Source of the DNA: Flavivirga jejuensis
GTDB taxonomy: Bacteria > Bacteroidota > Bacteroidia > Flavobacteriales > Flavobacteriaceae
Length of the DNA stretch: 64,000 nucleotides
Assembly: GCF_030540765.1 (NCBI RefSeq)
Contig: NZ_JAUOEL010000002.1
Span: 62,001 to 126,000 of the forward strand
Reading direction: 5' to 3'
In this document: one piece after another, positions 1-64,000 of the stretch
How positions within the stretch are numbered: the stretch's first letter is position 1
Layout of the letters: the number at the start of each line of letters is the position of its first letter
Translations under genes and position numbers: made by a program
The notes under the pieces: model-generated
What the model was told of the DNA's origin: nothing
Databases searched by the model: none
Seen by the model: the letters and a program-made list of their open reading frames with translations, nothing else

Positions 1-2810
1 AATTCTTTTATACTTATTCTATTAAAATCAAGGTCTACATCGTCTTTATCATAGGTGGTTTCATTACCAAAGCCAAAGAAGTTTTGTGCAAAATTTGGAC
101 TGGTATATTTAGCTTCTACTCCAAAATTCCAATGATGAAAAATATTCGAAAATTCTCCTTTGTAAGACAAGTCATAACCAGAATTACCTGTATAATATGC
201 CGCACTAATGCTATGTTTATATGTAAATTTATTTCGTTGAAGTCCGAAGAATGAAAAATTATTTAGGACTCCAATTTTCACACCATCGTCGGGGTTTAAT
301 CCCAATAAAGGTAATATTTGACTAAAACTATGTTTTACTTTTTTATGATCGTAATTGTTGATACTATAATCATCCACCAGCCACTTTTTGGATTTTTTAT
401 TTACGATTGTATTTTCTTTACTCTTATAATCATAGAGTTTTACTTTTTTAGTGTTTTTAAAATCGTACGTATCGTTTTTCTTTCCACCAACTATTCTAAT
501 TTTAATAAGATCATTTCCTTCGCCATCTACAACAAAAGTATCTTTACCATCCAAACCATAAATCCATATTTCTTTGGTAATATCATGAGAAAATGTTCTA
601 TTTAAAAGGCCAATATCTTTGCGGTCTATTTTTATAGAAGTCTCTCCATTGGGAAGACGTGTTATAGTGAATTTATCAGATTTCTGAGTCCCAACAACCA
701 CTTCGAATTTATTTAAATACTCATAATAATCTCTTGTTATTTTCATCAAATTAGCGCGTCTTCCTTTCAATTTTTCTTTTATATCGGAAATCACTTCGCC
801 TCTTATTTCTGGAGGAAACGCTTCAAAAGCTTTTTCAATATCAGAATCTTTCAAGTTCTCCTGAATGTATTGTGCTTGTTTTTTCCATTCATCCCAACCA
901 GAAGCATTAACCAATATTAAATCTAAATGATAAGGAGAGGAAGCCAACCATTTTACACTCCTTATTTCATCATCATAGGATTGCATTTTACGTAGAGTTG
1001 GTACGGCACGCGTTAAAAAAGAAATTAATGATCCATCATATTTTGAAAACGCCTGATCTCTATCTCTGGGAATAGGCTCACAATGTGATGTTCCGTTTTC
1101 ATCCTCAAAAAATGCCCAACGCCATTGATCTTCATGTCTGTCCCAATCTCCTATAAGCATATCAAAAAGCCTGGCTTTGATATATGAAGGTTCATCAACT
1201 ACAGATTTTCCTGTTTTATGTATTTCCTGTAGCACATCTGCAGTACTTAGTATTTTTTTGGGTTTCCCAAAACTATGTAATCCTACTTGCGTACTTCCTA
1301 CGTGTTCTTCTATCATATATAACTCATCTCCAAAATCTTCATTAAAAACGCCAAGTGTTTTTTGTTTAGGAATGTAATATAATATGGGATTCGTGTGATT
1401 AACTCCAATGGATTCTGAGAGGGCTCCAATTGCAAATGGACCATAAGGGTTTGATGTGGTATAAAAATCTGATAAAAACTTATCAATAGCCGTATCATCA
1501 AGTGTGTTACTTATATAAGTATTTGGAAAGAGATTTATTTGAAGAAATTTAGTGGTGCTTTTTTTTATTGCACGCATCACAAATTGTTTCCCTTCCTTAT
1601 CTTCTAAACGCAATGATTTAGATTGATGACCACCACCTCTTTTTATGGGTGTAAGTCCCCCCATTAATGTGTCTAATAATACGACTGGCACTGTTACATC
1701 GGTTCCATAAAACGGTCTGTAATGTTCTCCCCAAAGTGTTTTGTATAAACTACTTTTATCTATTTCTTCTTTTGTATAGATTGAAGCGGATTCTGTTTCT
1801 GGAAAATGATCTTTAAAGGTATATTTTTCGTCTTTATTTTCATTTCCTTTTAGAATAGTAGATTTAAAAATTTCATTAGAAGCCTCATTTTTTACAGTAT
1901 AATATTTTACTTCTACTTTACCATTATTATCAATTTCTAACTTAGCATAACCATTTTCGGCTATTCCAAAATCTACTTCACTAACGTTAGTAACATTTCT
2001 AGTTTTTCCGACAGCTCCACTAATAATTTGTGGCACTCCATTATTTATATATTGTAAGTTTTTATCTTTCCCCGATATAAAAATGATATTGTTTACCCCT
2101 TGACCTATCGTTTTTAATCTATTTCTCAGTTTTCTATATGTCTTATTTTGAAAATCTTGCGAATTAATTCCTCCAATATTACTTAGTAACCCTTGTTTTG
2201 TATTTGTTTCAATTGGATGATGCAATGCCACAAGAATTATTTTACCATAGGCTTTCTTAATTCTATTTTCAAATTCTAAAAAGAATAAGGTTCTATTTTT
2301 AATGTCACTATTATTATTTATATAATTGTCGGTATCCCAATCTTCTAAAAACCATTGGGTATCTACTGTTATGAGTACTATATTTTCTGAGATATCTTTA
2401 TGTTTTATGGCCTCGCCACCATCTGGATAAAACTTTGAATCACTATTTTTTTGAATATGTTCTTCTATAGACTGAACACCTTTATGCCCATTAATGGCCC
2501 ATTCATTTGTTCCTGGCATAAAAAATGTCTCACCAGCAAATGAAGATAGCTTATCAAGTTGATGCGTTATGCTTTTTTCGAAATCTTTGCTTTGAGCTTC
2601 AGTATTAACTGAGTTACCTAACAATAATAATATTGGGTTATCAGCTTTTTTAGAATCTTTGATGATTTCTAACAACACATCTGTTTTTTCTGTTGTACCT
2701 GTATTACCTATTAAATAAATTGATTTATCATTTTTTTGCCCCAAAACGATGGAACTCGTTAGCAAAAAAAAGTATATAATACTTTTTTCAAAGCTTTTTA
2801 AAATGGTCAT
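1..2810 (-). CDS. Metallophosphoesterase-like outer-membrane protein with degenerate active site, 3' end outside window
   Basis: The frame is open from ATG at 2810 to the window edge (936 codons, no stop). A signal peptide ends near VLGQ. Residues ~25-260 follow the calcineurin-like phosphoesterase layout. The middle third carries a kinase-like signature, IGDWDRHEDQWRW followed by PRDRDQAF. The last part has alternating, aromatic-rich strands typical of an outer-membrane barrel. Large flavobacterial phosphoesterase proteins with this plan usually exceed 1,000 residues, so more lies beyond position 1. The expected metal motifs are altered: GDxG reads IGNTG, GDN reads GNS, and GHxH reads GKDK; only HHP survives. 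A catalytic phosphatase is therefore unlikely, and a surface binding or structural role is my inference. The start overlaps the upstream stop as ATGA, suggesting translational coupling. Confidence 0.8.
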   Translation of the reverse strand, partial: MTILKSFEKSIIYFFLLTSSIVLGQKNDKSIYLIGNTGTTEKTDVLLEIIKDSKKADNPILLLLGNSVNTEAQSKDFEKSITHQLDKLSSFAGETFFMPGTNEWAINGHKGVQSIEEHIQKNSDSKFYPDGGEAIKHKDISENIVLITVDTQWFLEDWDTDNYINNNSDIKNRTLFFLEFENRIKKAYGKIILVALHHPIETNTKQGLLSNIGGINSQDFQNKTYRKLRNRLKTIGQGVNNIIFISGKDKNLQYINNGVPQIISGAVGKTRNVTNVSEVDFGIAENGYAKLEIDNNGKVEVKYYTVKNEASNEIFKSTILKGNENKDEKYTFKDHFPETESASIYTKEEIDKSSLYKTLWGEHYRPFYGTDVTVPVVLLDTLMGGLTPIKRGGGHQSKSLRLEDKEGKQFVMRAIKKSTTKFLQINLFPNTYISNTLDDTAIDKFLSDFYTTSNPYGPFAIGALSESIGVNHTNPILYYIPKQKTLGVFNEDFGDELYMIEEHVGSTQVGLHSFGKPKKILSTADVLQEIHKTGKSVVDEPSYIKARLFDMLIGDWDRHEDQWRWAFFEDENGTSHCEPIPRDRDQAFSKYDGSLISFLTRAVPTLRKMQSYDDEIRSVKWLASSPYHLDLILVNASGWDEWKKQAQYIQENLKDSDIEKAFEAFPPEIRGEVISDIKEKLKGRRANLMKITRDYYEYLNKFEVVVGTQKSDKFTITRLPNGETSIKIDRKDIGLLNRTFSHDITKEIWIYGLDGKDTFVVDGEGNDLIKIRIVGGKKNDTYDFKNTKKVKLYDYKSKENTIVNKKSKKWLVDDYSINNYDHKKVKHSFSQILPLLGLNPDDGVKIGVLNNFSFFGLQRNKFTYKHSISAAYYTGNSGYDLSYKGEFSNIFHHWNFGVEAKYTSPNFAQNFFGFGNETTYDKDDVDLDFNRISIKE

Positions 2811-3184
2811 AGTTTGTTTGGTTTTTGATGGTATATTTTTAGAATAATTAAACTACTAAACAGGGCAAAAGAATAGTAACACATTGGTGTGCCTAAAGCG
2901 GTTTTTGGGCATTCTGCATGTCCAGTAAATTGCATAATAGAAGCTGCTAATGCAATGCTGCCTGCCACCCCTGTAAATAAAAAGTATAAGACATGCCATT
3001 TCTTAAAAAGGTGTGTTATAAATGGTATAAGAAAACAGATTAGAATCACCAAACACATGGGTATATCCATTATTTTCGGACAACCTTCACCTGTTTTAAA
3101 TTCTTCGAGTACCAATCCGCCAGATCCAAATAATCCTATAATTAGGATAATAAGAATGACATAATATATGAGTGTTTTTAGCAT
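2807..3184 (-). CDS. Small four-helix membrane protein with duplicated CPKx5PMC motif
   Basis: 125 residues with four hydrophobic segments (about 4-24, 44-61, 69-91, 102-119). Two soluble loops carry almost the same motif: CPKIMDIPMC before helix 2 and CPKTALGTPMC before helix 4. The protein therefore looks like a duplicated two-helix hairpin unit with one Cys pair per unit. The paired Cys could bind metal or form disulfides, but I cannot assign a family. Its ATG shares one base with the stop of the upstream gene (TAATG) and its TGA overlaps the next start (ATGA), so all three genes are probably translated from one message. Confidence 0.75.
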   Translation of the reverse strand: MLKTLIYYVILIILIIGLFGSGGLVLEEFKTGEGCPKIMDIPMCLVILICFLIPFITHLFKKWHVLYFLFTGVAGSIALAASIMQFTGHAECPKTALGTPMCYYSFALFSSLIILKIYHQKPNKL

Positions 3185-3453
3185 TAGTTTTTATTTACAA
3201 TGATGCACGTAGGACATTCTGTTCCTGTAACTGTACTCTTAAGTTTAATCCCTTTTAGATGTGTTACTATAAAATCCTGCACAAATGCATAATTAGCACT
3301 GTGATTGTTAACACTTATTTGTGCGTCTTTATGTTTTTCTCTTATTAGGTTATCGTATTTTTGGTGTCCCCAACAATTTGGACAATAGCCTTTAGATAAT
3401 TCCGTAATGTCTTCTTCCTTATTCTGTCCGAGTAATTGTTTAATAAAATTCAT
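3184..3453 (-). CDS. Small zinc-ribbon-like protein
   Basis: 89 residues, soluble. Two Cys pairs, CPNC near residue 24 and CPTC near residue 80, bracket a basic, hydrophilic middle, as in a zinc ribbon or rubredoxin-like knuckle. It is the first gene of a three-gene operon with a Cys-motif membrane protein and a degenerate phosphoesterase-like outer-membrane protein. No known family was recognised. Binding of zinc through the four Cys is inferred from their spacing only. Confidence 0.7.
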   Translation of the reverse strand: MNFIKQLLGQNKEEDITELSKGYCPNCWGHQKYDNLIREKHKDAQISVNNHSANYAFVQDFIVTHLKGIKLKSTVTGTECPTCIIVNKN

Positions 3454-3714
3454 TTTTTTTATTGTTTTATTCTTTGGTTTCTATATCAGTTTCTGAAATG
3501 ACCTTTGTTTTTTCAGATATTCTATTTTAAATAAAGGCGAAATAATCCCTCCATCACATAATATAAATACTATGTAATTTCATTACCAACAGGTTATGAG
3601 GCAATTTACTGTCTAATCTTAATTGGGGAAAGCTTTATTTTTTCAATAGTTACTTCAGACGACAACCTAAAGTGATTTCTGTGTTACTTATGCAAAATGT
3701 AGCATTTAAAAGAT

Positions 3715-5442
3715 CTATATCTCTTCATTTCCAGATATTACAATCATGGAATCTTCTTGTGCATCTTCAACAATCTTTTCTACAGTTGTATTGTGTTTTT
3801 CAACTTCTGCTTTTAAATCAACAATGCTATTTATTTTTGGATTGTTGATACTAATTTCTTTATCATTCGCCAAGCGAACTTTAAGGTTCAAAATACGAAA
3901 CTCTTTGCCTAGTCCAAATTGAAGCAATGCGGTTTGGTCGCTTGCTAAGCCCTCACCAGTTACCATCCATTCGGTGAGTGTTTTTGTAGGTGTTGTAATA
4001 GTAACTTTTGCGCCTTGTACGTTTATAGATTCTCCTAAATCTACTTGTAAATAATTGTTAGTGCCTCCTTTATTTATATAAGCTAAAGAAGGGGTATTAA
4101 TATTTACCCAAATCATATCAAGGTAGCCGTCTTGATTAAAGTCACTAACTAAAGAGGTAATCGCAAAATGCGGATTAACGACACCGCTTTTTTCTTCGGT
4201 TGGCGCAAACGTGCCATCTTCTTTTTGAACTAAGAATCTACTTTTTAATCTAAATAATTTATTAGGTGCTAAATCCACATAATTTTCGGCAACCATTAAA
4301 TCTTGTAAACCATCATTATTCATGTCTGCAAAAGTGCAACCCCAAGAAAATTCGTAATCTGCTATTTTAGTTTCTTCGGCTGTATCTGTGAATTTAAAGT
4401 TGCCATCGTTTCTAAAGAGTATCCATTTTTCATTAAATAAAGAGGCATCTTTTATGTCTCCTTTTGCAATGGCTCTTGGTAGGGTACTTCCTGTATTAGA
4501 GAACATAAAATCTACTAAACCATCATTATTGTAATCACCAACAGCTAATCCCATGGGATAGGCAAATTTTTTGGTTAATGGGTTTGGTTTCATTGTATAT
4601 GTTAAATCACCATTATTTTTATAGGTACGCACTTCTCCAGTATCATGTACAACAACCAAATCTAGCCAGCTATCGTCATCTACATCTACCAACACCCCTT
4701 GAAAAGTATTGTGTATATAGTCTAATCCAGCAGATTTAGTAATGCTTTTAAACGTATCGTCTCCATTATTGAGTAATAATTCGCTTGTAGAACCATAGGT
4801 GTAATCTTCAAAAATAGTTTGCCCTTCCATTAATTCTTTTTTAAGATAAGTGGCGAGGAAAATATCTAAGTCTCCATCTTTATCTATATCTCCAACGGTA
4901 ATCCCAGCTGGGTTAGATTTCTCATTTATTGGTGTGTTGATAATTTTTTCTGTAAACGTTCCGTTTGTATTATAATAAATACGTAAACCGTCTTCTCTTC
5001 CTAAAATAATATCGGTAAAACCATTGTTGTCAAAATCGGCCGAGACCATACCAACTGTTGTTTTTGTATTTCCTTTTTTAGGTAAATTGACTTCGGAAGA
5101 TATATCAACAAATTCATTATTTCGGTAGGCAAAAATGGCATCTTCTTGATGCATGCCTCCTCCAAAAAACACTTCATCCACATTATCGTTGTCTATATCT
5201 ATTAATGCTGCAGGTGCAATTGGTAATGATTTTTCACTATTATATTGATGGTTAAAATTAAGTGTTACTTGTTCAAACAATGGTATTTTATTATCATCTA
5301 TAGTAATATCATATTTCTCTGAAGCCGCGTCGTTCCAGAAAAACCAAAGAACAACTGCTATTAATGCTACTAAAATTAGACCTATTACTATAAAGGTTTT
5401 CTTAAATATACTTAAGAGGTTTCTTGTGTTTTTACTTAACAT
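3715..5442 (-). CDS. FG-GAP/VCBS repeat protein with C-terminal ASPIC/UnbV domain
   Basis: 575 residues. One N-terminal transmembrane segment (about 14-36) anchors an extracytoplasmic domain. Residues ~75-450 hold repeated FG-GAP/VCBS blades recognisable by calcium-loop signatures such as DIDNDNVDEV, DFDNNGFTD, DIDKDGDLDI, DYNNDGLVDF and DFNQDGYLDM, so the fold should be a beta-propeller. Residues ~465-550 match the ASPIC/UnbV domain found at the end of CRTAC1-like proteins. Unlike many SusCD-associated relatives it is membrane-anchored and not next to a transporter. It overlaps the preceding membrane-protein gene by 11 nt, so the two form an operon. Substrate or partner is unknown. Confidence 0.85.
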   Translation of the reverse strand: MLSKNTRNLLSIFKKTFIVIGLILVALIAVVLWFFWNDAASEKYDITIDDNKIPLFEQVTLNFNHQYNSEKSLPIAPAALIDIDNDNVDEVFFGGGMHQEDAIFAYRNNEFVDISSEVNLPKKGNTKTTVGMVSADFDNNGFTDIILGREDGLRIYYNTNGTFTEKIINTPINEKSNPAGITVGDIDKDGDLDIFLATYLKKELMEGQTIFEDYTYGSTSELLLNNGDDTFKSITKSAGLDYIHNTFQGVLVDVDDDSWLDLVVVHDTGEVRTYKNNGDLTYTMKPNPLTKKFAYPMGLAVGDYNNDGLVDFMFSNTGSTLPRAIAKGDIKDASLFNEKWILFRNDGNFKFTDTAEETKIADYEFSWGCTFADMNNDGLQDLMVAENYVDLAPNKLFRLKSRFLVQKEDGTFAPTEEKSGVVNPHFAITSLVSDFNQDGYLDMIWVNINTPSLAYINKGGTNNYLQVDLGESINVQGAKVTITTPTKTLTEWMVTGEGLASDQTALLQFGLGKEFRILNLKVRLANDKEISINNPKINSIVDLKAEVEKHNTTVEKIVEDAQEDSMIVISGNEEI

Positions 5443-6100
5443 TATTGTTGGCTTTTGTTAGTTTACTTAGTTGATATAATGATAATGTGAAAAGAATAAA
5501 ATGAGTAACATTCATTAGGATAGGCAACATATGCTTGCCTATTGAAGGTAATAACTTGCCAATAACAACCAGCAGAATAAGTATAATAATGGGATTGAAA
5601 ACGGCCATCCATTTTTTATAATACGTCCCTCCTTTTAAAATGGTGATTGCAAAAACAATAGATAGTGTCGCTATAATTATGCGAAGGGCTTGCACCAATA
5701 TTTCCATATGGTTTGTGTAATGTGTTAATAGGTTTTGATATGTAGAGGTATCCATTGTATCTTTTAAATGAACGATATTACCTACTGAAGCTCTTGAGCC
5801 AATCCAAACACCGCCTACTGCAAAGGCTATAAAACCAATTGCCAGAACAATTCTTGCCAAGGTTTCGTTGCCAGATTTTAGCATTCGGTAAATATGAATG
5901 TATCCTGCAAAATAAAAAGGCAAGCCTATAACTGCTAAAAAATGTCCTGTAGTAAGATTATCTAATGATACAAATTTGAAAAACTCATAAGCTTTAGAAT
6001 GTTCTAAAATATCTGAAGAATAATGTAATAGGTATTCGCCTAGTCCTACAAGAATAGACGCAATAAGCCCTAAACACCCTAATATTTTAGTTAGTTTCAT
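5432..6100 (-). CDS. Integral membrane protein, possibly DUF6796-like
   Basis: 222 residues with about seven hydrophobic helices: 5-24, 55-75, 83-103, an amphipathic stretch at 130-150, then three near the C-terminus. The loop around residues 25-60 carries HYSSDIL and GHFLAVIGLPFYFAGY. The overall pattern resembles a family of uncharacterised Bacteroidota membrane proteins I associate with DUF6796, without certainty. It is co-transcribed with the FG-GAP/UnbV gene, whose start lies inside its last codons, so the two products may work together in the envelope. Confidence 0.7.
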   Translation of the reverse strand: MKLTKILGCLGLIASILVGLGEYLLHYSSDILEHSKAYEFFKFVSLDNLTTGHFLAVIGLPFYFAGYIHIYRMLKSGNETLARIVLAIGFIAFAVGGVWIGSRASVGNIVHLKDTMDTSTYQNLLTHYTNHMEILVQALRIIIATLSIVFAITILKGGTYYKKWMAVFNPIIILILLVVIGKLLPSIGKHMLPILMNVTHFILFTLSLYQLSKLTKANNNVK

Positions 6101-6402
6101 TTTGCGATTAATTGGTTAGTTTTAAGTTTGTCGAAATATGTTAAAATTACTTTCAGAAAAAAGAAAAATACTATACCTGAGGGGATTACTGTTAGTGTCC
6201 ACCCTACAAAACCGCATAATAATTCATAGGATAAAGTTTTAATTGTATTAAAAAACCAATACCAGTTCTGATTTAGAATTACTCAAATAAAAAGCAGCTG
6301 TTTTTGTTTAAGCAAAAAAGAGCCAATTGTTTTGGTGTTACCCCCTGTTTAAGTAATCTCTTAAATGTATTCCAAAACTTAACTAGTTTGGATTTCATCT
6401 AA
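6101..6402. other. Intergenic region between Crp/Fnr gene and membrane-protein operon
   Basis: AT-rich, no open frame of note on either strand. It should hold the promoter of the 6100-3715 operon and the 3' end of the Crp/Fnr transcript. I could not pick out a clear hairpin or a convincing promoter. Confidence 0.5.
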
Positions 6403-7062
6403 CTATTTGGTGTTAGAAATAAATTGAACGTCGTAATCTATAACTCCATCTTTTCGCATTTTGCTTAATACATTACTAACTGTTTGTCTTGACGTATTAG
6501 TAAGGTTTGCAATCTCTTTATGGGACAATAAATTTTTAGCAATTGATATGCCTCCATCATTTTTTTCACCAAACTCTTCTAAATAATCTAAAATAAATTC
6601 TCTTATTCTTGTTGTACTATCTTTATATAATAAATCGTGAAGTCTTCGTTCTAATTTTTGAATGCGTAAGCCATAAATTTTAAGCACGCCATTTTTTAGC
6701 GACTTATGTTTTTCCATAAGTTGTTCCATCTGTTCAGATTCTATGTAACAGATTACACAGTCCTCCAGAGCATAAGCTACTTCTTCGGTTGCAGCTTCTT
6801 TGTTATAAAGAGAAAGTTCTCCAAAGATATTACCGCGCTTTACAACATATTTTACGGTGTTATTTGTCGTGTTTACAATTTTGACACTACCTCTTTTTAG
6901 AAAGAAAACACTATCCTTATGTTTATCATTAAGTTCAATAGATTTGCCTTTTTCAATATTATCCATTTCCAGAATCTCACAGATTTTCATCATATTGAGC
7001 ATTCCGAGTTTTCTAAAAAGATTAAAACCTTCTAAAAACCAATATTTTGTAATTGCTTTCAA
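6403..7062 (-). CDS. Crp/Fnr family transcriptional regulator
   Basis: 219 residues, the usual Crp/Fnr length. Residues ~25-120 form a cyclic-nucleotide-binding-like beta-roll (GSVKIVN, GNIFGELSLY). The segment around 125-150 is the dimer helix. Residues ~155-215 form a winged helix in which LLSHKEIANLTNTSRQTVSN is the HTH. There is no Fnr-type Cys cluster, so an iron-sulfur sensor is unlikely. The first codon appears to be TTG; the residues from WFLEGFNLF onward look family-like, so a later ATG would cut the N-terminus. A short palindrome, GTAATcATTAC, sits at 7074-7084 just upstream and could be an autoregulatory site. No obvious target operon in the window. Confidence 0.85.
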   Translation of the reverse strand: MKAITKYWFLEGFNLFRKLGMLNMMKICEILEMDNIEKGKSIELNDKHKDSVFFLKRGSVKIVNTTNNTVKYVVKRGNIFGELSLYNKEAATEEVAYALEDCVICYIESEQMEQLMEKHKSLKNGVLKIYGLRIQKLERRLHDLLYKDSTTRIREFILDYLEEFGEKNDGGISIAKNLLSHKEIANLTNTSRQTVSNVLSKMRKDGVIDYDVQFISNTK

Positions 7063-7222
7063 GTATAATATCGTAATGATTACAAAATCAAAGATATAAA
7101 TTTAAGATTTGAATAATTATCTTAAATTTTTGATAGTTACTTTGGGCGACATATTGGTGTATTTTTATTATAAGATACCAAGCCTACTTTATTTACGTCA
7201 TAAATTGACAAACCTTAGTCGC

Positions 7223-7260
7223 CAGGCGAATTGAGTTGATTAAACTCGATAATTCGCCTG
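7223..7260. repeat. Long imperfect inverted repeat
   Basis: CAGGCGAATT at 7223-7232 pairs with AATTCGCCTG at 7251-7260, and an inner GAGTT/AACTC continues the stem. There is no U-tract on either side, so it is a stable hairpin but not a textbook terminator. Confidence 0.6.
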
Positions 7261-7357
7261 TTGAATAAGGAAATGACATTTGGTTCTTTACTATAAATTC
7301 ACCTAAATGTGCATTTTTTAGCACTAAACTAAACTGAACTAAACTAAATTTTTAAGT

Positions 7358-7439
7358 AAAGAATTTCTTGAAACCAACTGTCCCGTCCCTGCTTTTGCTG
7401 ACAGTTAGGTTCGAGGCAGAGCCCAGGGGAATTCTTTTC
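7358..7439 (+). repeat. Dispersed repeat family, copy A
   Basis: Starts AAAGAATTTCTTGAAACCAA and ends GGCAGAGCC...GGAATTCTTTTC. The first ~65 bp match the reverse complement of copy C (16831-16891) and the second half matches copies B, D and E. The ends AAAGAATT and AATTCTTT are inverted, giving a REP/MITE-like architecture. Confidence 0.7.
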
Positions 7440-7502
7440 AAATAAAAAAATTATTGAAACTGACTATCCCCGGCAAGCCATAGGGGTATTTCGCCAGTTT
7501 TA

Positions 7503-7524
7503 TTTTGCCTTTATAGAGGCAAAA
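7503..7524 (-). terminator. Possible terminator hairpin after DHA kinase
   Basis: TTTTGCCT (7503-7510) and AGGCAAAA (7517-7524) form a perfect 8-bp stem 20 nt downstream of the kinase stop codon. The U-tract on the minus strand is weak, hence the modest confidence. Confidence 0.4.
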
Positions 7525-7544
7525 ATCGTATTTTCTCATAATTC

Positions 7545-9191
7545 TTAAACAGTTTCTAAGTTTTTGGTAGTAATACACTCAAAAACAATGGCTACAGCTT
7601 CTGATCCTGGATCAATAACTCCCAGTAAGCTCTCTGCTCTTAAATAAGACGATCTACCAGAACTGGCTTTATCCATTTTTGCGGTATCATTTGCTGCTTT
7701 ACGGGCTGCAATAGCAGCTTCCTCTAAGCTACCTTGTTTTAATTTTTCTATTGCAGGTAACAGAACATCAACCATGGTACGTGATCCTTTTCTTGCTCCT
7801 CCATATTTCATCATCATATTTACACCATTTTCCAAGGCATCAGGAAAATCCATACCTTCAGACATCATCGCACCAGCATTCGTAAACATTATAGAGAGTA
7901 GTACACCGCTTGAACCTCCCATATAACTCGCTAAAAGTTCTCCCATATTTGTCAATAAATCCGACGTATTATCAAGGGGTAAGCTATGGTTGTCTAATAA
8001 TTTCATTATTCCACGCGCACCTGCAGCAAACGTAGCCCCTGTATCTCCATCCCCTATTTTCTTATCAAGTTCATTTAAATACGCTTCTGCATCAAGAAGA
8101 TTTAAACAAATAGTTTGAATAAAATGTTCTGTTCTTGGGTTTCTGCTGGGAAGAAACTCCTTTCTTAATTTTTGGTAACTTATATCAAAAGTTACAGGAT
8201 CCTTGGGCTCCATAGCTTTTGGCCATGCAATTGGAGCCACTTCAGATTTTAACATGGCTCTATTTTCTTTTGTAAGTTTTATAATTGAAAAACTAAAACC
8301 ATACATGTTTAAGGATGTCATTAAGCTTGCAGGTCCTATAACCAACTCTATTTGATCTTTATATCTAGATTGTAATACCTCATCTGTAATAATAGACATT
8401 TCTAAAGGTGTTATAGACCCTAGGTTGTTTATTAAGATCGCATACCTTTCATCAGAATCAGTTTTTGCGAATAATTTAGACAATACCATGGTTACAGCCT
8501 CTTTTCCTCCTTTAAAGCTTACCTTGTCTAATCCAGGCTCTCCATGTATACCAAGCCCTAATTCTGCCGTATCACCAATAATATTTACTTCTGTTCCTGG
8601 TAACGAACAAGTAGACACTGCTAAGCCAAGAGAAAAACTGTTTTTAGCGGCTTCTATAGCACCTGCCTTAACAGCTTCTAAACAACTTCCTTGCTCTGCC
8701 AGATGACCAGCAATTTTATGTACAAACAACGTACCAGCAATACCTCTTGGTTGTGGTGCATTTGGTATTGCTATATCATCTGATACAACAACCATTTCTA
8801 CTTTTTTACCTGCTTTCTTCGCACGTTCTGCCGCTAAACCAAAGTTTAGGCGATCTCCCGTGTAGTTTTTCACAATTAACAAACATCCTGCATCGCCTGT
8901 AACATGAAGTATGCATGATAAAACAGCTTCAACACTCGGAGAAGCAAATACTTCTCCAGATACTGCAGCCGTAAGCATACCTTTTCCTATAAAGCCAATA
9001 TGGGCTGGTTCATGACCTGCTCCACCTCCCGAAATTATAGCAACCTTTGATTTATCTATTTTATTTCTGGTAACAAATTTACTTGCTGGAAATGCATCCG
9101 CTCGTTTTACCCCATGCTCTCCAGAAAGTCTTAAAATCCCATCTATTGCTTGAGTAACAACATTTTCAGATTCATTAAAATAGCGTTTCAT
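7545..9191 (-). CDS. Single-chain dihydroxyacetone kinase (DhaK-DhaL fusion)
   Basis: 548 residues. Residues 1-335 are a DhaK domain: GGGAGHEPAH with His60, TGD with Asp113, and GIHGEPG with His216, the residue that binds the substrate carbonyl covalently. Residues ~345-548 are a DhaL nucleotide domain with GDGDTG at 380-385. The one-chain layout matches the ATP-dependent DHA kinases (Citrobacter/eukaryotic type, usually 550-590 residues), which phosphorylate dihydroxyacetone to DHA phosphate in the cytosol. It lies downstream of the AraC-type regulator on the same strand and in the same locus as a separate PTS-type DhaK/DhaL/DhaM set. Two kinases for one substrate is unusual; this one may act on another short ketose or on DHA at a different supply level. 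Confidence 0.9.
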   Translation of the reverse strand: MKRYFNESENVVTQAIDGILRLSGEHGVKRADAFPASKFVTRNKIDKSKVAIISGGGAGHEPAHIGFIGKGMLTAAVSGEVFASPSVEAVLSCILHVTGDAGCLLIVKNYTGDRLNFGLAAERAKKAGKKVEMVVVSDDIAIPNAPQPRGIAGTLFVHKIAGHLAEQGSCLEAVKAGAIEAAKNSFSLGLAVSTCSLPGTEVNIIGDTAELGLGIHGEPGLDKVSFKGGKEAVTMVLSKLFAKTDSDERYAILINNLGSITPLEMSIITDEVLQSRYKDQIELVIGPASLMTSLNMYGFSFSIIKLTKENRAMLKSEVAPIAWPKAMEPKDPVTFDISYQKLRKEFLPSRNPRTEHFIQTICLNLLDAEAYLNELDKKIGDGDTGATFAAGARGIMKLLDNHSLPLDNTSDLLTNMGELLASYMGGSSGVLLSIMFTNAGAMMSEGMDFPDALENGVNMMMKYGGARKGSRTMVDVLLPAIEKLKQGSLEEAAIAARKAANDTAKMDKASSGRSSYLRAESLLGVIDPGSEAVAIVFECITTKNLETV

Positions 9192-9352
9192 TATATTATA
9201 ATTTTAGTTTAATTAATACTTGATTTTCGGAAATAAGATTCCTGTCCAATGAAAATTGGATTATTTTGCTTTTATAAAAAACATTAGTATAAACTTTTAA
9301 GATCGTTTAGTTATCAAACCATCTAAGCTTAAAAAATATTGAAATTTGGTTT

Positions 9353-10231
9353 TTAAGCAGTCATTTTTTGTCTGTATTTTAGTGGTGATATTTGATATTG
9401 TTTATGAAACAATTGACAAAAATGTGATGCATTATTAAAACCAGATTCATAGCATATCTCATTAATATTTTTGTTCGTTGTTAATAACAACTTTGAAGAA
9501 CGTTCCAATCGCTTATTTCTAAGCCAATTGGCAGGAGAATCATTATACTTCTTTTTAAATTCTCTTTTAAATTGAGATAAACTTAAATTGGAAAGGTAAG
9601 CGAGATGATCAACATTTAGACTGCGATATACATTGGCATTAATAACAACATCAATTGATGAATTTTCTTCCACTAAACATTCTCTAAGAAAACTCATAAA
9701 ATAACTGCGTTCTTGCCCTGTAACAAGTAGAATCAGTAATTCTTCAAATTTATGTTTCAACAACTCCGAAACTGGTGTAGGCGTTAATTGAAAATAGGAA
9801 GAGACCGAGGTTATGTATCCATCCATCCATTTATCGAGATAGAACTGATAGGCTCCCATTGAATTTACATCTAATAATTCTGAAGGTGCTATTAACTGTC
9901 TATGTTGTGAAATGAATTCTGAAAGAAATTCATCTGTTAAGAATACTAAAATACATTCTAGTGTATTTCCATACTTCAACTTTTCGCAAACAATTATTGA
10001 ACCCTTCTTTACAAAGATGGCTTCACCAGCCTCTAGTTTGTAAAAATAATTAGGTGTTACTATACCCTGGTTACCTCTCAAGACAAACATCAACATGTGA
10101 TCTTTGATAAATAGTCTATCTTTCTCCTTTCCTTCCATCATAGAATACTGTACTATAGATTGTTGATCGGTCTCCATCACTTTAAAATTGTCCGCCTTAT
10201 CAAAATATAATTTTAACTCTTCACTAATCAT
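9353..10231 (-). CDS. AraC family transcriptional regulator
   Basis: 292 residues. The N-terminal ~140 residues are a cupin-like sensing domain (MLMFVLRGNQG, GEAIFVKKGS). Residues ~190-290 hold the paired AraC-type HTH, with LSLSQFKREFKKKY in the first and INEICYESGFNNASHFCQLF in the second. It sits between the dhaKLM operon and the one-chain DHA kinase. Its promoter has the same 28-bp upstream element, at the same distance from a TAnnTTTG box, as the glycerol facilitator operon. I therefore infer that it activates both itself and that operon in response to a three-carbon polyol or ketose. Confidence 0.88.
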   Translation of the reverse strand: MISEELKLYFDKADNFKVMETDQQSIVQYSMMEGKEKDRLFIKDHMLMFVLRGNQGIVTPNYFYKLEAGEAIFVKKGSIIVCEKLKYGNTLECILVFLTDEFLSEFISQHRQLIAPSELLDVNSMGAYQFYLDKWMDGYITSVSSYFQLTPTPVSELLKHKFEELLILLVTGQERSYFMSFLRECLVEENSSIDVVINANVYRSLNVDHLAYLSNLSLSQFKREFKKKYNDSPANWLRNKRLERSSKLLLTTNKNINEICYESGFNNASHFCQLFHKQYQISPLKYRQKMTA

Positions 10232-10257
10232 TGTACTTGTAATCTATTTAGAATACC

Positions 10258-10316
10258 CAAATATATTTAATTACTCTTATAAAAAATGTTCTATTTGGCT
10301 CATATATTGTCTTTTT
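10258..10316 (-). promoter_or_regulatory. araC promoter with predicted AraC operator
   Basis: A -7 element TATATTTG (reverse complement of 10258-10265) lies 27 nt before the araC start. Upstream of it, 10289-10316 contains TTCTATTTGGCTCAT (read on the plus strand) followed by a T-rich block. The element recurs at 17133-17160 with 25 of 28 bases identical, and the spacer to the TAnnTTTG box is 23 nt in both places. Confidence 0.65.
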
Positions 10317-10530
10317 ATATGAAAAGTCTTCTCTTATTTATGAAATAAAAAATAAAAAGGGAGCTAAATTATCTTTTAGCTATGCTTAAAACTAATAAAA
10401 TGACAGAGTAAAATCTTTTAAGTTTTATACATCAACGAAAACGCCACTTAAGTTGCTCATTTTTAGAACTAATTTTAAGAATATTATATTCTAAGGTCAA
10501 AAAAAACCAACTAAAATGGTTTATATTCAA

Positions 10531-10560
10531 AAAAGCTCATATAAATTTAAATGAGCTTTT
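10531..10560. terminator. Bidirectional terminator after dhaM
   Basis: AAAAGCTCAT at 10531-10540 pairs perfectly with ATGAGCTTTT at 10551-10560 around a 10-nt AT loop. It lies about 95 nt past the dhaM stop, with a T run on the minus strand, so it probably ends the facilitator-dha transcript. Confidence 0.65.
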
Positions 10561-10653
10561 GAATAAAAAAAATCTTGAATTTTGTTATTTCACCTCACCC
10601 AGAGCTGTAAAAAAGGTAGTTCTAATGGCTTCAAAAGAGTTATAAATATATTG

Positions 10654-13122
10654 CTAGCTGCTAAAAGAGCTTTTCACATCACCTAGCGTCGTAAAATATT
10701 CATTTACAGAAGAATTCATAGTATCTTTATTAATACTTAGGTTACGAATAACTTCTTTAATATCTGGAATAGCTGGGCTAGACATGCTAAAATTTCTTAA
10801 TCCTATTCTTGATAATAGTTTGGTTGCATTTTGATTTCTGGCAAGCTCTCCACACAAACTCACCTCTAAGTTGTTTTCTTTTGCTAACTTGATAACAGTT
10901 TGAACAGCTGATAAAACCGCAGGATGTAATGCACTAAAATATTTTGAAACATTTGTATTTTCTCTATCTAGTGCTAATAAATATTGAGTTAAATCGTTAG
11001 TGCCAATACTCAAAAAATTTATTTCTTTTGCTAATTGCGGAATAAGAAACAAAACGGAAGGCACCTCTACCATAATACCAACTTGCATATTTTTATCAAA
11101 AGGAATATTTTGCTTTTTTAAATCGTTTTGTACTTCTCTTAAAATTTTGTTGGCACTAAGAACTTCTTCTACAATACCAACCATAGGATACATAATTTTA
11201 ATTTGGTATGCGGCTGAAATTCTACATAATGCCCTTAACTGTGTTTTAAATAATGGGATGTTTTGTAAACAATATCGAATACCTCTTAATCCTAAAAACG
11301 GATTATTTTCTTCGCCAATACCCATATACGGTATGTGCTTGTCGCCACCAATATCTAATGTTCTAATGGTAATAGGAAGCCCTTTCATGTTTTCACACAA
11401 CTGTTTGTAAACACTATATTGTTCCTCTTCTGAAGGTGCACTTTCTCGATTCATAAAAAGAAATTCTGTTCTATATAAACCTATACCTTCTGCCCCATTA
11501 ACAAAAGCCAATTTAGCTTCTTTTGGACTGCTTACATTTGCCAAAATTTTAAATTCAACCCCATCATTACTAATTGCTGGTTGTTTTGCTTTTATAAAAC
11601 GTTCTTTTATAACGCGGTCTTCTTTTTCCTTTTCTAGAATAAGAACGTTGATTTTTTTTGGATTTTCACTCTTTAGAACAATATCGCCAGTACTACCATT
11701 CATAGCAAGCATATCGTTTTCTTTTATATCACTAATCGCTTTACCTACTGCTGTAATTGCTGGAATACCAAGTGAACGCGCTAAAATTGTAGCATGAGAC
11801 GTTTCGCCACCATGCATAGATATAATTCCTAGTACCTTATCTGTGTCTAGACTTAATGTTTGTGCCGGGCCTATTTCATCTACTACTAAAATAGCAGGTT
11901 CTGTAAGTATGATATCATTTTTTGAATCTCTTTGAATGTCACTTATTACCTTATTCCGTATTTCAACAATATCTGCTGCACGCTCTTTCAAATATGCATC
12001 CTCCATTTCCAAATACTTATTTTCAAGATCTGAAAAAACGGTATACCAAGCATATTCGGCACAAAGACAATCATTATTAATAATTTGCTCAACTTTATCA
12101 AGCGTTTTAGAATCGTTAAGCATGAAGATATGAAAGTCGAAAATTTCGGCATCCTCCTTACCATAAAGTGCCATTGTTTTTTGTTGGAGGTCTATAATAT
12201 TATTTAAGACAGCTTCTATAGCCATTTTAAGCTTTGAAATCTCCAATAACGTATTTTCGGCTTTTTCTTTTTTAACGTTTACAACCATGTTTTTTAACAA
12301 TTTAGCATGGCCAATAGCAATACCATTTGATACGCCTATGCCAGCTAATTTATTATTAACATGCTTACTAACTTTTTTATTACTCTGGGGTATAATTGTG
12401 TTTACAGGATCTCCAAAATTTTGTTTGACAAAACCTTTTAAAGCAATTTCTAAATCATCAGCCTGCTTGCCTTTTACTCTAAATGTAAGTATGTCGCCCT
12501 TTTTAGCTCCTAGCGTACTTACCTGACTGATACTATCTGCTGCAACAAAGGGTTTGTTTTTTGTGCTTACCGTTGCAGTAACATCAAATTTATTTACTAA
12601 CTCTATGAGTTTTACCGATGGTCTGGCATGTAAACCCAATTGATTAGGAACCGTGATTTTTATCTCTTTACCTACTACATCTGTAAAAGCATCTGTTTCA
12701 ACTTGCTCTTCAACAGGTTTTAATAATGTTTGCTTTCCTAAAAGACTATGCTTAGCCTCATTAGCAACAGCCTCAATATCTGCACCTGTCATGGCTTGTG
12801 CCACTGCTGCTATGGCGCCTTCAACTAAAGGAGCTTCACATAATAAGGTTTTATGTTTTAACCTTTCATCAACCAAATCTAGAGCTAATTCTGCATTCAT
12901 AACTGCGCTTCCAATATCCATAAGCACTAAAATCCCATTACTATCACTTAATGCTTCAATAGCATCTTTTATCTTAAAAGGATCTGTTCCTATTGGACTA
13001 GATGTATCTTCCAAACCACCTGCCGTGATAACAGCTACTTTATTTTGTGACATTTGATTTGCAAGTTCTTTTACACCTTCTGCCAACATTTTACTATGAG
13101 AAACAATTACTATTCCTACCAT
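10654..13122 (-). CDS. dhaM: DhaM-HPr-enzyme I fusion, phosphoryl donor for DHA kinase
   Basis: 822 residues carrying a whole PTS relay. Residues 1-130 are a mannose-class IIA domain (DhaM) with active His9 in VSHS. Residues 153-238 are HPr with His165 in GLHARPS. Residues 258-800 are enzyme I with His443 in GGETSHATILAR. The PEP-binding barrel is also present (LYRTEFLF, IRTLDIGGDK, SIGTND, Cys757 in LCGEL). E. coli DhaM is about 470 residues with a truncated EI part; here EI is full length with its C-terminal catalytic Cys, so the protein should autophosphorylate from PEP without a general PTS. It is the third kinase subunit after dhaK and dhaL (28-nt gap to dhaL). No sugar permease of the PTS is nearby. 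Confidence 0.92.
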   Translation of the reverse strand: MVGIVIVSHSKMLAEGVKELANQMSQNKVAVITAGGLEDTSSPIGTDPFKIKDAIEALSDSNGILVLMDIGSAVMNAELALDLVDERLKHKTLLCEAPLVEGAIAAVAQAMTGADIEAVANEAKHSLLGKQTLLKPVEEQVETDAFTDVVGKEIKITVPNQLGLHARPSVKLIELVNKFDVTATVSTKNKPFVAADSISQVSTLGAKKGDILTFRVKGKQADDLEIALKGFVKQNFGDPVNTIIPQSNKKVSKHVNNKLAGIGVSNGIAIGHAKLLKNMVVNVKKEKAENTLLEISKLKMAIEAVLNNIIDLQQKTMALYGKEDAEIFDFHIFMLNDSKTLDKVEQIINNDCLCAEYAWYTVFSDLENKYLEMEDAYLKERAADIVEIRNKVISDIQRDSKNDIILTEPAILVVDEIGPAQTLSLDTDKVLGIISMHGGETSHATILARSLGIPAITAVGKAISDIKENDMLAMNGSTGDIVLKSENPKKINVLILEKEKEDRVIKERFIKAKQPAISNDGVEFKILANVSSPKEAKLAFVNGAEGIGLYRTEFLFMNRESAPSEEEQYSVYKQLCENMKGLPITIRTLDIGGDKHIPYMGIGEENNPFLGLRGIRYCLQNIPLFKTQLRALCRISAAYQIKIMYPMVGIVEEVLSANKILREVQNDLKKQNIPFDKNMQVGIMVEVPSVLFLIPQLAKEINFLSIGTNDLTQYLLALDRENTNVSKYFSALHPAVLSAVQTVIKLAKENNLEVSLCGELARNQNATKLLSRIGLRNFSMSSPAIPDIKEVIRNLSINKDTMNSSVNEYFTTLGDVKSSFSS

Positions 13123-13150
13123 TCTTTACATGTATCAATTAAAACATTAA

Positions 13151-13789
13151 TTATTCTTCTATAGCTTCTTTTAAACTTTTTAATATAAGGTAGCTAGAAG
13201 TTGCTCCTGCGTCTTGATGTCCTACACTACGCGCTCCTAAATAACTAGCTCTTCCTTTTTTGGCAATGAGTGGAACTGTCGATTTCATTGATTTTTCAGC
13301 ACTCTTAACAATATCTGAGAATACTTTTTCGAATGTGTTGTTTTCTGAAAGAGACTCTTTTAATCTGTCTGCTACAGGGGCTAAAACATCAATCATTGTT
13401 TTGTCTCCTACAGATGCACGCCCTCTAAGTTTTACACCATTTACACCTTTTTCAAAAGCGGTAACAAAATCTTGTAATGAAAGTTCTGTTTTTGTAACTA
13501 TAGCCATACCAAATTGAAGAAAAAACGTGCCGTAAAGTGGCCCAGATGCACCACCAATACTAGATATTAGTGTCATACCCATATTTTTAAAAATGGCTCC
13601 CAAATCTGTATTTAAAGAAAATTCTTCTAGTTTATTATGTACTTTATTAAACCCACGCTCCATATTAAATCCATGGTCTGCATCTCCAATTTCAGAATCT
13701 AGCTTTGTTAAATAGTCTTTATTTTCTCTTAAAGTCAGTGATGCTAACTCAAACCATTTTATAATATGTTTATGTTGTAACGTCTTCAT
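13151..13789 (-). CDS. dhaL: PTS-dependent dihydroxyacetone kinase, ADP-binding subunit DhaL
   Basis: 212 residues, matching the ~210 of E. coli DhaL. EIGDADHGFNMERGF near residue 37 provides the Asp cluster that holds Mg-ADP, and a second conserved segment, GRASYLGARSVGHQDAGATS, lies near the C-terminus. In this family ADP is a bound cofactor that is rephosphorylated by DhaM and passes the phosphate to DHA on DhaK. The gene lies 25 nt downstream of dhaK and 28 nt upstream of dhaM. Confidence 0.93.
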   Translation of the reverse strand: MKTLQHKHIIKWFELASLTLRENKDYLTKLDSEIGDADHGFNMERGFNKVHNKLEEFSLNTDLGAIFKNMGMTLISSIGGASGPLYGTFFLQFGMAIVTKTELSLQDFVTAFEKGVNGVKLRGRASVGDKTMIDVLAPVADRLKESLSENNTFEKVFSDIVKSAEKSMKSTVPLIAKKGRASYLGARSVGHQDAGATSSYLILKSLKEAIEE

Positions 13790-13814
13790 AATTTTTTATT
13801 TAATTTTACTTAAT

Positions 13815-14885
13815 TCAAACACCCCATCTTAATGCTGGTGTTTTTACTGGAGCATCCCAAAATTTTAATATCTCATCATCGGTTTTTACCATAGTTATCG
13901 AAACCCCTTGCATATCTAAAGCTGTTATATAAGACCCTATAATTTTTCGGGTAATCACAATATTTTTGTCTTCACAAATTTCGTGCATTTTTCTGTATAC
14001 ACCATAAAGCTCGGATAGCGGCGTGCTCCCTAAACCGTTTACTAAAACAATCATTTTATCACCACTTTTAAATGGAGGGCTTGTAAATTCTATTTCTTTC
14101 CAATTACCAGTACCGTGATCCCATTCTCTTATTTGTCTGGTATAAACACCATCATCAAGGATAGCATGGGTTAAAATTGAAGTAATCTCATCACAAGATG
14201 TATGAGGGATACGCTTTCTCCCTGGTTCTCCATGGATACCAACACCTATTTCAATTTCATTTTCATCAATATCAAAATTAGGCTTGCCAGCAGCTGGTAC
14301 AATACACGAAGTAAGTGCCATCCCCATAGATCTACCATACGAATTTACTTTTGTTGCTAATTTGGCACAAGCTTCTAAACTATAGCCTGCTTCTGCTGCT
14401 GCTCCAACAATTTTTTCCATGATTACCGTAGTACCTACACCACGCCTTCCTGCTGTATAAAGACTATCTTTAACAGCAACATCATCATCAATTAATACGT
14501 TTTGAGTTTTTATACCCTCTGCATTCAACATCTCGGCAGCCATTTCGAAATTCATAACATCGCCTGTGTAGTTTTTAACTAGAAATAAAACACCGTGACC
14601 ATTATGAGCGGCTTTTGCACACTCAAACATTTGATCTGGAGTTGGCGAAGTAAAAACTTCTCCTGGGCAAGCAGCGTCTAACATGCCTTTACCTACATAA
14701 CCGCCATGCATAGGTTCATGACCACTACCTCCACCAGAAATAATAACTACTTTTTTTTGCGAATCACTATCGGCACGTATTATAAATTTAGGGTCAAGAT
14801 TTATTTTTAATTCTGGATGTGCTGCTGCCATACCTTGCATTTGCTCGGTAATTACATCTTCTATATTATTTATTAGTTTTTTCAT
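13815..14885 (-). CDS. dhaK: PTS-dependent dihydroxyacetone kinase, substrate subunit DhaK
   Basis: 356 residues, the same length class as E. coli DhaK. The active residues keep the E. coli numbers: His56 in GSGHEPMHGG, Asp109 in YTGDV, and His218 in GIHGEPGR, which forms the hemiaminal with dihydroxyacetone. It acts in the cytosol with DhaL and DhaM to make DHA phosphate from PEP. It follows a glycerol facilitator and a putative porin on one strand, so the operon couples uptake with phosphorylation. A glycerol dehydrogenase that would make DHA from glycerol is not in the window. Confidence 0.94.
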   Translation of the reverse strand: MKKLINNIEDVITEQMQGMAAAHPELKINLDPKFIIRADSDSQKKVVIISGGGSGHEPMHGGYVGKGMLDAACPGEVFTSPTPDQMFECAKAAHNGHGVLFLVKNYTGDVMNFEMAAEMLNAEGIKTQNVLIDDDVAVKDSLYTAGRRGVGTTVIMEKIVGAAAEAGYSLEACAKLATKVNSYGRSMGMALTSCIVPAAGKPNFDIDENEIEIGVGIHGEPGRKRIPHTSCDEITSILTHAILDDGVYTRQIREWDHGTGNWKEIEFTSPPFKSGDKMIVLVNGLGSTPLSELYGVYRKMHEICEDKNIVITRKIIGSYITALDMQGVSITMVKTDDEILKFWDAPVKTPALRWGV

Positions 14886-14978
14886 GTTTTCTATTTAATT
14901 TAGGTTAAATCCTATTCCATTTATTACTAGAATATAAATTTCCTCTTAGCTCTATTGAAACTAAGATGAAAATAATGA

Positions 14979-15812
14979 TTAAAGTTTTATTGTAGCATTA
15001 AAAGCGGCATTAAATTGATCTCTATTTGGATTATATACCATATCTGCTCTTAATGCAAGATTAATATCTTTTCCTATAGGAAATGCTTTAGATGTGTACC
15101 AACCAACTTGCGTAAAGTCTGCTTTTCCATCTGTTGTATAAAAATTATCATTAGGCACTCCAGATATGAATGGGCGTATTTTTATATCTTTTGGAAAATC
15201 GAAAGTATATCCCATTTCTAAATATAAAGAGGAATTATCACTTGGATCATTAATAAAATCCCAACCTGCAAAGAAATCAAGTTTCCCTACATTATAAATA
15301 GTTCTTAATTCTACTCTATTAGTTAGCGCTGCCCCACCTCCTTCGGGTGTATTATTAAAATCAAAAAAACCACCAACATTAGGATTATAGTGTGTTAACA
15401 CCATAACTGTTAGATTGGAATTTTCTCCAACTTTACCACCATATCCAACATAAGGAATAATTTCCTTGTAATTTTCTGCTACTGGCACCTCACTAGAAGA
15501 TGCGCCACCTCGTTCTGCAGGAGAGAGTGCGTACGATGCCCAAATTCCAGTAAAAAAGCCGCCGTTAGAAAATGTAACATTTGGTTGGATATTTGGATAA
15601 TCTCCTAATACAAGTCCACGCCAAATAAATCTAGTTGCCAGTGTTACTTCAAAATGCACTCCCCAGTCATTTTTTTTTGTCACTTCCTTGTCCTGAGACA
15701 TAGAATCTTTCACTTCTTTTTTTGCATTTTCTTTTACAGCTTCCGTTTGTGCAGTTGTTGATAACGTTAATAAAACGACCAACAAAAATGTTATATATTT
15801 TAAGTTTTTCAC
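14979..15812 (-). CDS. Putative porin, TorF/Gcw_chp-like
   Basis: 277 residues. A signal peptide ends near LSTTAQ, followed by a charged Lys/Glu linker and then a beta-rich body. TRFIWRGLVLGDYPNIQPN, GGFFTGIWASYAL and IIPYVGYGG match the start of the Gcw_chp (TorF-type putative porin) family. The final residues (ATIKL) suit an outer-membrane barrel. It lies between the glycerol facilitator and dhaK genes, so it probably lets glycerol or a related small solute cross the outer membrane; that role is inferred from context. Confidence 0.75.
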   Translation of the reverse strand: MKNLKYITFLLVVLLTLSTTAQTEAVKENAKKEVKDSMSQDKEVTKKNDWGVHFEVTLATRFIWRGLVLGDYPNIQPNVTFSNGGFFTGIWASYALSPAERGGASSSEVPVAENYKEIIPYVGYGGKVGENSNLTVMVLTHYNPNVGGFFDFNNTPEGGGAALTNRVELRTIYNVGKLDFFAGWDFINDPSDNSSLYLEMGYTFDFPKDIKIRPFISGVPNDNFYTTDGKADFTQVGWYTSKAFPIGKDINLALRADMVYNPNRDQFNAAFNATIKL

Positions 15813-15855
15813 GATATAATATTTATATATTAATTTATTTAATATTGAGTTTTTG

Positions 15856-16578
15856 TTAAAATACTGGAAAGAATATGATAAATAATCCAGCTAAAACACC
15901 ACCTATAATTGGACCAACTACTGGAATCCAACTATAAGCAAAATCTGAACTTCCTTTTCCTGGAATAGGTAAAATAGCATGTACTAAACGTGGTGCAAAA
16001 TCTCGGGCAGGATTGATAGCATAACCTGTTGTACCTCCTAATGATAAACCAATACCCCAAACAAGACCAGCTACTAAAAATGGCCCCAAGCCGTCTGAAA
16101 CACGACCACTACTATCAAAAATTGCAGCAACTCCAAGTACAAGAACAAAAGTTCCAATCGCTTCACTTATAATGTTAGCACTTGTTTTACGAATTGCAGG
16201 ACCTGTTGAAAAGCAGGCTAATTTAAGACCAGCATTCTCGGTAGCTTTCCAGTGTGGTCCAAAATGAAGATACACCAAAAGCCCTCCTAAAAACGCTCCA
16301 ATAAATTGAGCACTTATAAAAGGAATTACATTTGAAAAATCGCCACTAGAAACTGCAAAACCTATCGTTACAGCAGGGTTTATATGTGCTGGAGCTCCAA
16401 AAGCCAAAGCAACAAAAACACCTACTAATACAGCAAAAGCCCATCCTGAACTTATCACCATCCATCCTGAACCATTCGCTTTAGATTCAGATAATAAACA
16501 ATTGGCTACAACACCATTGCCTAAAAGAACCAATATCATGGTTCCAAATAATTCTCCTAATAAAATATTAATTTCCAT
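15856..16578 (-). CDS. glpF: MIP family glycerol facilitator
   Basis: 240 residues with six helices and both half-helix motifs: NPA at 67-69 (AHINPAVTIGF) and NPARD at 189-193 (YAINPARDFAPR). The Asp after the second NPAR is typical of glycerol facilitators as opposed to water-selective aquaporins. It passively admits glycerol or DHA across the inner membrane. It is the first gene of the operon leading to the porin and dhaKLM. The predicted promoter lies about 520 nt upstream (17102-17160), leaving a long leader that contains two dispersed-repeat copies. Confidence 0.9.
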   Translation of the reverse strand: MEINILLGELFGTMILVLLGNGVVANCLLSESKANGSGWMVISSGWAFAVLVGVFVALAFGAPAHINPAVTIGFAVSSGDFSNVIPFISAQFIGAFLGGLLVYLHFGPHWKATENAGLKLACFSTGPAIRKTSANIISEAIGTFVLVLGVAAIFDSSGRVSDGLGPFLVAGLVWGIGLSLGGTTGYAINPARDFAPRLVHAILPIPGKGSSDFAYSWIPVVGPIIGGVLAGLFIIFFPVF

Positions 16579-16612
16579 AATCTTTGTTAATTTAATTTTT
16601 AACTCATTTAAT

Positions 16613-16694
16613 CGAAAAGAATTCCTCCAGGCTCTGCCTCAAACCTGCCTACCAGCAAAGGCAGGGTTTCCATTGAAATTGTTATTCCTGTGAA
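16613..16694 (-). repeat. Dispersed repeat family, copy B
   Basis: Read on the minus strand it runs TTCACAGGAATAAC, GGAAACCCTGCC, then GGCAGAGCC and GGAATTCTTTTCG. It is in the opposite orientation to copy A and shares its first part with copy D (61041-61104). It lies about 35 nt upstream of the facilitator start. Confidence 0.7.
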
Positions 16695-16830
16695 CCTGCT
16701 TCTCGGCAGGAACGGAAATCTAAATACAGAATTTTGATTTTAGACCTTTTAGGTCAAAACCTGTACGCAACTTGATTAGGTATGAAACCAGCAAAAACCT
16801 ATGCTAAGCGGAGCCGAAGTATACTTCTAT

Positions 16831-16891
16831 GGCTCTCCCTCAAGCCTGCTTACCAGTAAAGGCAGGGATAGTTGGTTTCAAGAAATTCTTT
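16831..16891 (-). repeat. Dispersed repeat family, copy C
   Basis: The reverse complement begins AAAGAATTTCTTGAAACCAA and ends GAGGGAGAGCC, aligning with copy A over about 60 bp with few differences. It lacks the terminal GGAATTCTTTTC. Confidence 0.7.
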
Positions 16892-17101
16892 ATTTTTCTA
16901 CCGAGAGTTCATTTTTAACCCAGTAATTTTTTTGACATACAAAGACTATAACAGTAATATTCAAAATAGCTCTCAACTTGGGCGGACAAAACTTAACAAT
17001 AACAAGCTTATTATTTGAAAATAAATATTTAATAAATAAAACTCATTATAATTATTGATATATCATTTATAGGCTAGTAAAAATGAATTATTAGTATTTT
17101 T

Positions 17102-17160
17102 CAAACATATAACATCGCTATGGTCTAAAATTTTCTATTTGGCTCATTTTTTATCTTTTT
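17102..17160 (-). promoter_or_regulatory. Predicted AraC-controlled promoter of the glycerol facilitator/dha operon
   Basis: A TATGTTTG -7 element (reverse complement of 17102-17109) is preceded by the element at 17133-17160 that contains TTCTATTTGGCTCAT. Sequence and 23-nt spacing match the araC promoter. A dyad, GCTCATTTT/AAAATGAGC, extends from within the element to about 17172; it could be part of the operator or an unrelated terminator-like hairpin. Confidence 0.65.
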
Positions 17161-17477
17161 TGGGAAAATGAGCTTTTTGAAGTAGTATTTTTATAAGAAA
17201 AGTAACAAAGATGTAAGATTTGGACTAAATTCGACACTTTAAAAACAGTTTAATTGAGTGTGCTAAAAATTAAGAATACATTCTATTATTCTTTGTTTAT
17301 CGTTTAATCAATCCAACCGAAATCAATGCTCATGTCTCTAAAAAAAAGCAGTTTCGATTCCTTAAAAAAATCCACTTTATTTGTAGGTTAATATTTACTA
17401 TATTCGTAGGGTATATATTAAAAATATAATTGCGTGGTAATTATATTTAATTGTTGTACTTAATATAAACCAATCGA

Positions 17478-18338
17478 ATGTTTAACAATTTATTTTCAAA
17501 AAAAGAATATAGTAGTAAGACAGGATTCTTCAAAGTTGAGAACAAAAAACTAATTCCAATAGACGAGTTAGAAAAAGGATCAATAAATGATTGCATTGAA
17601 AAAATAGGTTTTCCGACGAATCATATTTACACAATACATTCTTTTGATTCTGACAAAATATCTGTTTTAGGATTCAAAACTTTAACCAAAAGTCTTCAAT
17701 TTGTATTAGCTAAGAATCCTCAAACCAAAATTTCCTTTTCAGATGTTTCAATAGCGGTAAAAGGAATTGATTGGGAATTCGAGTATTCTGATTTAAATAT
17801 TGAGGACATTTTAAAAGAAGGTATAGATTATGAAAATTTTGACTTAAATTTTGTCAAATCAATACTTAATTTAACTAAAGAGGATAGAGATTTATATAAG
17901 TCTGAAGAACTTGGACTTTATCTTCTGTTCGAAAATGGAATACTTAAAGTATTTACTTCTTCAGAATGGGAGAATTCATCTACAAAATGGCTGAAAGATA
18001 TTAACAAAAAAATGTTTAGCAGTATGGTTAATGAAGCCAAACAATTTCATAGAAACGAAATTGAAGCAATGGAAGAGGTCAATAGACAAACCAAAGCTTT
18101 GATGGATGTCCCAAAAGCAATGAAAAACGAATTTTTAACATTACACAAAAACAAAAATGGAAATTTCAATTTCTATAATTTAGTAATAGCACATTACACC
18201 CAAGATTGTAATCAAAATGATTTTCTATTTATGAACAAAGGGAGATTAAAAAAGATTGATGAACAAACATTTGAAATCGGAAAGTTTAAATACGAATTCG
18301 ATATTAATAAACAATTAATAGGTGTTAACGAAAAATAA
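17478..18338 (+). CDS. Hypothetical soluble protein
   Basis: 286 residues, no signal peptide or membrane segment. It is charged and beta/alpha mixed. A central helix-rich part (about 185-225, KEAKQFHRNEIEAMEEVNRQ region) may form a short coiled coil. No family was recognised. It stands alone on the plus strand, divergent from the glycerol facilitator operon and separated by 166 nt from the oxidase fusion gene. The next gene has its own AT-rich upstream region, so co-transcription is uncertain. Confidence 0.65.
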   Translation: MFNNLFSKKEYSSKTGFFKVENKKLIPIDELEKGSINDCIEKIGFPTNHIYTIHSFDSDKISVLGFKTLTKSLQFVLAKNPQTKISFSDVSIAVKGIDWEFEYSDLNIEDILKEGIDYENFDLNFVKSILNLTKEDRDLYKSEELGLYLLFENGILKVFTSSEWENSSTKWLKDINKKMFSSMVNEAKQFHRNEIEAMEEVNRQTKALMDVPKAMKNEFLTLHKNKNGNFNFYNLVIAHYTQDCNQNDFLFMNKGRLKKIDEQTFEIGKFKYEFDINKQLIGVNEK

Positions 18339-18504
18339 ATACTTCATACCATGTTTAACCGAAATTATGGCAGATTTGACTAGGCCTGAATCCACGAGGA
18401 ATTTCTAAAGTCAATGTCTAACTCGAAAAGTAGTATGTTTTTATACCCTAAGTTTCATACACAAATCATTATAAACAAACAAACCAAACTAAAACCCTCA
18501 AAAG

Positions 18505-21500
18505 ATGCACAAAAAATCAAATGACGAAAATGAAAAGAAACACCCTATCAAAGGAAAGCCTACTGCAAACAATGTAAAATGCTGGGATAGTGAAGGAAGC
18601 ACAGAAATAGTTACTCAACGTCTCAAAGAAATGTTTGTAGAAATGGGACAAAAAACCCGAATTGAAAAAGGACAAAAACCAGCAGAACGGTCCGTTTTCA
18701 GAAAACAACACGGTATTGCATATGGAGATTTCATTATTAATGATGATATTCCTGAAGAATTCAAAAAAGGGATTTTTGCTGGCAAATCATACAAATCTGT
18801 CATTCGTTTTTCTAGTGACACAGCTCCTACTTCTCCTGATTTGCACACAACTATAGGAGTTGGGTTAAAGCTTTTTGGTGTGGATGGCCCAAAGCTACTT
18901 GGAGAAGGAACTAATGCCGATTTCATCTTTCAAAATATAGATCGTTTTTTTGCTAGTGATGCGCAACAAATGTGCAGTTTTACAACGGCAGGAGTTATAG
19001 ATCGTGATTATGATTCCTACATCAATAAACACCCAAAGCTTGCCCATATTTTACAAGCCATGCTGAAAGAAGAAGCAAGCTGTTTGAGTGCAAGCTATTG
19101 GGCGATTTTACCATTCAAATTAGGAGAATCAAATATTGTAAAATATCGTTTGGTTCCTGACCATACTTATAAAGGCGCACCTTTTGATGATAATAATTAT
19201 TTAAAGTTAGATTTAGAAAAGCGTTTACGTAATGGCGATTCAACATTTAGATTTGAAATCCAACTACGCACCGATGATGCAACCATGCCATTGAATGATG
19301 CGCAAGTGGTCTGGAACACCGAAGACAGCCCTTATATTTGTATAGCAAAGTTACATTTACCACAACAAGATGTAACGGCTATTGGTCAAGCAGAATTTGG
19401 AAGGAACCTTTCTTTCAATATCTGGAGAACTTTAGAAGCACATAAACCATTAGGTAGTATTGCTGACGCTAGAAAAACAGTGTATGAAGCAAGTTCCGAA
19501 GCTCGACATCAGGCTAACGGTCAACAACAAGATGAACCAAAAGAAATAAATCCTCCTTTTGAGGGTAATACAGACGAAAATAGCAATTGTATTGTTAGAG
19601 CAGGAATCTATCCACCAATCGGAGTAATGCGAGTAGGAAATAGTGATGATGCATACTTTATTGGTCCTTTGGTTGATCAACCCGAAATAAAAGGAGACCC
19701 CTATGCATATCGAGATGAAACGGGAGCTATAAAACGACAAGCTGCCCAATTCAGAATTTATGGATTCAATGCCGCAGGAAAAGCCGTAAAAGAATTGACT
19801 ATGGAGAATGCAAACATTACATGGCATTCACATTTAGCAAATCAAAAATCATCATGGTATCAATTCCATATTGCATTAGATATTCCAGATGCATCCAACC
19901 CAAGCATACCTCCTTCTTTATTGAGAAATATTGATGTAAAAAACCGTGATGCATTGTTTATTGATGGTAAAAAAGAACGCATTTCTAAACCCAATGTAAC
20001 CTCAGGGAAAAAATTTAAAGGAAAATTCATGGGTGAATCGGTCTATCTCGGAGAAATGCGCACCGATGAAAAAGGGCGTTTAATCATGTTAGGAGGTCAT
20101 GGGAAATCGGAAAATATAAATGGTGACAGAGCCATTACTTTCGCAAATAATGAAGGTTGGTATGATGATATCTCCGACGGCCCTGTAACTGCAGAGGTAG
20201 AATACGAAGGTGTAAAACTTAATGTTGATCCATCTTGGGTGATTTGTGCGCCACCAGATTACGCTCCAATGCAAAAATCTGTGAGAACCATGTGGGATTT
20301 AATGCGAAGTGTTGCTGTTGAATCTGAAATGTTAGTAAGACCAGAAAGACCTTCTTTTGTTAAAGATATATTGCCCATTTTCGAAAGAATGACAAATTTG
20401 CAATGGGTAAATGCTGGATTCGCTGCTGCCTTTGGTTGGAACGGACAGTTTAATTACACAAGTAATGCGTGGGTAAAAAAATTAAATGATCCTTCATCTG
20501 CTAATTACGAAATGCGCCGTACAATCTCTAACAACTTTCGTCGATTTGATCAAACAGGGGCTGAAGCTCCACAATTATGGCCATGGTTGTATGGGGATGC
20601 TGTTGCAATTCCTTCGCAAGGCTCTGTTCGTCAACATTCTACTTTATCGAAATTACAATTGCAATTTTTAGATCAATGGGTTGAGGGGGATTTTGATGCT
20701 GACTTTATTGATACAACAGGATGTCCATATACTCCACCTCCAAAAACTATTGATGATTATCCTATTGATGAACAACCTGATATGCTAACCAAAGCAGCAA
20801 TGGATTTCTGTTTGGCAGATGCTTTTCACCCTGGTTGTGAAATGACCTGGCCTATGAGAACTTCGGGAATGTATTCACATCCTTTCCGATTGAAACATGC
20901 GCCTAAAAACCCAAAAACAGATTATCGTTACTATGGTTCAACTATGAATGGTGAGGCTTTGACTTCGCCTGCCGGACCGTTATTAGGAGGACAAGTGCCT
21001 GGCGGTGTTACAAGATGGATGGCCATTCCTTGGCAAACCGATACTGCAAGTTGTAGAGATGGCTATACAGCTTCTTACGATCCTTATTTACCAACATTTT
21101 GGCCTGCAAGAGTTCCTAACAATATCTTAAGTGAAGAGCGTTATAAAGAAACTTTAGATCAACATTTATCTGAAGAAACACGAAAAGAAGCATTTGCTTA
21201 TCGCTATTTTTGGTTAGATGATTTGCCATTGGATGGAGCTGCTCCAACCCAAACCAATCAAATTAATTCTATGGTGAAGTATTTTGACAAATTAGCGATC
21301 GTTCAGCATCGCCCTGGAGTAAATGACAATCCAAATTTCCCGACTGAGATGCAAATCGGTGTCATTCCAAATGAAGAACAAAATGCCCTGTTACTTAAAG
21401 AAACCGAAAACCGATTAAGAGATATTTTAAATAACAACAAGAACTTAGATAAAAAAGAAGATACGTTATTACAACTCACTCTAAAACACTTATCAAACGA

Positions 21501-21741
21501 AGGTTTACTCAACGAAGGCTATTTGCTAACGAGTACCCGTGATCAACTATTAGAGCTGGTAAAAGACGAATTGGTTAAGGATGAAAAACTAACAGGAGAA
21601 GTTGAGAAACTAATTAATTTATTAGCTTCGGAAGCACATAAATTCTCGAAAACAAAAACAGTTCCTCATGCGAGGCAACCACGAAAAGAAGTGGGAGTTC
21701 CAGAACGATTGGTTCGTTTCCAAACGTATATTCCAAAATAA
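18505..21741 (+). CDS. Catalase-like domain fused to LodA-type CTQ amino-acid oxidase
   Basis: 1078 residues, no classical signal peptide. Residues ~20-340 resemble the catalase superfamily. The proximal heme motif RxxxYxxxxxxR is intact (Arg323, Tyr327, Arg334), but the distal His of the RxxHxKxHG-type motif is Phe65. Residues ~362-1070 match LodA-type quinoproteins (YPPIGVMRVGNS at the start of the domain). The residues that would form cysteine tryptophylquinone are Cys778 in FHPGCEMTW and Trp843 in IPWQTD. They are 65 positions apart, the same as Cys516/Trp581 in Marinomonas LodA. LodA enzymes oxidise lysine or another amino acid and release H2O2 and NH3. The next gene encodes the LodB-type maturation partner. 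The fused heme-like domain may handle the peroxide or modify the chemistry; the substrate is unknown. Confidence 0.88.
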   Translation: MHKKSNDENEKKHPIKGKPTANNVKCWDSEGSTEIVTQRLKEMFVEMGQKTRIEKGQKPAERSVFRKQHGIAYGDFIINDDIPEEFKKGIFAGKSYKSVIRFSSDTAPTSPDLHTTIGVGLKLFGVDGPKLLGEGTNADFIFQNIDRFFASDAQQMCSFTTAGVIDRDYDSYINKHPKLAHILQAMLKEEASCLSASYWAILPFKLGESNIVKYRLVPDHTYKGAPFDDNNYLKLDLEKRLRNGDSTFRFEIQLRTDDATMPLNDAQVVWNTEDSPYICIAKLHLPQQDVTAIGQAEFGRNLSFNIWRTLEAHKPLGSIADARKTVYEASSEARHQANGQQQDEPKEINPPFEGNTDENSNCIVRAGIYPPIGVMRVGNSDDAYFIGPLVDQPEIKGDPYAYRDETGAIKRQAAQFRIYGFNAAGKAVKELTMENANITWHSHLANQKSSWYQFHIALDIPDASNPSIPPSLLRNIDVKNRDALFIDGKKERISKPNVTSGKKFKGKFMGESVYLGEMRTDEKGRLIMLGGHGKSENINGDRAITFANNEGWYDDISDGPVTAEVEYEGVKLNVDPSWVICAPPDYAPMQKSVRTMWDLMRSVAVESEMLVRPERPSFVKDILPIFERMTNLQWVNAGFAAAFGWNGQFNYTSNAWVKKLNDPSSANYEMRRTISNNFRRFDQTGAEAPQLWPWLYGDAVAIPSQGSVRQHSTLSKLQLQFLDQWVEGDFDADFIDTTGCPYTPPPKTIDDYPIDEQPDMLTKAAMDFCLADAFHPGCEMTWPMRTSGMYSHPFRLKHAPKNPKTDYRYYGSTMNGEALTSPAGPLLGGQVPGGVTRWMAIPWQTDTASCRDGYTASYDPYLPTFWPARVPNNILSEERYKETLDQHLSEETRKEAFAYRYFWLDDLPLDGAAPTQTNQINSMVKYFDKLAIVQHRPGVNDNPNFPTEMQIGVIPNEEQNALLLKETENRLRDILNNNKNLDKKEDTLLQLTLKHLSNEGLLNEGYLLTSTRDQLLELVKDELVKDEKLTGEVEKLINLLASEAHKFSKTKTVPHARQPRKEVGVPERLVRFQTYIPK

Positions 21742-21751
21742 AATCAATTTA

Positions 21752-22963
21752 TTGGATCAAAAAACAGACATTTTAATTATTGGTGGCGGCATTGCAGGTT
21801 GCATTGCTGCCATTTCTTTGATAGATACTTATCATGTAACCCTCATTGATAAACTTTCCGAACCTAAAGAAAGAATTGGAGAATCCTTAGCTCCTGCTGC
21901 GCTGCGAATTCTAAAACAACTCGATTTATTAGATGGGATGAAAAACCAGTTAGATCCTATCTATCAAACAAATTTTGGGATGCAGTCATATTGGGGAAGT
22001 GATCAAGTTCATATTGTAGATCATCTAAGAAATCCAGACGGATTTGTTAAAAACCTCAATAGAAAAGCATTTGAAAGTTATTTAAGAAAATCGGCCGAAA
22101 AGCGAGGCGTAAAGTGTTCGTGGAATACACAATTGTATAAAAGCACTTATCTAGATTCAAAATGGGAAGTTCAAGTAAAATCAAATGATAAAAACTCAGA
22201 AAATCATTCTATTTCTGCTTCTTTTGTGATTGATGCAAGCGGACGTCAATCTCATTTTGCCAGAAGCTTAGGAGTTAAACGTCAAATAGAAGATAAACTA
22301 ATTGCTTGTTGGATTACTTTACCAAATAACACAGAAAACACAATGAGTACTATTTCTGCCAGTGAGCATGGTTGGTGGTACAGTTCTGTTGTTCCAAACA
22401 ACAAACGTATAGTGGCTTTTCATACAGACGCTGATTTAATTACTAAGAACGAATTTAAAACTACCAAATCCTTTTTAAAACTATCTAAAGGGAATAAAGA
22501 GATTTCAGAATTACTCAAAAGCAATGAAAACACAATAGAATTTCAAGGAACTGTAGCTGCAAACTCTACCAAATTGGAACAGGTTGCAGATCAACAATGG
22601 GCCGCATTAGGAGACGCAGCAATTAGTTTTGACCCGCTTTCTTCTCAAGGCATGTTTCATGCCATGGCAAGTGCTTTACAACTTAAAGAATTGATTATTA
22701 AATTTGATTTCATAGCTGACCTAAATTCTCAAAAAATGGAAAAGTTTAAAGCAGCATACACTAATCAAATTGAAGAAATATGGAAACATTATCTCAAACA
22801 CAAAAAGATTTTTTACGGTGTGGAAATGCGCTGGAAAGAGGCCTCTTTTTGGAGAAGAAGACATGATATATCTGATAAGGTTAATGTTCCTATGAAAAGC
22901 GAAAAAATGTTGTCCGCAATAACAAACACGTCCAAAGATAAACGATCAAATTTCACACCATAA
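21752..22963 (+). CDS. LodB-like FAD-dependent oxidoreductase (CTQ maturation partner)
   Basis: About 403 residues. The Rossmann signature ILIIGGGIAGC begins about eight residues from the chosen start, and a second FAD motif, ALGDAAISFDPLSSQG, lies near residue 290. The overall plan is that of tryptophan-halogenase/geranylgeranyl-reductase type flavoproteins, to which LodB belongs. LodB is required to form the quinone cofactor in LodA. I chose TTG at 21752, eleven nt after the oxidase stop. An ATG at 21668 in the same frame would add 28 residues and overlap the oxidase gene by 74 nt; those residues look like a shadow of the upstream reading frame. Gene adjacency and order (LodA then LodB) match known Lod pairs. 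Confidence 0.85.
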   Translation: MDQKTDILIIGGGIAGCIAAISLIDTYHVTLIDKLSEPKERIGESLAPAALRILKQLDLLDGMKNQLDPIYQTNFGMQSYWGSDQVHIVDHLRNPDGFVKNLNRKAFESYLRKSAEKRGVKCSWNTQLYKSTYLDSKWEVQVKSNDKNSENHSISASFVIDASGRQSHFARSLGVKRQIEDKLIACWITLPNNTENTMSTISASEHGWWYSSVVPNNKRIVAFHTDADLITKNEFKTTKSFLKLSKGNKEISELLKSNENTIEFQGTVAANSTKLEQVADQQWAALGDAAISFDPLSSQGMFHAMASALQLKELIIKFDFIADLNSQKMEKFKAAYTNQIEEIWKHYLKHKKIFYGVEMRWKEASFWRRRHDISDKVNVPMKSEKMLSAITNTSKDKRSNFTP

Positions 22964-23049
22964 AATATAGGCTTTCAAAATTGTATTATTTGGTACAACC
23001 ACTTATCTACCACATATTATGAGTTTATGTGTTAATATAATTGATTTCA

Positions 23050-23892
23050 TTAGTTTAGTTGGTCTACTATATTTTGTAGACTCTCTAATACTTCTTCGTA
23101 AGAGAACGTTTTATGTGTTTCTAAAATTTGATTAATCAGTATACTGTATTCTTTCTTGTCTATTGTATCCTTCAAAATTTGGTTAACCGTTTCCAAATCT
23201 TGAGGATACCCTTTTAAGATTTTCGAAACATCTATACCTAATAATGTTGCCCCTCCATTCAGAATGGTAAAATCATCAATATAGACTTCTTCATAATGAT
23301 TTGCAGCTGCTCTTTCTTCATTAATTATCAAATAGTTTTCTAAGATGAAACCGATATCGTCTGCATCTTTATTACTTTTATAATGTCGGTCTTTCCACGC
23401 TGTAATCTTTAAGAGAAATATTCCGCCCAGAGAAGCTATTTGAATTTCTATTTCTTGATCAATATTTACTTTAAGAGAAGCTTCGTTGGCAGCATTAAAC
23501 CCTAATACAGACATAGCAAAATTTTCATCAGGTGGCCAGAATATTTTACTGTCTTGTTTCATGATATCTCCAAAAGGTACAATGTCTAATTGGAATTTCT
23601 CTTTATATAAAAACCGCTGTTTCTGATCGGCATCCTTACTAAAGTTTTCAAGATTTACTATCTCCCCTTCAACTTTTTGCCATTGTTCCCAATCGTTAAC
23701 GGTTATCGCTATATCCAGGTCATAGGTTAAACGCCCAGATTTTTCATTATGTAATTCCATAATGATATCTCTGGCTGTAGCTCCAATCACAAAAAAGGAA
23801 ATTCTAGCTTGCTTAAAATACTCAGTCAGTTCTAACAGAATGGGCTTTAATAGTGGATGTGTAAATTTATCACTAGATATATCTAAGCTCAT
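23050..23892 (-). CDS. AbiEii-like nucleotidyltransferase toxin
   Basis: 280 residues with a nucleotidyltransferase core: IGATARD near residue 37 and YDLDIAI near residue 58 with the metal-binding Asp pair, then KEKFQLDIVPFGD as the third acidic position. The C-terminal half is helical, including LKITAWKDRHYKSNKDADDI, as in AbiEii/MenT-type proteins. AbiEii toxins modify RNA (for MenT-type, tRNA ends) and stop growth, typically as phage defence. The gene overlaps the antitoxin gene by 20 nt and follows it, the normal AbiE order. Confidence 0.82.
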   Translation of the reverse strand: MSLDISSDKFTHPLLKPILLELTEYFKQARISFFVIGATARDIIMELHNEKSGRLTYDLDIAITVNDWEQWQKVEGEIVNLENFSKDADQKQRFLYKEKFQLDIVPFGDIMKQDSKIFWPPDENFAMSVLGFNAANEASLKVNIDQEIEIQIASLGGIFLLKITAWKDRHYKSNKDADDIGFILENYLIINEERAAANHYEEVYIDDFTILNGGATLLGIDVSKILKGYPQDLETVNQILKDTIDKKEYSILINQILETHKTFSYEEVLESLQNIVDQLN

Positions 23893-24874
23893 TTTCTAGT
23901 ATTTGTTTAGCTGTCTCTATATTTCTACTAAAACCACTATTAATTAAATCAGCATACACTAAAAGTGCAGGTGCTGTTTTATTATTTCCTAAATCGTTTT
24001 TCCAGAATTTTAATAATATTTCGACTTCACCGTCTTCACTTGGAACAAGTTTTAGCGATCTTGCTACTTCAGATAAATCTAGATCAGTAAAAAGAGTGAA
24101 TTTTTCTGGTCTTAAATTCTCTGTTAGAATTGCTCCACCTGGTTCACCCCCCCATAAAATATAACCATCATTAATATGTGTATTGATGTTTCGCCATTGA
24201 TGTTGAAAATCGTTATCAAGAAATTTCATTTTTTTTCTCATTATACGGGGTCTTAATACTTCATTAAATTCAACAATCCAGCGCTCAAGTAATTCAGTTT
24301 TATTTTTTAGAACACGCTTGTCATTAGTCTTTAAAATAAAATTCAAATCTTCTAATTCTGCCATCACATTACTCACAGACCCAATAGAAACATCAGCGTT
24401 CTCTGCGATTTTCCTATAAGAATCTTGAAGGTGTTCTGGCTTATATAATAAGTGAAATAGAATCTTTAAACCAGCTTCCTGAAAAGCTCGAGATTGGTTT
24501 GTTTTTTCTTTTTTAGCTTTCTTTTGACCTTCAATAAAAATCACTAGATTATTTTTTTTTATAAAAGTATTACCTGCTATATCTATATAATTAATACCAT
24601 GATCTTTAAGCATCTCTGCTGCCTTTTTAGAAATGTATTCCGCTATTAGAATAACTGGCCTGTTACTATTATGCTTCACCTCCTTTAATTGAGACAATAC
24701 CAAACCTTGATTTGAAGTTCTTACAGCAGATTTTGCTTCTACGATAAATTGCTCATCTTTGATGTTTAAAAGGACATCATAGTTCTGTCTACTACTATCT
24801 ATTTCGACAGGAATATTGATAAGTTGTTCTAGCTTAGAAGTAGCCTCGTATATGAAGTCATTATTACGATACAT
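23873..24874 (-). CDS. AbiEi-like type IV antitoxin and autorepressor
   Basis: 333 residues. The N-terminal ~120 residues look like a restriction-endonuclease-type fold (DVLLNIKDEQFIVEAKS, GINYIDIAGNTFI). A winged helix follows at ~130-200 (YRKIAENADVSIGSVSNVMAELEDLNF region), and then the C-terminal antitoxin part. AbiEi proteins neutralise the AbiEii toxin without binding it and repress their own promoter through repeats; inverted repeats are present immediately upstream (24881-24939). The toxin gene follows with a 20-nt overlap. Confidence 0.82.
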   Translation of the reverse strand: MYRNNDFIYEATSKLEQLINIPVEIDSSRQNYDVLLNIKDEQFIVEAKSAVRTSNQGLVLSQLKEVKHNSNRPVILIAEYISKKAAEMLKDHGINYIDIAGNTFIKKNNLVIFIEGQKKAKKEKTNQSRAFQEAGLKILFHLLYKPEHLQDSYRKIAENADVSIGSVSNVMAELEDLNFILKTNDKRVLKNKTELLERWIVEFNEVLRPRIMRKKMKFLDNDFQHQWRNINTHINDGYILWGGEPGGAILTENLRPEKFTLFTDLDLSEVARSLKLVPSEDGEVEILLKFWKNDLGNNKTAPALLVYADLINSGFSRNIETAKQILENELRYI

Positions 24875-24880
24875 AGGATT

Positions 24881-24939
24881 AAGTGTTCATTATTTTAACA
24901 TGTTCAGTGACAATGAACACTCAAATATAATGAACACTT
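24881..24939. promoter_or_regulatory. Inverted-repeat operator of the AbiE pair
   Basis: AAGTGTTCATTAT at 24881-24893 is a perfect inverted repeat of ATAATGAACACTT at 24927-24939. An inner half-site, CAATGAACACT (24911-24921), adds a third copy of the core. The site lies directly upstream of the antitoxin start, where AbiEi-type repressors bind. Confidence 0.7.
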
Positions 24940-25026
24940 GGTTTGTGTCAAAACTTTTTTCTTATTTATTTTTAATATAAGAAATAGATCAATTAATAAA
25001 ATAAACTCGCAACTATGCCATCAGAA

Positions 25027-25109
25027 GGCTATCGAAAACAAAATATATTTTGTTTGAAGATATAAGCGAAGCTTACGACTGAAGAATCTCATTTATCTAA
25101 AAATCAAAA
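25027..25109 (+). repeat. 83-bp direct repeat, left copy
   Basis: Begins GGCTATCGAAAACAAAATA and ends TTATCTAAAAATCAAAA. It matches 27626-27708 at 80 of 83 positions in the same orientation. The surrounding stretch (25018-25165) belongs to the miniature repeat family that fills 27383-28060. Confidence 0.8.
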
Positions 25110-25210
25110 CAGATGCTTCGCTTTGCTCTGATGACACAACCCTTTTGCAAACATAGGATAACACTAAATACAATATATTTTTATTCACCCCATAAAATAA
25201 GCTACATTAT

Positions 25211-25233
25211 TAAGCATATATTGCTTATATTTG
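25211..25233 (+). promoter_or_regulatory. Promoter and palindromic operator of the LexA-like repressor gene
   Basis: TAAGCA-TATAT-TGCTTA (25211-25227) is a perfect palindrome overlapping the -7 box TATATTTG (25226-25233). Transcription would start at about 25240, so the mRNA of the gene at 25241 would be leaderless or nearly so. A repressor bound here would block its own promoter. Confidence 0.55.
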
Positions 25234-25240
25234 TAGCATC

Positions 25241-26008
25241 ATGAAAATAATATCAAAAAACATTCGGCATTTAAGACATTTAAAAAGTCTTACTCAAGAA
25301 ACTCTGGCAGATAACCTACAAGTACCCCGTTCCCGTATTAGCTCATACGAAGAGGGGCGCTCTGCTCCTACCATAGAGATGCTTATCCTTATTTCAGATT
25401 ATTTTAAATTACCCATCGATATTTTATTACGTAACGACCTAACAAAAGCTACAGACACCTCTTTTATTGAAGTTGGTAACCAACGGGTGCTATTTCCTAT
25501 TACTGTAGATAACGATAATAATAATTTAATAGAAGTGGTTCCTATAAAAGCATCTGCTGGGTATTTAGCGGGTTACGATGACCCCGAGTATATTGAACAT
25601 TTAGAGAAAATTAAACTCCCATTTCTACCAACAGGAAAACATAGAGCCTTTCCTATAAAAGGAGATTCTATGTTACCCATGAAAAGTGGCTCTTATGTTG
25701 TTGGACGTTTTGTTGAAGATAGAAATGATATAAAAAGTGGAAAAACCTACGTGCTTGTAACACTTAATGATGGCATGGTTTATAAAAGAGTTATAAATAA
25801 CATAGAGCTTAATAATTCTTTACTCTTAATATCCGATAATAAAATGTATCATGATTATAGTGTACCAATAAACGAAGTGCTTGAAATTTGGGAGTTTACT
25901 TGTAGTATCAACACCCAAGAGTACGATGAACATGAACTAAAAATAAGCAGTATCATTAATATGTTTAACGATTTAGGGGTTGAACTCAAGGCCTTAGAAA
26001 AACGGTAA
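25241..26008 (+). CDS. XRE/LexA-like repressor with S24 peptidase domain
   Basis: 255 residues. Residues 5-62 form a Cro/CI-type HTH (TQETLADNLQVPRSRISSYEEGR). Residues ~105-215 are an S24 peptidase domain. The dyad is Ser in KGDSMLP and Lys in MVYKRV, and a likely self-cleavage site is SAG or LAG in KASAGYLAGY. Such proteins act as damage-responsive repressors that cut themselves with activated RecA. The nuclease gene starts 2 nt after its stop, so this is a repressor-nuclease operon, probably SOS-like, with the palindrome at 25211-25227 as its operator. Confidence 0.88.
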   Translation: MKIISKNIRHLRHLKSLTQETLADNLQVPRSRISSYEEGRSAPTIEMLILISDYFKLPIDILLRNDLTKATDTSFIEVGNQRVLFPITVDNDNNNLIEVVPIKASAGYLAGYDDPEYIEHLEKIKLPFLPTGKHRAFPIKGDSMLPMKSGSYVVGRFVEDRNDIKSGKTYVLVTLNDGMVYKRVINNIELNNSLLLISDNKMYHDYSVPINEVLEIWEFTCSINTQEYDEHELKISSIINMFNDLGVELKALEKR

Positions 26009-26010
26009 TA

Positions 26011-27345
26011 ATGTACACCATAATAGATATTGAAACGACAGGTAAAGGTAATAAAATCACAGAAATTTCTATTTTTAAATATGATGGCACTCAAATTATT
26101 GAAGAATTCACATCCTTAGTTAATCCTGAAATTTTTATCCCCGTTTACATTACCTCATTAACTGGTATTGATAATGCGATGGTAGCAAATGCTCCAACAT
26201 TTTCTGAGATTGCAAAAGATATTTTAGCCATTACAGAAGATACTATTTTTGTTGCCCATAGTGTGAATTTTGATTATAACATCATACGTAATGAGTTTAA
26301 AAATATTGATATTGATTTTAGAAGAAAAAAATTATGCACGGTAAGACTCTCTAGAAAATTAATTCCTGGGCACAAATCCTATAGCTTAGGAAAGATTTGC
26401 AAGGCACTAAATATAGATATAAACGGAAGGCACAGAGCACGAGGCGATGCCGAAGCCACCGTGATACTTTTTAAAAAGTTATTAGATACAGAAAATGCTG
26501 AAACTGTATTCAACGATTTTCTTAAAAAACATTCTAAAGAAGGCACACTACCACCCCATTTACCAAGTGCTGTTTTTAATAAGATCCCCAGTAAAGCAGG
26601 TATTTATTATTTTAAAAATAAAAAAGGAAAGATCATTTATATTGGTAAGGCGAAAGACTTAAAAAAACGAGTTTTAGGTCATTTTTACAATAAAACCGAA
26701 AAGGAACTGAACTTATGTCGAGAAACGGCTGACATCGATTTTGAATTATCTGGGAGCGAACTTATCGCTTTTCTTATGGAAGATGCCGCCATAAAACAAC
26801 ACTTTCCAGAATATAATCAAGCATCCAAAAGAAACACAAAAGCTTATGGTATTTCTATGTTCGAAGACAGAAATGGTATTATTCATTTAGTTTATAACAC
26901 TTTAAAAGCAACACCAAACCCATTATTCATATTTTATAATATAACAGATTGCAGGCAATTTTTAGAACGTCTCTGTACTCAATTTGAATTATGCCCTAAA
27001 TACTGTCATTTACAAGAAGGTGTCACACATTGTTCTCATTACAAGATAAAAACCTGCCATGGTATTTGTATTGAAAAGGAAGCCACCAACAAATACAACG
27101 AACGGGTTCAAAAGGGTATAAAATACATGCTTGAAAAATCTAAAAACTTAGTTATCAAAGAAAAAGGACGACATTCTAAAGAAGAAGCATTTGTCCTTAT
27201 CGAAAATAATATTTATTTAGGTTATGGTTTTATTGATAAATCAGAACAAGTTACTGTGCGTGAAACTTTAGAAAATTATTTGATTCCTCAAAAGGATAAT
27301 GTGGATGTGCAGAAGATATTAAGGAGGGTTTCATTAGCTCTGTAG
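26011..27345 (+). CDS. DEDDh exonuclease fused to GIY-YIG (UvrC/Cho-like) nuclease
   Basis: 444 residues. Residues 1-165 are a DnaQ-type 3'-5' exonuclease with DIETTG, HSVNFDYN and the final HRARGDAEAT (DEDDh). Residues ~190-270 are a UvrC-type GIY-YIG domain (GIYYFKNKKGKIIYIGKAKDLKKR). The C-terminal ~150 residues include several Cys (CPKYCHL, THCSHYKIKTCHGIC) that may bind a metal. Similar epsilon-UvrC fusions are considered DNA repair nucleases. Pairing with a self-cleaving repressor suggests induction by DNA damage. Confidence 0.88.
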   Translation: MYTIIDIETTGKGNKITEISIFKYDGTQIIEEFTSLVNPEIFIPVYITSLTGIDNAMVANAPTFSEIAKDILAITEDTIFVAHSVNFDYNIIRNEFKNIDIDFRRKKLCTVRLSRKLIPGHKSYSLGKICKALNIDINGRHRARGDAEATVILFKKLLDTENAETVFNDFLKKHSKEGTLPPHLPSAVFNKIPSKAGIYYFKNKKGKIIYIGKAKDLKKRVLGHFYNKTEKELNLCRETADIDFELSGSELIAFLMEDAAIKQHFPEYNQASKRNTKAYGISMFEDRNGIIHLVYNTLKATPNPLFIFYNITDCRQFLERLCTQFELCPKYCHLQEGVTHCSHYKIKTCHGICIEKEATNKYNERVQKGIKYMLEKSKNLVIKEKGRHSKEEAFVLIENNIYLGYGFIDKSEQVTVRETLENYLIPQKDNVDVQKILRRVSLAL

Positions 27346-27508
27346 CATTAATTCTTTTTTTCAAATATGCTTACTTTTGTCATTTTGTTTGAAGATATAA
27401 GCGAAGCTTACAACTAAAGAATCTCTTAAAACTTCCATGTTTTGATTTTTAGAGATTCTTCGCTGCGCTCTGAATGAACTAACCTTTTAAACAAAATAGA
27501 GTTGCTAT

Positions 27509-27583
27509 GTCATTCAGAAGGAGGTACGACTGAAGAATCTTTAGAGATTAATGATAAAGATTCTTCGCTGCGCTCTGAATGAC
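27509..27583. repeat. 75-bp MITE-like unit
   Basis: GTCATTCAGA (27509-27518) and TCTGAATGAC (27574-27583) are perfect 10-bp inverted ends. Inside, AAGAATCTTTA and TAAAGATTCTT form a second stem, so the whole unit can fold into one hairpin. It is the best-preserved member of the cluster. Confidence 0.75.
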
Positions 27584-27625
27584 AAACATCTGAAAGTTAG
27601 ATGTTTACAAAACCAATCAATGGTA

Positions 27626-27708
27626 GGCTATCGAAAACAAAATATATTTTGTTTGAAGATATAAGCGAAACTTACGACTGAAGAATCTTTTTTATCTAAA
27701 AATCAAAA
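27626..27708 (+). repeat. 83-bp direct repeat, right copy
   Basis: Matches 25027-25109 with three substitutions in the same orientation. The two copies bracket the repressor/nuclease operon at a distance of 2.6 kb. Confidence 0.8.
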
Positions 27709-28098
27709 TAAATTCTTCAACTCCGACAATTGTAAGAATGTTCTGAATAACACTAACCTTTTAAGCAAAATAGAGTTGCTATGTCATTCAGAGACCTGAG
27801 ATAAAAAAATATCAAGCGGAGGAAATGACGTTATTGAGTATGGTCAGGTTAGTAGTTTTTTTGTCATTCCTGCGAAGGCAGGAATCCACATGATCGAATA
27901 TTTTTAATGTTATGAAAAACAACGTCTTAAAAAATAACGTCAATGGTAAGGAGGTACGACTGAAGAATCTTTTTTATCTAAAAATCAAAATAGATTCTTC
28001 AACCCCGACAATTATAAGAATGTTCTGAACGACACTAACCTTTTACAAACATAGAATAACAATTTCAACGCCCCCCTCCAAAGCAAAACTTAAACAAA

Positions 28099-29292
28099 TT
28101 ATATTCGGTTAAAAACAACTTCTAAAGGATTATTAATTTTAAGAGCAAATTCATTTAGATAGGTCTCCCAAGATGCTTTAGTTGGATACTGCCCAGATTC
28201 TTTCCAGGCAAAACCAGCATAATAAACAACCTTATTCTTATCATCTACTTTTAATTGTGCATACAAATTACTCCTATCTTTTAAAGGCGTCACATAATAT
28301 TCTGATGCCATCATATTTCCTTTAGGAGTCACAATAGCAGTTCCTAATTCGGATGCTTCATGTGGTTGCCAATACGATACCCAGCCTTTATCAACACTTT
28401 CAGTTATTACACCATCTTTTTCATGAAGCGTTAAACCCACCGATAAAATGTTAGCTCCTGTGGTATGAATTTCAAATCTTGAAAGATTGTTTCCATAATC
28501 TAACGAAATATGTTTTTGTTCAGAAATCATTTGTCCATCAGCATCCCAATCGGCATAATCTAAAACAAAACTTGTTCTAATGGGACCCGAAGTAATAGTT
28601 TTCCATGTGGTAAAGTTTTTAGAAATGTAATAAGTAGAATCTTTTTTTACTGCTGTGCCACCTACTCCTCTACTTGAGCCCACATGAAAATTATCTAAGC
28701 CTTCACCAGAATCGATATGATAAGCGCCTGAGTTTTTATTGTTTTTAGCATACCATTTATTAATAATTGGGTACTCTACTTTTTTTAACCAGGCATCAAT
28801 TCCGCTAGATAAAGTCCCACCAGATATAGAATCTTCAACCATTTTCTGAGCTTTTGGTCCATAAGTTCTAAAAGCTACTTTGTTGTTTTCCCAAGCGTAA
28901 TCGTCTGTACGTTCTGGAACAAATCGAGAATAACAAGACGCAGTAGCTTCTGGTTTTTCACTGGTATCTACCGCAGCTAATTCGTAGTTCTTTTCAGACT
29001 TTGCTCCTACTTCAGGTTGAAATAACAATACATCTACGGCACCATCTCCATCTTGATCTACAAATTGGGAAACTACAAGTGTTTGCGTAGCAAGATCTCG
29101 TACTCCAAAATCTTCAAAATTTTGATCTTCATTTAAAAGTAAATCTGTTTTTAAAATTTCTACCGTTTCAAAAGCTCGTGGTATCTCTAAATTATTTTTT
29201 ACAGTAATAACCGTATTTCCTTTTTGTTGTTTGCCACAACTTAAAAATGTGGTAATAATTACTGCACATAAATAAGATATATTTTTTATCAT
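28099..29292 (-). CDS. DUF4861-type lipoprotein
   Basis: 397 residues. A lipoprotein signal ends at FLSCG (Cys19). The mature part is beta-rich with features I associate with DUF4861: RTDDYAWENNKVAFRTYGP, a YHIDSGEGLDNFHVGSSRG segment, and a C-terminal AGFAWKESGQYPTKASWETYL. The family is frequent in uronic-acid-related PULs (alginate, ulvan, pectin), but its activity was not evident to me. It is the last gene of the kduI-kduD operon, one base after the kduD stop, so it probably works on uronate oligosaccharides or esters in the periplasm. Confidence 0.82.
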   Translation of the reverse strand: MIKNISYLCAVIITTFLSCGKQQKGNTVITVKNNLEIPRAFETVEILKTDLLLNEDQNFEDFGVRDLATQTLVVSQFVDQDGDGAVDVLLFQPEVGAKSEKNYELAAVDTSEKPEATASCYSRFVPERTDDYAWENNKVAFRTYGPKAQKMVEDSISGGTLSSGIDAWLKKVEYPIINKWYAKNNKNSGAYHIDSGEGLDNFHVGSSRGVGGTAVKKDSTYYISKNFTTWKTITSGPIRTSFVLDYADWDADGQMISEQKHISLDYGNNLSRFEIHTTGANILSVGLTLHEKDGVITESVDKGWVSYWQPHEASELGTAIVTPKGNMMASEYYVTPLKDRSNLYAQLKVDDKNKVVYYAGFAWKESGQYPTKASWETYLNEFALKINNPLEVVFNRI

Positions 29293-29293
29293 T

Positions 29294-30085
29294 TTAATTT
29301 TCGTTTGAAGGTTTACCTATTGTTGCCAAAATCCCGCCATCAACATAAACAACATGTCCGTTTACAAAATCACTGGCTTTAGAACTTAAAAATATGGCTG
29401 CACCTTGTAAATCTTCAGGGTTTCCCCAACGGGCAGCAGGAGTTCTACTAATTATAAATTCATTAAAAGGATGCCCGTCAACTCTTATAGGAGCTGTCTG
29501 ACTGGTTGCAAAATAACCTGGACCAATTCCGTTAGTTTGGATATTATATTTTGCCCATTCTGTGGCCATGCTTTTGGTTAACATTTTTAAGCCTCCTTTT
29601 GCGGCTGCATAGGCACTTACAGAATTCCTGCCTAATTCGCTCATCATAGAGCATATATTTATTATTTTACCGCCACCCCTTTTAATCATGCCTTTTACTA
29701 CTGCTTTCGAAACGATAAATGGCGCCACTAAATCTACTTGAATAACAGCATTAAAATCTGCTACTTCCATATCAATTATAGGCGTTCTTTTTATGATACC
29801 TGCGTTATTTACCAAAATATCAATGGGTCCAACTTCCTTTTCTATTTTTGTTATCCCCTCATTAACCGCATTTTCATCGGTAACATCAAACACATAGCCA
29901 TAAGCATTAAGTCCCAAAGCTTTATATTCTTCAATGGCTTTATTTAATTTATCTTTCGACGTATTATTTACTACAATGGTTGCTCCAGCATTTCCTAGTC
30001 CTTTCGCCATTGCCATTCCCAAACCATGAGAAGCTCCTGTTATTAAAGCTATTTTTCCTTTTAAATTAAATAAGTCTATTGACAT
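29294..30085 (-). CDS. kduD: SDR family 2-dehydro-3-deoxy-D-gluconate 5-dehydrogenase
   Basis: 263 residues, a classical short-chain dehydrogenase. The cofactor motif is TGASHGLG (17-24), NNAG follows near residue 91, and the catalytic Tyr/Lys lie in YAAAKGG near residue 159. Next to kduI it is best read as KduD, which reduces 3-deoxy-D-glycero-2,5-hexodiulosonate to 2-keto-3-deoxygluconate in the cytosol. Gluconate 5-dehydrogenase is the usual alternative annotation; the kduI neighbour argues against it. Confidence 0.88.
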   Translation of the reverse strand: MSIDLFNLKGKIALITGASHGLGMAMAKGLGNAGATIVVNNTSKDKLNKAIEEYKALGLNAYGYVFDVTDENAVNEGITKIEKEVGPIDILVNNAGIIKRTPIIDMEVADFNAVIQVDLVAPFIVSKAVVKGMIKRGGGKIINICSMMSELGRNSVSAYAAAKGGLKMLTKSMATEWAKYNIQTNGIGPGYFATSQTAPIRVDGHPFNEFIISRTPAARWGNPEDLQGAAIFLSSKASDFVNGHVVYVDGGILATIGKPSNEN

Positions 30086-30118
30086 AATTTTCTATTTTAT
30101 ATATCCTTAAACAGACTC

Positions 30119-30961
30119 TTACTTTAATTCATTTATCTTACAAACATCCATATCGCCATAATCTAAATTTTCTCCCGCCATTCCCCATATAAATGAGTAA
30201 TTACTAGTGCCCGAACCTGAATGTATAGACCATGGTGGCGATATTACCGCTTGATCATTTTGCATCCATATATGTCTGGTTTCCTGGGGTTGTCCCATAA
30301 AATGACATACAGATTGCCCTTCTGGCACTTCAAAATAAAAATAGACTTCCATCCTTCTATCGTGAACATGTGCTGGCATGGTATTCCAACTACTTCCTGG
30401 TTTAATCGTTGTCATTCCCATTTGTAATTGACATACATCTACCACACTATTTACTATATATTTTCTTAATGTTCTAGCATTAGCTGTTTCTGGTGCCCCT
30501 AATTCGATGACCTCTACATCCGATTTTCCGATTTTTTTAATAGGATATGCTTTATGTGCTGGTGTCGAGTTTAAATAAAATTTAGCAGGAGTTCCTGAAG
30601 ATTTGCTGGAAAACGCTACTTTTTTATTGCCTTGTCCAACATACAGCGCTTCTTTATGATCTAAAACATACTCTGTACCATCAACAATCACACTGCCTGT
30701 ATCGCCAATATTTATAATTCCGAGTTCTCTTCTTTCTAAAAAGTAAGGTGCTTTTAAAGGATCTATCGCTTCTAATTCTATGGTCTTAGAAGCTGGTATT
30801 ACACCACCTGTTATAAATCTATCATAATGTGAATAGACTAAATTTAATGTATCCGCTTCAAATAAATTTTCAATTAAAAATTCTTTTCGTAATTGTGTTG
30901 TATCATACTGTTTAACGGCATCTGGACCAGAAGCGTATCGTGTTTTGTAATTAATTGACAT
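30119..30961 (-). CDS. kduI: 5-dehydro-4-deoxy-D-glucuronate isomerase
   Basis: 280 residues, the usual KduI length (278 in E. coli). The zinc ligands are visible two positions later than in the E. coli enzyme: His198 and His200 in AHVHDRRME, Glu205, and His247 in SIHSGS. It isomerises the product released from unsaturated uronic acids after lyase cleavage. It starts a minus-strand operon (kduI-kduD-DUF4861) divergent from the SusC/D operon. The window therefore encodes metabolism of 4,5-unsaturated uronates even though no lyase is visible in it. Confidence 0.93.
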   Translation of the reverse strand: MSINYKTRYASGPDAVKQYDTTQLRKEFLIENLFEADTLNLVYSHYDRFITGGVIPASKTIELEAIDPLKAPYFLERRELGIINIGDTGSVIVDGTEYVLDHKEALYVGQGNKKVAFSSKSSGTPAKFYLNSTPAHKAYPIKKIGKSDVEVIELGAPETANARTLRKYIVNSVVDVCQLQMGMTTIKPGSSWNTMPAHVHDRRMEVYFYFEVPEGQSVCHFMGQPQETRHIWMQNDQAVISPPWSIHSGSGTSNYSFIWGMAGENLDYGDMDVCKINELK

Positions 30962-32047
30962 TATTTTAATTTTATGTTTATATTATATTTTTAATCTCTA
31001 CTAAATAGTTTAGCTTTAAAGTAACGAGATTGTTTTTCTATTTTTCCTGTTTAAAAATCATCTAAAAACTTAGAGTCTACAACAGTTGTTACATTATCTT
31101 TTGTACAATCACATTTACATACAATGCCAATTTTATCATGGTGTTTTTTAAAACGCTATCAACAAGTACATTCCCTATAAAACTTCACTGTAACACCAAA
31201 TAATCTAATTTTTATTCCAAAAATAATCCTTTTTTTAATAGTGAGTTTTAAGAAACTGTTTAAATTTTACCCTTTAGTTTATTTTGTCATCTTAAGCTCT
31301 CATTCTATAAAAAATCCCTTATAAATAGCGATGCTATTGGCATTTATTTTGCCTTGACTGAGAACGTAATCCACACAAATTAATTCCAAAAACGAAACTT
31401 AAACAGTTTCTAATTTTTAGATTTCATTAAGTCATTTCTTTTTATTTTTTTAATAAAAAAAAAAGTCTTTAGATTGACGTGGCAATTATAAAAATAAAGT
31501 AAGAAATGAATCATAAATTATCGTTCAAACACTATAACTTATAGTCCATTAAAACAATAACCACGTCTATTTTTTCAGAATTAAGTTTTAATAAAAGGGA
31601 TTAAACCGCAAGGTAGCTCTAAGGTTTAGCACCTTTTATTTCTAAACACCTTCATTTTCAAACCTTAACAACTAAATTTAACTATTAATAAACATAAGTA
31701 TAATTATAAGTAAATTTACAAGTGTTTTTTAGTTAAAAACTATAAATTAAAAACCCCAACTCAAAGCGGAAAGTTTTGAGATTAAAAATTTAGAAAAATC
31801 AAACATCACACCTAAGGTATTTCCTTATTTTTTACGTAAGACAAATAATACAAACCAATGAACTACAACCTTTTAGTTCCCTAAAATCATTGCTAATGGT
31901 CAATATTTTATCTACAAAGAATTATAATTTATACGCAAGCAAAGTAGACTATATTACTATTGTATTAACAAATTAACATTCAATATTACAAATGTTAAAA
32001 TCCCAATAACCAAAACTTAAAACTAAGCTAACAACTAAACTCTAAAT
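30962..32047. other. Large divergent promoter region of the PUL
   Basis: 1,086 bp without a gene, very AT-rich. It contains a 161-bp element with inverted ends (31251-31411) and, toward 32048, a long A-rich leader. Promoters for both the kduI and the fasciclin/SusC operons must lie here, but I could not define boxes with confidence. Confidence 0.5.
31251..31411. repeat. 161-bp MITE-like element with 17-bp terminal inverted repeats
   Basis: Left end AGAAACTGTTTAAATTT (31251-31267); right end AAACTTAAACAGTTTCT (31395-31411). They are inverted with 16 of 17 matches. The interior has no open frame. The right-end sequence CTTAAACAGTTTCTAA recurs at the DHA kinase stop codon (about 7542-7557), preceded there too by TTTATTTTGCCT. 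Confidence 0.65.
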
Positions 32048-34393
32048 ATGATAAAAAAAATGAAGAAAAGATATGAATTAATTACAAGCATAGCTTTTGT
32101 AATTATAACCACTTTTGGCTGCAAGCCCGACCCGCTTGAATATGCGCGTCCGGAAAATCTCGTTGGTACTATATATAAGCAACTTGAGTCAATGGGGACA
32201 TTTAATTACTATTTAAAATCCCTGGATCAAACTGAATTTAAAGAACCGCTAACAAAAGGTGGGGCTTGGACTATTTTTGCGCCTACAGATGAAGCCTTTG
32301 AACTGTTTATGAAAGATGAAGGCTTTTCCTCTTTTGATGAGATCCCTCCAGAAAGAATATTGCATTTGGTGCAATATTCAATAATTATAGATAGTTGGAA
32401 TACAACTACTTTAACATATTTCCCTAATCAGTTTTATAAAGGCCCAAGCTTTAGGCGTAGAACACAATATAAAGATCCTATTGTTACATTAAATGATGAA
32501 GATTACCCAAGTTTAGGAGAATATGTAAGATCGGGAGTATATAGTGAATTGGAAGCAGGAGGCTATCTTGTTGATACAAGTAATGACAGTTTTAAAACGA
32601 CAGATTATTGGTTACAATGTTATATGGATTACAATCCACTAGAACTAAGCGATTATGCATATTTATTCCCTGGAGAGACTTATAATTCTGGTGATATGAA
32701 GGTTTTTGAAGCTCATGTGTCTCAAACAAATATAGTTTCAGAAAATGGTCTTATTTATGCTTTAGACAAAGTTATTGAGCCTAGACCAAACTTGTACCAA
32801 AACCTTTCAGCGGAAGCGTATAATGGTAAATATTCCATTTTTAAAAGTTTATTAAAACGATTTGGTTACTTACGAGAACGTGGTGAAGAATTAAATACTG
32901 TAACTAATGAGACACAAACAATATATGAGTTGGCATTTCAAGTAGGTATAGAGAATAATAATTTGCCTTTTGATCCTAATACCGAAGAATATCCAAAATT
33001 AATTAATAATGTTGATAGAACTTGGGCAAACGCCACAGGTCTTTTAGTGCCTACTAACGATGCATTAGAAGATTACTTAAATGGAGATAGTGTTCTAGGG
33101 AAATTTTATGATTCGTATGACGATATGCCTTTAGATGTTCTAGGGAAATTTCTTAGCCCCAATTTTATAGCGCAATACTACAATATATGCCCTAGTTATT
33201 TTGGTCAAACATTTGATATTGGTGTTAAATTAGTTAATTACGAAGAAAGTGATGTTGTGGACAAGAAATTTTGTACAAACGGCTTTTTTGTAGGTGTAAA
33301 TAAGGTATATACAAATAAAAGTTTCTCTACAATTATGGGGACACTTCTACTAGATCCCGATTATACGATTATGCTAAATGCAGTGCAGGGTTTGGGTATA
33401 GATACGGCATTAGAAAGTACAGGTGTTAAATTCTCTATGTTTGGAATTAAGAATAATGAATTTGTTGACATTGCAGACCCTAATAATCCGACAAGGAAAA
33501 TAACAATATCTTTAAACGCAGAGCATCCAGAAGATATCTCTCTATTAACTATGACAGTTACAGGTGATCCTGATCCTGCAAATAACCGGGACTATCCAGA
33601 AAATCCTACAAATCCTAGTGCTTCAGATTTAGCTTATGTTGCAACAACCATAGAAGATATTGTACTTAATCAAATTGTAGAAGAAGAAATTGATCCTTTA
33701 GCAAATAATTATTACCCAACAAAAAGCGGAGAGTTTGTTTATATAACAGCAAATACTGTAGCTGGAGGAGGCGATATATATAACGGTGAATCGTCTGCAA
33801 TACTTTCGGTTAGCGAAAGTGAAAATGGGCGTTTTTACGAAATGAGTGATCCTATTGAAAGACCATTAAGCTTTACATATAGAGCCTTAGTAGATAATTC
33901 ACCAACCTTCGATAAATTTTTAGAAGTTCTTGAAGCTGCTGATGCTATTTTAGATATAGCAAATGTTTCAAATGACAAATTAATTAGTTTCCTAAATCTT
34001 GACAAAACATTTACCCTATTTGCTCCAAACAATACAGCCGTTCAACAGGCGATTAACGATGGCGTAATTCTAGATCCTGCCAATTTAGGTTCATTATCTA
34101 CATTAGAGTTGGCTATCGCTAAAAGTGATCTCTTAAATTTTGTTAAAAAACATTTTTTACAACAAGCTATTACTACAGATGGAAAAACTACAGGAACCTA
34201 CCCCTCATTATATTTTGGTCAAATAATTGATTTCGCACCTGTTTATGACGAATTTACGGTAGAAAACAATCACGGAACTTCTTCTCTAACCCTTATAAAT
34301 GCTAAAACAGCAGAGGTAGCTCAAACAGGTAATTTAACTAATTTATTATCAAAAAGAGTTGTTATTCATGAAATTGATAATTATATAAAATAG
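32048..34393 (+). CDS. Fasciclin (FAS1) multidomain surface lipoprotein
   Basis: 781 residues. The lipobox Cys follows IITTFG (Cys25). About four FAS1-like units can be traced. Unit 1 is ~40-255, with WTIFAPTDEAFE and NGLIYALDKVIE. Unit 2 is ~265-425, with LLVPTNDALEDYL. Unit 3 is ~430-620 and is divergent. Unit 4 is ~625-781, with FTLFAPNNTAVQQAI and a C-terminal VVIHEIDNYIK. It starts a plus-strand PUL operon and is followed after 46 nt by SusC. FAS1 lipoproteins next to SusCD probably act as cell-surface glycan-binding proteins; this is inferred from context. Confidence 0.85.
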   Translation: MIKKMKKRYELITSIAFVIITTFGCKPDPLEYARPENLVGTIYKQLESMGTFNYYLKSLDQTEFKEPLTKGGAWTIFAPTDEAFELFMKDEGFSSFDEIPPERILHLVQYSIIIDSWNTTTLTYFPNQFYKGPSFRRRTQYKDPIVTLNDEDYPSLGEYVRSGVYSELEAGGYLVDTSNDSFKTTDYWLQCYMDYNPLELSDYAYLFPGETYNSGDMKVFEAHVSQTNIVSENGLIYALDKVIEPRPNLYQNLSAEAYNGKYSIFKSLLKRFGYLRERGEELNTVTNETQTIYELAFQVGIENNNLPFDPNTEEYPKLINNVDRTWANATGLLVPTNDALEDYLNGDSVLGKFYDSYDDMPLDVLGKFLSPNFIAQYYNICPSYFGQTFDIGVKLVNYEESDVVDKKFCTNGFFVGVNKVYTNKSFSTIMGTLLLDPDYTIMLNAVQGLGIDTALESTGVKFSMFGIKNNEFVDIADPNNPTRKITISLNAEHPEDISLLTMTVTGDPDPANNRDYPENPTNPSASDLAYVATTIEDIVLNQIVEEEIDPLANNYYPTKSGEFVYITANTVAGGGDIYNGESSAILSVSESENGRFYEMSDPIERPLSFTYRALVDNSPTFDKFLEVLEAADAILDIANVSNDKLISFLNLDKTFTLFAPNNTAVQQAINDGVILDPANLGSLSTLELAIAKSDLLNFVKKHFLQQAITTDGKTTGTYPSLYFGQIIDFAPVYDEFTVENNHGTSSLTLINAKTAEVAQTGNLTNLLSKRVVIHEIDNYIK

Positions 34394-34439
34394 AAAAACT
34401 AAACAAACAAAACAAACTAAACAAACTAAAAAAGTAAAT

Positions 34440-37400
34440 ATGAAATATAAATGCAAGTCATATTCATATGTCTTAATAGTGGTATGCGCGTTGTTGTCAA
34501 CATACAGCATATCTGCCCAATCAAAAAGCATTATATCTGGTAAAGTTACCATGGCAGGGGATCTAACTTTGGCAGGAGCTACAATTGCCGAAAAAGATCA
34601 GAATAACCGTATTATTAATGGGGTTGTGTCAGATTTTAATGGAAATTATGTCATCGAAATGACTGACCCAAATAATACCTTAACATTTTCATTTATAGGC
34701 TTTATTACCAAAGAGCTTATTCCTGGAGATGAAAGGTCTATAAACGTAGAATTAGCAGAAGATATTTCTGAATTAGATGCTATTATGTTACGTGCTAGAA
34801 AAAAGGTTTTTACTGGTGATTTTGAAGTTGAGAAACGCCGAATAGCAACAGCTATAGAAACTGTTTCGTTGAATGAGATTAGTGAATCTGTATCTACTGG
34901 AATTATAGACCAGTTGCAGGGGCGCTTAAGTGGTGTTGATATTGTTGCTACCTCTGGAGAACCAGGAGCAGGTATGTCGATTCGTATTCGTGGAACATCT
35001 TCATTAAACGCATCTTCAGAACCATTAATTGTTATTAATGGCGTACCAGTTGAAACAGAAGTGGATGAATTGTTTGATTTTGGTTCGGCAGATGAAGAAC
35101 AATACGCATCTCTTATTGGAGTCGCTCCAGATGATATAGAGGAAATATCTGTACTAAAAGATGCAGCAGCTACGGCACAATATGGTTCTCGTGCAGCCAA
35201 TGGCGTCTTACTTATAAAAACAAAACGTGGTACTAAAGGTAAGGCTCAGTTTAACTATAGTTACAAAGGAGCTGTTGCATGGCAACCAGACGGCATTCCT
35301 ATGCTAAACGGCGATCAATATTCTACATTAATTAAGGATGTAAACCTCTCTGCTAATCTTACAGGAGGGTATCCACAAGTAGAGTACAATCCCAATTACG
35401 AACAGTACAATTTGTATAATAAAAATGTAAATTGGCTTGACGAAATAACACAAACAGGAACCACCAAAGACCATTCTTTGAGTGTTTCTGGAGGAGGTGA
35501 GAAATCATCATACCGTATTTCTGCGAATTATAGAAATCAAGAAGGTACCACTGTTGGTAGTGCATCAAAACAGTTTTCTACAAGAGCGATACTTGATTAT
35601 AATATCTCAGATAAAATTAAAATCGCTACAGAGTTATCTTATAGTCATACTTTAACAGATCGCTCATACGCAAGAGACAATGCCCTTGGTCAAGAAAGTG
35701 TAAGATCGTTGGCGCTTATCAAAATGCCAAATCAATCTATTTACGAACTGGATGAATTTGGTAATGAAACTAGTGAGTATTTTACACCAACTGATGCCTT
35801 TCAAGGAGATGGTAGAAGCTATTATAACCCCGTAGCTATGGCTAGACTCGCTACAAATAATAGAGAAACGAATAGGATATCCCCAACGTTTAGGTTTGAA
35901 TATAAACCTTCTAAAAGAATCTTTTTTAATTCAATAATCTCTTTTGATATAAATGTAGATAAAGACAAGAAATTTGTTCCAGAAGCTGCTTTAGGAACGG
36001 CATGGACAAACTCAGCAGCTAATAGAGCAACTTTTGCAGATGGCGAGTGGTTTGTGGTACGTACAGACAATAAAGTGATTTGGAATCCTTCATTAGGAGA
36101 AAACCATTCACTTTTTGCAAGTGGAACCATTCAAACGTTTGAAAAAACGAGTCAAGGTTACTCTGCCAGAACGACTAATTCTCCTAGTAGTTTAATACAA
36201 ACTCCAATCGCTCTTTCTTTAGTTGAAAATTCTGGTACCGCATTAAGTTCATCGTTTACTCAAAGCAGAACAGTTGCATATAATTTGATGGCTAATTATC
36301 AATTTATGGATCGTTATGTTTTAAATGCAGGCATCCGTTCTGAAGGAAATTCAAAATTTGGTAAGAACTATAGATATGGTACTTTTCCTAGTATAGCGGT
36401 AAGGTGGAATATCGTTGATGAAAAATTTATGGAATCGTATAATTTTATTAACGAATTAGGTCTTAGAGCTAGTTATGGTGAAAACGGTAACGCTCCAAAT
36501 TTTAATTATGGGCAATATAACACCTATTCAACTTATGATTATAATTATTTAGGAGAACGCCCTGTAATCCCCGATAATTTAGAATTAACAGATTTAAGAT
36601 GGGAAACAGTGATCCAAAAAAATATTGGACTTACCTATACGCTATTTGATCATAGAATAAATGGTGATTTTGAATACTATAAAAAAGAAACGAAAGATTT
36701 ACTTAGTAAAAATAATACCATTCCCTCTACATCTGGGTTCTCAAACCTTCCGTTTGTGAATTTAGGGGATATTAGTAATGAAGGATTTGAGGTAAGTCTG
36801 AGAACAAAGATTATTCAAAACGAAAATTTTGGTTTAGAGCTTAATTTTAATGTTGCTCGTAACGTAAATATTATTGACAAAATTTCTGAAGCTCAGGTCG
36901 TAGAAACTGGTAATCCGTTAACAACCGGGTCTGGTGGGTATTTAAAAAGAATTCAAGAAGGGAATCCTATTGGTTCGTTTTATGGGTATAGATATTTAGG
37001 CGTTTATAGTACTAGCGACAATTTAATTGCAAGAGATGCAAACGGTGAGATCATTTATGATTTAAACGGCCAGCCCAAAAACATGAAGTTTAATAATAAT
37101 ACAGAATTTGCTGCTGGTGATGCCAAATATGAAGATGTAAATAAAGATGGTAATATAGACCGCTTGGATGTTGTTTACTTAGGTAATGCAAATCCACTAT
37201 TATATGGCGGGTTTGGAGCTACAATTAGGTATAAAAATTTAAAACTGGTTACTTTTTTTAATTATAGATATAATCAAAAAGTGATCAACCTTGGAAGAAT
37301 GAGTACAGAAAGTTTGGATAGTTATGACAACCAAAGTACAGCCGCTCTTCGTAGATGGAGGTTTGAAGGCGATGTAACAGATATTCCCAGAGCACGTTTA

Positions 37401-37688
37401 AACAGTCCTGTAAACACATTAGGCTCCGATCGTTTTCTTGAAGATGCTTCATTCTTAAGAATGAAAAACATTACTCTAAGATATGATTTACCAAAACTTT
37501 TTACTCAAAAATTACATGTAATTAGGGCCTCCCTTTTTATAACAGGATCAAACCTGTTAACCTTTACAAAATATTCGGGTGCAGATCCTGAAACAGGAAA
37601 TAGTAGTGACTGGACAAAACTTGGTTATGATACAAGTCAAACACCCCAATCACAACAGATAACTGCTGGGTTAAATTTGTCATTTTAA
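34440..37688 (+). CDS. SusC-like TonB-dependent transporter, first copy
   Basis: 1082 residues. A signal peptide ends in YSISAQ. A carboxypeptidase-D-like regulatory domain (~30-105, SGKVTMAGDLTLAGATIAEK) precedes the plug (~120-270, with VLKDAAATAQYGSRAANGVL) and the 22-strand barrel that ends in GLNLSF. SusC proteins import oligosaccharides with TonB energy. The cognate SusD starts 24 nt downstream. Together with the second pair at 42388-47168 this makes a two-transporter PUL. Confidence 0.94.
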   Translation: MKYKCKSYSYVLIVVCALLSTYSISAQSKSIISGKVTMAGDLTLAGATIAEKDQNNRIINGVVSDFNGNYVIEMTDPNNTLTFSFIGFITKELIPGDERSINVELAEDISELDAIMLRARKKVFTGDFEVEKRRIATAIETVSLNEISESVSTGIIDQLQGRLSGVDIVATSGEPGAGMSIRIRGTSSLNASSEPLIVINGVPVETEVDELFDFGSADEEQYASLIGVAPDDIEEISVLKDAAATAQYGSRAANGVLLIKTKRGTKGKAQFNYSYKGAVAWQPDGIPMLNGDQYSTLIKDVNLSANLTGGYPQVEYNPNYEQYNLYNKNVNWLDEITQTGTTKDHSLSVSGGGEKSSYRISANYRNQEGTTVGSASKQFSTRAILDYNISDKIKIATELSYSHTLTDRSYARDNALGQESVRSLALIKMPNQSIYELDEFGNETSEYFTPTDAFQGDGRSYYNPVAMARLATNNRETNRISPTFRFEYKPSKRIFFNSIISFDINVDKDKKFVPEAALGTAWTNSAANRATFADGEWFVVRTDNKVIWNPSLGENHSLFASGTIQTFEKTSQGYSARTTNSPSSLIQTPIALSLVENSGTALSSSFTQSRTVAYNLMANYQFMDRYVLNAGIRSEGNSKFGKNYRYGTFPSIAVRWNIVDEKFMESYNFINELGLRASYGENGNAPNFNYGQYNTYSTYDYNYLGERPVIPDNLELTDLRWETVIQKNIGLTYTLFDHRINGDFEYYKKETKDLLSKNNTIPSTSGFSNLPFVNLGDISNEGFEVSLRTKIIQNENFGLELNFNVARNVNIIDKISEAQVVETGNPLTTGSGGYLKRIQEGNPIGSFYGYRYLGVYSTSDNLIARDANGEIIYDLNGQPKNMKFNNNTEFAAGDAKYEDVNKDGNIDRLDVVYLGNANPLLYGGFGATIRYKNLKLVTFFNYRYNQKVINLGRMSTESLDSYDNQSTAALRRWRFEGDVTDIPRARLNSPVNTLGSDRFLEDASFLRMKNITLRYDLPKLFTQKLHVIRASLFITGSNLLTFTKYSGADPETGNSSDWTKLGYDTSQTPQSQQITAGLNLSF

Positions 37689-37712
37689 AATGTAATAACG
37701 CTATAAAGTATT

Positions 37713-39173
37713 ATGAAACAACATATAATTAAAATATTCAAAATCGTTCCAATAATTTTAATCACATTGTCTTCGTGTGATAGCTATTTGGAACTAGAAC
37801 CCCAAGATAACCTTATTCAAGGAGAATTTTGGCAAAACAAAGAGCAAGTCTCAGCGGCTGTTGCAGGATGCTATGCATCAATGAACCAGTCTGCATTTAC
37901 AAGCAGAGTACTTATGTGGGGAGAGCTCAGAGCAGAAATGATTGTTGCTAGCGAAAGTTCAAGCAACAATGCGCGAAACATGATGAAAAATTACATATTA
38001 CCAACCAATAATTTAGTAGAATGGAAATCATTTTATGCAACCATTAACTATTGCAATTTGGTGCTTGAGTTTGCAGATGGCGCACAAGAAAACGATTTGT
38101 CTTTTACAGAACAGGAGTTGCATCGGTTTAAAGCAGAAGTTTTAACCATTCGTTCTTTAGTTTACTTTATTCTTGTACGTAACTTTAAAGAAGTTCCGCT
38201 GGTTTTAACCGCTACCGCAAATAGTCAAACAGATTTTTATCCTGCAAAAAGTAGTGAGGCAGATATTATTGCACAAATTATTACAGATCTTAATGCAGCT
38301 GTAGAAGACCTTAATTTAGGATACTCAGAATCTGCAGCACATGATAAAGGAAGAATGACTAAAGGAGCTGCCTTAGCAATTCTTGCAGATGTTTACCTAT
38401 GGAACAACCAATTTAACGATTGTATTGCCGCGTGCAATAGTATTATAGAATTAGGCAAATATAATTTGGTGGAAAGCTCAGAATGGTTCAATCAATTATT
38501 TTTTGAAGGTAATTCTACAGAAGGCATTTTCGAACTACAATTTAGTGATATAAATGCAACCATTAGAGATGGATTTTACATATCAACACCAAATTATGCC
38601 CCTTATCAAGAAATAATTGATCTTTATTTTGAATATCCTTCAGATGTAAGAGGAGATAAAGCAACATTTGATTTTTCAGGATATGTGTTTAAATATGCAG
38701 GTATTAATAATTCTGGATTTTATCGTGCTTCAGACGAATTCTATAATAATTTTATATTTTATAGATATGCAGATGTGTTGCTAATGCAGGCAGAGGCTTA
38801 TATTTTATCTTCAGACTTTAAAAACCTTCCTGTAGCTTATAATTTAATAGACCAAGTACACCAACGTGCTATAGGTGCCCCCTTAGATGCCTCTCTTGAT
38901 GAGCAGTCTTTATTAACAGCATTACTGTTAGAACGACAAAAAGAATTTGCTTTCGAAAGTAAAAGATGGTACGACTTACTGCGTTTTGCCCGTCGTAATG
39001 AGTTTGAAAATCAACAGCTTATATTAGATTTAGCCGATATAAAGTCGGGAGCAGATGATTACGATCAAATATTAAGTTACTACTCAGACTCTGAATCCTA
39101 TTTTTTACCCATTGATCAAAATGAAGTTAATCTGAACCCTCAATTACTTCAGAATCCATATTATGAAAACTAA
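37713..39173 (+). CDS. SusD-like starch-binding outer-membrane lipoprotein, first copy
   Basis: 486 residues. The lipobox is ITLSSCDSYLELEPQ (Cys at 23), the standard RagB/SusD start. The TPR-containing body has the N-terminal SusD domain and a C-terminal region with LLLERQKEFAFESKRWYDLLRFAR, typical of the family end. It caps the SusC channel at the cell surface and captures glycan. It ends 17 nt before the next fasciclin gene. Confidence 0.94.
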   Translation: MKQHIIKIFKIVPIILITLSSCDSYLELEPQDNLIQGEFWQNKEQVSAAVAGCYASMNQSAFTSRVLMWGELRAEMIVASESSSNNARNMMKNYILPTNNLVEWKSFYATINYCNLVLEFADGAQENDLSFTEQELHRFKAEVLTIRSLVYFILVRNFKEVPLVLTATANSQTDFYPAKSSEADIIAQIITDLNAAVEDLNLGYSESAAHDKGRMTKGAALAILADVYLWNNQFNDCIAACNSIIELGKYNLVESSEWFNQLFFEGNSTEGIFELQFSDINATIRDGFYISTPNYAPYQEIIDLYFEYPSDVRGDKATFDFSGYVFKYAGINNSGFYRASDEFYNNFIFYRYADVLLMQAEAYILSSDFKNLPVAYNLIDQVHQRAIGAPLDASLDEQSLLTALLLERQKEFAFESKRWYDLLRFARRNEFENQQLILDLADIKSGADDYDQILSYYSDSESYFLPIDQNEVNLNPQLLQNPYYEN

Positions 39174-39189
39174 ACTAAAAATAAAAATT

Positions 39190-40821
39190 ATGAAAACAAC
39201 TAAATTTATTACATGGATAGGATGCCTTCTCATGTTTATAATAAGTATAAACAGTTGCACAGATAAACTGGATGGCACTACTTTTTTCACATCAGATGAC
39301 ATGACGATTATTGAAACTTTGGAAGCGAATCCAGAGCTGTTTTCTTCATATAGTGCTATTTTAGAAAAAACAGAATTTTCTACAGCATTAGAAAGTTATG
39401 GATCTTACACTTGTTTTGCACCAACCAATGCAGCAATTAAAGCGTATTTAGAAGAAAAGTTTAATGTTAGTTCTGTTGACGAATTAAATTCTGAAGAGCA
39501 ACTTGATTTTTTAAAAATACTAGTAAAATTTCATACGTTACCATCAAATAGAGGTACAAATAGCTTTATTGAAGGAAGAATTGTAGACACAACATACACA
39601 GGCGATTACCTTACATCTTCTTATTTACTTGGTGGGGGAATTTCAGATGTAGTGATAAACCGGGAAGCAAAATTAAATCAATATGATATTGCAACAACTA
39701 ATGGTGTAATACATGCACTAGACGCGGTGTTAGATCCCTATATTGATGGGGTTCCCAAAACAATGGAGAATACTGGAAAGTATACTATTTTTGTAGAAGC
39801 CTTAAAACAAACAGGCTATTACGAGGCTTTTTCGGTATTTGTTTCCGAATCTGGTTCAAAAAACAATTTTACCATTTTAGCAGAGTCGGACGAAATATAC
39901 AGTCAAGAAGGTATTAATTCTTTTAATGATTTAGCAAACTTAATTTCGCCAGATAATTCAGATTATCTAGATACTAGCAACCCTTTAAACCGTTTTGTAG
40001 CTTACCATGCAACACAAAACTTTTTATATACCTCAGATTTCCCTGAAGATGCATTTATCAATACTGTTTTAGAAAATAATGCCATTAAGTCGTTTAAAAC
40101 AGATAAACTTCTTAAAATAAATGAAACAGAAACAGGTGTTGATGATACATGGGTCTCTTTACTTTCAGATCAAAGTAACTTCCCGGCAAAAAATGGCGTT
40201 TACCATACGGTTGATAAAATTCTACACGTATTTGTACCTAAAGCAAAATATATCATTTTTGATTTGGTATCAGATCAACCCGAAGTGCAATCTAAACTAA
40301 TTGGAAAACTTGTAAATGTTTATCCTGATGCTTTTGAGTATATAGATTGGTTCCCTAGAACACTAACGTCAAGATGGAATAGTAAAAGTAGTCTTACAGC
40401 ATATAATTATAACATATTAGATACAAGCTCTAGTTTAGCTTGGATTGAATTTGTTACCCCTGTACTTCCTAAAGGTCAATATGAATTATTGGTTTGCAGT
40501 AATGGTGGTAATAGTGCTAGAGGTGTTAAACAAACATATTGGGATGGTGAGCCTATAGGTTCTGTTTATGATGTAAGAACCAAGGCAGCTAGTGTAGGCT
40601 ATCCAGATGAAATTGAAATGGAAGCCAATAATTGGAGACGTGGTAGTAAACTCTTTATTAATAACGCTGGAGTATCTGCTTATGATAGCACAAGCTTTAT
40701 CAGGTTTATTATAACTAAAGAATTGCTTTGCCCGGTGCAGCAGAGACATGTTATTCGTTTTGAAACTATAAAATCGGGTGGTGTACCATTTGATTATATA
40801 GAATTTATACCAGTAGAATAA
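39190..40821 (+). CDS. Fasciclin-domain lipoprotein with C-terminal beta-sandwich
   Basis: About 543 residues. I chose ATG 39190 because the signal peptide MKTTKFITWIGCLLMFIIS with lipobox SINSC follows directly; the in-frame ATG at 39163 would overlap the SusD gene. Two FAS1 units are visible: ~35-180 with YTCFAPTNAAIKAYL and GVIHALDAVLD, and ~190-350 with GVYHTVDKILHVF. Residues ~360-543 are a different beta-rich domain (KGQYELLVCSNGG, PFDYIEFIPVE) that could bind carbohydrate. It sits between the two SusCD pairs, so it probably serves as an accessory surface glycan-binding protein. Confidence 0.82.
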   Translation: MKTTKFITWIGCLLMFIISINSCTDKLDGTTFFTSDDMTIIETLEANPELFSSYSAILEKTEFSTALESYGSYTCFAPTNAAIKAYLEEKFNVSSVDELNSEEQLDFLKILVKFHTLPSNRGTNSFIEGRIVDTTYTGDYLTSSYLLGGGISDVVINREAKLNQYDIATTNGVIHALDAVLDPYIDGVPKTMENTGKYTIFVEALKQTGYYEAFSVFVSESGSKNNFTILAESDEIYSQEGINSFNDLANLISPDNSDYLDTSNPLNRFVAYHATQNFLYTSDFPEDAFINTVLENNAIKSFKTDKLLKINETETGVDDTWVSLLSDQSNFPAKNGVYHTVDKILHVFVPKAKYIIFDLVSDQPEVQSKLIGKLVNVYPDAFEYIDWFPRTLTSRWNSKSSLTAYNYNILDTSSSLAWIEFVTPVLPKGQYELLVCSNGGNSARGVKQTYWDGEPIGSVYDVRTKAASVGYPDEIEMEANNWRRGSKLFINNAGVSAYDSTSFIRFIITKELLCPVQQRHVIRFETIKSGGVPFDYIEFIPVE

Positions 40822-40844
40822 TATAAATAACTAAAAAATTTAGA

Positions 40845-42368
40845 ATGAAAAACATAAATAAAAAAAATTTTATTTTTAGTCGGTTTATCATCATGGCTTG
40901 TATTGTTTTTACTGTTGCATGTGAAGAGGATGCCTCAGATGAACATTACGAGCAACTTGACTCAAGACTAGAAAACAACCTTTTATCTGTATTATCTGCA
41001 GACCAAGAGTACTCTACTTTTGTTACATTACTTGAACAAACAGGTTACAGCGACGTATTGGAGACCCCACAGGCTTATACTGTGTGGGCTCCAAATAATA
41101 CGGCTTTGGCACAAGTACCAGATATGGTGTTGAATGACCCCGATTTGTTGAAACAATTAATTGGCAACCATATATCCAGATTTACATACAATTCTAGTAT
41201 TGGAGAAGATCCTGTTTTTGTAAAAATGTTGAACAATAAGTATATCGAATTTTCAAACGATGCGACACGTGTTAGTTTTGGAGGCATAGAAGTTATTGAA
41301 AAAGACTTATTAGCAGCCAATGGTATTTTGCACACAGTAACCGATGTTTTAACTGTTAAAGCAAATATATGGGATCACCTTAACGAGAATACTGATCAAT
41401 TCCCTGTTATGATGGATTATTTATCAGAATTCAATAGCACTGTTTTTGATGAAGTAAACAGTGTGAAAATTGGAACAAATACACTCGGACAAACAGTATA
41501 CGATTCTATATATAGTTCTTCCAATTCTTTTTTTAAAACCATTGGAGATCTTAGCTCAGAAGAGAAACGCTTTACATTTATTGGCTTAACAGATAATGCA
41601 TATGCAGATACTTATAACGTATATAAAGATTATTACCAATATCCAGTTGAAGATTCTATAAAATATAATGTAGACAAGGTCATATTCAGCAATATAAACT
41701 TCCCGCTCGTTAATCTTGAAGATTTGAATGGCACCAAAGTACTAAACACAGTAGACAATGAAGTTGTAATAGATCCAAACACAGTAGTAGAAGATGTAAG
41801 TTTAAGTAATGGAAACTTGTTTGTTGTTAATCAATTGGATTATAACCCTAAAGATGTAGTGTATAAACCAATACGCTATGAAATTGAAAACGCTCAAAGA
41901 AGAGAAATAGGATCATTAACAGACCTTATAATATTAGACCAATATAGTGCTTCTGCTTCTGGAAACTTTACAAATATTGTTGCGCTATTAGAGAATCCCG
42001 CAGTCGATGAGAGTAATAATTATTTTGAAATAGCTTTCAGTAATGTTTTATCCTCTAGTTATACCATACACTTAAAATTTTCTGCTATAGGAGCCTCTCA
42101 GGATACTCAATTAAAATTTGAATTGAGCTATGTCGATGAAAATAAAAACACCATTGTAAATCAAATTCCACCAACTGTTGTTAGTAAAGATGAAGATGGT
42201 ATTGTTCAAATAGGAGGCACCTATAACTTTCCCGTTTATATAAACGCAGAAAACAACAATGACTTTTTTGTAAAACTTAAGGTTATTGTTGCTGTTAGCG
42301 AACCAGAGTTATTCATATACGATCGTGTATTTGGCATCGATTATGCAGAATTAAGACCAACAGAGTAA
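40845..42368 (+). CDS. Fasciclin-domain lipoprotein with C-terminal beta-sandwich, second
   Basis: 507 residues. The lipobox is VFTVACEE. The first FAS1 unit spans ~38-170 (YTVWAPNNTALAQVP, GILHTVTDVL). A second, diverged unit (~175-330) has RFTFIGLTDNAYADTY and NGNLFVVNQLDY. The remaining ~170 residues form a beta-rich domain ending FGIDYAELRPTE, like the end of the preceding protein, so the two fasciclin genes look like diverged paralogues. It lies 23 nt after the first and 19 nt before the second SusC gene. Confidence 0.82.
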   Translation: MKNINKKNFIFSRFIIMACIVFTVACEEDASDEHYEQLDSRLENNLLSVLSADQEYSTFVTLLEQTGYSDVLETPQAYTVWAPNNTALAQVPDMVLNDPDLLKQLIGNHISRFTYNSSIGEDPVFVKMLNNKYIEFSNDATRVSFGGIEVIEKDLLAANGILHTVTDVLTVKANIWDHLNENTDQFPVMMDYLSEFNSTVFDEVNSVKIGTNTLGQTVYDSIYSSSNSFFKTIGDLSSEEKRFTFIGLTDNAYADTYNVYKDYYQYPVEDSIKYNVDKVIFSNINFPLVNLEDLNGTKVLNTVDNEVVIDPNTVVEDVSLSNGNLFVVNQLDYNPKDVVYKPIRYEIENAQRREIGSLTDLIILDQYSASASGNFTNIVALLENPAVDESNNYFEIAFSNVLSSSYTIHLKFSAIGASQDTQLKFELSYVDENKNTIVNQIPPTVVSKDEDGIVQIGGTYNFPVYINAENNNDFFVKLKVIVAVSEPELFIYDRVFGIDYAELRPTE

Positions 42369-42387
42369 CTACAACTAAAATTTAAAC

Positions 42388-45300
42388 ATGAATTATCTAA
42401 CTATGATAAAAATAAAAAATACATGTACCTTGTTTTTCATTTTGTTCTTTGTATTTACTTTGGTATCGCAAGGACAAGAAAAATTTGGCAGAACAATAAC
42501 CGGTTCAGTACTAGATGCCACCAACAATAAGCCATTACAAGGAATAAATATTAGGGCAGGAATGTTTTCTTCTGTACTAACAAATAAAGCAGGTGAATTT
42601 ACTATTAACGTACCTGATGGAAGAGCAACGCTTGTAGTAAGCAGCCCTTCTTTTCAAGATAAAGAAGTTGCTTTAAAAGGGAGAACAAAAATTGAAATTA
42701 AAATTTATAACAAGCATTTTAATTCCTATTACAAAAAGGTTGATATGCCTTTTAAAAAACAATCAAATACATCGGTTGTTAATGCAATAGCAGTTAAAGA
42801 AGGCCGTATTTCAAGCCCCCGAGAATCTGTAGCTAATATACTAAACGGTGAAGTAAGCGGCATGAGAACAGTTATGCGCTCTGGAGTTCCTGGTATTGGC
42901 GCAAACATTTTTTTACGTGGGTACAATACATTAAACGCATCAACCCAACCTTTAATAATTGTTGATGGCATGATGTTAGAAACCAATACGTTTAATAACA
43001 ATGCTACAATAAATGGATATAGTTATGATCCTTTATCTGATATTAATCCCAAGGATATAGCCAATATTACAGTAATAAAGGATGCAGCATCTATCTATGG
43101 CTCAAGAGGTGCAAATGGTGTTATACTTGTTGAAACCAATAAGACCGAAGATATTTCTACCAAAATAGATTTTTATGTGCAAGGTGGGTTAAATTTAGCG
43201 CCAGACTATATTCCCTTGATGAACGCTAATCAGTTCAAAACATATCTGGCAGATCAAATGAATGATTCCGAACTTTTCACAAATGATGAAATTGCATCAT
43301 CTCCATTTTTTAATGAAAATACGTCGTTTGCAGATTACCAAAAATATCATAATGAAACAAATTGGCAAGATCAAATTTTTGATAATAGCTATGTAACGGA
43401 ATATTACCTTAGAGTAACTGGTGGTGACGAAATTGCCAAATACGGACTTTCTATTGGATATTCTACAAACAAAGGTATTTTGTCTAACTCAAATTTTAAC
43501 AGATTTACAACACGATTTAACGCAGATACTAACATAACTCAAAAACTTTCTTTAAGTACAAATTTAAGTGTAAGTTACGCAACACGCGATTTATTTGATG
43601 ATGGGTTATTGAGCACATCCCCTATTTATTCAGCACTCGCTAAATCACCATTTCTGTCGCCTTATGTGCCAAATGCAGATGGTGTAGTAACCAGTATTTA
43701 CGAAGATGTAGATAATGTGGCGGCTATTAGTAATCCCGTAGCAATTGTTGATAACGCAACGTTTCAAGCAAAAGATTACAATTTATATGGGCATTTAAAA
43801 TTTGGATATCAATTTTCAGACAAATTTGGTCTTAGCTCTTTAATTGGTCTAAATTATATAAAAAACAGACAAAATGTTTTTCTACCAGATTTAGGACTTG
43901 CTACAAGCGTCAATGAGTATGGCGACATTCTTTATCGTGCTTCTAAAGTAAGTGTAGAAAGTTTGTTCGCTATTTACAATGATACGAAGTTAAACTATTC
44001 ATTTAATGTTAACGATTTGCATAATTTTTCTATAAACCTTGGTTTTAGATATAATCAGAATAATTATGAGAACTCGTATGCTACTAGTGGTAATTCAGGC
44101 GATGACGAATTTACATCTTTAGGAGATGGTAATCAATTTACATTTGTTACTTCAGGAAGTATAGGGAATTGGAAATATGCTTCTATTTATGCCAATGCAG
44201 ATTATTCTTTTTTAAATAAATATTTTATTAGTTATAATATTGCTTTTGATGCATCTTCAAGGTTTGGAGATGATAAAGCAGCTGGTATGTTCCCAAGCAT
44301 TGGAGCAGCATGGTTAATGTCTTCAGAAAACTTCATGGCTGGTGCTTCAGGTATAGATCAAATTAAGCTTCGTGCTAGCTACGGTTTAACAGGAAATGAT
44401 GGTATTGGTAACTATAATGCCGAGTCTTATTTTACCTCTCGTAGATTTTTAGGAGGTACAGGTCTTGTAAATGGAAATATTGCTAATAGCTCTATTAGAT
44501 GGGAAGAAACTACAAAAGCAAACCTAGGTCTTGATATTGGATTATTTAATGAACGATTATCATTTAATTTTGATTATTTCAATAATGTTACAGAAGGGTT
44601 ATTAAACAACGTTGAAATAAATTCCGTTTACGGACAAGACAATTACATAACTAATGAAGGTAAATTAAAAAATCATGGTTTTGAACTTGGGTTTAATGCC
44701 CGCGTTTTTAACACGAGTAATTTTAGTTGGGATATTGGTGGAAATGTATCTAAGTATAAAAACGAAATCACGTCACTTCCAGGACAGAGTCAAATATTAG
44801 ATATTGATGGTATTGGTGCCACCATATTAAACCAAGAAGGAAGTGCTTTAGGGTTGTTTTATGGATATAAAACAGATGGTATTTATACAAATTCTGAAGC
44901 TGCAAATTCAGACGGTTTAAGTTGGACAGATTTTAGAGGTTTTGAACAGCCTTTTGTAGCTGGCGATGTGAGGTTTGTAAATACAAATGCTTCTGATAAT
45001 GTAATTAATGAAGATGACAGAGTTGTAATTGGAGATCCAAATCCAGATTTTACAGGCATGTTTTACAATACATTTACATATAAGAAATTAACCCTATCGG
45101 CAGTATTTTCATTTAGTCAAGGAAATGATATCTATAACGCTTTAAGAAGAAGCACAGAATCGATGTCTGGTTTTGAAAATCAAAGCTTAGCTGTAGCGAA
45201 TCGTTGGACGGTTGAAAACCAAAATACAAGTATTCCCCGTGCTGTTTATGGTGATGAAGTTGGTAATTCAAGATTTTCTGATAGATGGATTGAAGATGGT

Positions 45301-45516
45301 TCCTATATACGTCTTAAAACATTGTCGCTGTCTTATAGTCCAGATATATTTAATGCTACTATTTATATTACAGCAAATAATATACTAACATTTACCGATT
45401 ATTTAGGATACGACCCAGAAGTTAGCAACTCGCAAGTAAGTTATTTGCAAGGTATAGATGCAGGGTATACACCCCAATATAGTTCTGTGCTGGTTGGTGT
45501 TAGAATAGGACTGTAA
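42388..45516 (+). CDS. SusC-like TonB-dependent transporter, second copy
   Basis: 1042 residues. A signal peptide ends in VSQGQ; ATG at 42403 is an alternative start. The regulatory domain (~35-105, TGSVLDATNNKPLQGINIRAG) is followed by a plug with LIIVDGMMLETNT and VIKDAASIYGSRGANGVILVE, then a barrel ending VLVGVRIGL. It has diverged strongly from the first SusC, so the two pairs probably import different oligosaccharides of the same glycan. SusD follows after 32 nt. Confidence 0.93.
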   Translation: MNYLTMIKIKNTCTLFFILFFVFTLVSQGQEKFGRTITGSVLDATNNKPLQGINIRAGMFSSVLTNKAGEFTINVPDGRATLVVSSPSFQDKEVALKGRTKIEIKIYNKHFNSYYKKVDMPFKKQSNTSVVNAIAVKEGRISSPRESVANILNGEVSGMRTVMRSGVPGIGANIFLRGYNTLNASTQPLIIVDGMMLETNTFNNNATINGYSYDPLSDINPKDIANITVIKDAASIYGSRGANGVILVETNKTEDISTKIDFYVQGGLNLAPDYIPLMNANQFKTYLADQMNDSELFTNDEIASSPFFNENTSFADYQKYHNETNWQDQIFDNSYVTEYYLRVTGGDEIAKYGLSIGYSTNKGILSNSNFNRFTTRFNADTNITQKLSLSTNLSVSYATRDLFDDGLLSTSPIYSALAKSPFLSPYVPNADGVVTSIYEDVDNVAAISNPVAIVDNATFQAKDYNLYGHLKFGYQFSDKFGLSSLIGLNYIKNRQNVFLPDLGLATSVNEYGDILYRASKVSVESLFAIYNDTKLNYSFNVNDLHNFSINLGFRYNQNNYENSYATSGNSGDDEFTSLGDGNQFTFVTSGSIGNWKYASIYANADYSFLNKYFISYNIAFDASSRFGDDKAAGMFPSIGAAWLMSSENFMAGASGIDQIKLRASYGLTGNDGIGNYNAESYFTSRRFLGGTGLVNGNIANSSIRWEETTKANLGLDIGLFNERLSFNFDYFNNVTEGLLNNVEINSVYGQDNYITNEGKLKNHGFELGFNARVFNTSNFSWDIGGNVSKYKNEITSLPGQSQILDIDGIGATILNQEGSALGLFYGYKTDGIYTNSEAANSDGLSWTDFRGFEQPFVAGDVRFVNTNASDNVINEDDRVVIGDPNPDFTGMFYNTFTYKKLTLSAVFSFSQGNDIYNALRRSTESMSGFENQSLAVANRWTVENQNTSIPRAVYGDEVGNSRFSDRWIEDGSYIRLKTLSLSYSPDIFNATIYITANNILTFTDYLGYDPEVSNSQVSYLQGIDAGYTPQYSSVLVGVRIGL

Positions 45517-45548
45517 TTTTTTGTAGAAGATTTAAATAATAAAAACAT

Positions 45549-47168
45549 ATGAAACAGTATATAAATATTTTATTCAGTTTACTCTTAGCTTTAACGCTTT
45601 TTACTTCTTGCGAAAATTTACTTGAAGTAACTCCCGAAGAAGTATTATTAACAGATGATTATCTGGGCGATGACGAGCTAGATGCAAGATCTGCTTTATT
45701 TGGCGTACTTGGTCAAATGCAGGATATTACAGCACAATACGTTGTTTTAGGGGAAATGCGTGCAGATTTAGCAGATGTTAGTCCCGAAGCAACAGATGAA
45801 CTTAGGCAAATTAACAATCATCAAATTAGTTCGGAGAATAGTTATACAGACTTAACAAATATATTTTCTATAATAAACAATTGTAATTTTGCTATAGCAG
45901 GCATAGATACAGAAGCTTTTGAAGGGGTATTGTTAGAAGATTATGCTTCTATACTTCGAATTAGAACTTGGGCACAATTACAAATCTTAATTAATTATGG
46001 GCAACTTCCATACATTGATACACCAATTACAAGTGATGACGATTTCGATAAAAACTACCCTTTGCTTTCTTTTGAAGATGGAATTACTCAATTAATTGAA
46101 AATCTAGAACTTATTGCAGGTATCGAAAACGTGAGCAAATACGAAAACTCATTAGGATATAGCATCTTTAAAATGATTCCTGATAATGATATTCTTTTAG
46201 GCGATTTGTATTTATGGAAAGGAGATCATGTTTTAGCCGCTACACATTACAAACAGTTTCTTGATGATAATGTATTGGGAAATACATATAACTTAAACAA
46301 TTTTGATACCTCCACAATTTTAAGTGCGGGTGTATATACTGTAAATGGTGAAGCATGGGGCTTAGGAATTTTTAATGATTTTCCGCAATCAACCGTAATT
46401 ATTAATTATACGGCTTTTGTTGAAGCGTATCGTCAACCAAATACGGGTTATGCTGTACTTAAAGAACAAATCACGTATTCACCTGTAATCGCACAAAAAT
46501 GGTCGGCGCAAATTCGAGGTTTTGAAGGCGCCCCTTACGAACAAGCAAATTATCCAGGAGATTTTGTTAGGTTTGAGGGTTCTATAGATCCTACAGATTT
46601 TTCTATAAGTAAATATAACTATAACTATTTTTCGTGGTACAGAGCTGCCAAAGTTTATCTTAGGTATGCAGAAGCTATTAATTATGCAGGATATCCAGAA
46701 CAAGCTTTGGCCATTATTAATGGTATTTTTAACAATACGCAAGTCGCACCAATAGATGCCCCTGTTTTTAATAATACTGAAGCATATTTAAATTTTGATA
46801 TAGATCAATATTACGCTACAAACTCTAGCGGTCAACCAATATCTGGAAATCAAGGCATTAGAGGCAGAGTTGATCTAGCTCCTGTTAATGTAGATCCAGG
46901 TCTTACTGATGCCCAAACCATAGAAGCTGTTGGGGCACTTATACTTAATGAAGCAGCATTAGAGCTTGCTTTTGAAGGTAACAGATGGGAAGATCTTCTC
47001 CGTTTTGCTAAAAGAGCTAATACCCCTGCGATAGTTGCTGATGCTGTTTTTAGTAAGTTTGAAAGTTTAGGAGATTTATCTACTGCCAATACCATACAAC
47101 AAAAATTATTGAACCCAGATAACTGGTATTTACCATTAACTATTCCAGATAATTTTGTGGCTGATTAG
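45549..47168 (+). CDS. SusD-like lipoprotein, second copy
   Basis: 539 residues. The lipobox is LFTSCENLLEVTPEE (Cys at 21). The family C-terminus is evident in ELAFEGNRWEDLLRFAKRA and the terminal NWYLPLTIPDNF. It is longer than the first SusD by about 50 residues, with inserts near residues 250-330. It ends the two-pair SusCD operon; a strong hairpin follows at 47316-47354. Confidence 0.93.
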   Translation: MKQYINILFSLLLALTLFTSCENLLEVTPEEVLLTDDYLGDDELDARSALFGVLGQMQDITAQYVVLGEMRADLADVSPEATDELRQINNHQISSENSYTDLTNIFSIINNCNFAIAGIDTEAFEGVLLEDYASILRIRTWAQLQILINYGQLPYIDTPITSDDDFDKNYPLLSFEDGITQLIENLELIAGIENVSKYENSLGYSIFKMIPDNDILLGDLYLWKGDHVLAATHYKQFLDDNVLGNTYNLNNFDTSTILSAGVYTVNGEAWGLGIFNDFPQSTVIINYTAFVEAYRQPNTGYAVLKEQITYSPVIAQKWSAQIRGFEGAPYEQANYPGDFVRFEGSIDPTDFSISKYNYNYFSWYRAAKVYLRYAEAINYAGYPEQALAIINGIFNNTQVAPIDAPVFNNTEAYLNFDIDQYYATNSSGQPISGNQGIRGRVDLAPVNVDPGLTDAQTIEAVGALILNEAALELAFEGNRWEDLLRFAKRANTPAIVADAVFSKFESLGDLSTANTIQQKLLNPDNWYLPLTIPDNFVAD

Positions 47169-47315
47169 TTTTAAAAAGTAATTAATAACTATCCTTTTAA
47201 CCTGAGTTCGACGTAAGTACAATTAACGTCAAAAAAGGGTACATACAGGCATGTTATCAATTTCTTTAAGGACTTGTTTTTCAGAATAACAAATAGCGTA
47301 GCTTGAATCTCAAAT

Positions 47316-47354
47316 AAACCACTCCTATAGACTTCCTGTCCATAGGGGTGGTTT
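47316..47354 (+). terminator. Terminator of the SusCD operon
   Basis: AAACCACTCCTAT (47316-47328) pairs with ATAGGGGTGGTTT (47342-47354) with one G-U pair; T-rich sequence follows. It lies about 150 nt after the second SusD stop. Confidence 0.65.
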
Positions 47355-47537
47355 AGGTTTTATGAGATACGTAAGCCTACACGATCTGATGTCTATTCCA
47401 TACTTTTACATCTGAAAAATCATAAGACACAAACAACTACAAACCAATCACTAAACCAGATTTTTTCTCTATTCTTTTTGCTTTTATTTTTTTAAATTAC
47501 CGTTTGTAACGGTCTTAAATTGGAAAAACAATCAAAA

Positions 47538-47594
47538 TTGACCAATTTGTGATGTATTTTGACCAATTTGTGACCTTATAAAATAGTAATTTTG
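47538..47594 (+). promoter_or_regulatory. Direct-repeat operator and promoter-like boxes
   Basis: TTGACCAATTTGTGA occurs at 47538-47552 and again at 47559-47573, a period of 21 bp (two helical turns). TAATTTTG (47587-47594) fits the TAnnTTTG -7 box, with TTTG in the second repeat 16 nt before it. A regulator binding two tandem sites on one DNA face could control the gene at 47964. Confidence 0.5.
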
Positions 47595-47725
47595 CGATTA
47601 TAAATCATTTAATCTATATTCTAGATTAAAACTTTGGAATACAAATTTTAATTTAAAATAAATTTTTTAATACATCCCCAAAACATTATGAGTAATTCTT
47701 CAATACCTATAGAAATTATATAATC

Positions 47726-47887
47726 CAGCAGATAAATCTAATTATTTTAGCCATTGATTATTTATACCTCGAATGGTTTGAAGACACCGATACTTCTAAT
47801 GGTGATGTAAGCTACGATTTATATTTTGGTACAGAAATTAATCCTAGTTTATACCACAGCAATTTAACATTAAGTACAAGGGGATGA
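47726..47887 (+). pseudogene. Remnant of an Ig/fibronectin-like domain gene
   Basis: A 54-codon frame, bounded by stops and lacking a start, reads LEWFEDTDTSNGDVSYDLYF and then GTEINPSLYHSNL. This resembles the end of Ig-like/fibronectin domains in secreted Bacteroidota proteins. It has no start, signal or continuation, so it is probably debris from a deleted or rearranged gene upstream of the giant protein. Confidence 0.5.
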
Positions 47888-47963
47888 ATTCCTGGTTATT
47901 ACGCTATGATTAAAAAATTTACAATTGTTTTGTTTTCTCTTTGATTTTCTATTAAAAAAAATT

Positions 47964-50900
47964 ATGCAAAAAAAACATACTTTCTATTTTTCGGTTCAAA
48001 CACTTATAGTGTTTTTTTTAACTATTAATTCCTATGCACAGTTTTCAGGTGGTGTTGGGTCTATAAATGATCCTTTTATAATAAGTACCCTTGAAGATTT
48101 AAGAACGCTATCAGAAAACAATTTATATTGGGGAGACAATTTTCAGTTAAGTCAAAATATAGATGCTACTGATACTAAAAACTGGAATGCTGGAGAAGGC
48201 TTTTCTTCAATTGGAAATTTGAGTCAAATTCCATTTTCAGGAAGTTTTAACGGCTCAGGATATCATATTTCAAGTTTATATATCAATAATACTTCTTTAA
48301 TAGATGTAGGTTTTTTTGGTTATATACAAGGAGCTCAAATCTATAATTTAGGATTGGTTAATGTTGATATTACAGATAGTCTTCCCTCTACATATATTGG
48401 TGGTTTAGCTGGGCGTATAATTAATTCTACAATAACCCATTGTTATGTGCAAGGGAGTGTTACTTCTACCAATTTTTCTAATGCAGTAGGTGGTCTAGCT
48501 TCTACAATAGATGCAGATAGTAATATTGAAGAGTCTTATGCTTTTGTTTCTGTAAAAGCAGACGTTTGCGGGGGCTTGGTAGGCGATTCTGCAGGTCATA
48601 TTTCTGACTGTTGGGTAGGTGGTTCTGTGGATGGAAGTATTATTGCAGGTGGCCTGACTTACTCACAATCAGGCACTATAAAAAGAAGTTATAGTATAGC
48701 ACAGGTCATCGATAGTGGTAATTACGGCTTTGTAGGTGGTTTTTGTGCTTATACTTCTGGAATCGAAGAAGACTGTTTCTTCGACGCTACGCTAAGCCAG
48801 CAAACAAATGCTTTTCAAGATGGTAATAATCGAAATGTAATTAGCCTTAATACTGCCGATTTTGCAAACCCAGATTATTTTTCTGATGCCAATTGGAATA
48901 TGAATGATACATGGAAGATGATGTCTTTTCCAATAGTAGATACTCATATAAGACCTTATTTGGAAATGCCGTTAATTAATAGAATAGAGGCAAAAGCAAA
49001 CCCAACTTTAGCAGCTACTGTAAGTGGTTCAGGGTATTATGAACTTGGAGATTTGATTACGCTGAGTTACGTAGCATTACCGCTCCATACTTTTAAAGGT
49101 TGGAAACGTAACGGAGTTATAGAAAGCACCAATAATCCTTACACCTTTAATTGTACTGGTAATGAAACAATTGAAGCCATCTTTGAACTGGATACTAATT
49201 TTTCTGGTAGTGGTACTATTGCAGATCCTTATCAAATTGCAACGATAAACGACCTACAAGATATTGCAAATTTTCCTTCTTTATATGAAAAAAACTATAT
49301 TCTAACATCTGATATAGATGCCTCTGAGACTAGGACATGGAATGGTGGAAAGGGTTTTTTACCAATAGGTAGTGCTATGTATCCATTTACAGGAAATTTA
49401 AATGGAAATCATCATATTATTTCAGGTTTATATATAAATCAAACTTCAGAGGAAGCTACTGGATTATTTGGCTATACTCAAACAGCAAATATAGCTTATA
49501 TGGGGTTGGAAGACTGTGCTATTTATGGAGGAGACAATACAGGTGCTATTATAGGAAAGGATGTAAGTGCTAGTAGTATAAATAATGTCTTTATAGAAGG
49601 TTTAGTTACAGGTAACGATACCGTAGGCGGGTTTATAGGTACAGGTGTTAATAGTAAACTAGAACTTTCTTATAGCTTAGCCAAAACATATGGTCGAAAT
49701 AATGTAGGAGGATTAGTTGGATTTATTTCTGGTAATGAATTTTATATAGATGATGCCTATGCTGCTGAATTTATTTATTCAGAAGGATTTGTAGGTGGAG
49801 TTGTATCTAGTTTTAGTGGTAATGGTAGACTTCGAGGATTTTACGATGTAAGTACTACTGGATTAGGTTATGACAGGGGAACCAGTTCTGGCGATAATGG
49901 CACATACGATTTTTCTACAAGTGCTTTTAGTAATGATTTACATGTCAACACTTATTTTGATATGGTTAACCAATGGCAATTGGCCTATGGAAGAGATAAT
50001 AAAAAACGTCCTATTTTAAAATGGGAAGCATCCTTTACCGCTTCTTTTTCAAATGATGGTAATGGCTATACCAAAATAGAAGAAGCAATAGTTATTTCAG
50101 GTAACAACCTGCCTTCTGTATACGCAACCCCTAATACAGGCTATACATTTAGTCATTGGCTTAATGAAGATACAGGAGAAATATGGACAACCAACCCTTT
50201 AATAATAACAGAATTAGACCATGATTATAACATAAAAGCTATTTTTACACCTAATACTGGCACACATCAAGTTACATTCAATTTGCTTTATAACGGATCA
50301 CCTATTTATCAAAATTTTTTATTAGAATGGAATAACAATTATTATGATTTTGATAGCAATGGTCAAGTAATATTAACCAACGTCCCAGATGGCAACCATG
50401 CTTATACAGTGGAAAATGCCGATCGTGTTTTTACCGTAAGTGGTAACGATGTTATTGAAAATATAGAAATTGCAGATGTATTATATATATCAGAAAATAG
50501 AAATTATAATTTTTTGGTATTAGATGATGAAAATTTAATACCCATAGCCAATGCTGAGATAGCATTAGGAAGTACTACTATTGAGACCGATAGTAACGGA
50601 GCGGCTTCAATTCAATCTTATTATGGTACAAAATATGCTATAAATGCCACCAATTATACCAGTGCTAATGGAACGGCGTCGTCAAACAGTTTTATAAACA
50701 TATTTTTAAAACCTAACTATTCAATAGAATTAGAAGTTACTGATGGAACCCAACTTATTAAAAACGCTAACGTTCTACTGGATGGAAAAACATATATATC
50801 TGACAGTCAAGGCAAAATAATGATTTCAGAAGTAACTTCTGGTAGTTATAGTATGTTAATTAGCGCCTCTGGCTATACTACTATTAATCATACTGTTACT

Positions 50901-52460
50901 ATAGCAAACAACAATGTGTCTGAAACCATCACTTTAGTTCCTGCAACTGCACCTACACGTACAATTAATTTTAAAGTTGATAATGGCTTAGAATATGTTT
51001 CTAATGCACTAATAATTATCACTTTACAAGACACTGTTTTAGGTCTAACCACAAACGAAAATGGTGAGGTAAGTGTAATACTGGAGGAAGGCACGTATCC
51101 GTTACGAGTGTCTGCATCTTTTTTCTCTGTACTAGAACAAAACCTTGTAGTATCGGGGATAGATGAACAAATAGACATTACACTTACTAGTTCGAATACA
51201 GAATATACAAGTTATAATGTTTTTGATGTAGATTATAATGCGGTTCCTAACGCTACGTTAACGACTGAAAACGGGACCGTTTTCTCCTTTGATAGTAATA
51301 GTTCTTTATCAATTCAAAACCTTGCTCTTGGGAATACTTATCATTTTACAATATCTGCACCAGGTTTTAAAGATAAATCGATTACTAAAACTATAGATGG
51401 AATATACATACATGCTGGAATTACACTATATCAGTCTACAGACCTGAAAATTATTTGTACAGATGGCGTAAACCCTTTACAAAATGTTGAATTTAATTTT
51501 AATAACAAAACCTATATTTCGGACAGTCAAGGAGAAATACTAATTTCAGATTTGACATATCAAGGTATTCATTCTCCTATACCTTATGCTTATACAGCTC
51601 AAAAAGAAGGGTATTACCCTATATCTGGTGGAATAACATTAGATAATTTAAATGGTAATGTTGAAAATTTGATTTTTACACAAAACCCTATTCCAAACCA
51701 TGAAATAAGTTTTAAAGTGGAAGATGAAGTTGCAAACCCATTAACAGGAGCAAAAGTTAATATAAATAGAATCATGTATACTACAGAAACTAATGGTTTA
51801 GTTAATATAGGAAAACTACCTGATGGTTCATACCCTTATACTGTATCAGCAGATGGGTTTACATTATATAGAGGAACTTTAGTTATTTCTGGAAATGATG
51901 TTATTGAGCTAGTTCAATTAGAAACGACTACTGCATCAACAACAGATTATATAATTTCTGGTGTTTTACTAGATGATGGTTCACTTCCGTTATCTAATGT
52001 TACAATTACAGGGTTTCCAAATTTAGTTACTACAGATGTTAATGGTGAATATACTACTACTGTACCATCAAAATGGTCAGGAACTATTACTGCTCAATTA
52101 ACAGATTATACTTTTAGTCCCGAAAATTATGTTTTTAATAACATTACTTCTAACCAAAATCAAATTGATTTTATAGGTAAAAATACAACTCTTGAAACAA
52201 CTCCTGTACCTGTTATAAAAGGAGCGTTTTTTATAGCTCCAAACCCTTCTATAGATGGAGAAATCGTATTGTATTTTGAAACTAATACCTTTGTTAAAAA
52301 CATTAAAGTTTTTAATTCAAATGCTTCTTTAGTTAAAGAAATTACTATAAATGAAACTAAAGAAAAAGTAATCTTAACTCATGCAGTATCAAGAGGGCTT
52401 TATCTTGTAATTGTTGAAACCAATAAAGGTTTATCTATAAATAAAGTAATAGTACATTAA
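47964..52460 (+). CDS. Giant secreted GLUG/InlB-repeat protein with T9SS sorting domain
   Basis: About 1498 residues. ATG 47964 is chosen because the signal peptide (MQKKHTFYFSVQTLIVFFLT, ending SYAQ) follows; 13 upstream in-frame codons begin only with TTG. Domains in order: a GLUG-type beta-helix (~25-320), a divergent InlB B-repeat (~325-395), a second GLUG-type beta-helix (~400-675) and a second InlB B-repeat (~685-765). Seven or eight tandem carboxypeptidase-regulatory/PEGA-like sandwiches follow (~770-1390), with recurring YISDSQG and SGNDVIE. A type IX sorting domain ends the protein (~1420-1498, FFIAPNPSIDGEIVLYF to INKVIVH). It should be a surface or released adhesin, possibly glycan-binding given its place in the PUL. 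No catalytic domain was seen. Confidence 0.85.
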   Translation: MQKKHTFYFSVQTLIVFFLTINSYAQFSGGVGSINDPFIISTLEDLRTLSENNLYWGDNFQLSQNIDATDTKNWNAGEGFSSIGNLSQIPFSGSFNGSGYHISSLYINNTSLIDVGFFGYIQGAQIYNLGLVNVDITDSLPSTYIGGLAGRIINSTITHCYVQGSVTSTNFSNAVGGLASTIDADSNIEESYAFVSVKADVCGGLVGDSAGHISDCWVGGSVDGSIIAGGLTYSQSGTIKRSYSIAQVIDSGNYGFVGGFCAYTSGIEEDCFFDATLSQQTNAFQDGNNRNVISLNTADFANPDYFSDANWNMNDTWKMMSFPIVDTHIRPYLEMPLINRIEAKANPTLAATVSGSGYYELGDLITLSYVALPLHTFKGWKRNGVIESTNNPYTFNCTGNETIEAIFELDTNFSGSGTIADPYQIATINDLQDIANFPSLYEKNYILTSDIDASETRTWNGGKGFLPIGSAMYPFTGNLNGNHHIISGLYINQTSEEATGLFGYTQTANIAYMGLEDCAIYGGDNTGAIIGKDVSASSINNVFIEGLVTGNDTVGGFIGTGVNSKLELSYSLAKTYGRNNVGGLVGFISGNEFYIDDAYAAEFIYSEGFVGGVVSSFSGNGRLRGFYDVSTTGLGYDRGTSSGDNGTYDFSTSAFSNDLHVNTYFDMVNQWQLAYGRDNKKRPILKWEASFTASFSNDGNGYTKIEEAIVISGNNLPSVYATPNTGYTFSHWLNEDTGEIWTTNPLIITELDHDYNIKAIFTPNTGTHQVTFNLLYNGSPIYQNFLLEWNNNYYDFDSNGQVILTNVPDGNHAYTVENADRVFTVSGNDVIENIEIADVLYISENRNYNFLVLDDENLIPIANAEIALGSTTIETDSNGAASIQSYYGTKYAINATNYTSANGTASSNSFINIFLKPNYSIELEVTDGTQLIKNANVLLDGKTYISDSQGKIMISEVTSGSYSMLISASGYTTINHTVTIANNNVSETITLVPATAPTRTINFKVDNGLEYVSNALIIITLQDTVLGLTTNENGEVSVILEEGTYPLRVSASFFSVLEQNLVVSGIDEQIDITLTSSNTEYTSYNVFDVDYNAVPNATLTTENGTVFSFDSNSSLSIQNLALGNTYHFTISAPGFKDKSITKTIDGIYIHAGITLYQSTDLKIICTDGVNPLQNVEFNFNNKTYISDSQGEILISDLTYQGIHSPIPYAYTAQKEGYYPISGGITLDNLNGNVENLIFTQNPIPNHEISFKVEDEVANPLTGAKVNINRIMYTTETNGLVNIGKLPDGSYPYTVSADGFTLYRGTLVISGNDVIELVQLETTTASTTDYIISGVLLDDGSLPLSNVTITGFPNLVTTDVNGEYTTTVPSKWSGTITAQLTDYTFSPENYVFNNITSNQNQIDFIGKNTTLETTPVPVIKGAFFIAPNPSIDGEIVLYFETNTFVKNIKVFNSNASLVKEITINETKEKVILTHAVSRGLYLVIVETNKGLSINKVIVH

Positions 52461-52534
52461 TTGAGAGTTAAAAAGTTAGATATACAAAAACTGCCAAAAA
52501 AGGCAGTTCTGACCACTCCAAAGGAGAGATGACA

Positions 52535-52577
52535 TCGGAAACCCCGACGCAGAGCGTCGAGCAATTCTTTAGATTAA
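52535..52577 (+). repeat. Dispersed repeat family, copy F (short)
   Basis: CGGAAACCCC, GCAGAGC and AATTCTTT followed by ATTAAA align with the second half of copy D (61041-61104). It lacks the first half found in A and C. Confidence 0.5.
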
Positions 52578-52635
52578 ATTATAACGCTATACCACAAAAC
52601 CTTTAAAAATGTTTAAATGGTATGGTATAAAAAGA

Positions 52636-52678
52636 AAACGGCAAAACAAACAGTTTTTAATTGTTTGTTTTGCCGTTT
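52636..52678. terminator. Strong bidirectional terminator
   Basis: AAACGGCAAAACAAACA (52636-52652) pairs without mismatch with TGTTTGTTTTGCCGTTT (52662-52678), a 17-bp stem with a 9-nt loop. It lies between convergent genes (stops at 52460 and 52777) and can serve both. Confidence 0.75.
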
Positions 52679-52776
52679 CTAGTTTGTGGGTTTATTTGGT
52701 ACTCACGAAGTTCCCTCTCTCCTATTTTTTAATTTTATATTTTTTCAATATTTTGAATGTTGGAATTTATAAAATG

Positions 52777-53532
52777 TTACTCGTTTAATTTATAAACTTT
52801 AAAGTTATCTACCGTCATGTGATTCCTTACGGTTCTAAACCCAAAATACCCTGAAGTATAAGGGTTGTCATCTTCAAAATCTACTAACAACTTATTGTCT
52901 CTATAATACTGAATAGTACCTTGATGTGCAATAATTTTAATATGATAGGTTTTATTAGGTTCCAGCATAAATTTAGCATCACTTAAATCGTGTTCTGGAA
53001 GTAATGGCCGTTCGCCATTTCCAACATATCTTCTAAAACGAGTGGTTTTATTATGATTCCCACCAACTCCCATATAATATAATTTTAATGCATCGTAATT
53101 TGAAAATTTACCATGGCGCTTTTCTGAATTTGCAAACAGATTATTTGGATGTTCGGGATCGGTAGCCATCCAAAAACAATTTAAATCGGACACGCGATCG
53201 TTTGGTCCGCCATTTTGAATTATGTACACATCGTATGTTATCATAATAGCACCTTCAAACTTTTCTTTTAACCAAACCGTACAACCTGCAACATCATTAA
53301 TTTCTAACTTACTATTTTTTACTTCTACAGTGCCTTTGGGCATTTGTTCTACTTGCCAATCTTCTAAACCTGTATCAAAGTTTTCTTGATAAATCAATTC
53401 GGTTTTTAATGTATCCTCTTTAATATTTACTATCCCTTTTTTACTTGAACAAGCACTAAATACGAGCAATAAAAAAGAGACCATAACAATAGGCGTTCTT
53501 TTTATTTTATATTTAAAATTTATAGAAAACAT
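52777..53532 (-). CDS. DUF6250-like lipoprotein
   Basis: 251 residues. A hydrophobic segment ends in a lipobox, LVFSACSSK. The body matches what I know of DUF6250/DUF1961-type concanavalin-fold proteins: GGPNDRVSDLNCFWMATDP, YMGVGGNHNKTTRFRRY, ERPLLPEHDL and a C-terminal GYFGFRTVRNHMTVDNFKVY. The family often sits in PULs for uronic-acid polymers. Binding or cleavage of glycan is plausible, but no catalytic residue could be assigned. Its ATG overlaps the stop of the GH39 gene by one base (TAATG), so it is co-transcribed with GH30 and GH39. Confidence 0.8.
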   Translation of the reverse strand: MFSINFKYKIKRTPIVMVSFLLLVFSACSSKKGIVNIKEDTLKTELIYQENFDTGLEDWQVEQMPKGTVEVKNSKLEINDVAGCTVWLKEKFEGAIMITYDVYIIQNGGPNDRVSDLNCFWMATDPEHPNNLFANSEKRHGKFSNYDALKLYYMGVGGNHNKTTRFRRYVGNGERPLLPEHDLSDAKFMLEPNKTYHIKIIAHQGTIQYYRDNKLLVDFEDDNPYTSGYFGFRTVRNHMTVDNFKVYKLNE

Positions 53533-55187
53533 TAATTTATTTGTTTAATTAATACTAAGCTCCAAGGTGTTATCTCTCGATTTATAACTAACTCCCCTTT
53601 TTTATCTGCCTTAACATATACTGTTTTCATAGTATTGGCATAAGCTTTCATCACCTTAATTTCTTCACGTGTTGGAGGCTCTGGTTTTCCCATAGCTTCC
53701 CAAAAATTATGAATATTCCCATGGTCTTTATCTAAAATTTCTATTTCAAACATGGTATTCGCTTCTAAGCCCGTTAAAGTGAAATCAAGCTTTTTTGACG
53801 TCCCCTTTTCTCGTTTATTTCTTCCAGAAGGCACAGCATCAATATATTCTTCTGGATAATTATATGCCAAAGCAGTAATATGTCCGTTGGAAGATGCCTT
53901 ACTAATAAACAGATAATCGTCTTTATATAATTTTTGATTTCCTAATTGATGAAGCATTCTATAAGCGTGATAAGAAGGTTTTACAAGACCTTGAAAATTA
54001 ATCATTCCAAAACCTCCATGAAAAATACTTGATGCGCCACCTTTTTCTTCAAAAATATCGGTAAACGTCCAAAAGGCTAAAGAATTTGTTAAACCAATAC
54101 AATCTAAATTAGACTTCACAATATAGGCTGCGGCAGGCAAGCGGTCGTGCATTTCATCTCTACTGCTTGGGCTCGTATTCCATTCTGTTAAATGAATTTC
54201 AACATCGGGATACGCGCTTTTGGCAATGGTTTTATTTAACCATTCTAAATCTAATTTAGTCGACTTTGCAAATCGTGTTAAGCCTCTTCCTTTTCCTGTT
54301 TCAGGGTTAAAAGCATAATCGGTTGGATACGGGTGCGTCGTTACAAAATCTACTGGTAAGTTTTCTTTTTGGCAATACTTTAAAAAATCTTCAATCCATA
54401 CACCATGCCACTCTAAACTATTAATATCTTTAGTATTAAAGACAGCTTCAGAAGCAGCATCATTTATTGTTTCGCCATCAAAACGCGTATCAGGAACAAA
54501 ATTACTAGTCGATGGCCCTCCTACTTTTAATCTTTTATCTACAGATTTAACTGCAATTGCCGATTGCTTGTACAATTCAAAATACTGCGATTTGGTACCA
54601 TCCCAAAATAAAGGATATAAATTTGGTTCGTTCCACACTTCAAAATACCAAGTAAGGACTTCTTCTATACCATATCGATCTACACAATGTTGTGTAAAAG
54701 CTTTTACTAAATCGTGCCATTTCCCAAAAGAATCTTTAGCTGGTGTAATATTGGCTTTCCACCAAAATACAGTTTTAGAATTTTCGGCAGCCATACTTGA
54801 TGGCAAAAAGGCTAATTCTACAAAAGGCTTCACGTTTAGGTCTAACATTCTATCAAATAAATCGTCTATATACTGCCAGTTGTAAACTGTTTTTCCCCGT
54901 TCTATTAGCACAGGAAACATATCATCATGAAAAAGCCCGTGAAAACGCACATATTCAAATCCGCAATGCTCTTGCACCTGTTGGAGTTGTTCTAACCAAC
55001 CAGCACGCAATCCTTCATTAGCGCGCCCTGCTCCAACCATTTTACTCCAAAAATGATCAAACTTCTCCCCATTACTGTTGGCATCAATTTTTATTGGTTT
55101 TTGGGCATGTATTTCAATACAACTTAATACGGTGATACTTAAAACCAAAAGTGTTCTTCTTAAGCTATGGTATGCGTGTTTTGTCAT
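53532..55187 (-). CDS. GH39 family glycoside hydrolase
   Basis: 551 residues. A signal peptide ends near IEIHAQ. The (beta/alpha)8 barrel spans ~30-410. Acid/base Glu187 is in WYFEVWNEPNLYP and nucleophile Glu335 in HLTEWNTSPSSR, both typical of clan GH-A and of GH39. GH39 includes beta-xylosidases and alpha-L-iduronidases, and members occur in ulvan PULs, so xylose or iduronate linkages are the likely targets. It lies 14 nt after the GH30 gene and 1 base into the DUF6250-like gene, forming one operon. Confidence 0.88.
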   Translation of the reverse strand: MTKHAYHSLRRTLLVLSITVLSCIEIHAQKPIKIDANSNGEKFDHFWSKMVGAGRANEGLRAGWLEQLQQVQEHCGFEYVRFHGLFHDDMFPVLIERGKTVYNWQYIDDLFDRMLDLNVKPFVELAFLPSSMAAENSKTVFWWKANITPAKDSFGKWHDLVKAFTQHCVDRYGIEEVLTWYFEVWNEPNLYPLFWDGTKSQYFELYKQSAIAVKSVDKRLKVGGPSTSNFVPDTRFDGETINDAASEAVFNTKDINSLEWHGVWIEDFLKYCQKENLPVDFVTTHPYPTDYAFNPETGKGRGLTRFAKSTKLDLEWLNKTIAKSAYPDVEIHLTEWNTSPSSRDEMHDRLPAAAYIVKSNLDCIGLTNSLAFWTFTDIFEEKGGASSIFHGGFGMINFQGLVKPSYHAYRMLHQLGNQKLYKDDYLFISKASSNGHITALAYNYPEEYIDAVPSGRNKREKGTSKKLDFTLTGLEANTMFEIEILDKDHGNIHNFWEAMGKPEPPTREEIKVMKAYANTMKTVYVKADKKGELVINREITPWSLVLIKQIN

Positions 55188-55201
55188 TTTAATATATTTA
55201 A

Positions 55202-56653
55202 TTAATTGTTAAAAATAATGGTATTAACAGAAGTTGCTTGTAGCTCAAGACCAACCATAGTATCACCAACTTTAATATTTACTGTTTTTAATACTTTATC
55301 AGGGTTATTTACTAACACCATAACACGTCCATCTTTTAATTGAAACGCTAAGTGGTTTTTTCCTTCTGAAGATTTTAAGAAAGAATCACCAGGTTGCACA
55401 AAATGTGATACATGTTTAAATAAATAAAACTCATCAGTATATGTTATGTTTTTAGACTGTTTATCGATAACAACCATGGCGTTTTGAGGCCAGCCCCAAG
55501 CACTCTTTCCTGTTTCATCCAACACCATATTCCAGTACATATGCGACCCTGCTTTATTCTTAAAAAAGTGCACTAAGGTTTCCCACGAACGCTCTAACGC
55601 TGCCCAATCGTTCTCACCTTCACCACATTTATTCTCCGTTTGCATAAATTTAATATTTGGGTATGCTTTACTAACGGCTGGAATAGCATTAGAACCACCC
55701 CATTGAAAACCAACACCTTTAATATATTTTGATGCTTTTTTATTATCTAAAATGGTTTTAACATACTGTGGTTTACTCCAGTTAATGGTACCTAACCAAA
55801 TTTCGGTATCTAATCCATCCGCTTCAAATTGTGGTCCTAAATATTCTCCAATAAAAATCGAAAAATCTTCTGCTCTCCAGGTACAACTCGGCCAGTTAGG
55901 AGCATAAGCGATTTCGTTTTGTGGCTGAATAGAAAACAAATCAATACCTTCTTTTTTATAGGCTTGTACAAATTTTGAAAAGTACAACGCATAGGCTTTT
56001 AAGTATTGATCTTGCATTTTAAATGCCGTTGCATTACTTAAAATTTGTGCTCCCGGATCCATTCTGTTGCCTTGCGGACGATCGTTCCAATCCCCTGCCC
56101 TTAATGAATAATGTTCGTTTACTTTCATCCAAGCTGGAGGCGTCCATGGGGATGCCCAAATTTGCAGATCTGGACGTACTTTTAGAGCAGCCTTTAAATA
56201 TGGAATTAAAATATAACGGTCTCTATCAATATTAAAATCGCGCATTACAAAATCTCCAGGCACATCGTTATGCGTGTAATAACTTAAGGCATAATCTGAA
56301 GCACCTATAGGAATACGACACATAGAAAAATGACAGCCCTCTTTAGAAAATAACGCGTCAATAACTTCTTGAGACCCTTTTTCATCCAACGATTGGATGG
56401 CTTCCCACCCCAACTCATTAAAAGCACCTCCAATACCATCAACTTTTTGTAATGGCGCATCGGTATACACCGTAATATCGGCAGTTGCAGTGTCATTATT
56501 CTTTTTAATAAACTTTTTTGGTTTCACCCAACGTTCTGATGCTGTTGTGTAAATTAATTCTACTTTTTGCGCAAAAAGGGTGTTGAAAGAAAAGAATAAA
56601 ATAACAAATAAAAAGGATTTAAATGTTACTTTAAATGCTCTGTTTTTAATCAT
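55202..56653 (-). CDS. GH30 family glycoside hydrolase
   Basis: 483 residues. A signal peptide ends NTLFAQ. The GH30 signature VDGIGGAFNELGWEA starts at residue 71. Acid/base Glu247 lies in SIQPQNEIAY and nucleophile Glu340 in FMQTENKCGEG. The C-terminal ~80 residues form the side beta-sandwich typical of GH30. Members cleave beta-1,6-glucan, beta-xylan/glucuronoxylan, beta-fucosides or beta-glucuronides; the subfamily could not be set by eye. It is the first gene of the GH30-GH39-DUF6250 operon. Confidence 0.9.
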   Translation of the reverse strand: MIKNRAFKVTFKSFLFVILFFSFNTLFAQKVELIYTTASERWVKPKKFIKKNNDTATADITVYTDAPLQKVDGIGGAFNELGWEAIQSLDEKGSQEVIDALFSKEGCHFSMCRIPIGASDYALSYYTHNDVPGDFVMRDFNIDRDRYILIPYLKAALKVRPDLQIWASPWTPPAWMKVNEHYSLRAGDWNDRPQGNRMDPGAQILSNATAFKMQDQYLKAYALYFSKFVQAYKKEGIDLFSIQPQNEIAYAPNWPSCTWRAEDFSIFIGEYLGPQFEADGLDTEIWLGTINWSKPQYVKTILDNKKASKYIKGVGFQWGGSNAIPAVSKAYPNIKFMQTENKCGEGENDWAALERSWETLVHFFKNKAGSHMYWNMVLDETGKSAWGWPQNAMVVIDKQSKNITYTDEFYLFKHVSHFVQPGDSFLKSSEGKNHLAFQLKDGRVMVLVNNPDKVLKTVNIKVGDTMVGLELQATSVNTIIFNN

Positions 56654-56718
56654 AACGTAATAATCTATTTAGTTTAATTTTTGTTTTTTGTTGGTCTTAA
56701 ATGTCAATAAAAAAATCT

Positions 56719-56784
56719 TAAAACCAATTCCCCCTACCTTTTCCAGCAGGCAGGCACGAGACTTAGCCCAAAGAAATTCTTTTC
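56719..56784 (+). repeat. Dispersed repeat family, copy E
   Basis: AAACCAATTCCCCC, then CAGCAGGCAGGCACGAG and AGCCCAAAGAAATTCTTTTCG. It follows the A/B/C consensus with several substitutions and lies close upstream of the GH30 gene. Confidence 0.6.
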
Positions 56785-56925
56785 GATTAAAATTTTATGC
56801 AAGGTCGTTAAAATTGAAATTTTTGACTATAAATAATAGCCCATAAAGTATAAATGATAACTCTTAATAAAGATAATTATAAAAAACTAGCGTTTTAATA
56901 CGATTGAAATCTTTGAACAAAAAAA

Positions 56926-56944
56926 TCCGATTCATAAGAATCGG
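56926..56944. terminator. Terminator hairpin at IS remnant end
   Basis: CCGATTC (56927-56933) pairs with GAATCGG (56938-56944) over an ATAA loop, with A-rich sequence before and six T after it, so it can work in both directions. Confidence 0.65.
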
Positions 56945-56959
56945 TTTTTTGGTTTTATT

Positions 56960-57860
56960 TTATAATGATGGTTTTTTAGGGAAGAAACAATAGGCAGCTA
57001 AAGCTGCCACAATATTGACCAAAAACCCTTTTACAGAGCGATGCCTAGTATGTTCTATTTTACACATATTTTTAAGTTCATCATTGACAGATTCCACCAA
57101 AGCTCTTTTTCTTAAAAGGATAGCATCCACATCAGATAGATTTTGTGTTTTCATATTCTTGCTCGCTTTTGTAATGAGTTGAATGCCATCTTGAAACAAA
57201 AGTTCAGACAGAGCTTTGGAGATATAGCCTTTATCTCCAAAGAATTTTCCAAAGACTTCTTTAGTCATAGCAGTCATTAATTGAATATTTCTATCATCCA
57301 CATTCCCTTTGGTCAGGTAAAAGAACAAAAGTTCTCCTTTGTCATTAATAATCAAGTGAAGCTTGAAGCCAAAGAACCAGCCCATAGTAGATTTTCCTTT
57401 TTCTGCAATACCTTTGAATACCCTATTCTGTTTTTCTTTTTTAATATGACAAACGCACAATAGTGTAGAAGTGTTTGAAATTGGTGAATTGACCGAAATG
57501 AAATAACAAATAAACCAATATGGACTGGAAGTCCATAGGTTCGTTTTGGCAGACTGAAAGTCTGCTTCGTGAAATATGATAAAACTGAATTCGTGTGAAT
57601 TCGTGAAACCTGCCAGCCGGCAGGCTGATTCGTGTCAAAAGTTTTTAGAAGCTGAAAGCGACATGCACTAAAGTACATAGTTTTAACTCCATTTGAGACC
57701 AATAAATACTCATTATTTCAGAATCAGATAATTTCCCCTTTCTATGACGTCTTTTTACCTTAGAATATTGTAATTCAGGACGGTATTCCAGTTGTGAAGT
57801 GAATTCTTTGTAAAAATCGTCCAATTTCACAAAGAATTCTGTAATTTTATTTCTAAGCAT
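56960..57860 (-). pseudogene. IS982-family transposase remnant, interrupted and deleted
   Basis: Three pieces of one IS982-type transposase remain. Codons from 57860 to ~57702 give the N-terminus (KITEFFVKLDDFYKEFTSQL, KRRHRKGKLSDSEIM). 57512-57462 continues with LLFHFGQFTNFKHFY. 57470-56960 resumes with STLLCVCHIKK, FKGIAEKGKSTMGWFFGFKL, LTKGNVDDRN and DKGYI to the end. A ~190-bp hairpin element interrupts the first two pieces. About 70-75 residues, including the first catalytic Asp, are missing before the third piece, which is in another frame. Intact family members have about 290-300 residues, so this copy is inactive. Terminal inverted repeats were not found. Confidence 0.85.
57515..57700. 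repeat. Hairpin-rich insertion element inside IS982 remnant
   Basis: The insert holds three perfect hairpins: ATGGACT/AGTCCAT (57520-57536), GCAGACT/AGTCTGC (57549-57565) and CCTGCC/GGCAGG (57609-57624). There is also a GAATTCGTG direct repeat at about 57583-57602. AATAAA at 57509-57514 and 57701-57706 flanks it and looks like a target duplication, because removing one copy and the insert restores the transposase frame. Confidence 0.65.
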
Positions 57861-57924
57861 TGGGGTGTTTTTTATTGTATTAATTACCTGAATATCAGTT
57901 ATTAATAAAAATACAGAACACCTT

Positions 57925-57949
57925 TTTTCTTATCCATTATTCACGTTAA
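57925..57949 (+). repeat. 25-bp direct repeat, left copy
   Basis: TTTTCTTATCCATTATTC followed by ACGTTAA, ending one base before the ATG of the orphan gene. It matches 59861-59885 at 24 of 25 positions. Confidence 0.75.
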
Positions 57950-57950
57950 T

Positions 57951-59852
57951 ATGAGAAAAAAGAAAAAGTATAAAAAATCATCAGATAAAGGAAGCATAGG
58001 CGGTGCATATTCTGTAGATGCCCGTAAGTTTAAATCTGCCGAACAAAGAGCACGAGTAAAAAAGAATCTCGAAAGTAATGAAGGCCTTAAAAGGCTTTTA
58101 AAAAATACTAATCCTATATACTGGTTATTGGCCTTGGGAGAAGTTTGGGACGGTCAAAGAGATTATCGATGGACACATATTAATAGTGTATTAGAAAGTA
58201 ATCCTAATCTAGAAAAATCGCTACAACATAGGATTGCACATATTCTTAGACTAGATGACAAAAAGTATTATTCTGACAAACTATTTGCCATTATGGTGAT
58301 GTGCCATTGTAAACTTTTTCATCCTAAGTTTTTAAAAGATTATATCAAATCATATTATACTACAGACTCTTTTCTTGATGATGTAACAGTTTCTACAAAA
58401 TATCAAGAACACCCTAATCTTAAACATGTTGATCATAATAAAATCGCTACTGGTGCTTCTGAACTTTTAAGTGTAATAGAAGATATTTTAATGAACTGGG
58501 ACTACCAATACGAACATCCTGATTATCTGAATGCTTTTTTTGATTGGGCATCTGCAAAACTTGAGTTGTATCAAAAGTTTTATAAGTCAAAAAAATATAA
58601 AGACCATTTTTTTAAGACAGAACACCAACTTAAAGGGGTTTGTTACCACTATCAAAAATCGAATAGTGGGATAGAAGACACTGTCATGATTGAAAGTTCA
58701 ATTTCGCAAATCGATATAGAACGGGTTACAAATGCATATAACATTTTTTATGAGATATTCAAAAAGATCAAATCTTCAAAAAATGAAGAGATTACTCATT
58801 CGGCAGAGCAATTTAATGATCTAAAAGAAAATCTTTACCACCTATTAATACCTATCAAAAACATAGTTTCCTCGTTTCAATGGTTCTATAAATTAAAAAA
58901 AGAAGGATATATCAATCTCTACCAAAAACACAAAGGGCAACTTTATACTATCGCAAAGTTTTTATCTTCAATAAAGAATGATATTGGTTGGTATAATTCT
59001 TCTACATATTGGGATATTAATAAAAACATAAGAGATTATTTTCTTTATGATTTGATAAGTTTTTTAGATCAGCTCTTTTTTGAATCATATACATTAGAAG
59101 AAATCAAAAAAGAAATAGATACCCAAAAAGCCTTGATCAATAATCCCAAGCTTATTGATCAACTTTTAAACCATCCCCAGTATGATTATGATTTCCCATT
59201 TGATCCTAATGGTGATGATATTGATAAATATCTCGAATATAAATATAAAGAAGAAGCCGAACAATATGGTTATATAAAACATCACCTTGATGGCGTAAGC
59301 AGCGATTTCTGGCTTAAAGTAAAAGATACAGAAGCATTTGCAGCATCGTTTTTAAAAGATTTTCATAGCAAAACAGAGAAAGAACAGACCACCCTACTTG
59401 AACTCTTATATCTTTCGGGCGCTACGGTGCCAGATGCTAGCTACTATAATAATACGTATCAATATTACCTTATGGTATTAAATATATTCAGAAACTGGCC
59501 AAAAGATCAATACATCCTGTTTTTGAAATCACAGCTAGTATCTGATAATACTGATAACATCGTGACTTGCCTCAAACTACCTGCATCAACTCTCTTCCTT
59601 AACGAGGATCGGAGTAAGGAGATTCTGAAAACTCTAAGCGAGTACTGGAATATTAAACTTCCAGTAGAAATTCGATCTGTTCTTATAGACGAAATAGAAA
59701 ATCACTTTCGTTCCATTTCAAATGTACATGATTGGTGGAAAAAAGAAGAAAGCATAGCATTTTTAACCAATTGGATCATGCAAGAAGAAGATAAAGTTAT
59801 AAAAGAAAAAGTGGGAAAATTTTATCGATGGGTTAAGAAACTAAAACGTTAG
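57951..59852 (+). CDS. Hypothetical 633-residue protein bracketed by direct repeats
   Basis: 633 residues, no signal peptide or membrane segment. The N-terminus is strongly basic (MRKKKKYKKSSDKGS), followed by a helix-rich body with many aromatic residues (YYSDKLFAIMVMCHCKLFHP, NPIYWLLALGEVWDGQRDYRW, SNVHDWWKKEESIAFL). No enzymatic motif or known family was recognised. The basic tail could contact nucleic acid. The gene lies alone on the plus strand, next to an IS982 remnant and within a PUL otherwise on the minus strand, and is framed by 25-bp direct repeats (57925-57949, 59861-59885). These features suggest an inserted cargo gene, perhaps a defence-related one. Confidence 0.7.
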   Translation: MRKKKKYKKSSDKGSIGGAYSVDARKFKSAEQRARVKKNLESNEGLKRLLKNTNPIYWLLALGEVWDGQRDYRWTHINSVLESNPNLEKSLQHRIAHILRLDDKKYYSDKLFAIMVMCHCKLFHPKFLKDYIKSYYTTDSFLDDVTVSTKYQEHPNLKHVDHNKIATGASELLSVIEDILMNWDYQYEHPDYLNAFFDWASAKLELYQKFYKSKKYKDHFFKTEHQLKGVCYHYQKSNSGIEDTVMIESSISQIDIERVTNAYNIFYEIFKKIKSSKNEEITHSAEQFNDLKENLYHLLIPIKNIVSSFQWFYKLKKEGYINLYQKHKGQLYTIAKFLSSIKNDIGWYNSSTYWDINKNIRDYFLYDLISFLDQLFFESYTLEEIKKEIDTQKALINNPKLIDQLLNHPQYDYDFPFDPNGDDIDKYLEYKYKEEAEQYGYIKHHLDGVSSDFWLKVKDTEAFAASFLKDFHSKTEKEQTTLLELLYLSGATVPDASYYNNTYQYYLMVLNIFRNWPKDQYILFLKSQLVSDNTDNIVTCLKLPASTLFLNEDRSKEILKTLSEYWNIKLPVEIRSVLIDEIENHFRSISNVHDWWKKEESIAFLTNWIMQEEDKVIKEKVGKFYRWVKKLKR

Positions 59853-59860
59853 TTAACTAT

Positions 59861-59885
59861 TTTTCTTATCCATTATTCTCGTTAA
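59861..59885 (+). repeat. 25-bp direct repeat, right copy
   Basis: TTTTCTTATCCATTATTC followed by TCGTTAA, starting 9 nt after the orphan gene stop. One mismatch to the left copy, 1,936 bp away. Confidence 0.75.
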
Positions 59886-59920
59886 AATAATATTCAATAC
59901 CATTTCTAAACTAGAATTAT

Positions 59921-59945
59921 AAGGTCACTTTTTTTGTGTGACTTT
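59921..59945 (+). terminator. Terminator-like hairpin after the orphan gene
   Basis: AAGGTCAC (59921-59928) pairs with GTGACTTT (59938-59945), one G-U pair, T-rich loop and a short T run after it. Confidence 0.5.
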
Positions 59946-60107
59946 TAGAATGATCTTTTATAAATACAGAATTTTGGTTTTATTCAACAAGACAGGTTAA
60001 AGTAGAAAGGTCTTGAAATCGGTGATTTTACAGCGGAGTCGAAAGAGGCAATAAATAATTTGAATTATATGAGTTGTTTTCTGTGGTAATTGGTATAATG
60101 CCTTTTT

Positions 60108-60941
60108 TTACTTTAGAAATTCTTCGGCAGGTACCATTTTATCAAACTCTTTTATCTTTATATTTCTATAAAAGATTTCCGCAGTTTCAGACTGGAATCC
60201 AAAAATACCAGCGCCTGGACTCAAATTGAAAGCCATATTTACTATCTCGCCATTTAATTTATGAATAGCATATGCATCGCCCATCACTATTATTTCGCAT
60301 TGATTCCACTCATTATTTAATGCATTAAAATTTGTAGTTGGCGCAGCGAAATGAAGCCAATTTCTTTTAGCTTCTGCTTTACCTCCTTGATTGGGATGTA
60401 AATAGGTTTTGCCATCTTCAGTACTAAACCAATCGTAATTGGCACCTTTAGGTCTAATTAAATCGCCCGTATGATTTCGATTTGTAGTATGATCATAACG
60501 AATTTGATATTCGATACCTACTGGCCACACTTTATCGTTTACTACATGGTAATACACCCCTGCATCATATTGCCACTCATCAAAATTATTGGCTATACGG
60601 CTTCCCCATTTATATTCAAATTTTAAAATATATTTACTATAAGTCTTGGTCGAATAAAAAAGACCATGTGTATCATTCTCTCCTGTCTTTAATTTGTATT
60701 CATCAGGAAAGGCATCATTAAATACATGAATCATATTATCTTCTATCGAAAACACCTTTTTAGCTAGCGCTTCATCCCCACTTCTTATTTTTAAATACCA
60801 GCCATCAAAATTTTTCCCGTTAAAAAGATTCGTAAAGCCGTCTTCTTCTGAGTTCTTAGCAACAGATTTTTGTTGGGCTAGTATCGATAAACAGAATAAG
60901 GCGAAAAAACTAAACAAGACTATTTGTTTTTTTATATTCAT
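60108..60941 (-). CDS. DUF1080 (3-keto-disaccharide hydrolase-like) secreted protein
   Basis: 277 residues. A signal peptide ends LSILAQ. The DUF1080 fold (concanavalin-like sandwich) is shown by FTNLFNGKNFDGWYLK at residues 36-51 and a later PVGIEYQIRYDH segment and GIFGFQSETAEIFYRNIKIKEF end. Members are called 3-keto-disaccharide hydrolases or glycan-binding proteins; several hydrolyse 3-keto-glycosides. It follows two sulfatases on the same strand, with copy D of the dispersed repeat in the 117-nt gap, so it may act on desulfated products. Confidence 0.85.
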   Translation of the reverse strand: MNIKKQIVLFSFFALFCLSILAQQKSVAKNSEEDGFTNLFNGKNFDGWYLKIRSGDEALAKKVFSIEDNMIHVFNDAFPDEYKLKTGENDTHGLFYSTKTYSKYILKFEYKWGSRIANNFDEWQYDAGVYYHVVNDKVWPVGIEYQIRYDHTTNRNHTGDLIRPKGANYDWFSTEDGKTYLHPNQGGKAEAKRNWLHFAAPTTNFNALNNEWNQCEIIVMGDAYAIHKLNGEIVNMAFNLSPGAGIFGFQSETAEIFYRNIKIKEFDKMVPAEEFLK

Positions 60942-61040
60942 AATTAAGTTATTTTGTTTTTTACAATTGAATGGTAACTAATTATTAACCTGAGTTCGAC
61001 CCAAGAAAAATAAGAACAAGGAGTTCATGAATCTTTTGAT

Positions 61041-61104
61041 TTCACGGGAATAATAGTTTCAACGGAAACCATAAGGCAGAGCCTCGTGGAATTCTTTTCC
61101 ATTA
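61041..61104 (-). repeat. Dispersed repeat family, copy D, overlapping a sulfatase 3' end
   Basis: On the plus strand: TTCACGGGAATAATAGTTTC, CGGAAACC, GGCAGAGCC, GGAATTCTTTTCCATT. The flanking half matches the reverse complement of copy B and the end matches copies A and F. Part of it is translated as the last codons and stop of the sulfatase (61059). Confidence 0.7.
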
Positions 61105-62684
61105 AACGTCATCCATGTAAGTTGATCCCAATTATCTTTTATATAAGGTTGGGGTTTTCCATCAGTAGATCTTCCTTTTTTTATGATTTGAGTTATCTTT
61201 TCAACTAGTTTTTCTACAATTTCAGGCTGCTCAAAAAACAAATTCGTGGTTTCTTCAGGATCATTTTCCATATCATACAATTCAAACAAAGCATCTCCCA
61301 AATCAGGTTTTATAATAGCTGGTTTTAAAGAACCACCAGACCCTCTAAGCATGTTTAACTTCCATTTACCTTCTCGAATGGCAAAATGCCCCGTAAAAGA
61401 ATGATGAATCACAGCTCTATCTAAATTTTGATTCGCATCAACATCTTTCATCATTGGAAATAAACTGTAGCTATCTTCTCCCGCATTATATGGAAGTGTC
61501 ACTCCAACAATATCTGCAATAGTTGCTAAATAATCAGACTGACATACAGGTGTATCTACCTTTCCTCCTGCTTTAATAACATCTGGCCAACGCATTAAAA
61601 ACGGCACTCGATGACCGCCTTCATAAATATCACGTTTTCCTCCTTTAAAATTCATATTGCTAAGATGTTGATAGGTATCTCTTTGGTATACATAATTACT
61701 CTCTGCGCCATTATCAGACGAAAAAATAACCAAAGTATTCTCTTCTAAACCGTTGGCTTTTAAAGCATCCAATATTTGTCCAACACGATAATCGGTTTCT
61801 TCCATAAAATCGCCATAATTACCACAGTTACTAGCTCCTTGAAAATCGGGATGTGTACAATGTGGTAAATGTGGGCTGGTTAAAGGCAAATATAAAAAGA
61901 AAGGCTTACCATTTTTGGTATCATTCGCAGATTCATTAATGTACTCAACCGCTTTATTAGCCAGGGTTTCCAACACTAATTCATCGTTAAATGAAGGAGC
62001 TACCTCAACATAACCTTTGCTTTTTTCTGTATCATAAGGTGGCGTCATTCGGTAAGTACGTGGCGTAATATCCTTTTTCTTTTTAGTATACAAAGTAGGG
62101 GGATCTAACACACGATCGTTCTCTAAATAAGTTAATATCCCATAATTCATAGAAGCTGGAATTCCAAAAAAATAATCGAAGCCTTTTTCAATAGGACCAT
62201 CGGTAAATGGTTTTGACCAATCGCGATTACCATTTTTTATATCGCCTGCAAACTCCATTTGAAGATGCCACTTACCAATCATAGCTGTATTATAGCCATT
62301 ATCTCTAAGTAATGACGCAATGGTCATTCTATCTTTCTCAATCAAACATGGCCCATCTGCTTTTAAAACACCTTTTTTTAGAGATGTTCTCCAACTATAA
62401 CGTCCCGTTAACAAACTGTATCTTGAAGGCGTACAAACAGCATCACTACTGTGACCATCTGTAAAAGTAAGTCCTTCGTTAACCAATCTATCTATATTAG
62501 GGGTTTTAAATTTGGCTTCTGGATTAAGCGCACTTACATCTCCAGCCCCTTGATCGTCGGTATAAATAATAACAATATTGGGTTTGTTTTGTTTTACAGA
62601 ACATCCTGTTATCCCATAAAAAGCAAGAAAAAAAAGGCTGATAATATTCGTTAGTCGCAACACTAATTTTAATTTAATCTTCAT
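61059..62684 (-). CDS. S1 family sulfatase lipoprotein
   Basis: 541 residues. The lipobox is GITGCSVK (Cys28). Metal-binding Asp43-Asp44 lie in IYTDDQGAGD. The formylglycine motif is CTPSR (Cys84), matured by an anaerobic or FGE-type enzyme not in the window. The C-terminal SSDNGAESNY and GGKRDIYEGGHRVPF blocks complete the S1 core. It removes sulfate esters from the glycan or its oligosaccharides, probably in the periplasm. Its ATG overlaps the stop of the upstream sulfatase (ATGA). The last ~14 residues (NGKEFHEALPYGFR) are encoded by dispersed repeat D, so the original stop has probably been replaced. Confidence 0.9.
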   Translation of the reverse strand: MKIKLKLVLRLTNIISLFFLAFYGITGCSVKQNKPNIVIIYTDDQGAGDVSALNPEAKFKTPNIDRLVNEGLTFTDGHSSDAVCTPSRYSLLTGRYSWRTSLKKGVLKADGPCLIEKDRMTIASLLRDNGYNTAMIGKWHLQMEFAGDIKNGNRDWSKPFTDGPIEKGFDYFFGIPASMNYGILTYLENDRVLDPPTLYTKKKKDITPRTYRMTPPYDTEKSKGYVEVAPSFNDELVLETLANKAVEYINESANDTKNGKPFFLYLPLTSPHLPHCTHPDFQGASNCGNYGDFMEETDYRVGQILDALKANGLEENTLVIFSSDNGAESNYVYQRDTYQHLSNMNFKGGKRDIYEGGHRVPFLMRWPDVIKAGGKVDTPVCQSDYLATIADIVGVTLPYNAGEDSYSLFPMMKDVDANQNLDRAVIHHSFTGHFAIREGKWKLNMLRGSGGSLKPAIIKPDLGDALFELYDMENDPEETTNLFFEQPEIVEKLVEKITQIIKKGRSTDGKPQPYIKDNWDQLTWMTFNGKEFHEALPYGFR

Positions 62685-64000
62685 ACTTTTTCTATATATA
62701 CATAATATGCTGGATGCACCCGATCCAATTCGTCTATTAATTGAGCTTCCATATCATACTTCCCAGCTGGAATGTTTCCTTTAAATGTTACTTCATCTTG
62801 CCCTTCTTTTATCTTGAATGTTTTAGAAATATTAGCGACATATAAAAAGGCTTCTTTAAAATCGGTCTTAGTACTTGCTGGCGATGTTTTATCGTACTCA
62901 ATAGCTTCTTTTTGAGCAGGAAAGGTGGCATTTATAGCTAAACCGCTTTCTCGAGGAAACCTGCGAAGGCTTATACTATATTCGCCATCTTCAACAAATT
63001 CAATTTTCCATTTTCCACCAGCTTGTACACCAATAGTTGCACCATTTTGATGCCAGGAATGACTGTATTTACCAACAATCATATCGTGCGCTGAAATTCG
63101 ACTAGGGTTTTCCTTTGGCGACCCAACTTTAATGTATGCATATCTTTCATTAACCTCTTCATCTACAAACGATTTCCACCACGTCTCATAGCCAACGGCT
63201 AAACGTGCTGCAACTTCTTGATGCGCTTCTATAACATTGTTTTCTTGACCTAAATCGTTGTTTATGTTGTAAAGTTCTTTACCATCAACTAAACGCCAAT
63301 TAGCATCCATAACCGTGTACTTCTTATACTTAATCAGATTTTGCTCTCTTTGAGTATCCATGTATAAAATCCTGTTTTCCCAAGCGGCATTTTTATCGTA
63401 TAACAGTGGCTTAAGGCTTTTTCCATCAAGCGGTTTAACAGGGCTAAAATCTAAACCTAATAAATCGACAAATGTTGGTAATAAATCGTAGTGTGCAACG
63501 AGGTGGTCTATATCTTTTCCTCCTGTAAGTTTTCCATCTGGCCATCTAATATAAAGTGGTACACGATGTCCGCCTTCATATTGGCTTCCTTTTCCGCCTT
63601 TTAATCCTGCATTGTAAGTGCTACGTCCTGCTGCAGTGCCATTATCTGTTGTAAAAATGACTATGGTATTATCAGAAATACCTAAATCCTTCAATTTATC
63701 TTCCAACTTTTTAAAATTATCATCTATGTTGGTTATCATGCCATAAAACCGTCTCAACCTGGGGTTTAATGCCTCAAATTTTTCCCCTTGATACATATTA
63801 TAATATGCTTCGGGAAGGTTGTATGGCGAATGCGGTGCGTTGGTAGAAATATAACAGAAAAATGGTTTATCCTTATTCGCTTCAATAAAATTTAAAGCCC
63901 CATCAAAAAAGACATCTGTACAATACCCTTCATATTTTTCCATTGTTCCATTATGCCAGTAAGTATCATCAAAATAATCATTCCCCCAATAATCGGGTCC
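62681..64000 (-). CDS. S1 family sulfatase, 5' end outside window
   Basis: 439 residues of the C-terminal part; the frame stays open to the window edge with GPDYWGNDYFDD upstream of the first ATG at 63943, so that ATG is internal. Visible blocks are PFFCYISTNAPHSPYNLP, FTTDNGTAAGRSTYNAGLKG, YEGGHRVPLYIRW and LDGKSLKPLL, all typical of S1 sulfatases. The formylglycine motif lies outside the window. A C-terminal beta-sandwich (~290-439) looks like an added domain. It overlaps the next sulfatase gene by 4 nt (ATGA), so the two are translationally coupled. Confidence 0.88.
   Translation of the reverse strand, partial: GPDYWGNDYFDDTYWHNGTMEKYEGYCTDVFFDGALNFIEANKDKPFFCYISTNAPHSPYNLPEAYYNMYQGEKFEALNPRLRRFYGMITNIDDNFKKLEDKLKDLGISDNTIVIFTTDNGTAAGRSTYNAGLKGGKGSQYEGGHRVPLYIRWPDGKLTGGKDIDHLVAHYDLLPTFVDLLGLDFSPVKPLDGKSLKPLLYDKNAAWENRILYMDTQREQNLIKYKKYTVMDANWRLVDGKELYNINNDLGQENNVIEAHQEVAARLAVGYETWWKSFVDEEVNERYAYIKVGSPKENPSRISAHDMIVGKYSHSWHQNGATIGVQAGGKWKIEFVEDGEYSISLRRFPRESGLAINATFPAQKEAIEYDKTSPASTKTDFKEAFLYVANISKTFKIKEGQDEVTFKGNIPAGKYDMEAQLIDELDRVHPAYYVYIEKV

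Follow-up and report, generated by a model that had tools for sequence, protein, structure and literature searches.

A protein of Flavivirga jejuensis joins a catalase-like domain, in which phenylalanine takes the place of the distal heme histidine, to an oxidase of the LodA/GoxA family, and the same Phe occurs in every sampled LodA-linked domain having that residue. In the window, by which we mean the whole stretch of 64,000 nucleotides that was analysed, its gene is a single unbroken ORF on the + strand (18505-21741) encoding 1078 amino acids. Sequence comparison supports the two-part anatomy, the residues of the CTQ cofactor, the fixed Phe, the kept heme ligand, a single origin in the tree and the operon link. 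Taken as a whole, the reading we favour, to which we give a probability of about 0.4, is that a former catalase has been kept as the heme-bearing partner of the oxidase and carries out a second reaction.

Anatomy of the fusion and its CTQ site

The arrangement is almost certainly that of a catalase fold followed by a LodA/GoxA-type quinoprotein oxidase, and on this point the original prediction was right: both parts lie in the single ORF, the Pfam domains LodA_N (253.4 bits against a cut-off of 26.3) and LodA_C (138.4 bits against 25) are recognized, and the N-terminal part matches catalases in its fold. The search for further fusions in the same order, which had been proposed as a check, found the catalase-like and LodA parts in one ORF at 79 of 80 loci (the best 80 of 160 relatives). 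Judging from ORF lengths, many Pseudomonadota members have about 970-1040 aa, against about 1060-1105 aa in Bacteroidota. The C-terminal part is assigned by its sequence to the LodA/GoxA family of CTQ-dependent oxidases, falling under the NCBIfam equivalog cut-offs (170.5 against 600 bits for LodA, 396.2 against 750 bits for GoxA). In our LodA tree, made by a quick method that gave long-branch warnings, with rows more than 85% identical thinned, it sits among fused members.

Table 1. Features of the fusion gene and its downstream neighbour (positions in the window)
Feature	Position	Strand	Basis
Catalase-fold / LodA-family fusion protein, 1078 aa	18505..21741	+	ORF and domain matches
Minimal catalase-fold domain, Phe-type, residues ~30-345	18592..19539	+	AlphaFold2 model, fold match, family profile
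Phe65, replacing the distal heme His	18697..18699	+	Alignments with relatives
Asn144, equivalent of the catalases' distal Asn	18934..18936	+	Matches the second Asn in 'GNN' of L118/L119 (catalase-like)
Proximal helix with Arg323, Tyr327 (predicted heme-ligand Tyr) and Arg334	19471..19506	+	Profile alignment to 6rjr, 3e4w
LodA_N domain, residues 369-581	19609..20247	+	Pfam PF17990, E 2.8e-75
LodA_C domain, residues 705-866	20617..21102	+	Pfam PF18417, E 2e-40
His775, equivalent of PlGoxA His583	20827..20829	+	Alignment (positions counted by hand), PlGoxA mutant structure titles
Cys778, not a cofactor residue	20836..20838	+	Ile in LodA, Val in PlGoxA
Asp846, equivalent of PlGoxA Asp678	21040..21042	+	Alignment, PlGoxA mutant structure titles
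Cys850, predicted CTQ cysteine (LodA Cys516)	21052..21054	+	Alignments with LodA, PlGoxA
Trp866, predicted CTQ tryptophan (PlGoxA 697; LodA Trp581 by family reasoning)	21100..21102	+	Alignment with PlGoxA
Helical C-terminal tail, residues ~950-1078, low confidence	21352..21738	+	AlphaFold2 pLDDT mostly <60 past residue 970
LodB/GoxB-like flavoprotein maturase	21668..22963	+	NCBIfam LodB E 1.5e-73, GoxB 5.4e-66, both under equivalog cut-off

The alignments identify Cys850 and Trp866 as the CTQ pair. Cys516 of LodA, within 'PWQADFFNC' (counted on 3weu), corresponds to Cys850 in 'PWQTDTASC', and the LodA alignment stops directly after it, at query residue 851 (LodA 517). With PlGoxA (6vmf), Cys682 aligns with Cys850 and the residue X at 697 with Trp866 (counted positions). 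The cysteine is invariant in 99 of 99 LodA domains, and the second position is Trp in 95 of the 96 rows of this set with a letter there (one Tyr; the remaining three have gaps). The cofactor had been placed at Cys778 and Trp843 because these two residues reproduce the 65-residue spacing of LodA; since Cys850 and Trp866, only 16 residues apart, are the conserved cofactor positions, that spacing is a coincidence and the argument drawn from it falls. The pair 778/843 is ruled out by the residues that LodA and PlGoxA have at the first position (Table 1) and by its being Cys in only 7 of 17 unfused LodA domains, against 82 of 82 fused ones. His775 is kept in 82 of 82 fused and 12 of 17 unfused domains, and Asp846 in all 99. 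The full-length AlphaFold2 model has a mean pLDDT of 68.6, with values below 50 at residues 775-793 and 844-870, around the CTQ site.

The N-terminal domain scores 13.6 bits (E 0.036) with Pfam Catalase, below the cut-off of 25. A phmmer search with this single domain gave weak matches only (coral allene oxide synthase, cAOS, E 0.051), so that a family profile was needed; built from 13 rows, it matched solved catalases (best E 7.6e-14, 6rjr) and a 33 kDa mycobacterial catalase-related protein (E 1.2e-17). A Foldseek search with the full-length model returned only LodA/GoxA structures among the best 50 matches listed because the oxidase part fills the list, and the N-terminal domain was therefore modelled alone, with a mean pLDDT of 85.7. 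Among the matches listed for this model, the VIA-align Z scores to catalases, cAOS and 3e4y range from 22.5 to 24.3 (24.3 to 3e4y, 23.8 to the coral AOS-LOX 3dy5 and 23.2 to human catalase 8el9), and chanoclavine synthase (EasC, 9jdb) also appears. Its predicted fold thus places the domain in the wider catalase-fold superfamily. The closest free-standing relatives found by phmmer are a Nostoc protein (L025, E 1.8e-44) and a 'catalase' of pNGR234a (L024, E 1.3e-33), whose gene we take to be y4iL, a name absent from its record.

Residue 65 and the heme pocket

The proximal side of the pocket is that of a catalase, as had been predicted for Tyr327 and its flanking arginines. In the profile alignment, Arg323, Tyr327 and Arg334 fall on the R...Y......R motif that 6rjr (a catalase) and 3e4w share; the assignment of Tyr327 rests on this alignment, since L118 and L119, two catalase-like rows, fail to align with the query at the proximal end. 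Each of these residues is unchanged in 84 of 84 fused rows, as is Asn144, for which (as for Gln143) the invariance is partly built in, one of the two locus-scan patterns containing both. These four residues agree with the pocket of a monofunctional heme catalase, and the distal His is what is lacking. We consider it quite probable that the domain still binds heme through Tyr327.

The alignments with relatives confirm that Phe65 occupies the position of the distal His. All 87 sampled LodA-linked domains with a residue at this site carry the Phe, in three phyla as assigned from record titles, whereas none of 93 relatives that are not linked to LodA does; there, 90 His (at least three of them from apparent true catalases), two Asn and one Gln are found. 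Residue 65 was absent from the patterns used to fetch the loci. The sample consists of the best 80 of 160 relatives and of later surveys centred on phyla other than Actinomycetota and Cyanobacteria, from both of which PMC4417212 lists fusions. A local anomaly, which homologues might have revealed, or a sequencing error is thereby ruled out, and the codons (TTT in 52 and TTC in 31 of 83 LodA-linked rows) are of both kinds. With column 65 removed, the LodA-linked domains form one group in the domain tree (SH-aLRT 98), and residue 65 changes a single time; this tree was likewise made by a quick method with long-branch warnings, rows more than 90% identical being thinned and two L094 fragments and L116 dropped. 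As the change is one evolutionary event, the 87 rows are not independent. The model has moderate confidence in this region, with block means of 74 and 70 near residues 51-70.

That all sampled LodA-linked relatives share the Phe points to a role of the domain other than the destruction of peroxide, and its sequence makes it very likely that it is not an effective catalase. The original prediction had left two options, another heme reaction or a structural relic. The second is weakened, since in 80 fused rows no variation occurs at any of the ten pocket positions that were checked (Arg62, Val64, Phe65, Arg101, Ser103, Asn144, Phe149, Arg323, Tyr327 and Arg334), whereas only 66 of the 316 columns as a whole are invariant. 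A degenerate domain merely carried along by the fusion would fit the loss of the distal His and the Pfam score under the cut-off, but neither this invariance across three phyla nor the intact separate gene described below, and we regard it as very improbable.

Genomic context and possible roles of the domain

At 77 of 80 loci, lodA is followed by a lodB-like gene in the same orientation, which either overlaps it or lies no more than about 400 nt away; the other three loci reach a contig edge. In the window, its start is probably the TTG at 21752, 10 nt past the lodA stop. Beyond lodB, no conserved pathway surrounds the operon in 84 loci; the commonest other neighbour family occurs in only 13 of them, so that the neighbourhoods give no sign of a common pathway handling a second product. 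In one Pseudomonadota genome (G796), the Phe-type domain is an intact separate gene directly after lodA-lodB, so that the link to the oxidase survives without covalent fusion. The oxidase itself does not generally need the domain, since 15 loci with unfused LodA (L193-L202 and L204-L208, about 8 kb of flank per side) have a lodB-like gene and no catalase-like gene nearby; nor was one found at a further unfused locus, L031, within about 2.5 kb of flank. To state that the oxidase requires the catalase-like domain would therefore be too strong. Some of these unfused LodA proteins are about half identical to the LodA part of the query, and one genome with an unfused LodA (G662) carries a His-type free-standing relative on another contig.

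The reading that we favour can be set out as follows. The LodB-like flavoprotein would assist in forming the CTQ of the oxidase part, which would oxidatively deaminate an amino acid or an amine and release H2O2, as expected from its family. The minimal catalase fold very probably keeps its heme, and the change from His to Phe presumably switched off catalase activity in the ancestor of the sampled LodA-linked domains. Purifying selection would since have maintained the domain for its partnership with the oxidase, usually within one chain and, in a single genome, as a separate third gene of the operon. Its most likely role would then be to catalyse a second, non-catalatic heme reaction, which might use the peroxide or act on the product of the oxidase (aldehyde, imine or keto acid), in the style of the coral AOS-LOX; such a coupled reaction has a little less than an even chance. 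A more specific version, a relay in which the H2O2 and the oxidised product of the quinone domain are both used by the Tyr-ligated heme of the same chain, its distal acid-base His given up for an invariant Phe, in a monooxygenase-, peroxygenase- or dehydratase-type reaction, is rather doubtful, and we know of no description of such chemistry for a catalase fold. We count in favour of the overall reading the domain matches within one ORF, the LodB-like neighbour and the same order at 79 of 80 loci, the fold match, the restriction of Phe65 to the LodA-linked domains of the sample, the one change at residue 65, the presence of both Phe codons, the invariant pocket, the split gene and the KatG-like peroxidase of the host; against it, we count the unfused loci lacking the domain, the missing shared pathway, the origin of the Phe in one event, the quick tree and the moderate confidence of the model at residues 51-70.

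Other roles have to be weighed against the same observations. The silenced catalase could be a non-catalytic heme or scaffold module serving assembly, stability or the sensing of peroxide or redox state, in which Phe65 was selected since an active catalase would destroy the released peroxide. An antimicrobial action by way of H2O2 is described for L-amino acid oxidases (PMC4417212, in the part consulted), the tree places the origin of the Phe on the stem of the LodA-linked clade, as a conflict between making and destroying peroxide predicts, and the separate gene of one genome would fit an accessory; against this, the invariant ligand Tyr and pocket arginines exceed the needs of a scaffold and the 15 unfused loci manage without the domain, which leaves such a module unlikely, if worth keeping in mind. 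A role in maturation appears improbable. MauG completes the oxidation of TTQ using peroxide, and the heme domain, which travels with lodA and lodB and is attached to the substrate of maturation, might complete that of CTQ in the same way. Against this, LodB is sufficient for the formation of the LodA cofactor, and the 15 unfused loci combine a LodB-like gene with the absence of the domain. The consulted part of PMC4417212 describes LodB as the protein required for making this cofactor.

Equally hard to sustain is a domain that would still remove peroxide and protect the oxidase, with another residue such as His69 or Gln143 substituting for the distal His. Both residues are conserved among the fused rows, His69 in 82 of the 83 that have a letter at its position and Gln143 in all 81 (in part a product of the scan pattern), and the catalase-related domains cAOS and cHPL of C. 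imbricata vary widely in catalase rate (PMC5617202, as far as consulted). Among the 97 free rows in which this site is occupied, however, 72 also have His69, and since the distal His is present in 90 of these 97, His69 is not a compensation. Moreover, the distal His128 of KatE is among the predicted catalytic residues in the portion of PMC8699984 used here, and for the removal of peroxide the host already encodes a KatG-like protein, a 761-aa frame in which PF00141 matches twice.

Comparison with known systems

It had been suggested that a peroxide-channelling oxidase would be a new enzyme type, which comparison with the literature does not support, given the published fusions and the coral enzyme AOS-LOX. 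Fusions of a catalase-like domain and LodA have been in print since 2015, when Campillo-Brocal et al. listed 21 of them (PMC4417212, Table 3) as group III of the LodA family, with a catalase domain assigned to pfam00199/cd08152. According to the parts of that article consulted, they agree with the present protein in domains, domain order and approximate length, and include proteins of Flavobacterium soli DSM 19725 (1072 aa) and Tenacibaculum ovolyticum DSM 18103 (1061 aa); fusions of both species (L095 and L052) were recovered among our relatives, each with Phe at position 65. These parts of the article give the fusions no function and hold no discussion of their distal residue, and Phe65 as a feature of the whole clade was not found in the literature searched, which left out most subscription journals.

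Among characterised oxidases, LodA (lysine 6-oxidase) and PlGoxA (glycine oxidase) belong to the same family, and the CTQ Cys and Trp and the equivalents of PlGoxA His583 and Asp678 are kept in the query; they differ in having no catalase-like domain and are 21-23% identical to it in structural alignments. On the side of the heme domain, the best solved-structure match by both profile and fold, among the matches listed, is the 33 kDa catalase-related protein of Mycobacterium avium subsp. paratuberculosis (3e4w/3e4y), which differs in being free-standing and in keeping the His ('CRALHAK'). The y4iL-type catalase-family proteins are the closest free-standing relatives, but they are unfused, and the distal His is kept in 90 of the 93 LodA-unlinked rows. 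These His-type proteins, the unfused oxidases and the split-gene version form a natural control set, with which the role of the extra domain, the question left by the 2015 paper, becomes testable with few constructs.

The closest parallel in design is found in corals, where AOS-LOX and the hydroperoxide lyase-lipoxygenase (PMC5617202, in the sections consulted; 3dy5) are also composed of an N-terminal catalase-fold heme domain and a C-terminal oxidase that makes a hydroperoxide. In cAOS, by contrast, the distal His67 is kept, and its partner, a lipoxygenase, makes an organic peroxide. The coral AOS and hydroperoxide lyase are thus precedents for the re-purposing of a catalase-fold heme pocket; in the lineage described here, which spans at least three phyla, our tree has a single replacement of a residue regarded as essential for cleaving peroxide, and Phe has stayed there throughout the sample, beside a quinoprotein expected to make peroxide.

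The fusion gene and its two halves

The likely start of the LodB-like protein is a TTG at 21752, 10 nt past the lodA stop; the reading frames of this part of the window are collected in the table.

Coordinates in the window of the fusion gene and its neighbours
Feature	Position	Strand	Remarks
ORF just 5' of the fusion gene	17478-18338	+	286 aa; no Pfam, NCBIfam or PADLOC match
Fusion gene	18505-21741	+	Single ORF without interruption, 1078 residues
LodB/GoxB-like flavoprotein gene	21668-22963		Adjoins the fusion gene on its 3' side; ORFs overlap
Two overlapping ORFs downstream of the fusion gene	23050-24874	-	
ORF	23050-23892		Nucleotidyltransferase-like by eye; weak PADLOC match PDC-M21B, E 3.4e-5

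Residues about 30-345 of the fusion protein match Pfam Catalase below threshold only. A 13-row family profile of this N-terminal domain reached a best E of 7.6e-14 against solved catalases and 1.2e-17 against the 33 kDa catalase-related mycobacterial protein. The AlphaFold2 model of the isolated domain (pLDDT 85.7, moderate confidence near Phe65, no bound heme) resembles the mycobacterial structure 3e4y (Z 24.3, 3.4 Å across 273 residues), coral AOS-LOX 3dy5 (Z 23.8) and human catalase (Z 23.2).

The oxidase half comprises LodA_N (residues 369-581, E 2.8e-75) and LodA_C (residues 705-866, E 2e-40). The cofactor residues of LodA are C516 and W581 (PMC4417212). The original prediction had assigned the CTQ to Cys778 and Trp843, which proved wrong: the match between the fusion protein and LodA stops at residue 851, equivalent to LodA 517, so that LodA Cys516, the last residue of PWQADFFNC in the LodA alignment, corresponds to Cys850. 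This alignment stops before Trp581, which family reasoning equates with Trp866; the PlGoxA residue printed X in 6vmf aligns with Trp866. Among LodA domains, 82 of them fused and 17 unfused, Cys850 never varies and the Trp866 position holds Trp in 95 of the 96 rows with a letter, whereas Cys778 is found in 82/82 fused and only 7/17 unfused domains. His775 and Asp846 are the equivalents of PlGoxA His583 and Asp678, known as mutants from PDB titles.

Relatives and the residue at position 65

A genome scan with nine LodA-linked domains, from which 80 of 160 relatives were kept (L033-L112), used patterns excluding residue 65; one included Gln143-Asn144, and the constancy of these two residues is thus partly built into the scan for these loci. 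Both also occur in L022, L165, L209 and L252, all found by other routes. Both parts lie in one ORF at 79 of the 80 loci, counting L094 and L092, with frame breaks within the catalase-like and oxidase parts, respectively; the 80th (L099) runs off the contig edge. A lodB-like gene comes next in 77/80, the remaining three stopping at contig edges.

Wider surveys on overlapping genome sets gave matches in 42/398 Pseudomonadota genomes, 5/199 in Acidobacteriota (the phylum of L075), 29/199 in the family of the genome carrying L110, 7/149 and 14/296 in the window's own family and order, and 13/296 in its phylum with a single domain as query; 26 genomes behind named loci were also taken in. Alignments were made among the matches listed, with at most 30 loci per survey, mostly the stronger ones. 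The pooled set holds 182 distinct domains, Phe65 in Actinomycetota and Cyanobacteria falling outside the sample.

Residue 65 is Phe in all 83 fused rows having the residue (one gap). The 97 free rows with a letter (one gap) contain 90 His, 2 Asn, 1 Gln and 4 Phe. Because these four Phe rows are all LodA-linked (L099 at a contig end, L023 and L094 as broken fusion genes, and L165), Phe is present in 87/87 LodA-linked domains versus 0/93 others, and the local anomaly that might have undone the original prediction is not what the homologues display. Both Phe codons are used (TTT 52, TTC 31). The distal Asn and Gln rows are L210-L212, free-standing proteins of the Acidobacteriota sample, which show that loss of the distal His has happened elsewhere too, though within the sample never by replacement with Phe. 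At least 3 of the 90 His rows (L117-L119) resemble true catalases by motif and length; free loci were viewed with about 1.5 kb of flank. LodA occurs in 12 of the same 398 Pseudomonadota genomes, just 4 of them (G461, G444, G662, G796) among the 42.

In Acinetobacter sp. ANC 4805, the Phe-type fusion operon is followed, about 0.8 kb further downstream, by a free-standing relative of the His type (L109:10903-12051). On Sinorhizobium medicae and S. meliloti plasmids (L023, L209), the fusion gene is in pieces and lodB matches persist (341 aa and a 116-aa piece). A free-standing catalase-like protein, L115:1462-3030, shows a C-terminal Polyketide_cyc2 match (E 3.4e-5, just below the cut-off), possibly a further fusion.

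Split operon, unfused LodA and history

In genome G796, the Phe-type domain is encoded by its own 635-aa gene (L180:7201-9105), directly 3' of an unfused lodA (796 aa) and lodB. A catalase-like gene is absent from 15 other unfused LodA neighbourhoods (about 8 kb of flank) and from L031 (about 2.5 kb). Because of this split operon and these domain-free loci, we conclude that the Phe-type domain accompanies LodA in the sample, yet LodA can do without it. The G796 oxidase (L180:3566-5953) has about 150 additional N-terminal residues, and its Phe-type partner about 290 additional C-terminal ones with no significant Pfam match.

A tree of 99 domains, computed without column 65 by a quick method that gave long-branch warnings, has a branch (SH-aLRT 98) that sets the LodA-linked domains apart from the rest, and it needs a single change of residue 65. 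In a 45-row LodA tree the fused members do not form one group (at least 3 changes), unfused oxidases lying among them. The trees are consistent with one ancient partnership followed by losses or splits; separate fusions of one partner lineage are a possible alternative.

The host's own genome contains a second, unfused LodA-like gene of 702 aa with a lodB-like neighbour (C23:120543-121562; L002, L202), whose match to LodA (E 8e-43) is stronger than its match to GoxA (E 2e-17). Near the fused operon, 9/84 loci (L047, L049, L050, L052, L053, L054, L078, L081, L095; Tenacibaculum, Pseudoalteromonas and Flavobacterium soli) carry, at varying positions, a family of 466-502 aa, one member of which (L052:10574-12079, minus strand) has a lipoprotein-like N-terminus. 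This family gave no Pfam match above threshold (Cytochrome_P460, E 0.059) and was not found in the window.

Heme pocket, function and known systems

Ten pocket positions, picked from catalase knowledge, are invariant in 80 fused rows versus 66/316 columns overall; the hypergeometric P of 9e-8 is a guide and not a strict probability, as the rows are related and Asn144 was partly selected by the scan. A further 26 columns, including Gln143 and Arg308, set LodA-linked apart from free-standing domains, a pattern that suggests not drift but an altered pocket or interface.

Judged from its family, the oxidase half very probably forms CTQ and generates H2O2. The heme half retains the ligand residue and has lost the acid-base residue on which catalases rely. 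Silencing of the domain would make sense, since an active catalase on a peroxide maker would be futile. Nor need peroxide removal rest on the fusion protein, because the host genome encodes a KatG-like peroxidase, has no second y4iL-type relative and gave no PF00199 match at E 0.001, a search that also misses the fusion protein's own domain. The invariant pocket suggests that the heme has some role. We tentatively favour, at a probability of roughly 0.4, a second reaction that acts on what the oxidase yields, either its product or the peroxide. A role as silent scaffold or sensor is a somewhat weaker candidate; help with maturation, like residual catalase activity, is clearly less probable than either.

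The cAOS residues R64, R102, R360, H67, N137 and Y353 are described as matching catalase (PMC5617202). All of these pocket residues except the His are kept in the fusion domain, compared via catalase-type sequences and not cAOS itself. The catalase-domain/LodA fusion was already published in 2015, in a table of 21 LodA-like proteins that carry a pfam00199/cd08152 domain at the N-terminus, all in group III, for which the authors call for experiments (PMC4417212). Two of these, from Flavobacterium soli DSM 19725 and Tenacibaculum ovolyticum DSM 18103, are our L095 and L052, with the same lengths in both studies (1072 and 1061 aa); like the protein described here, each carries a distal Phe.
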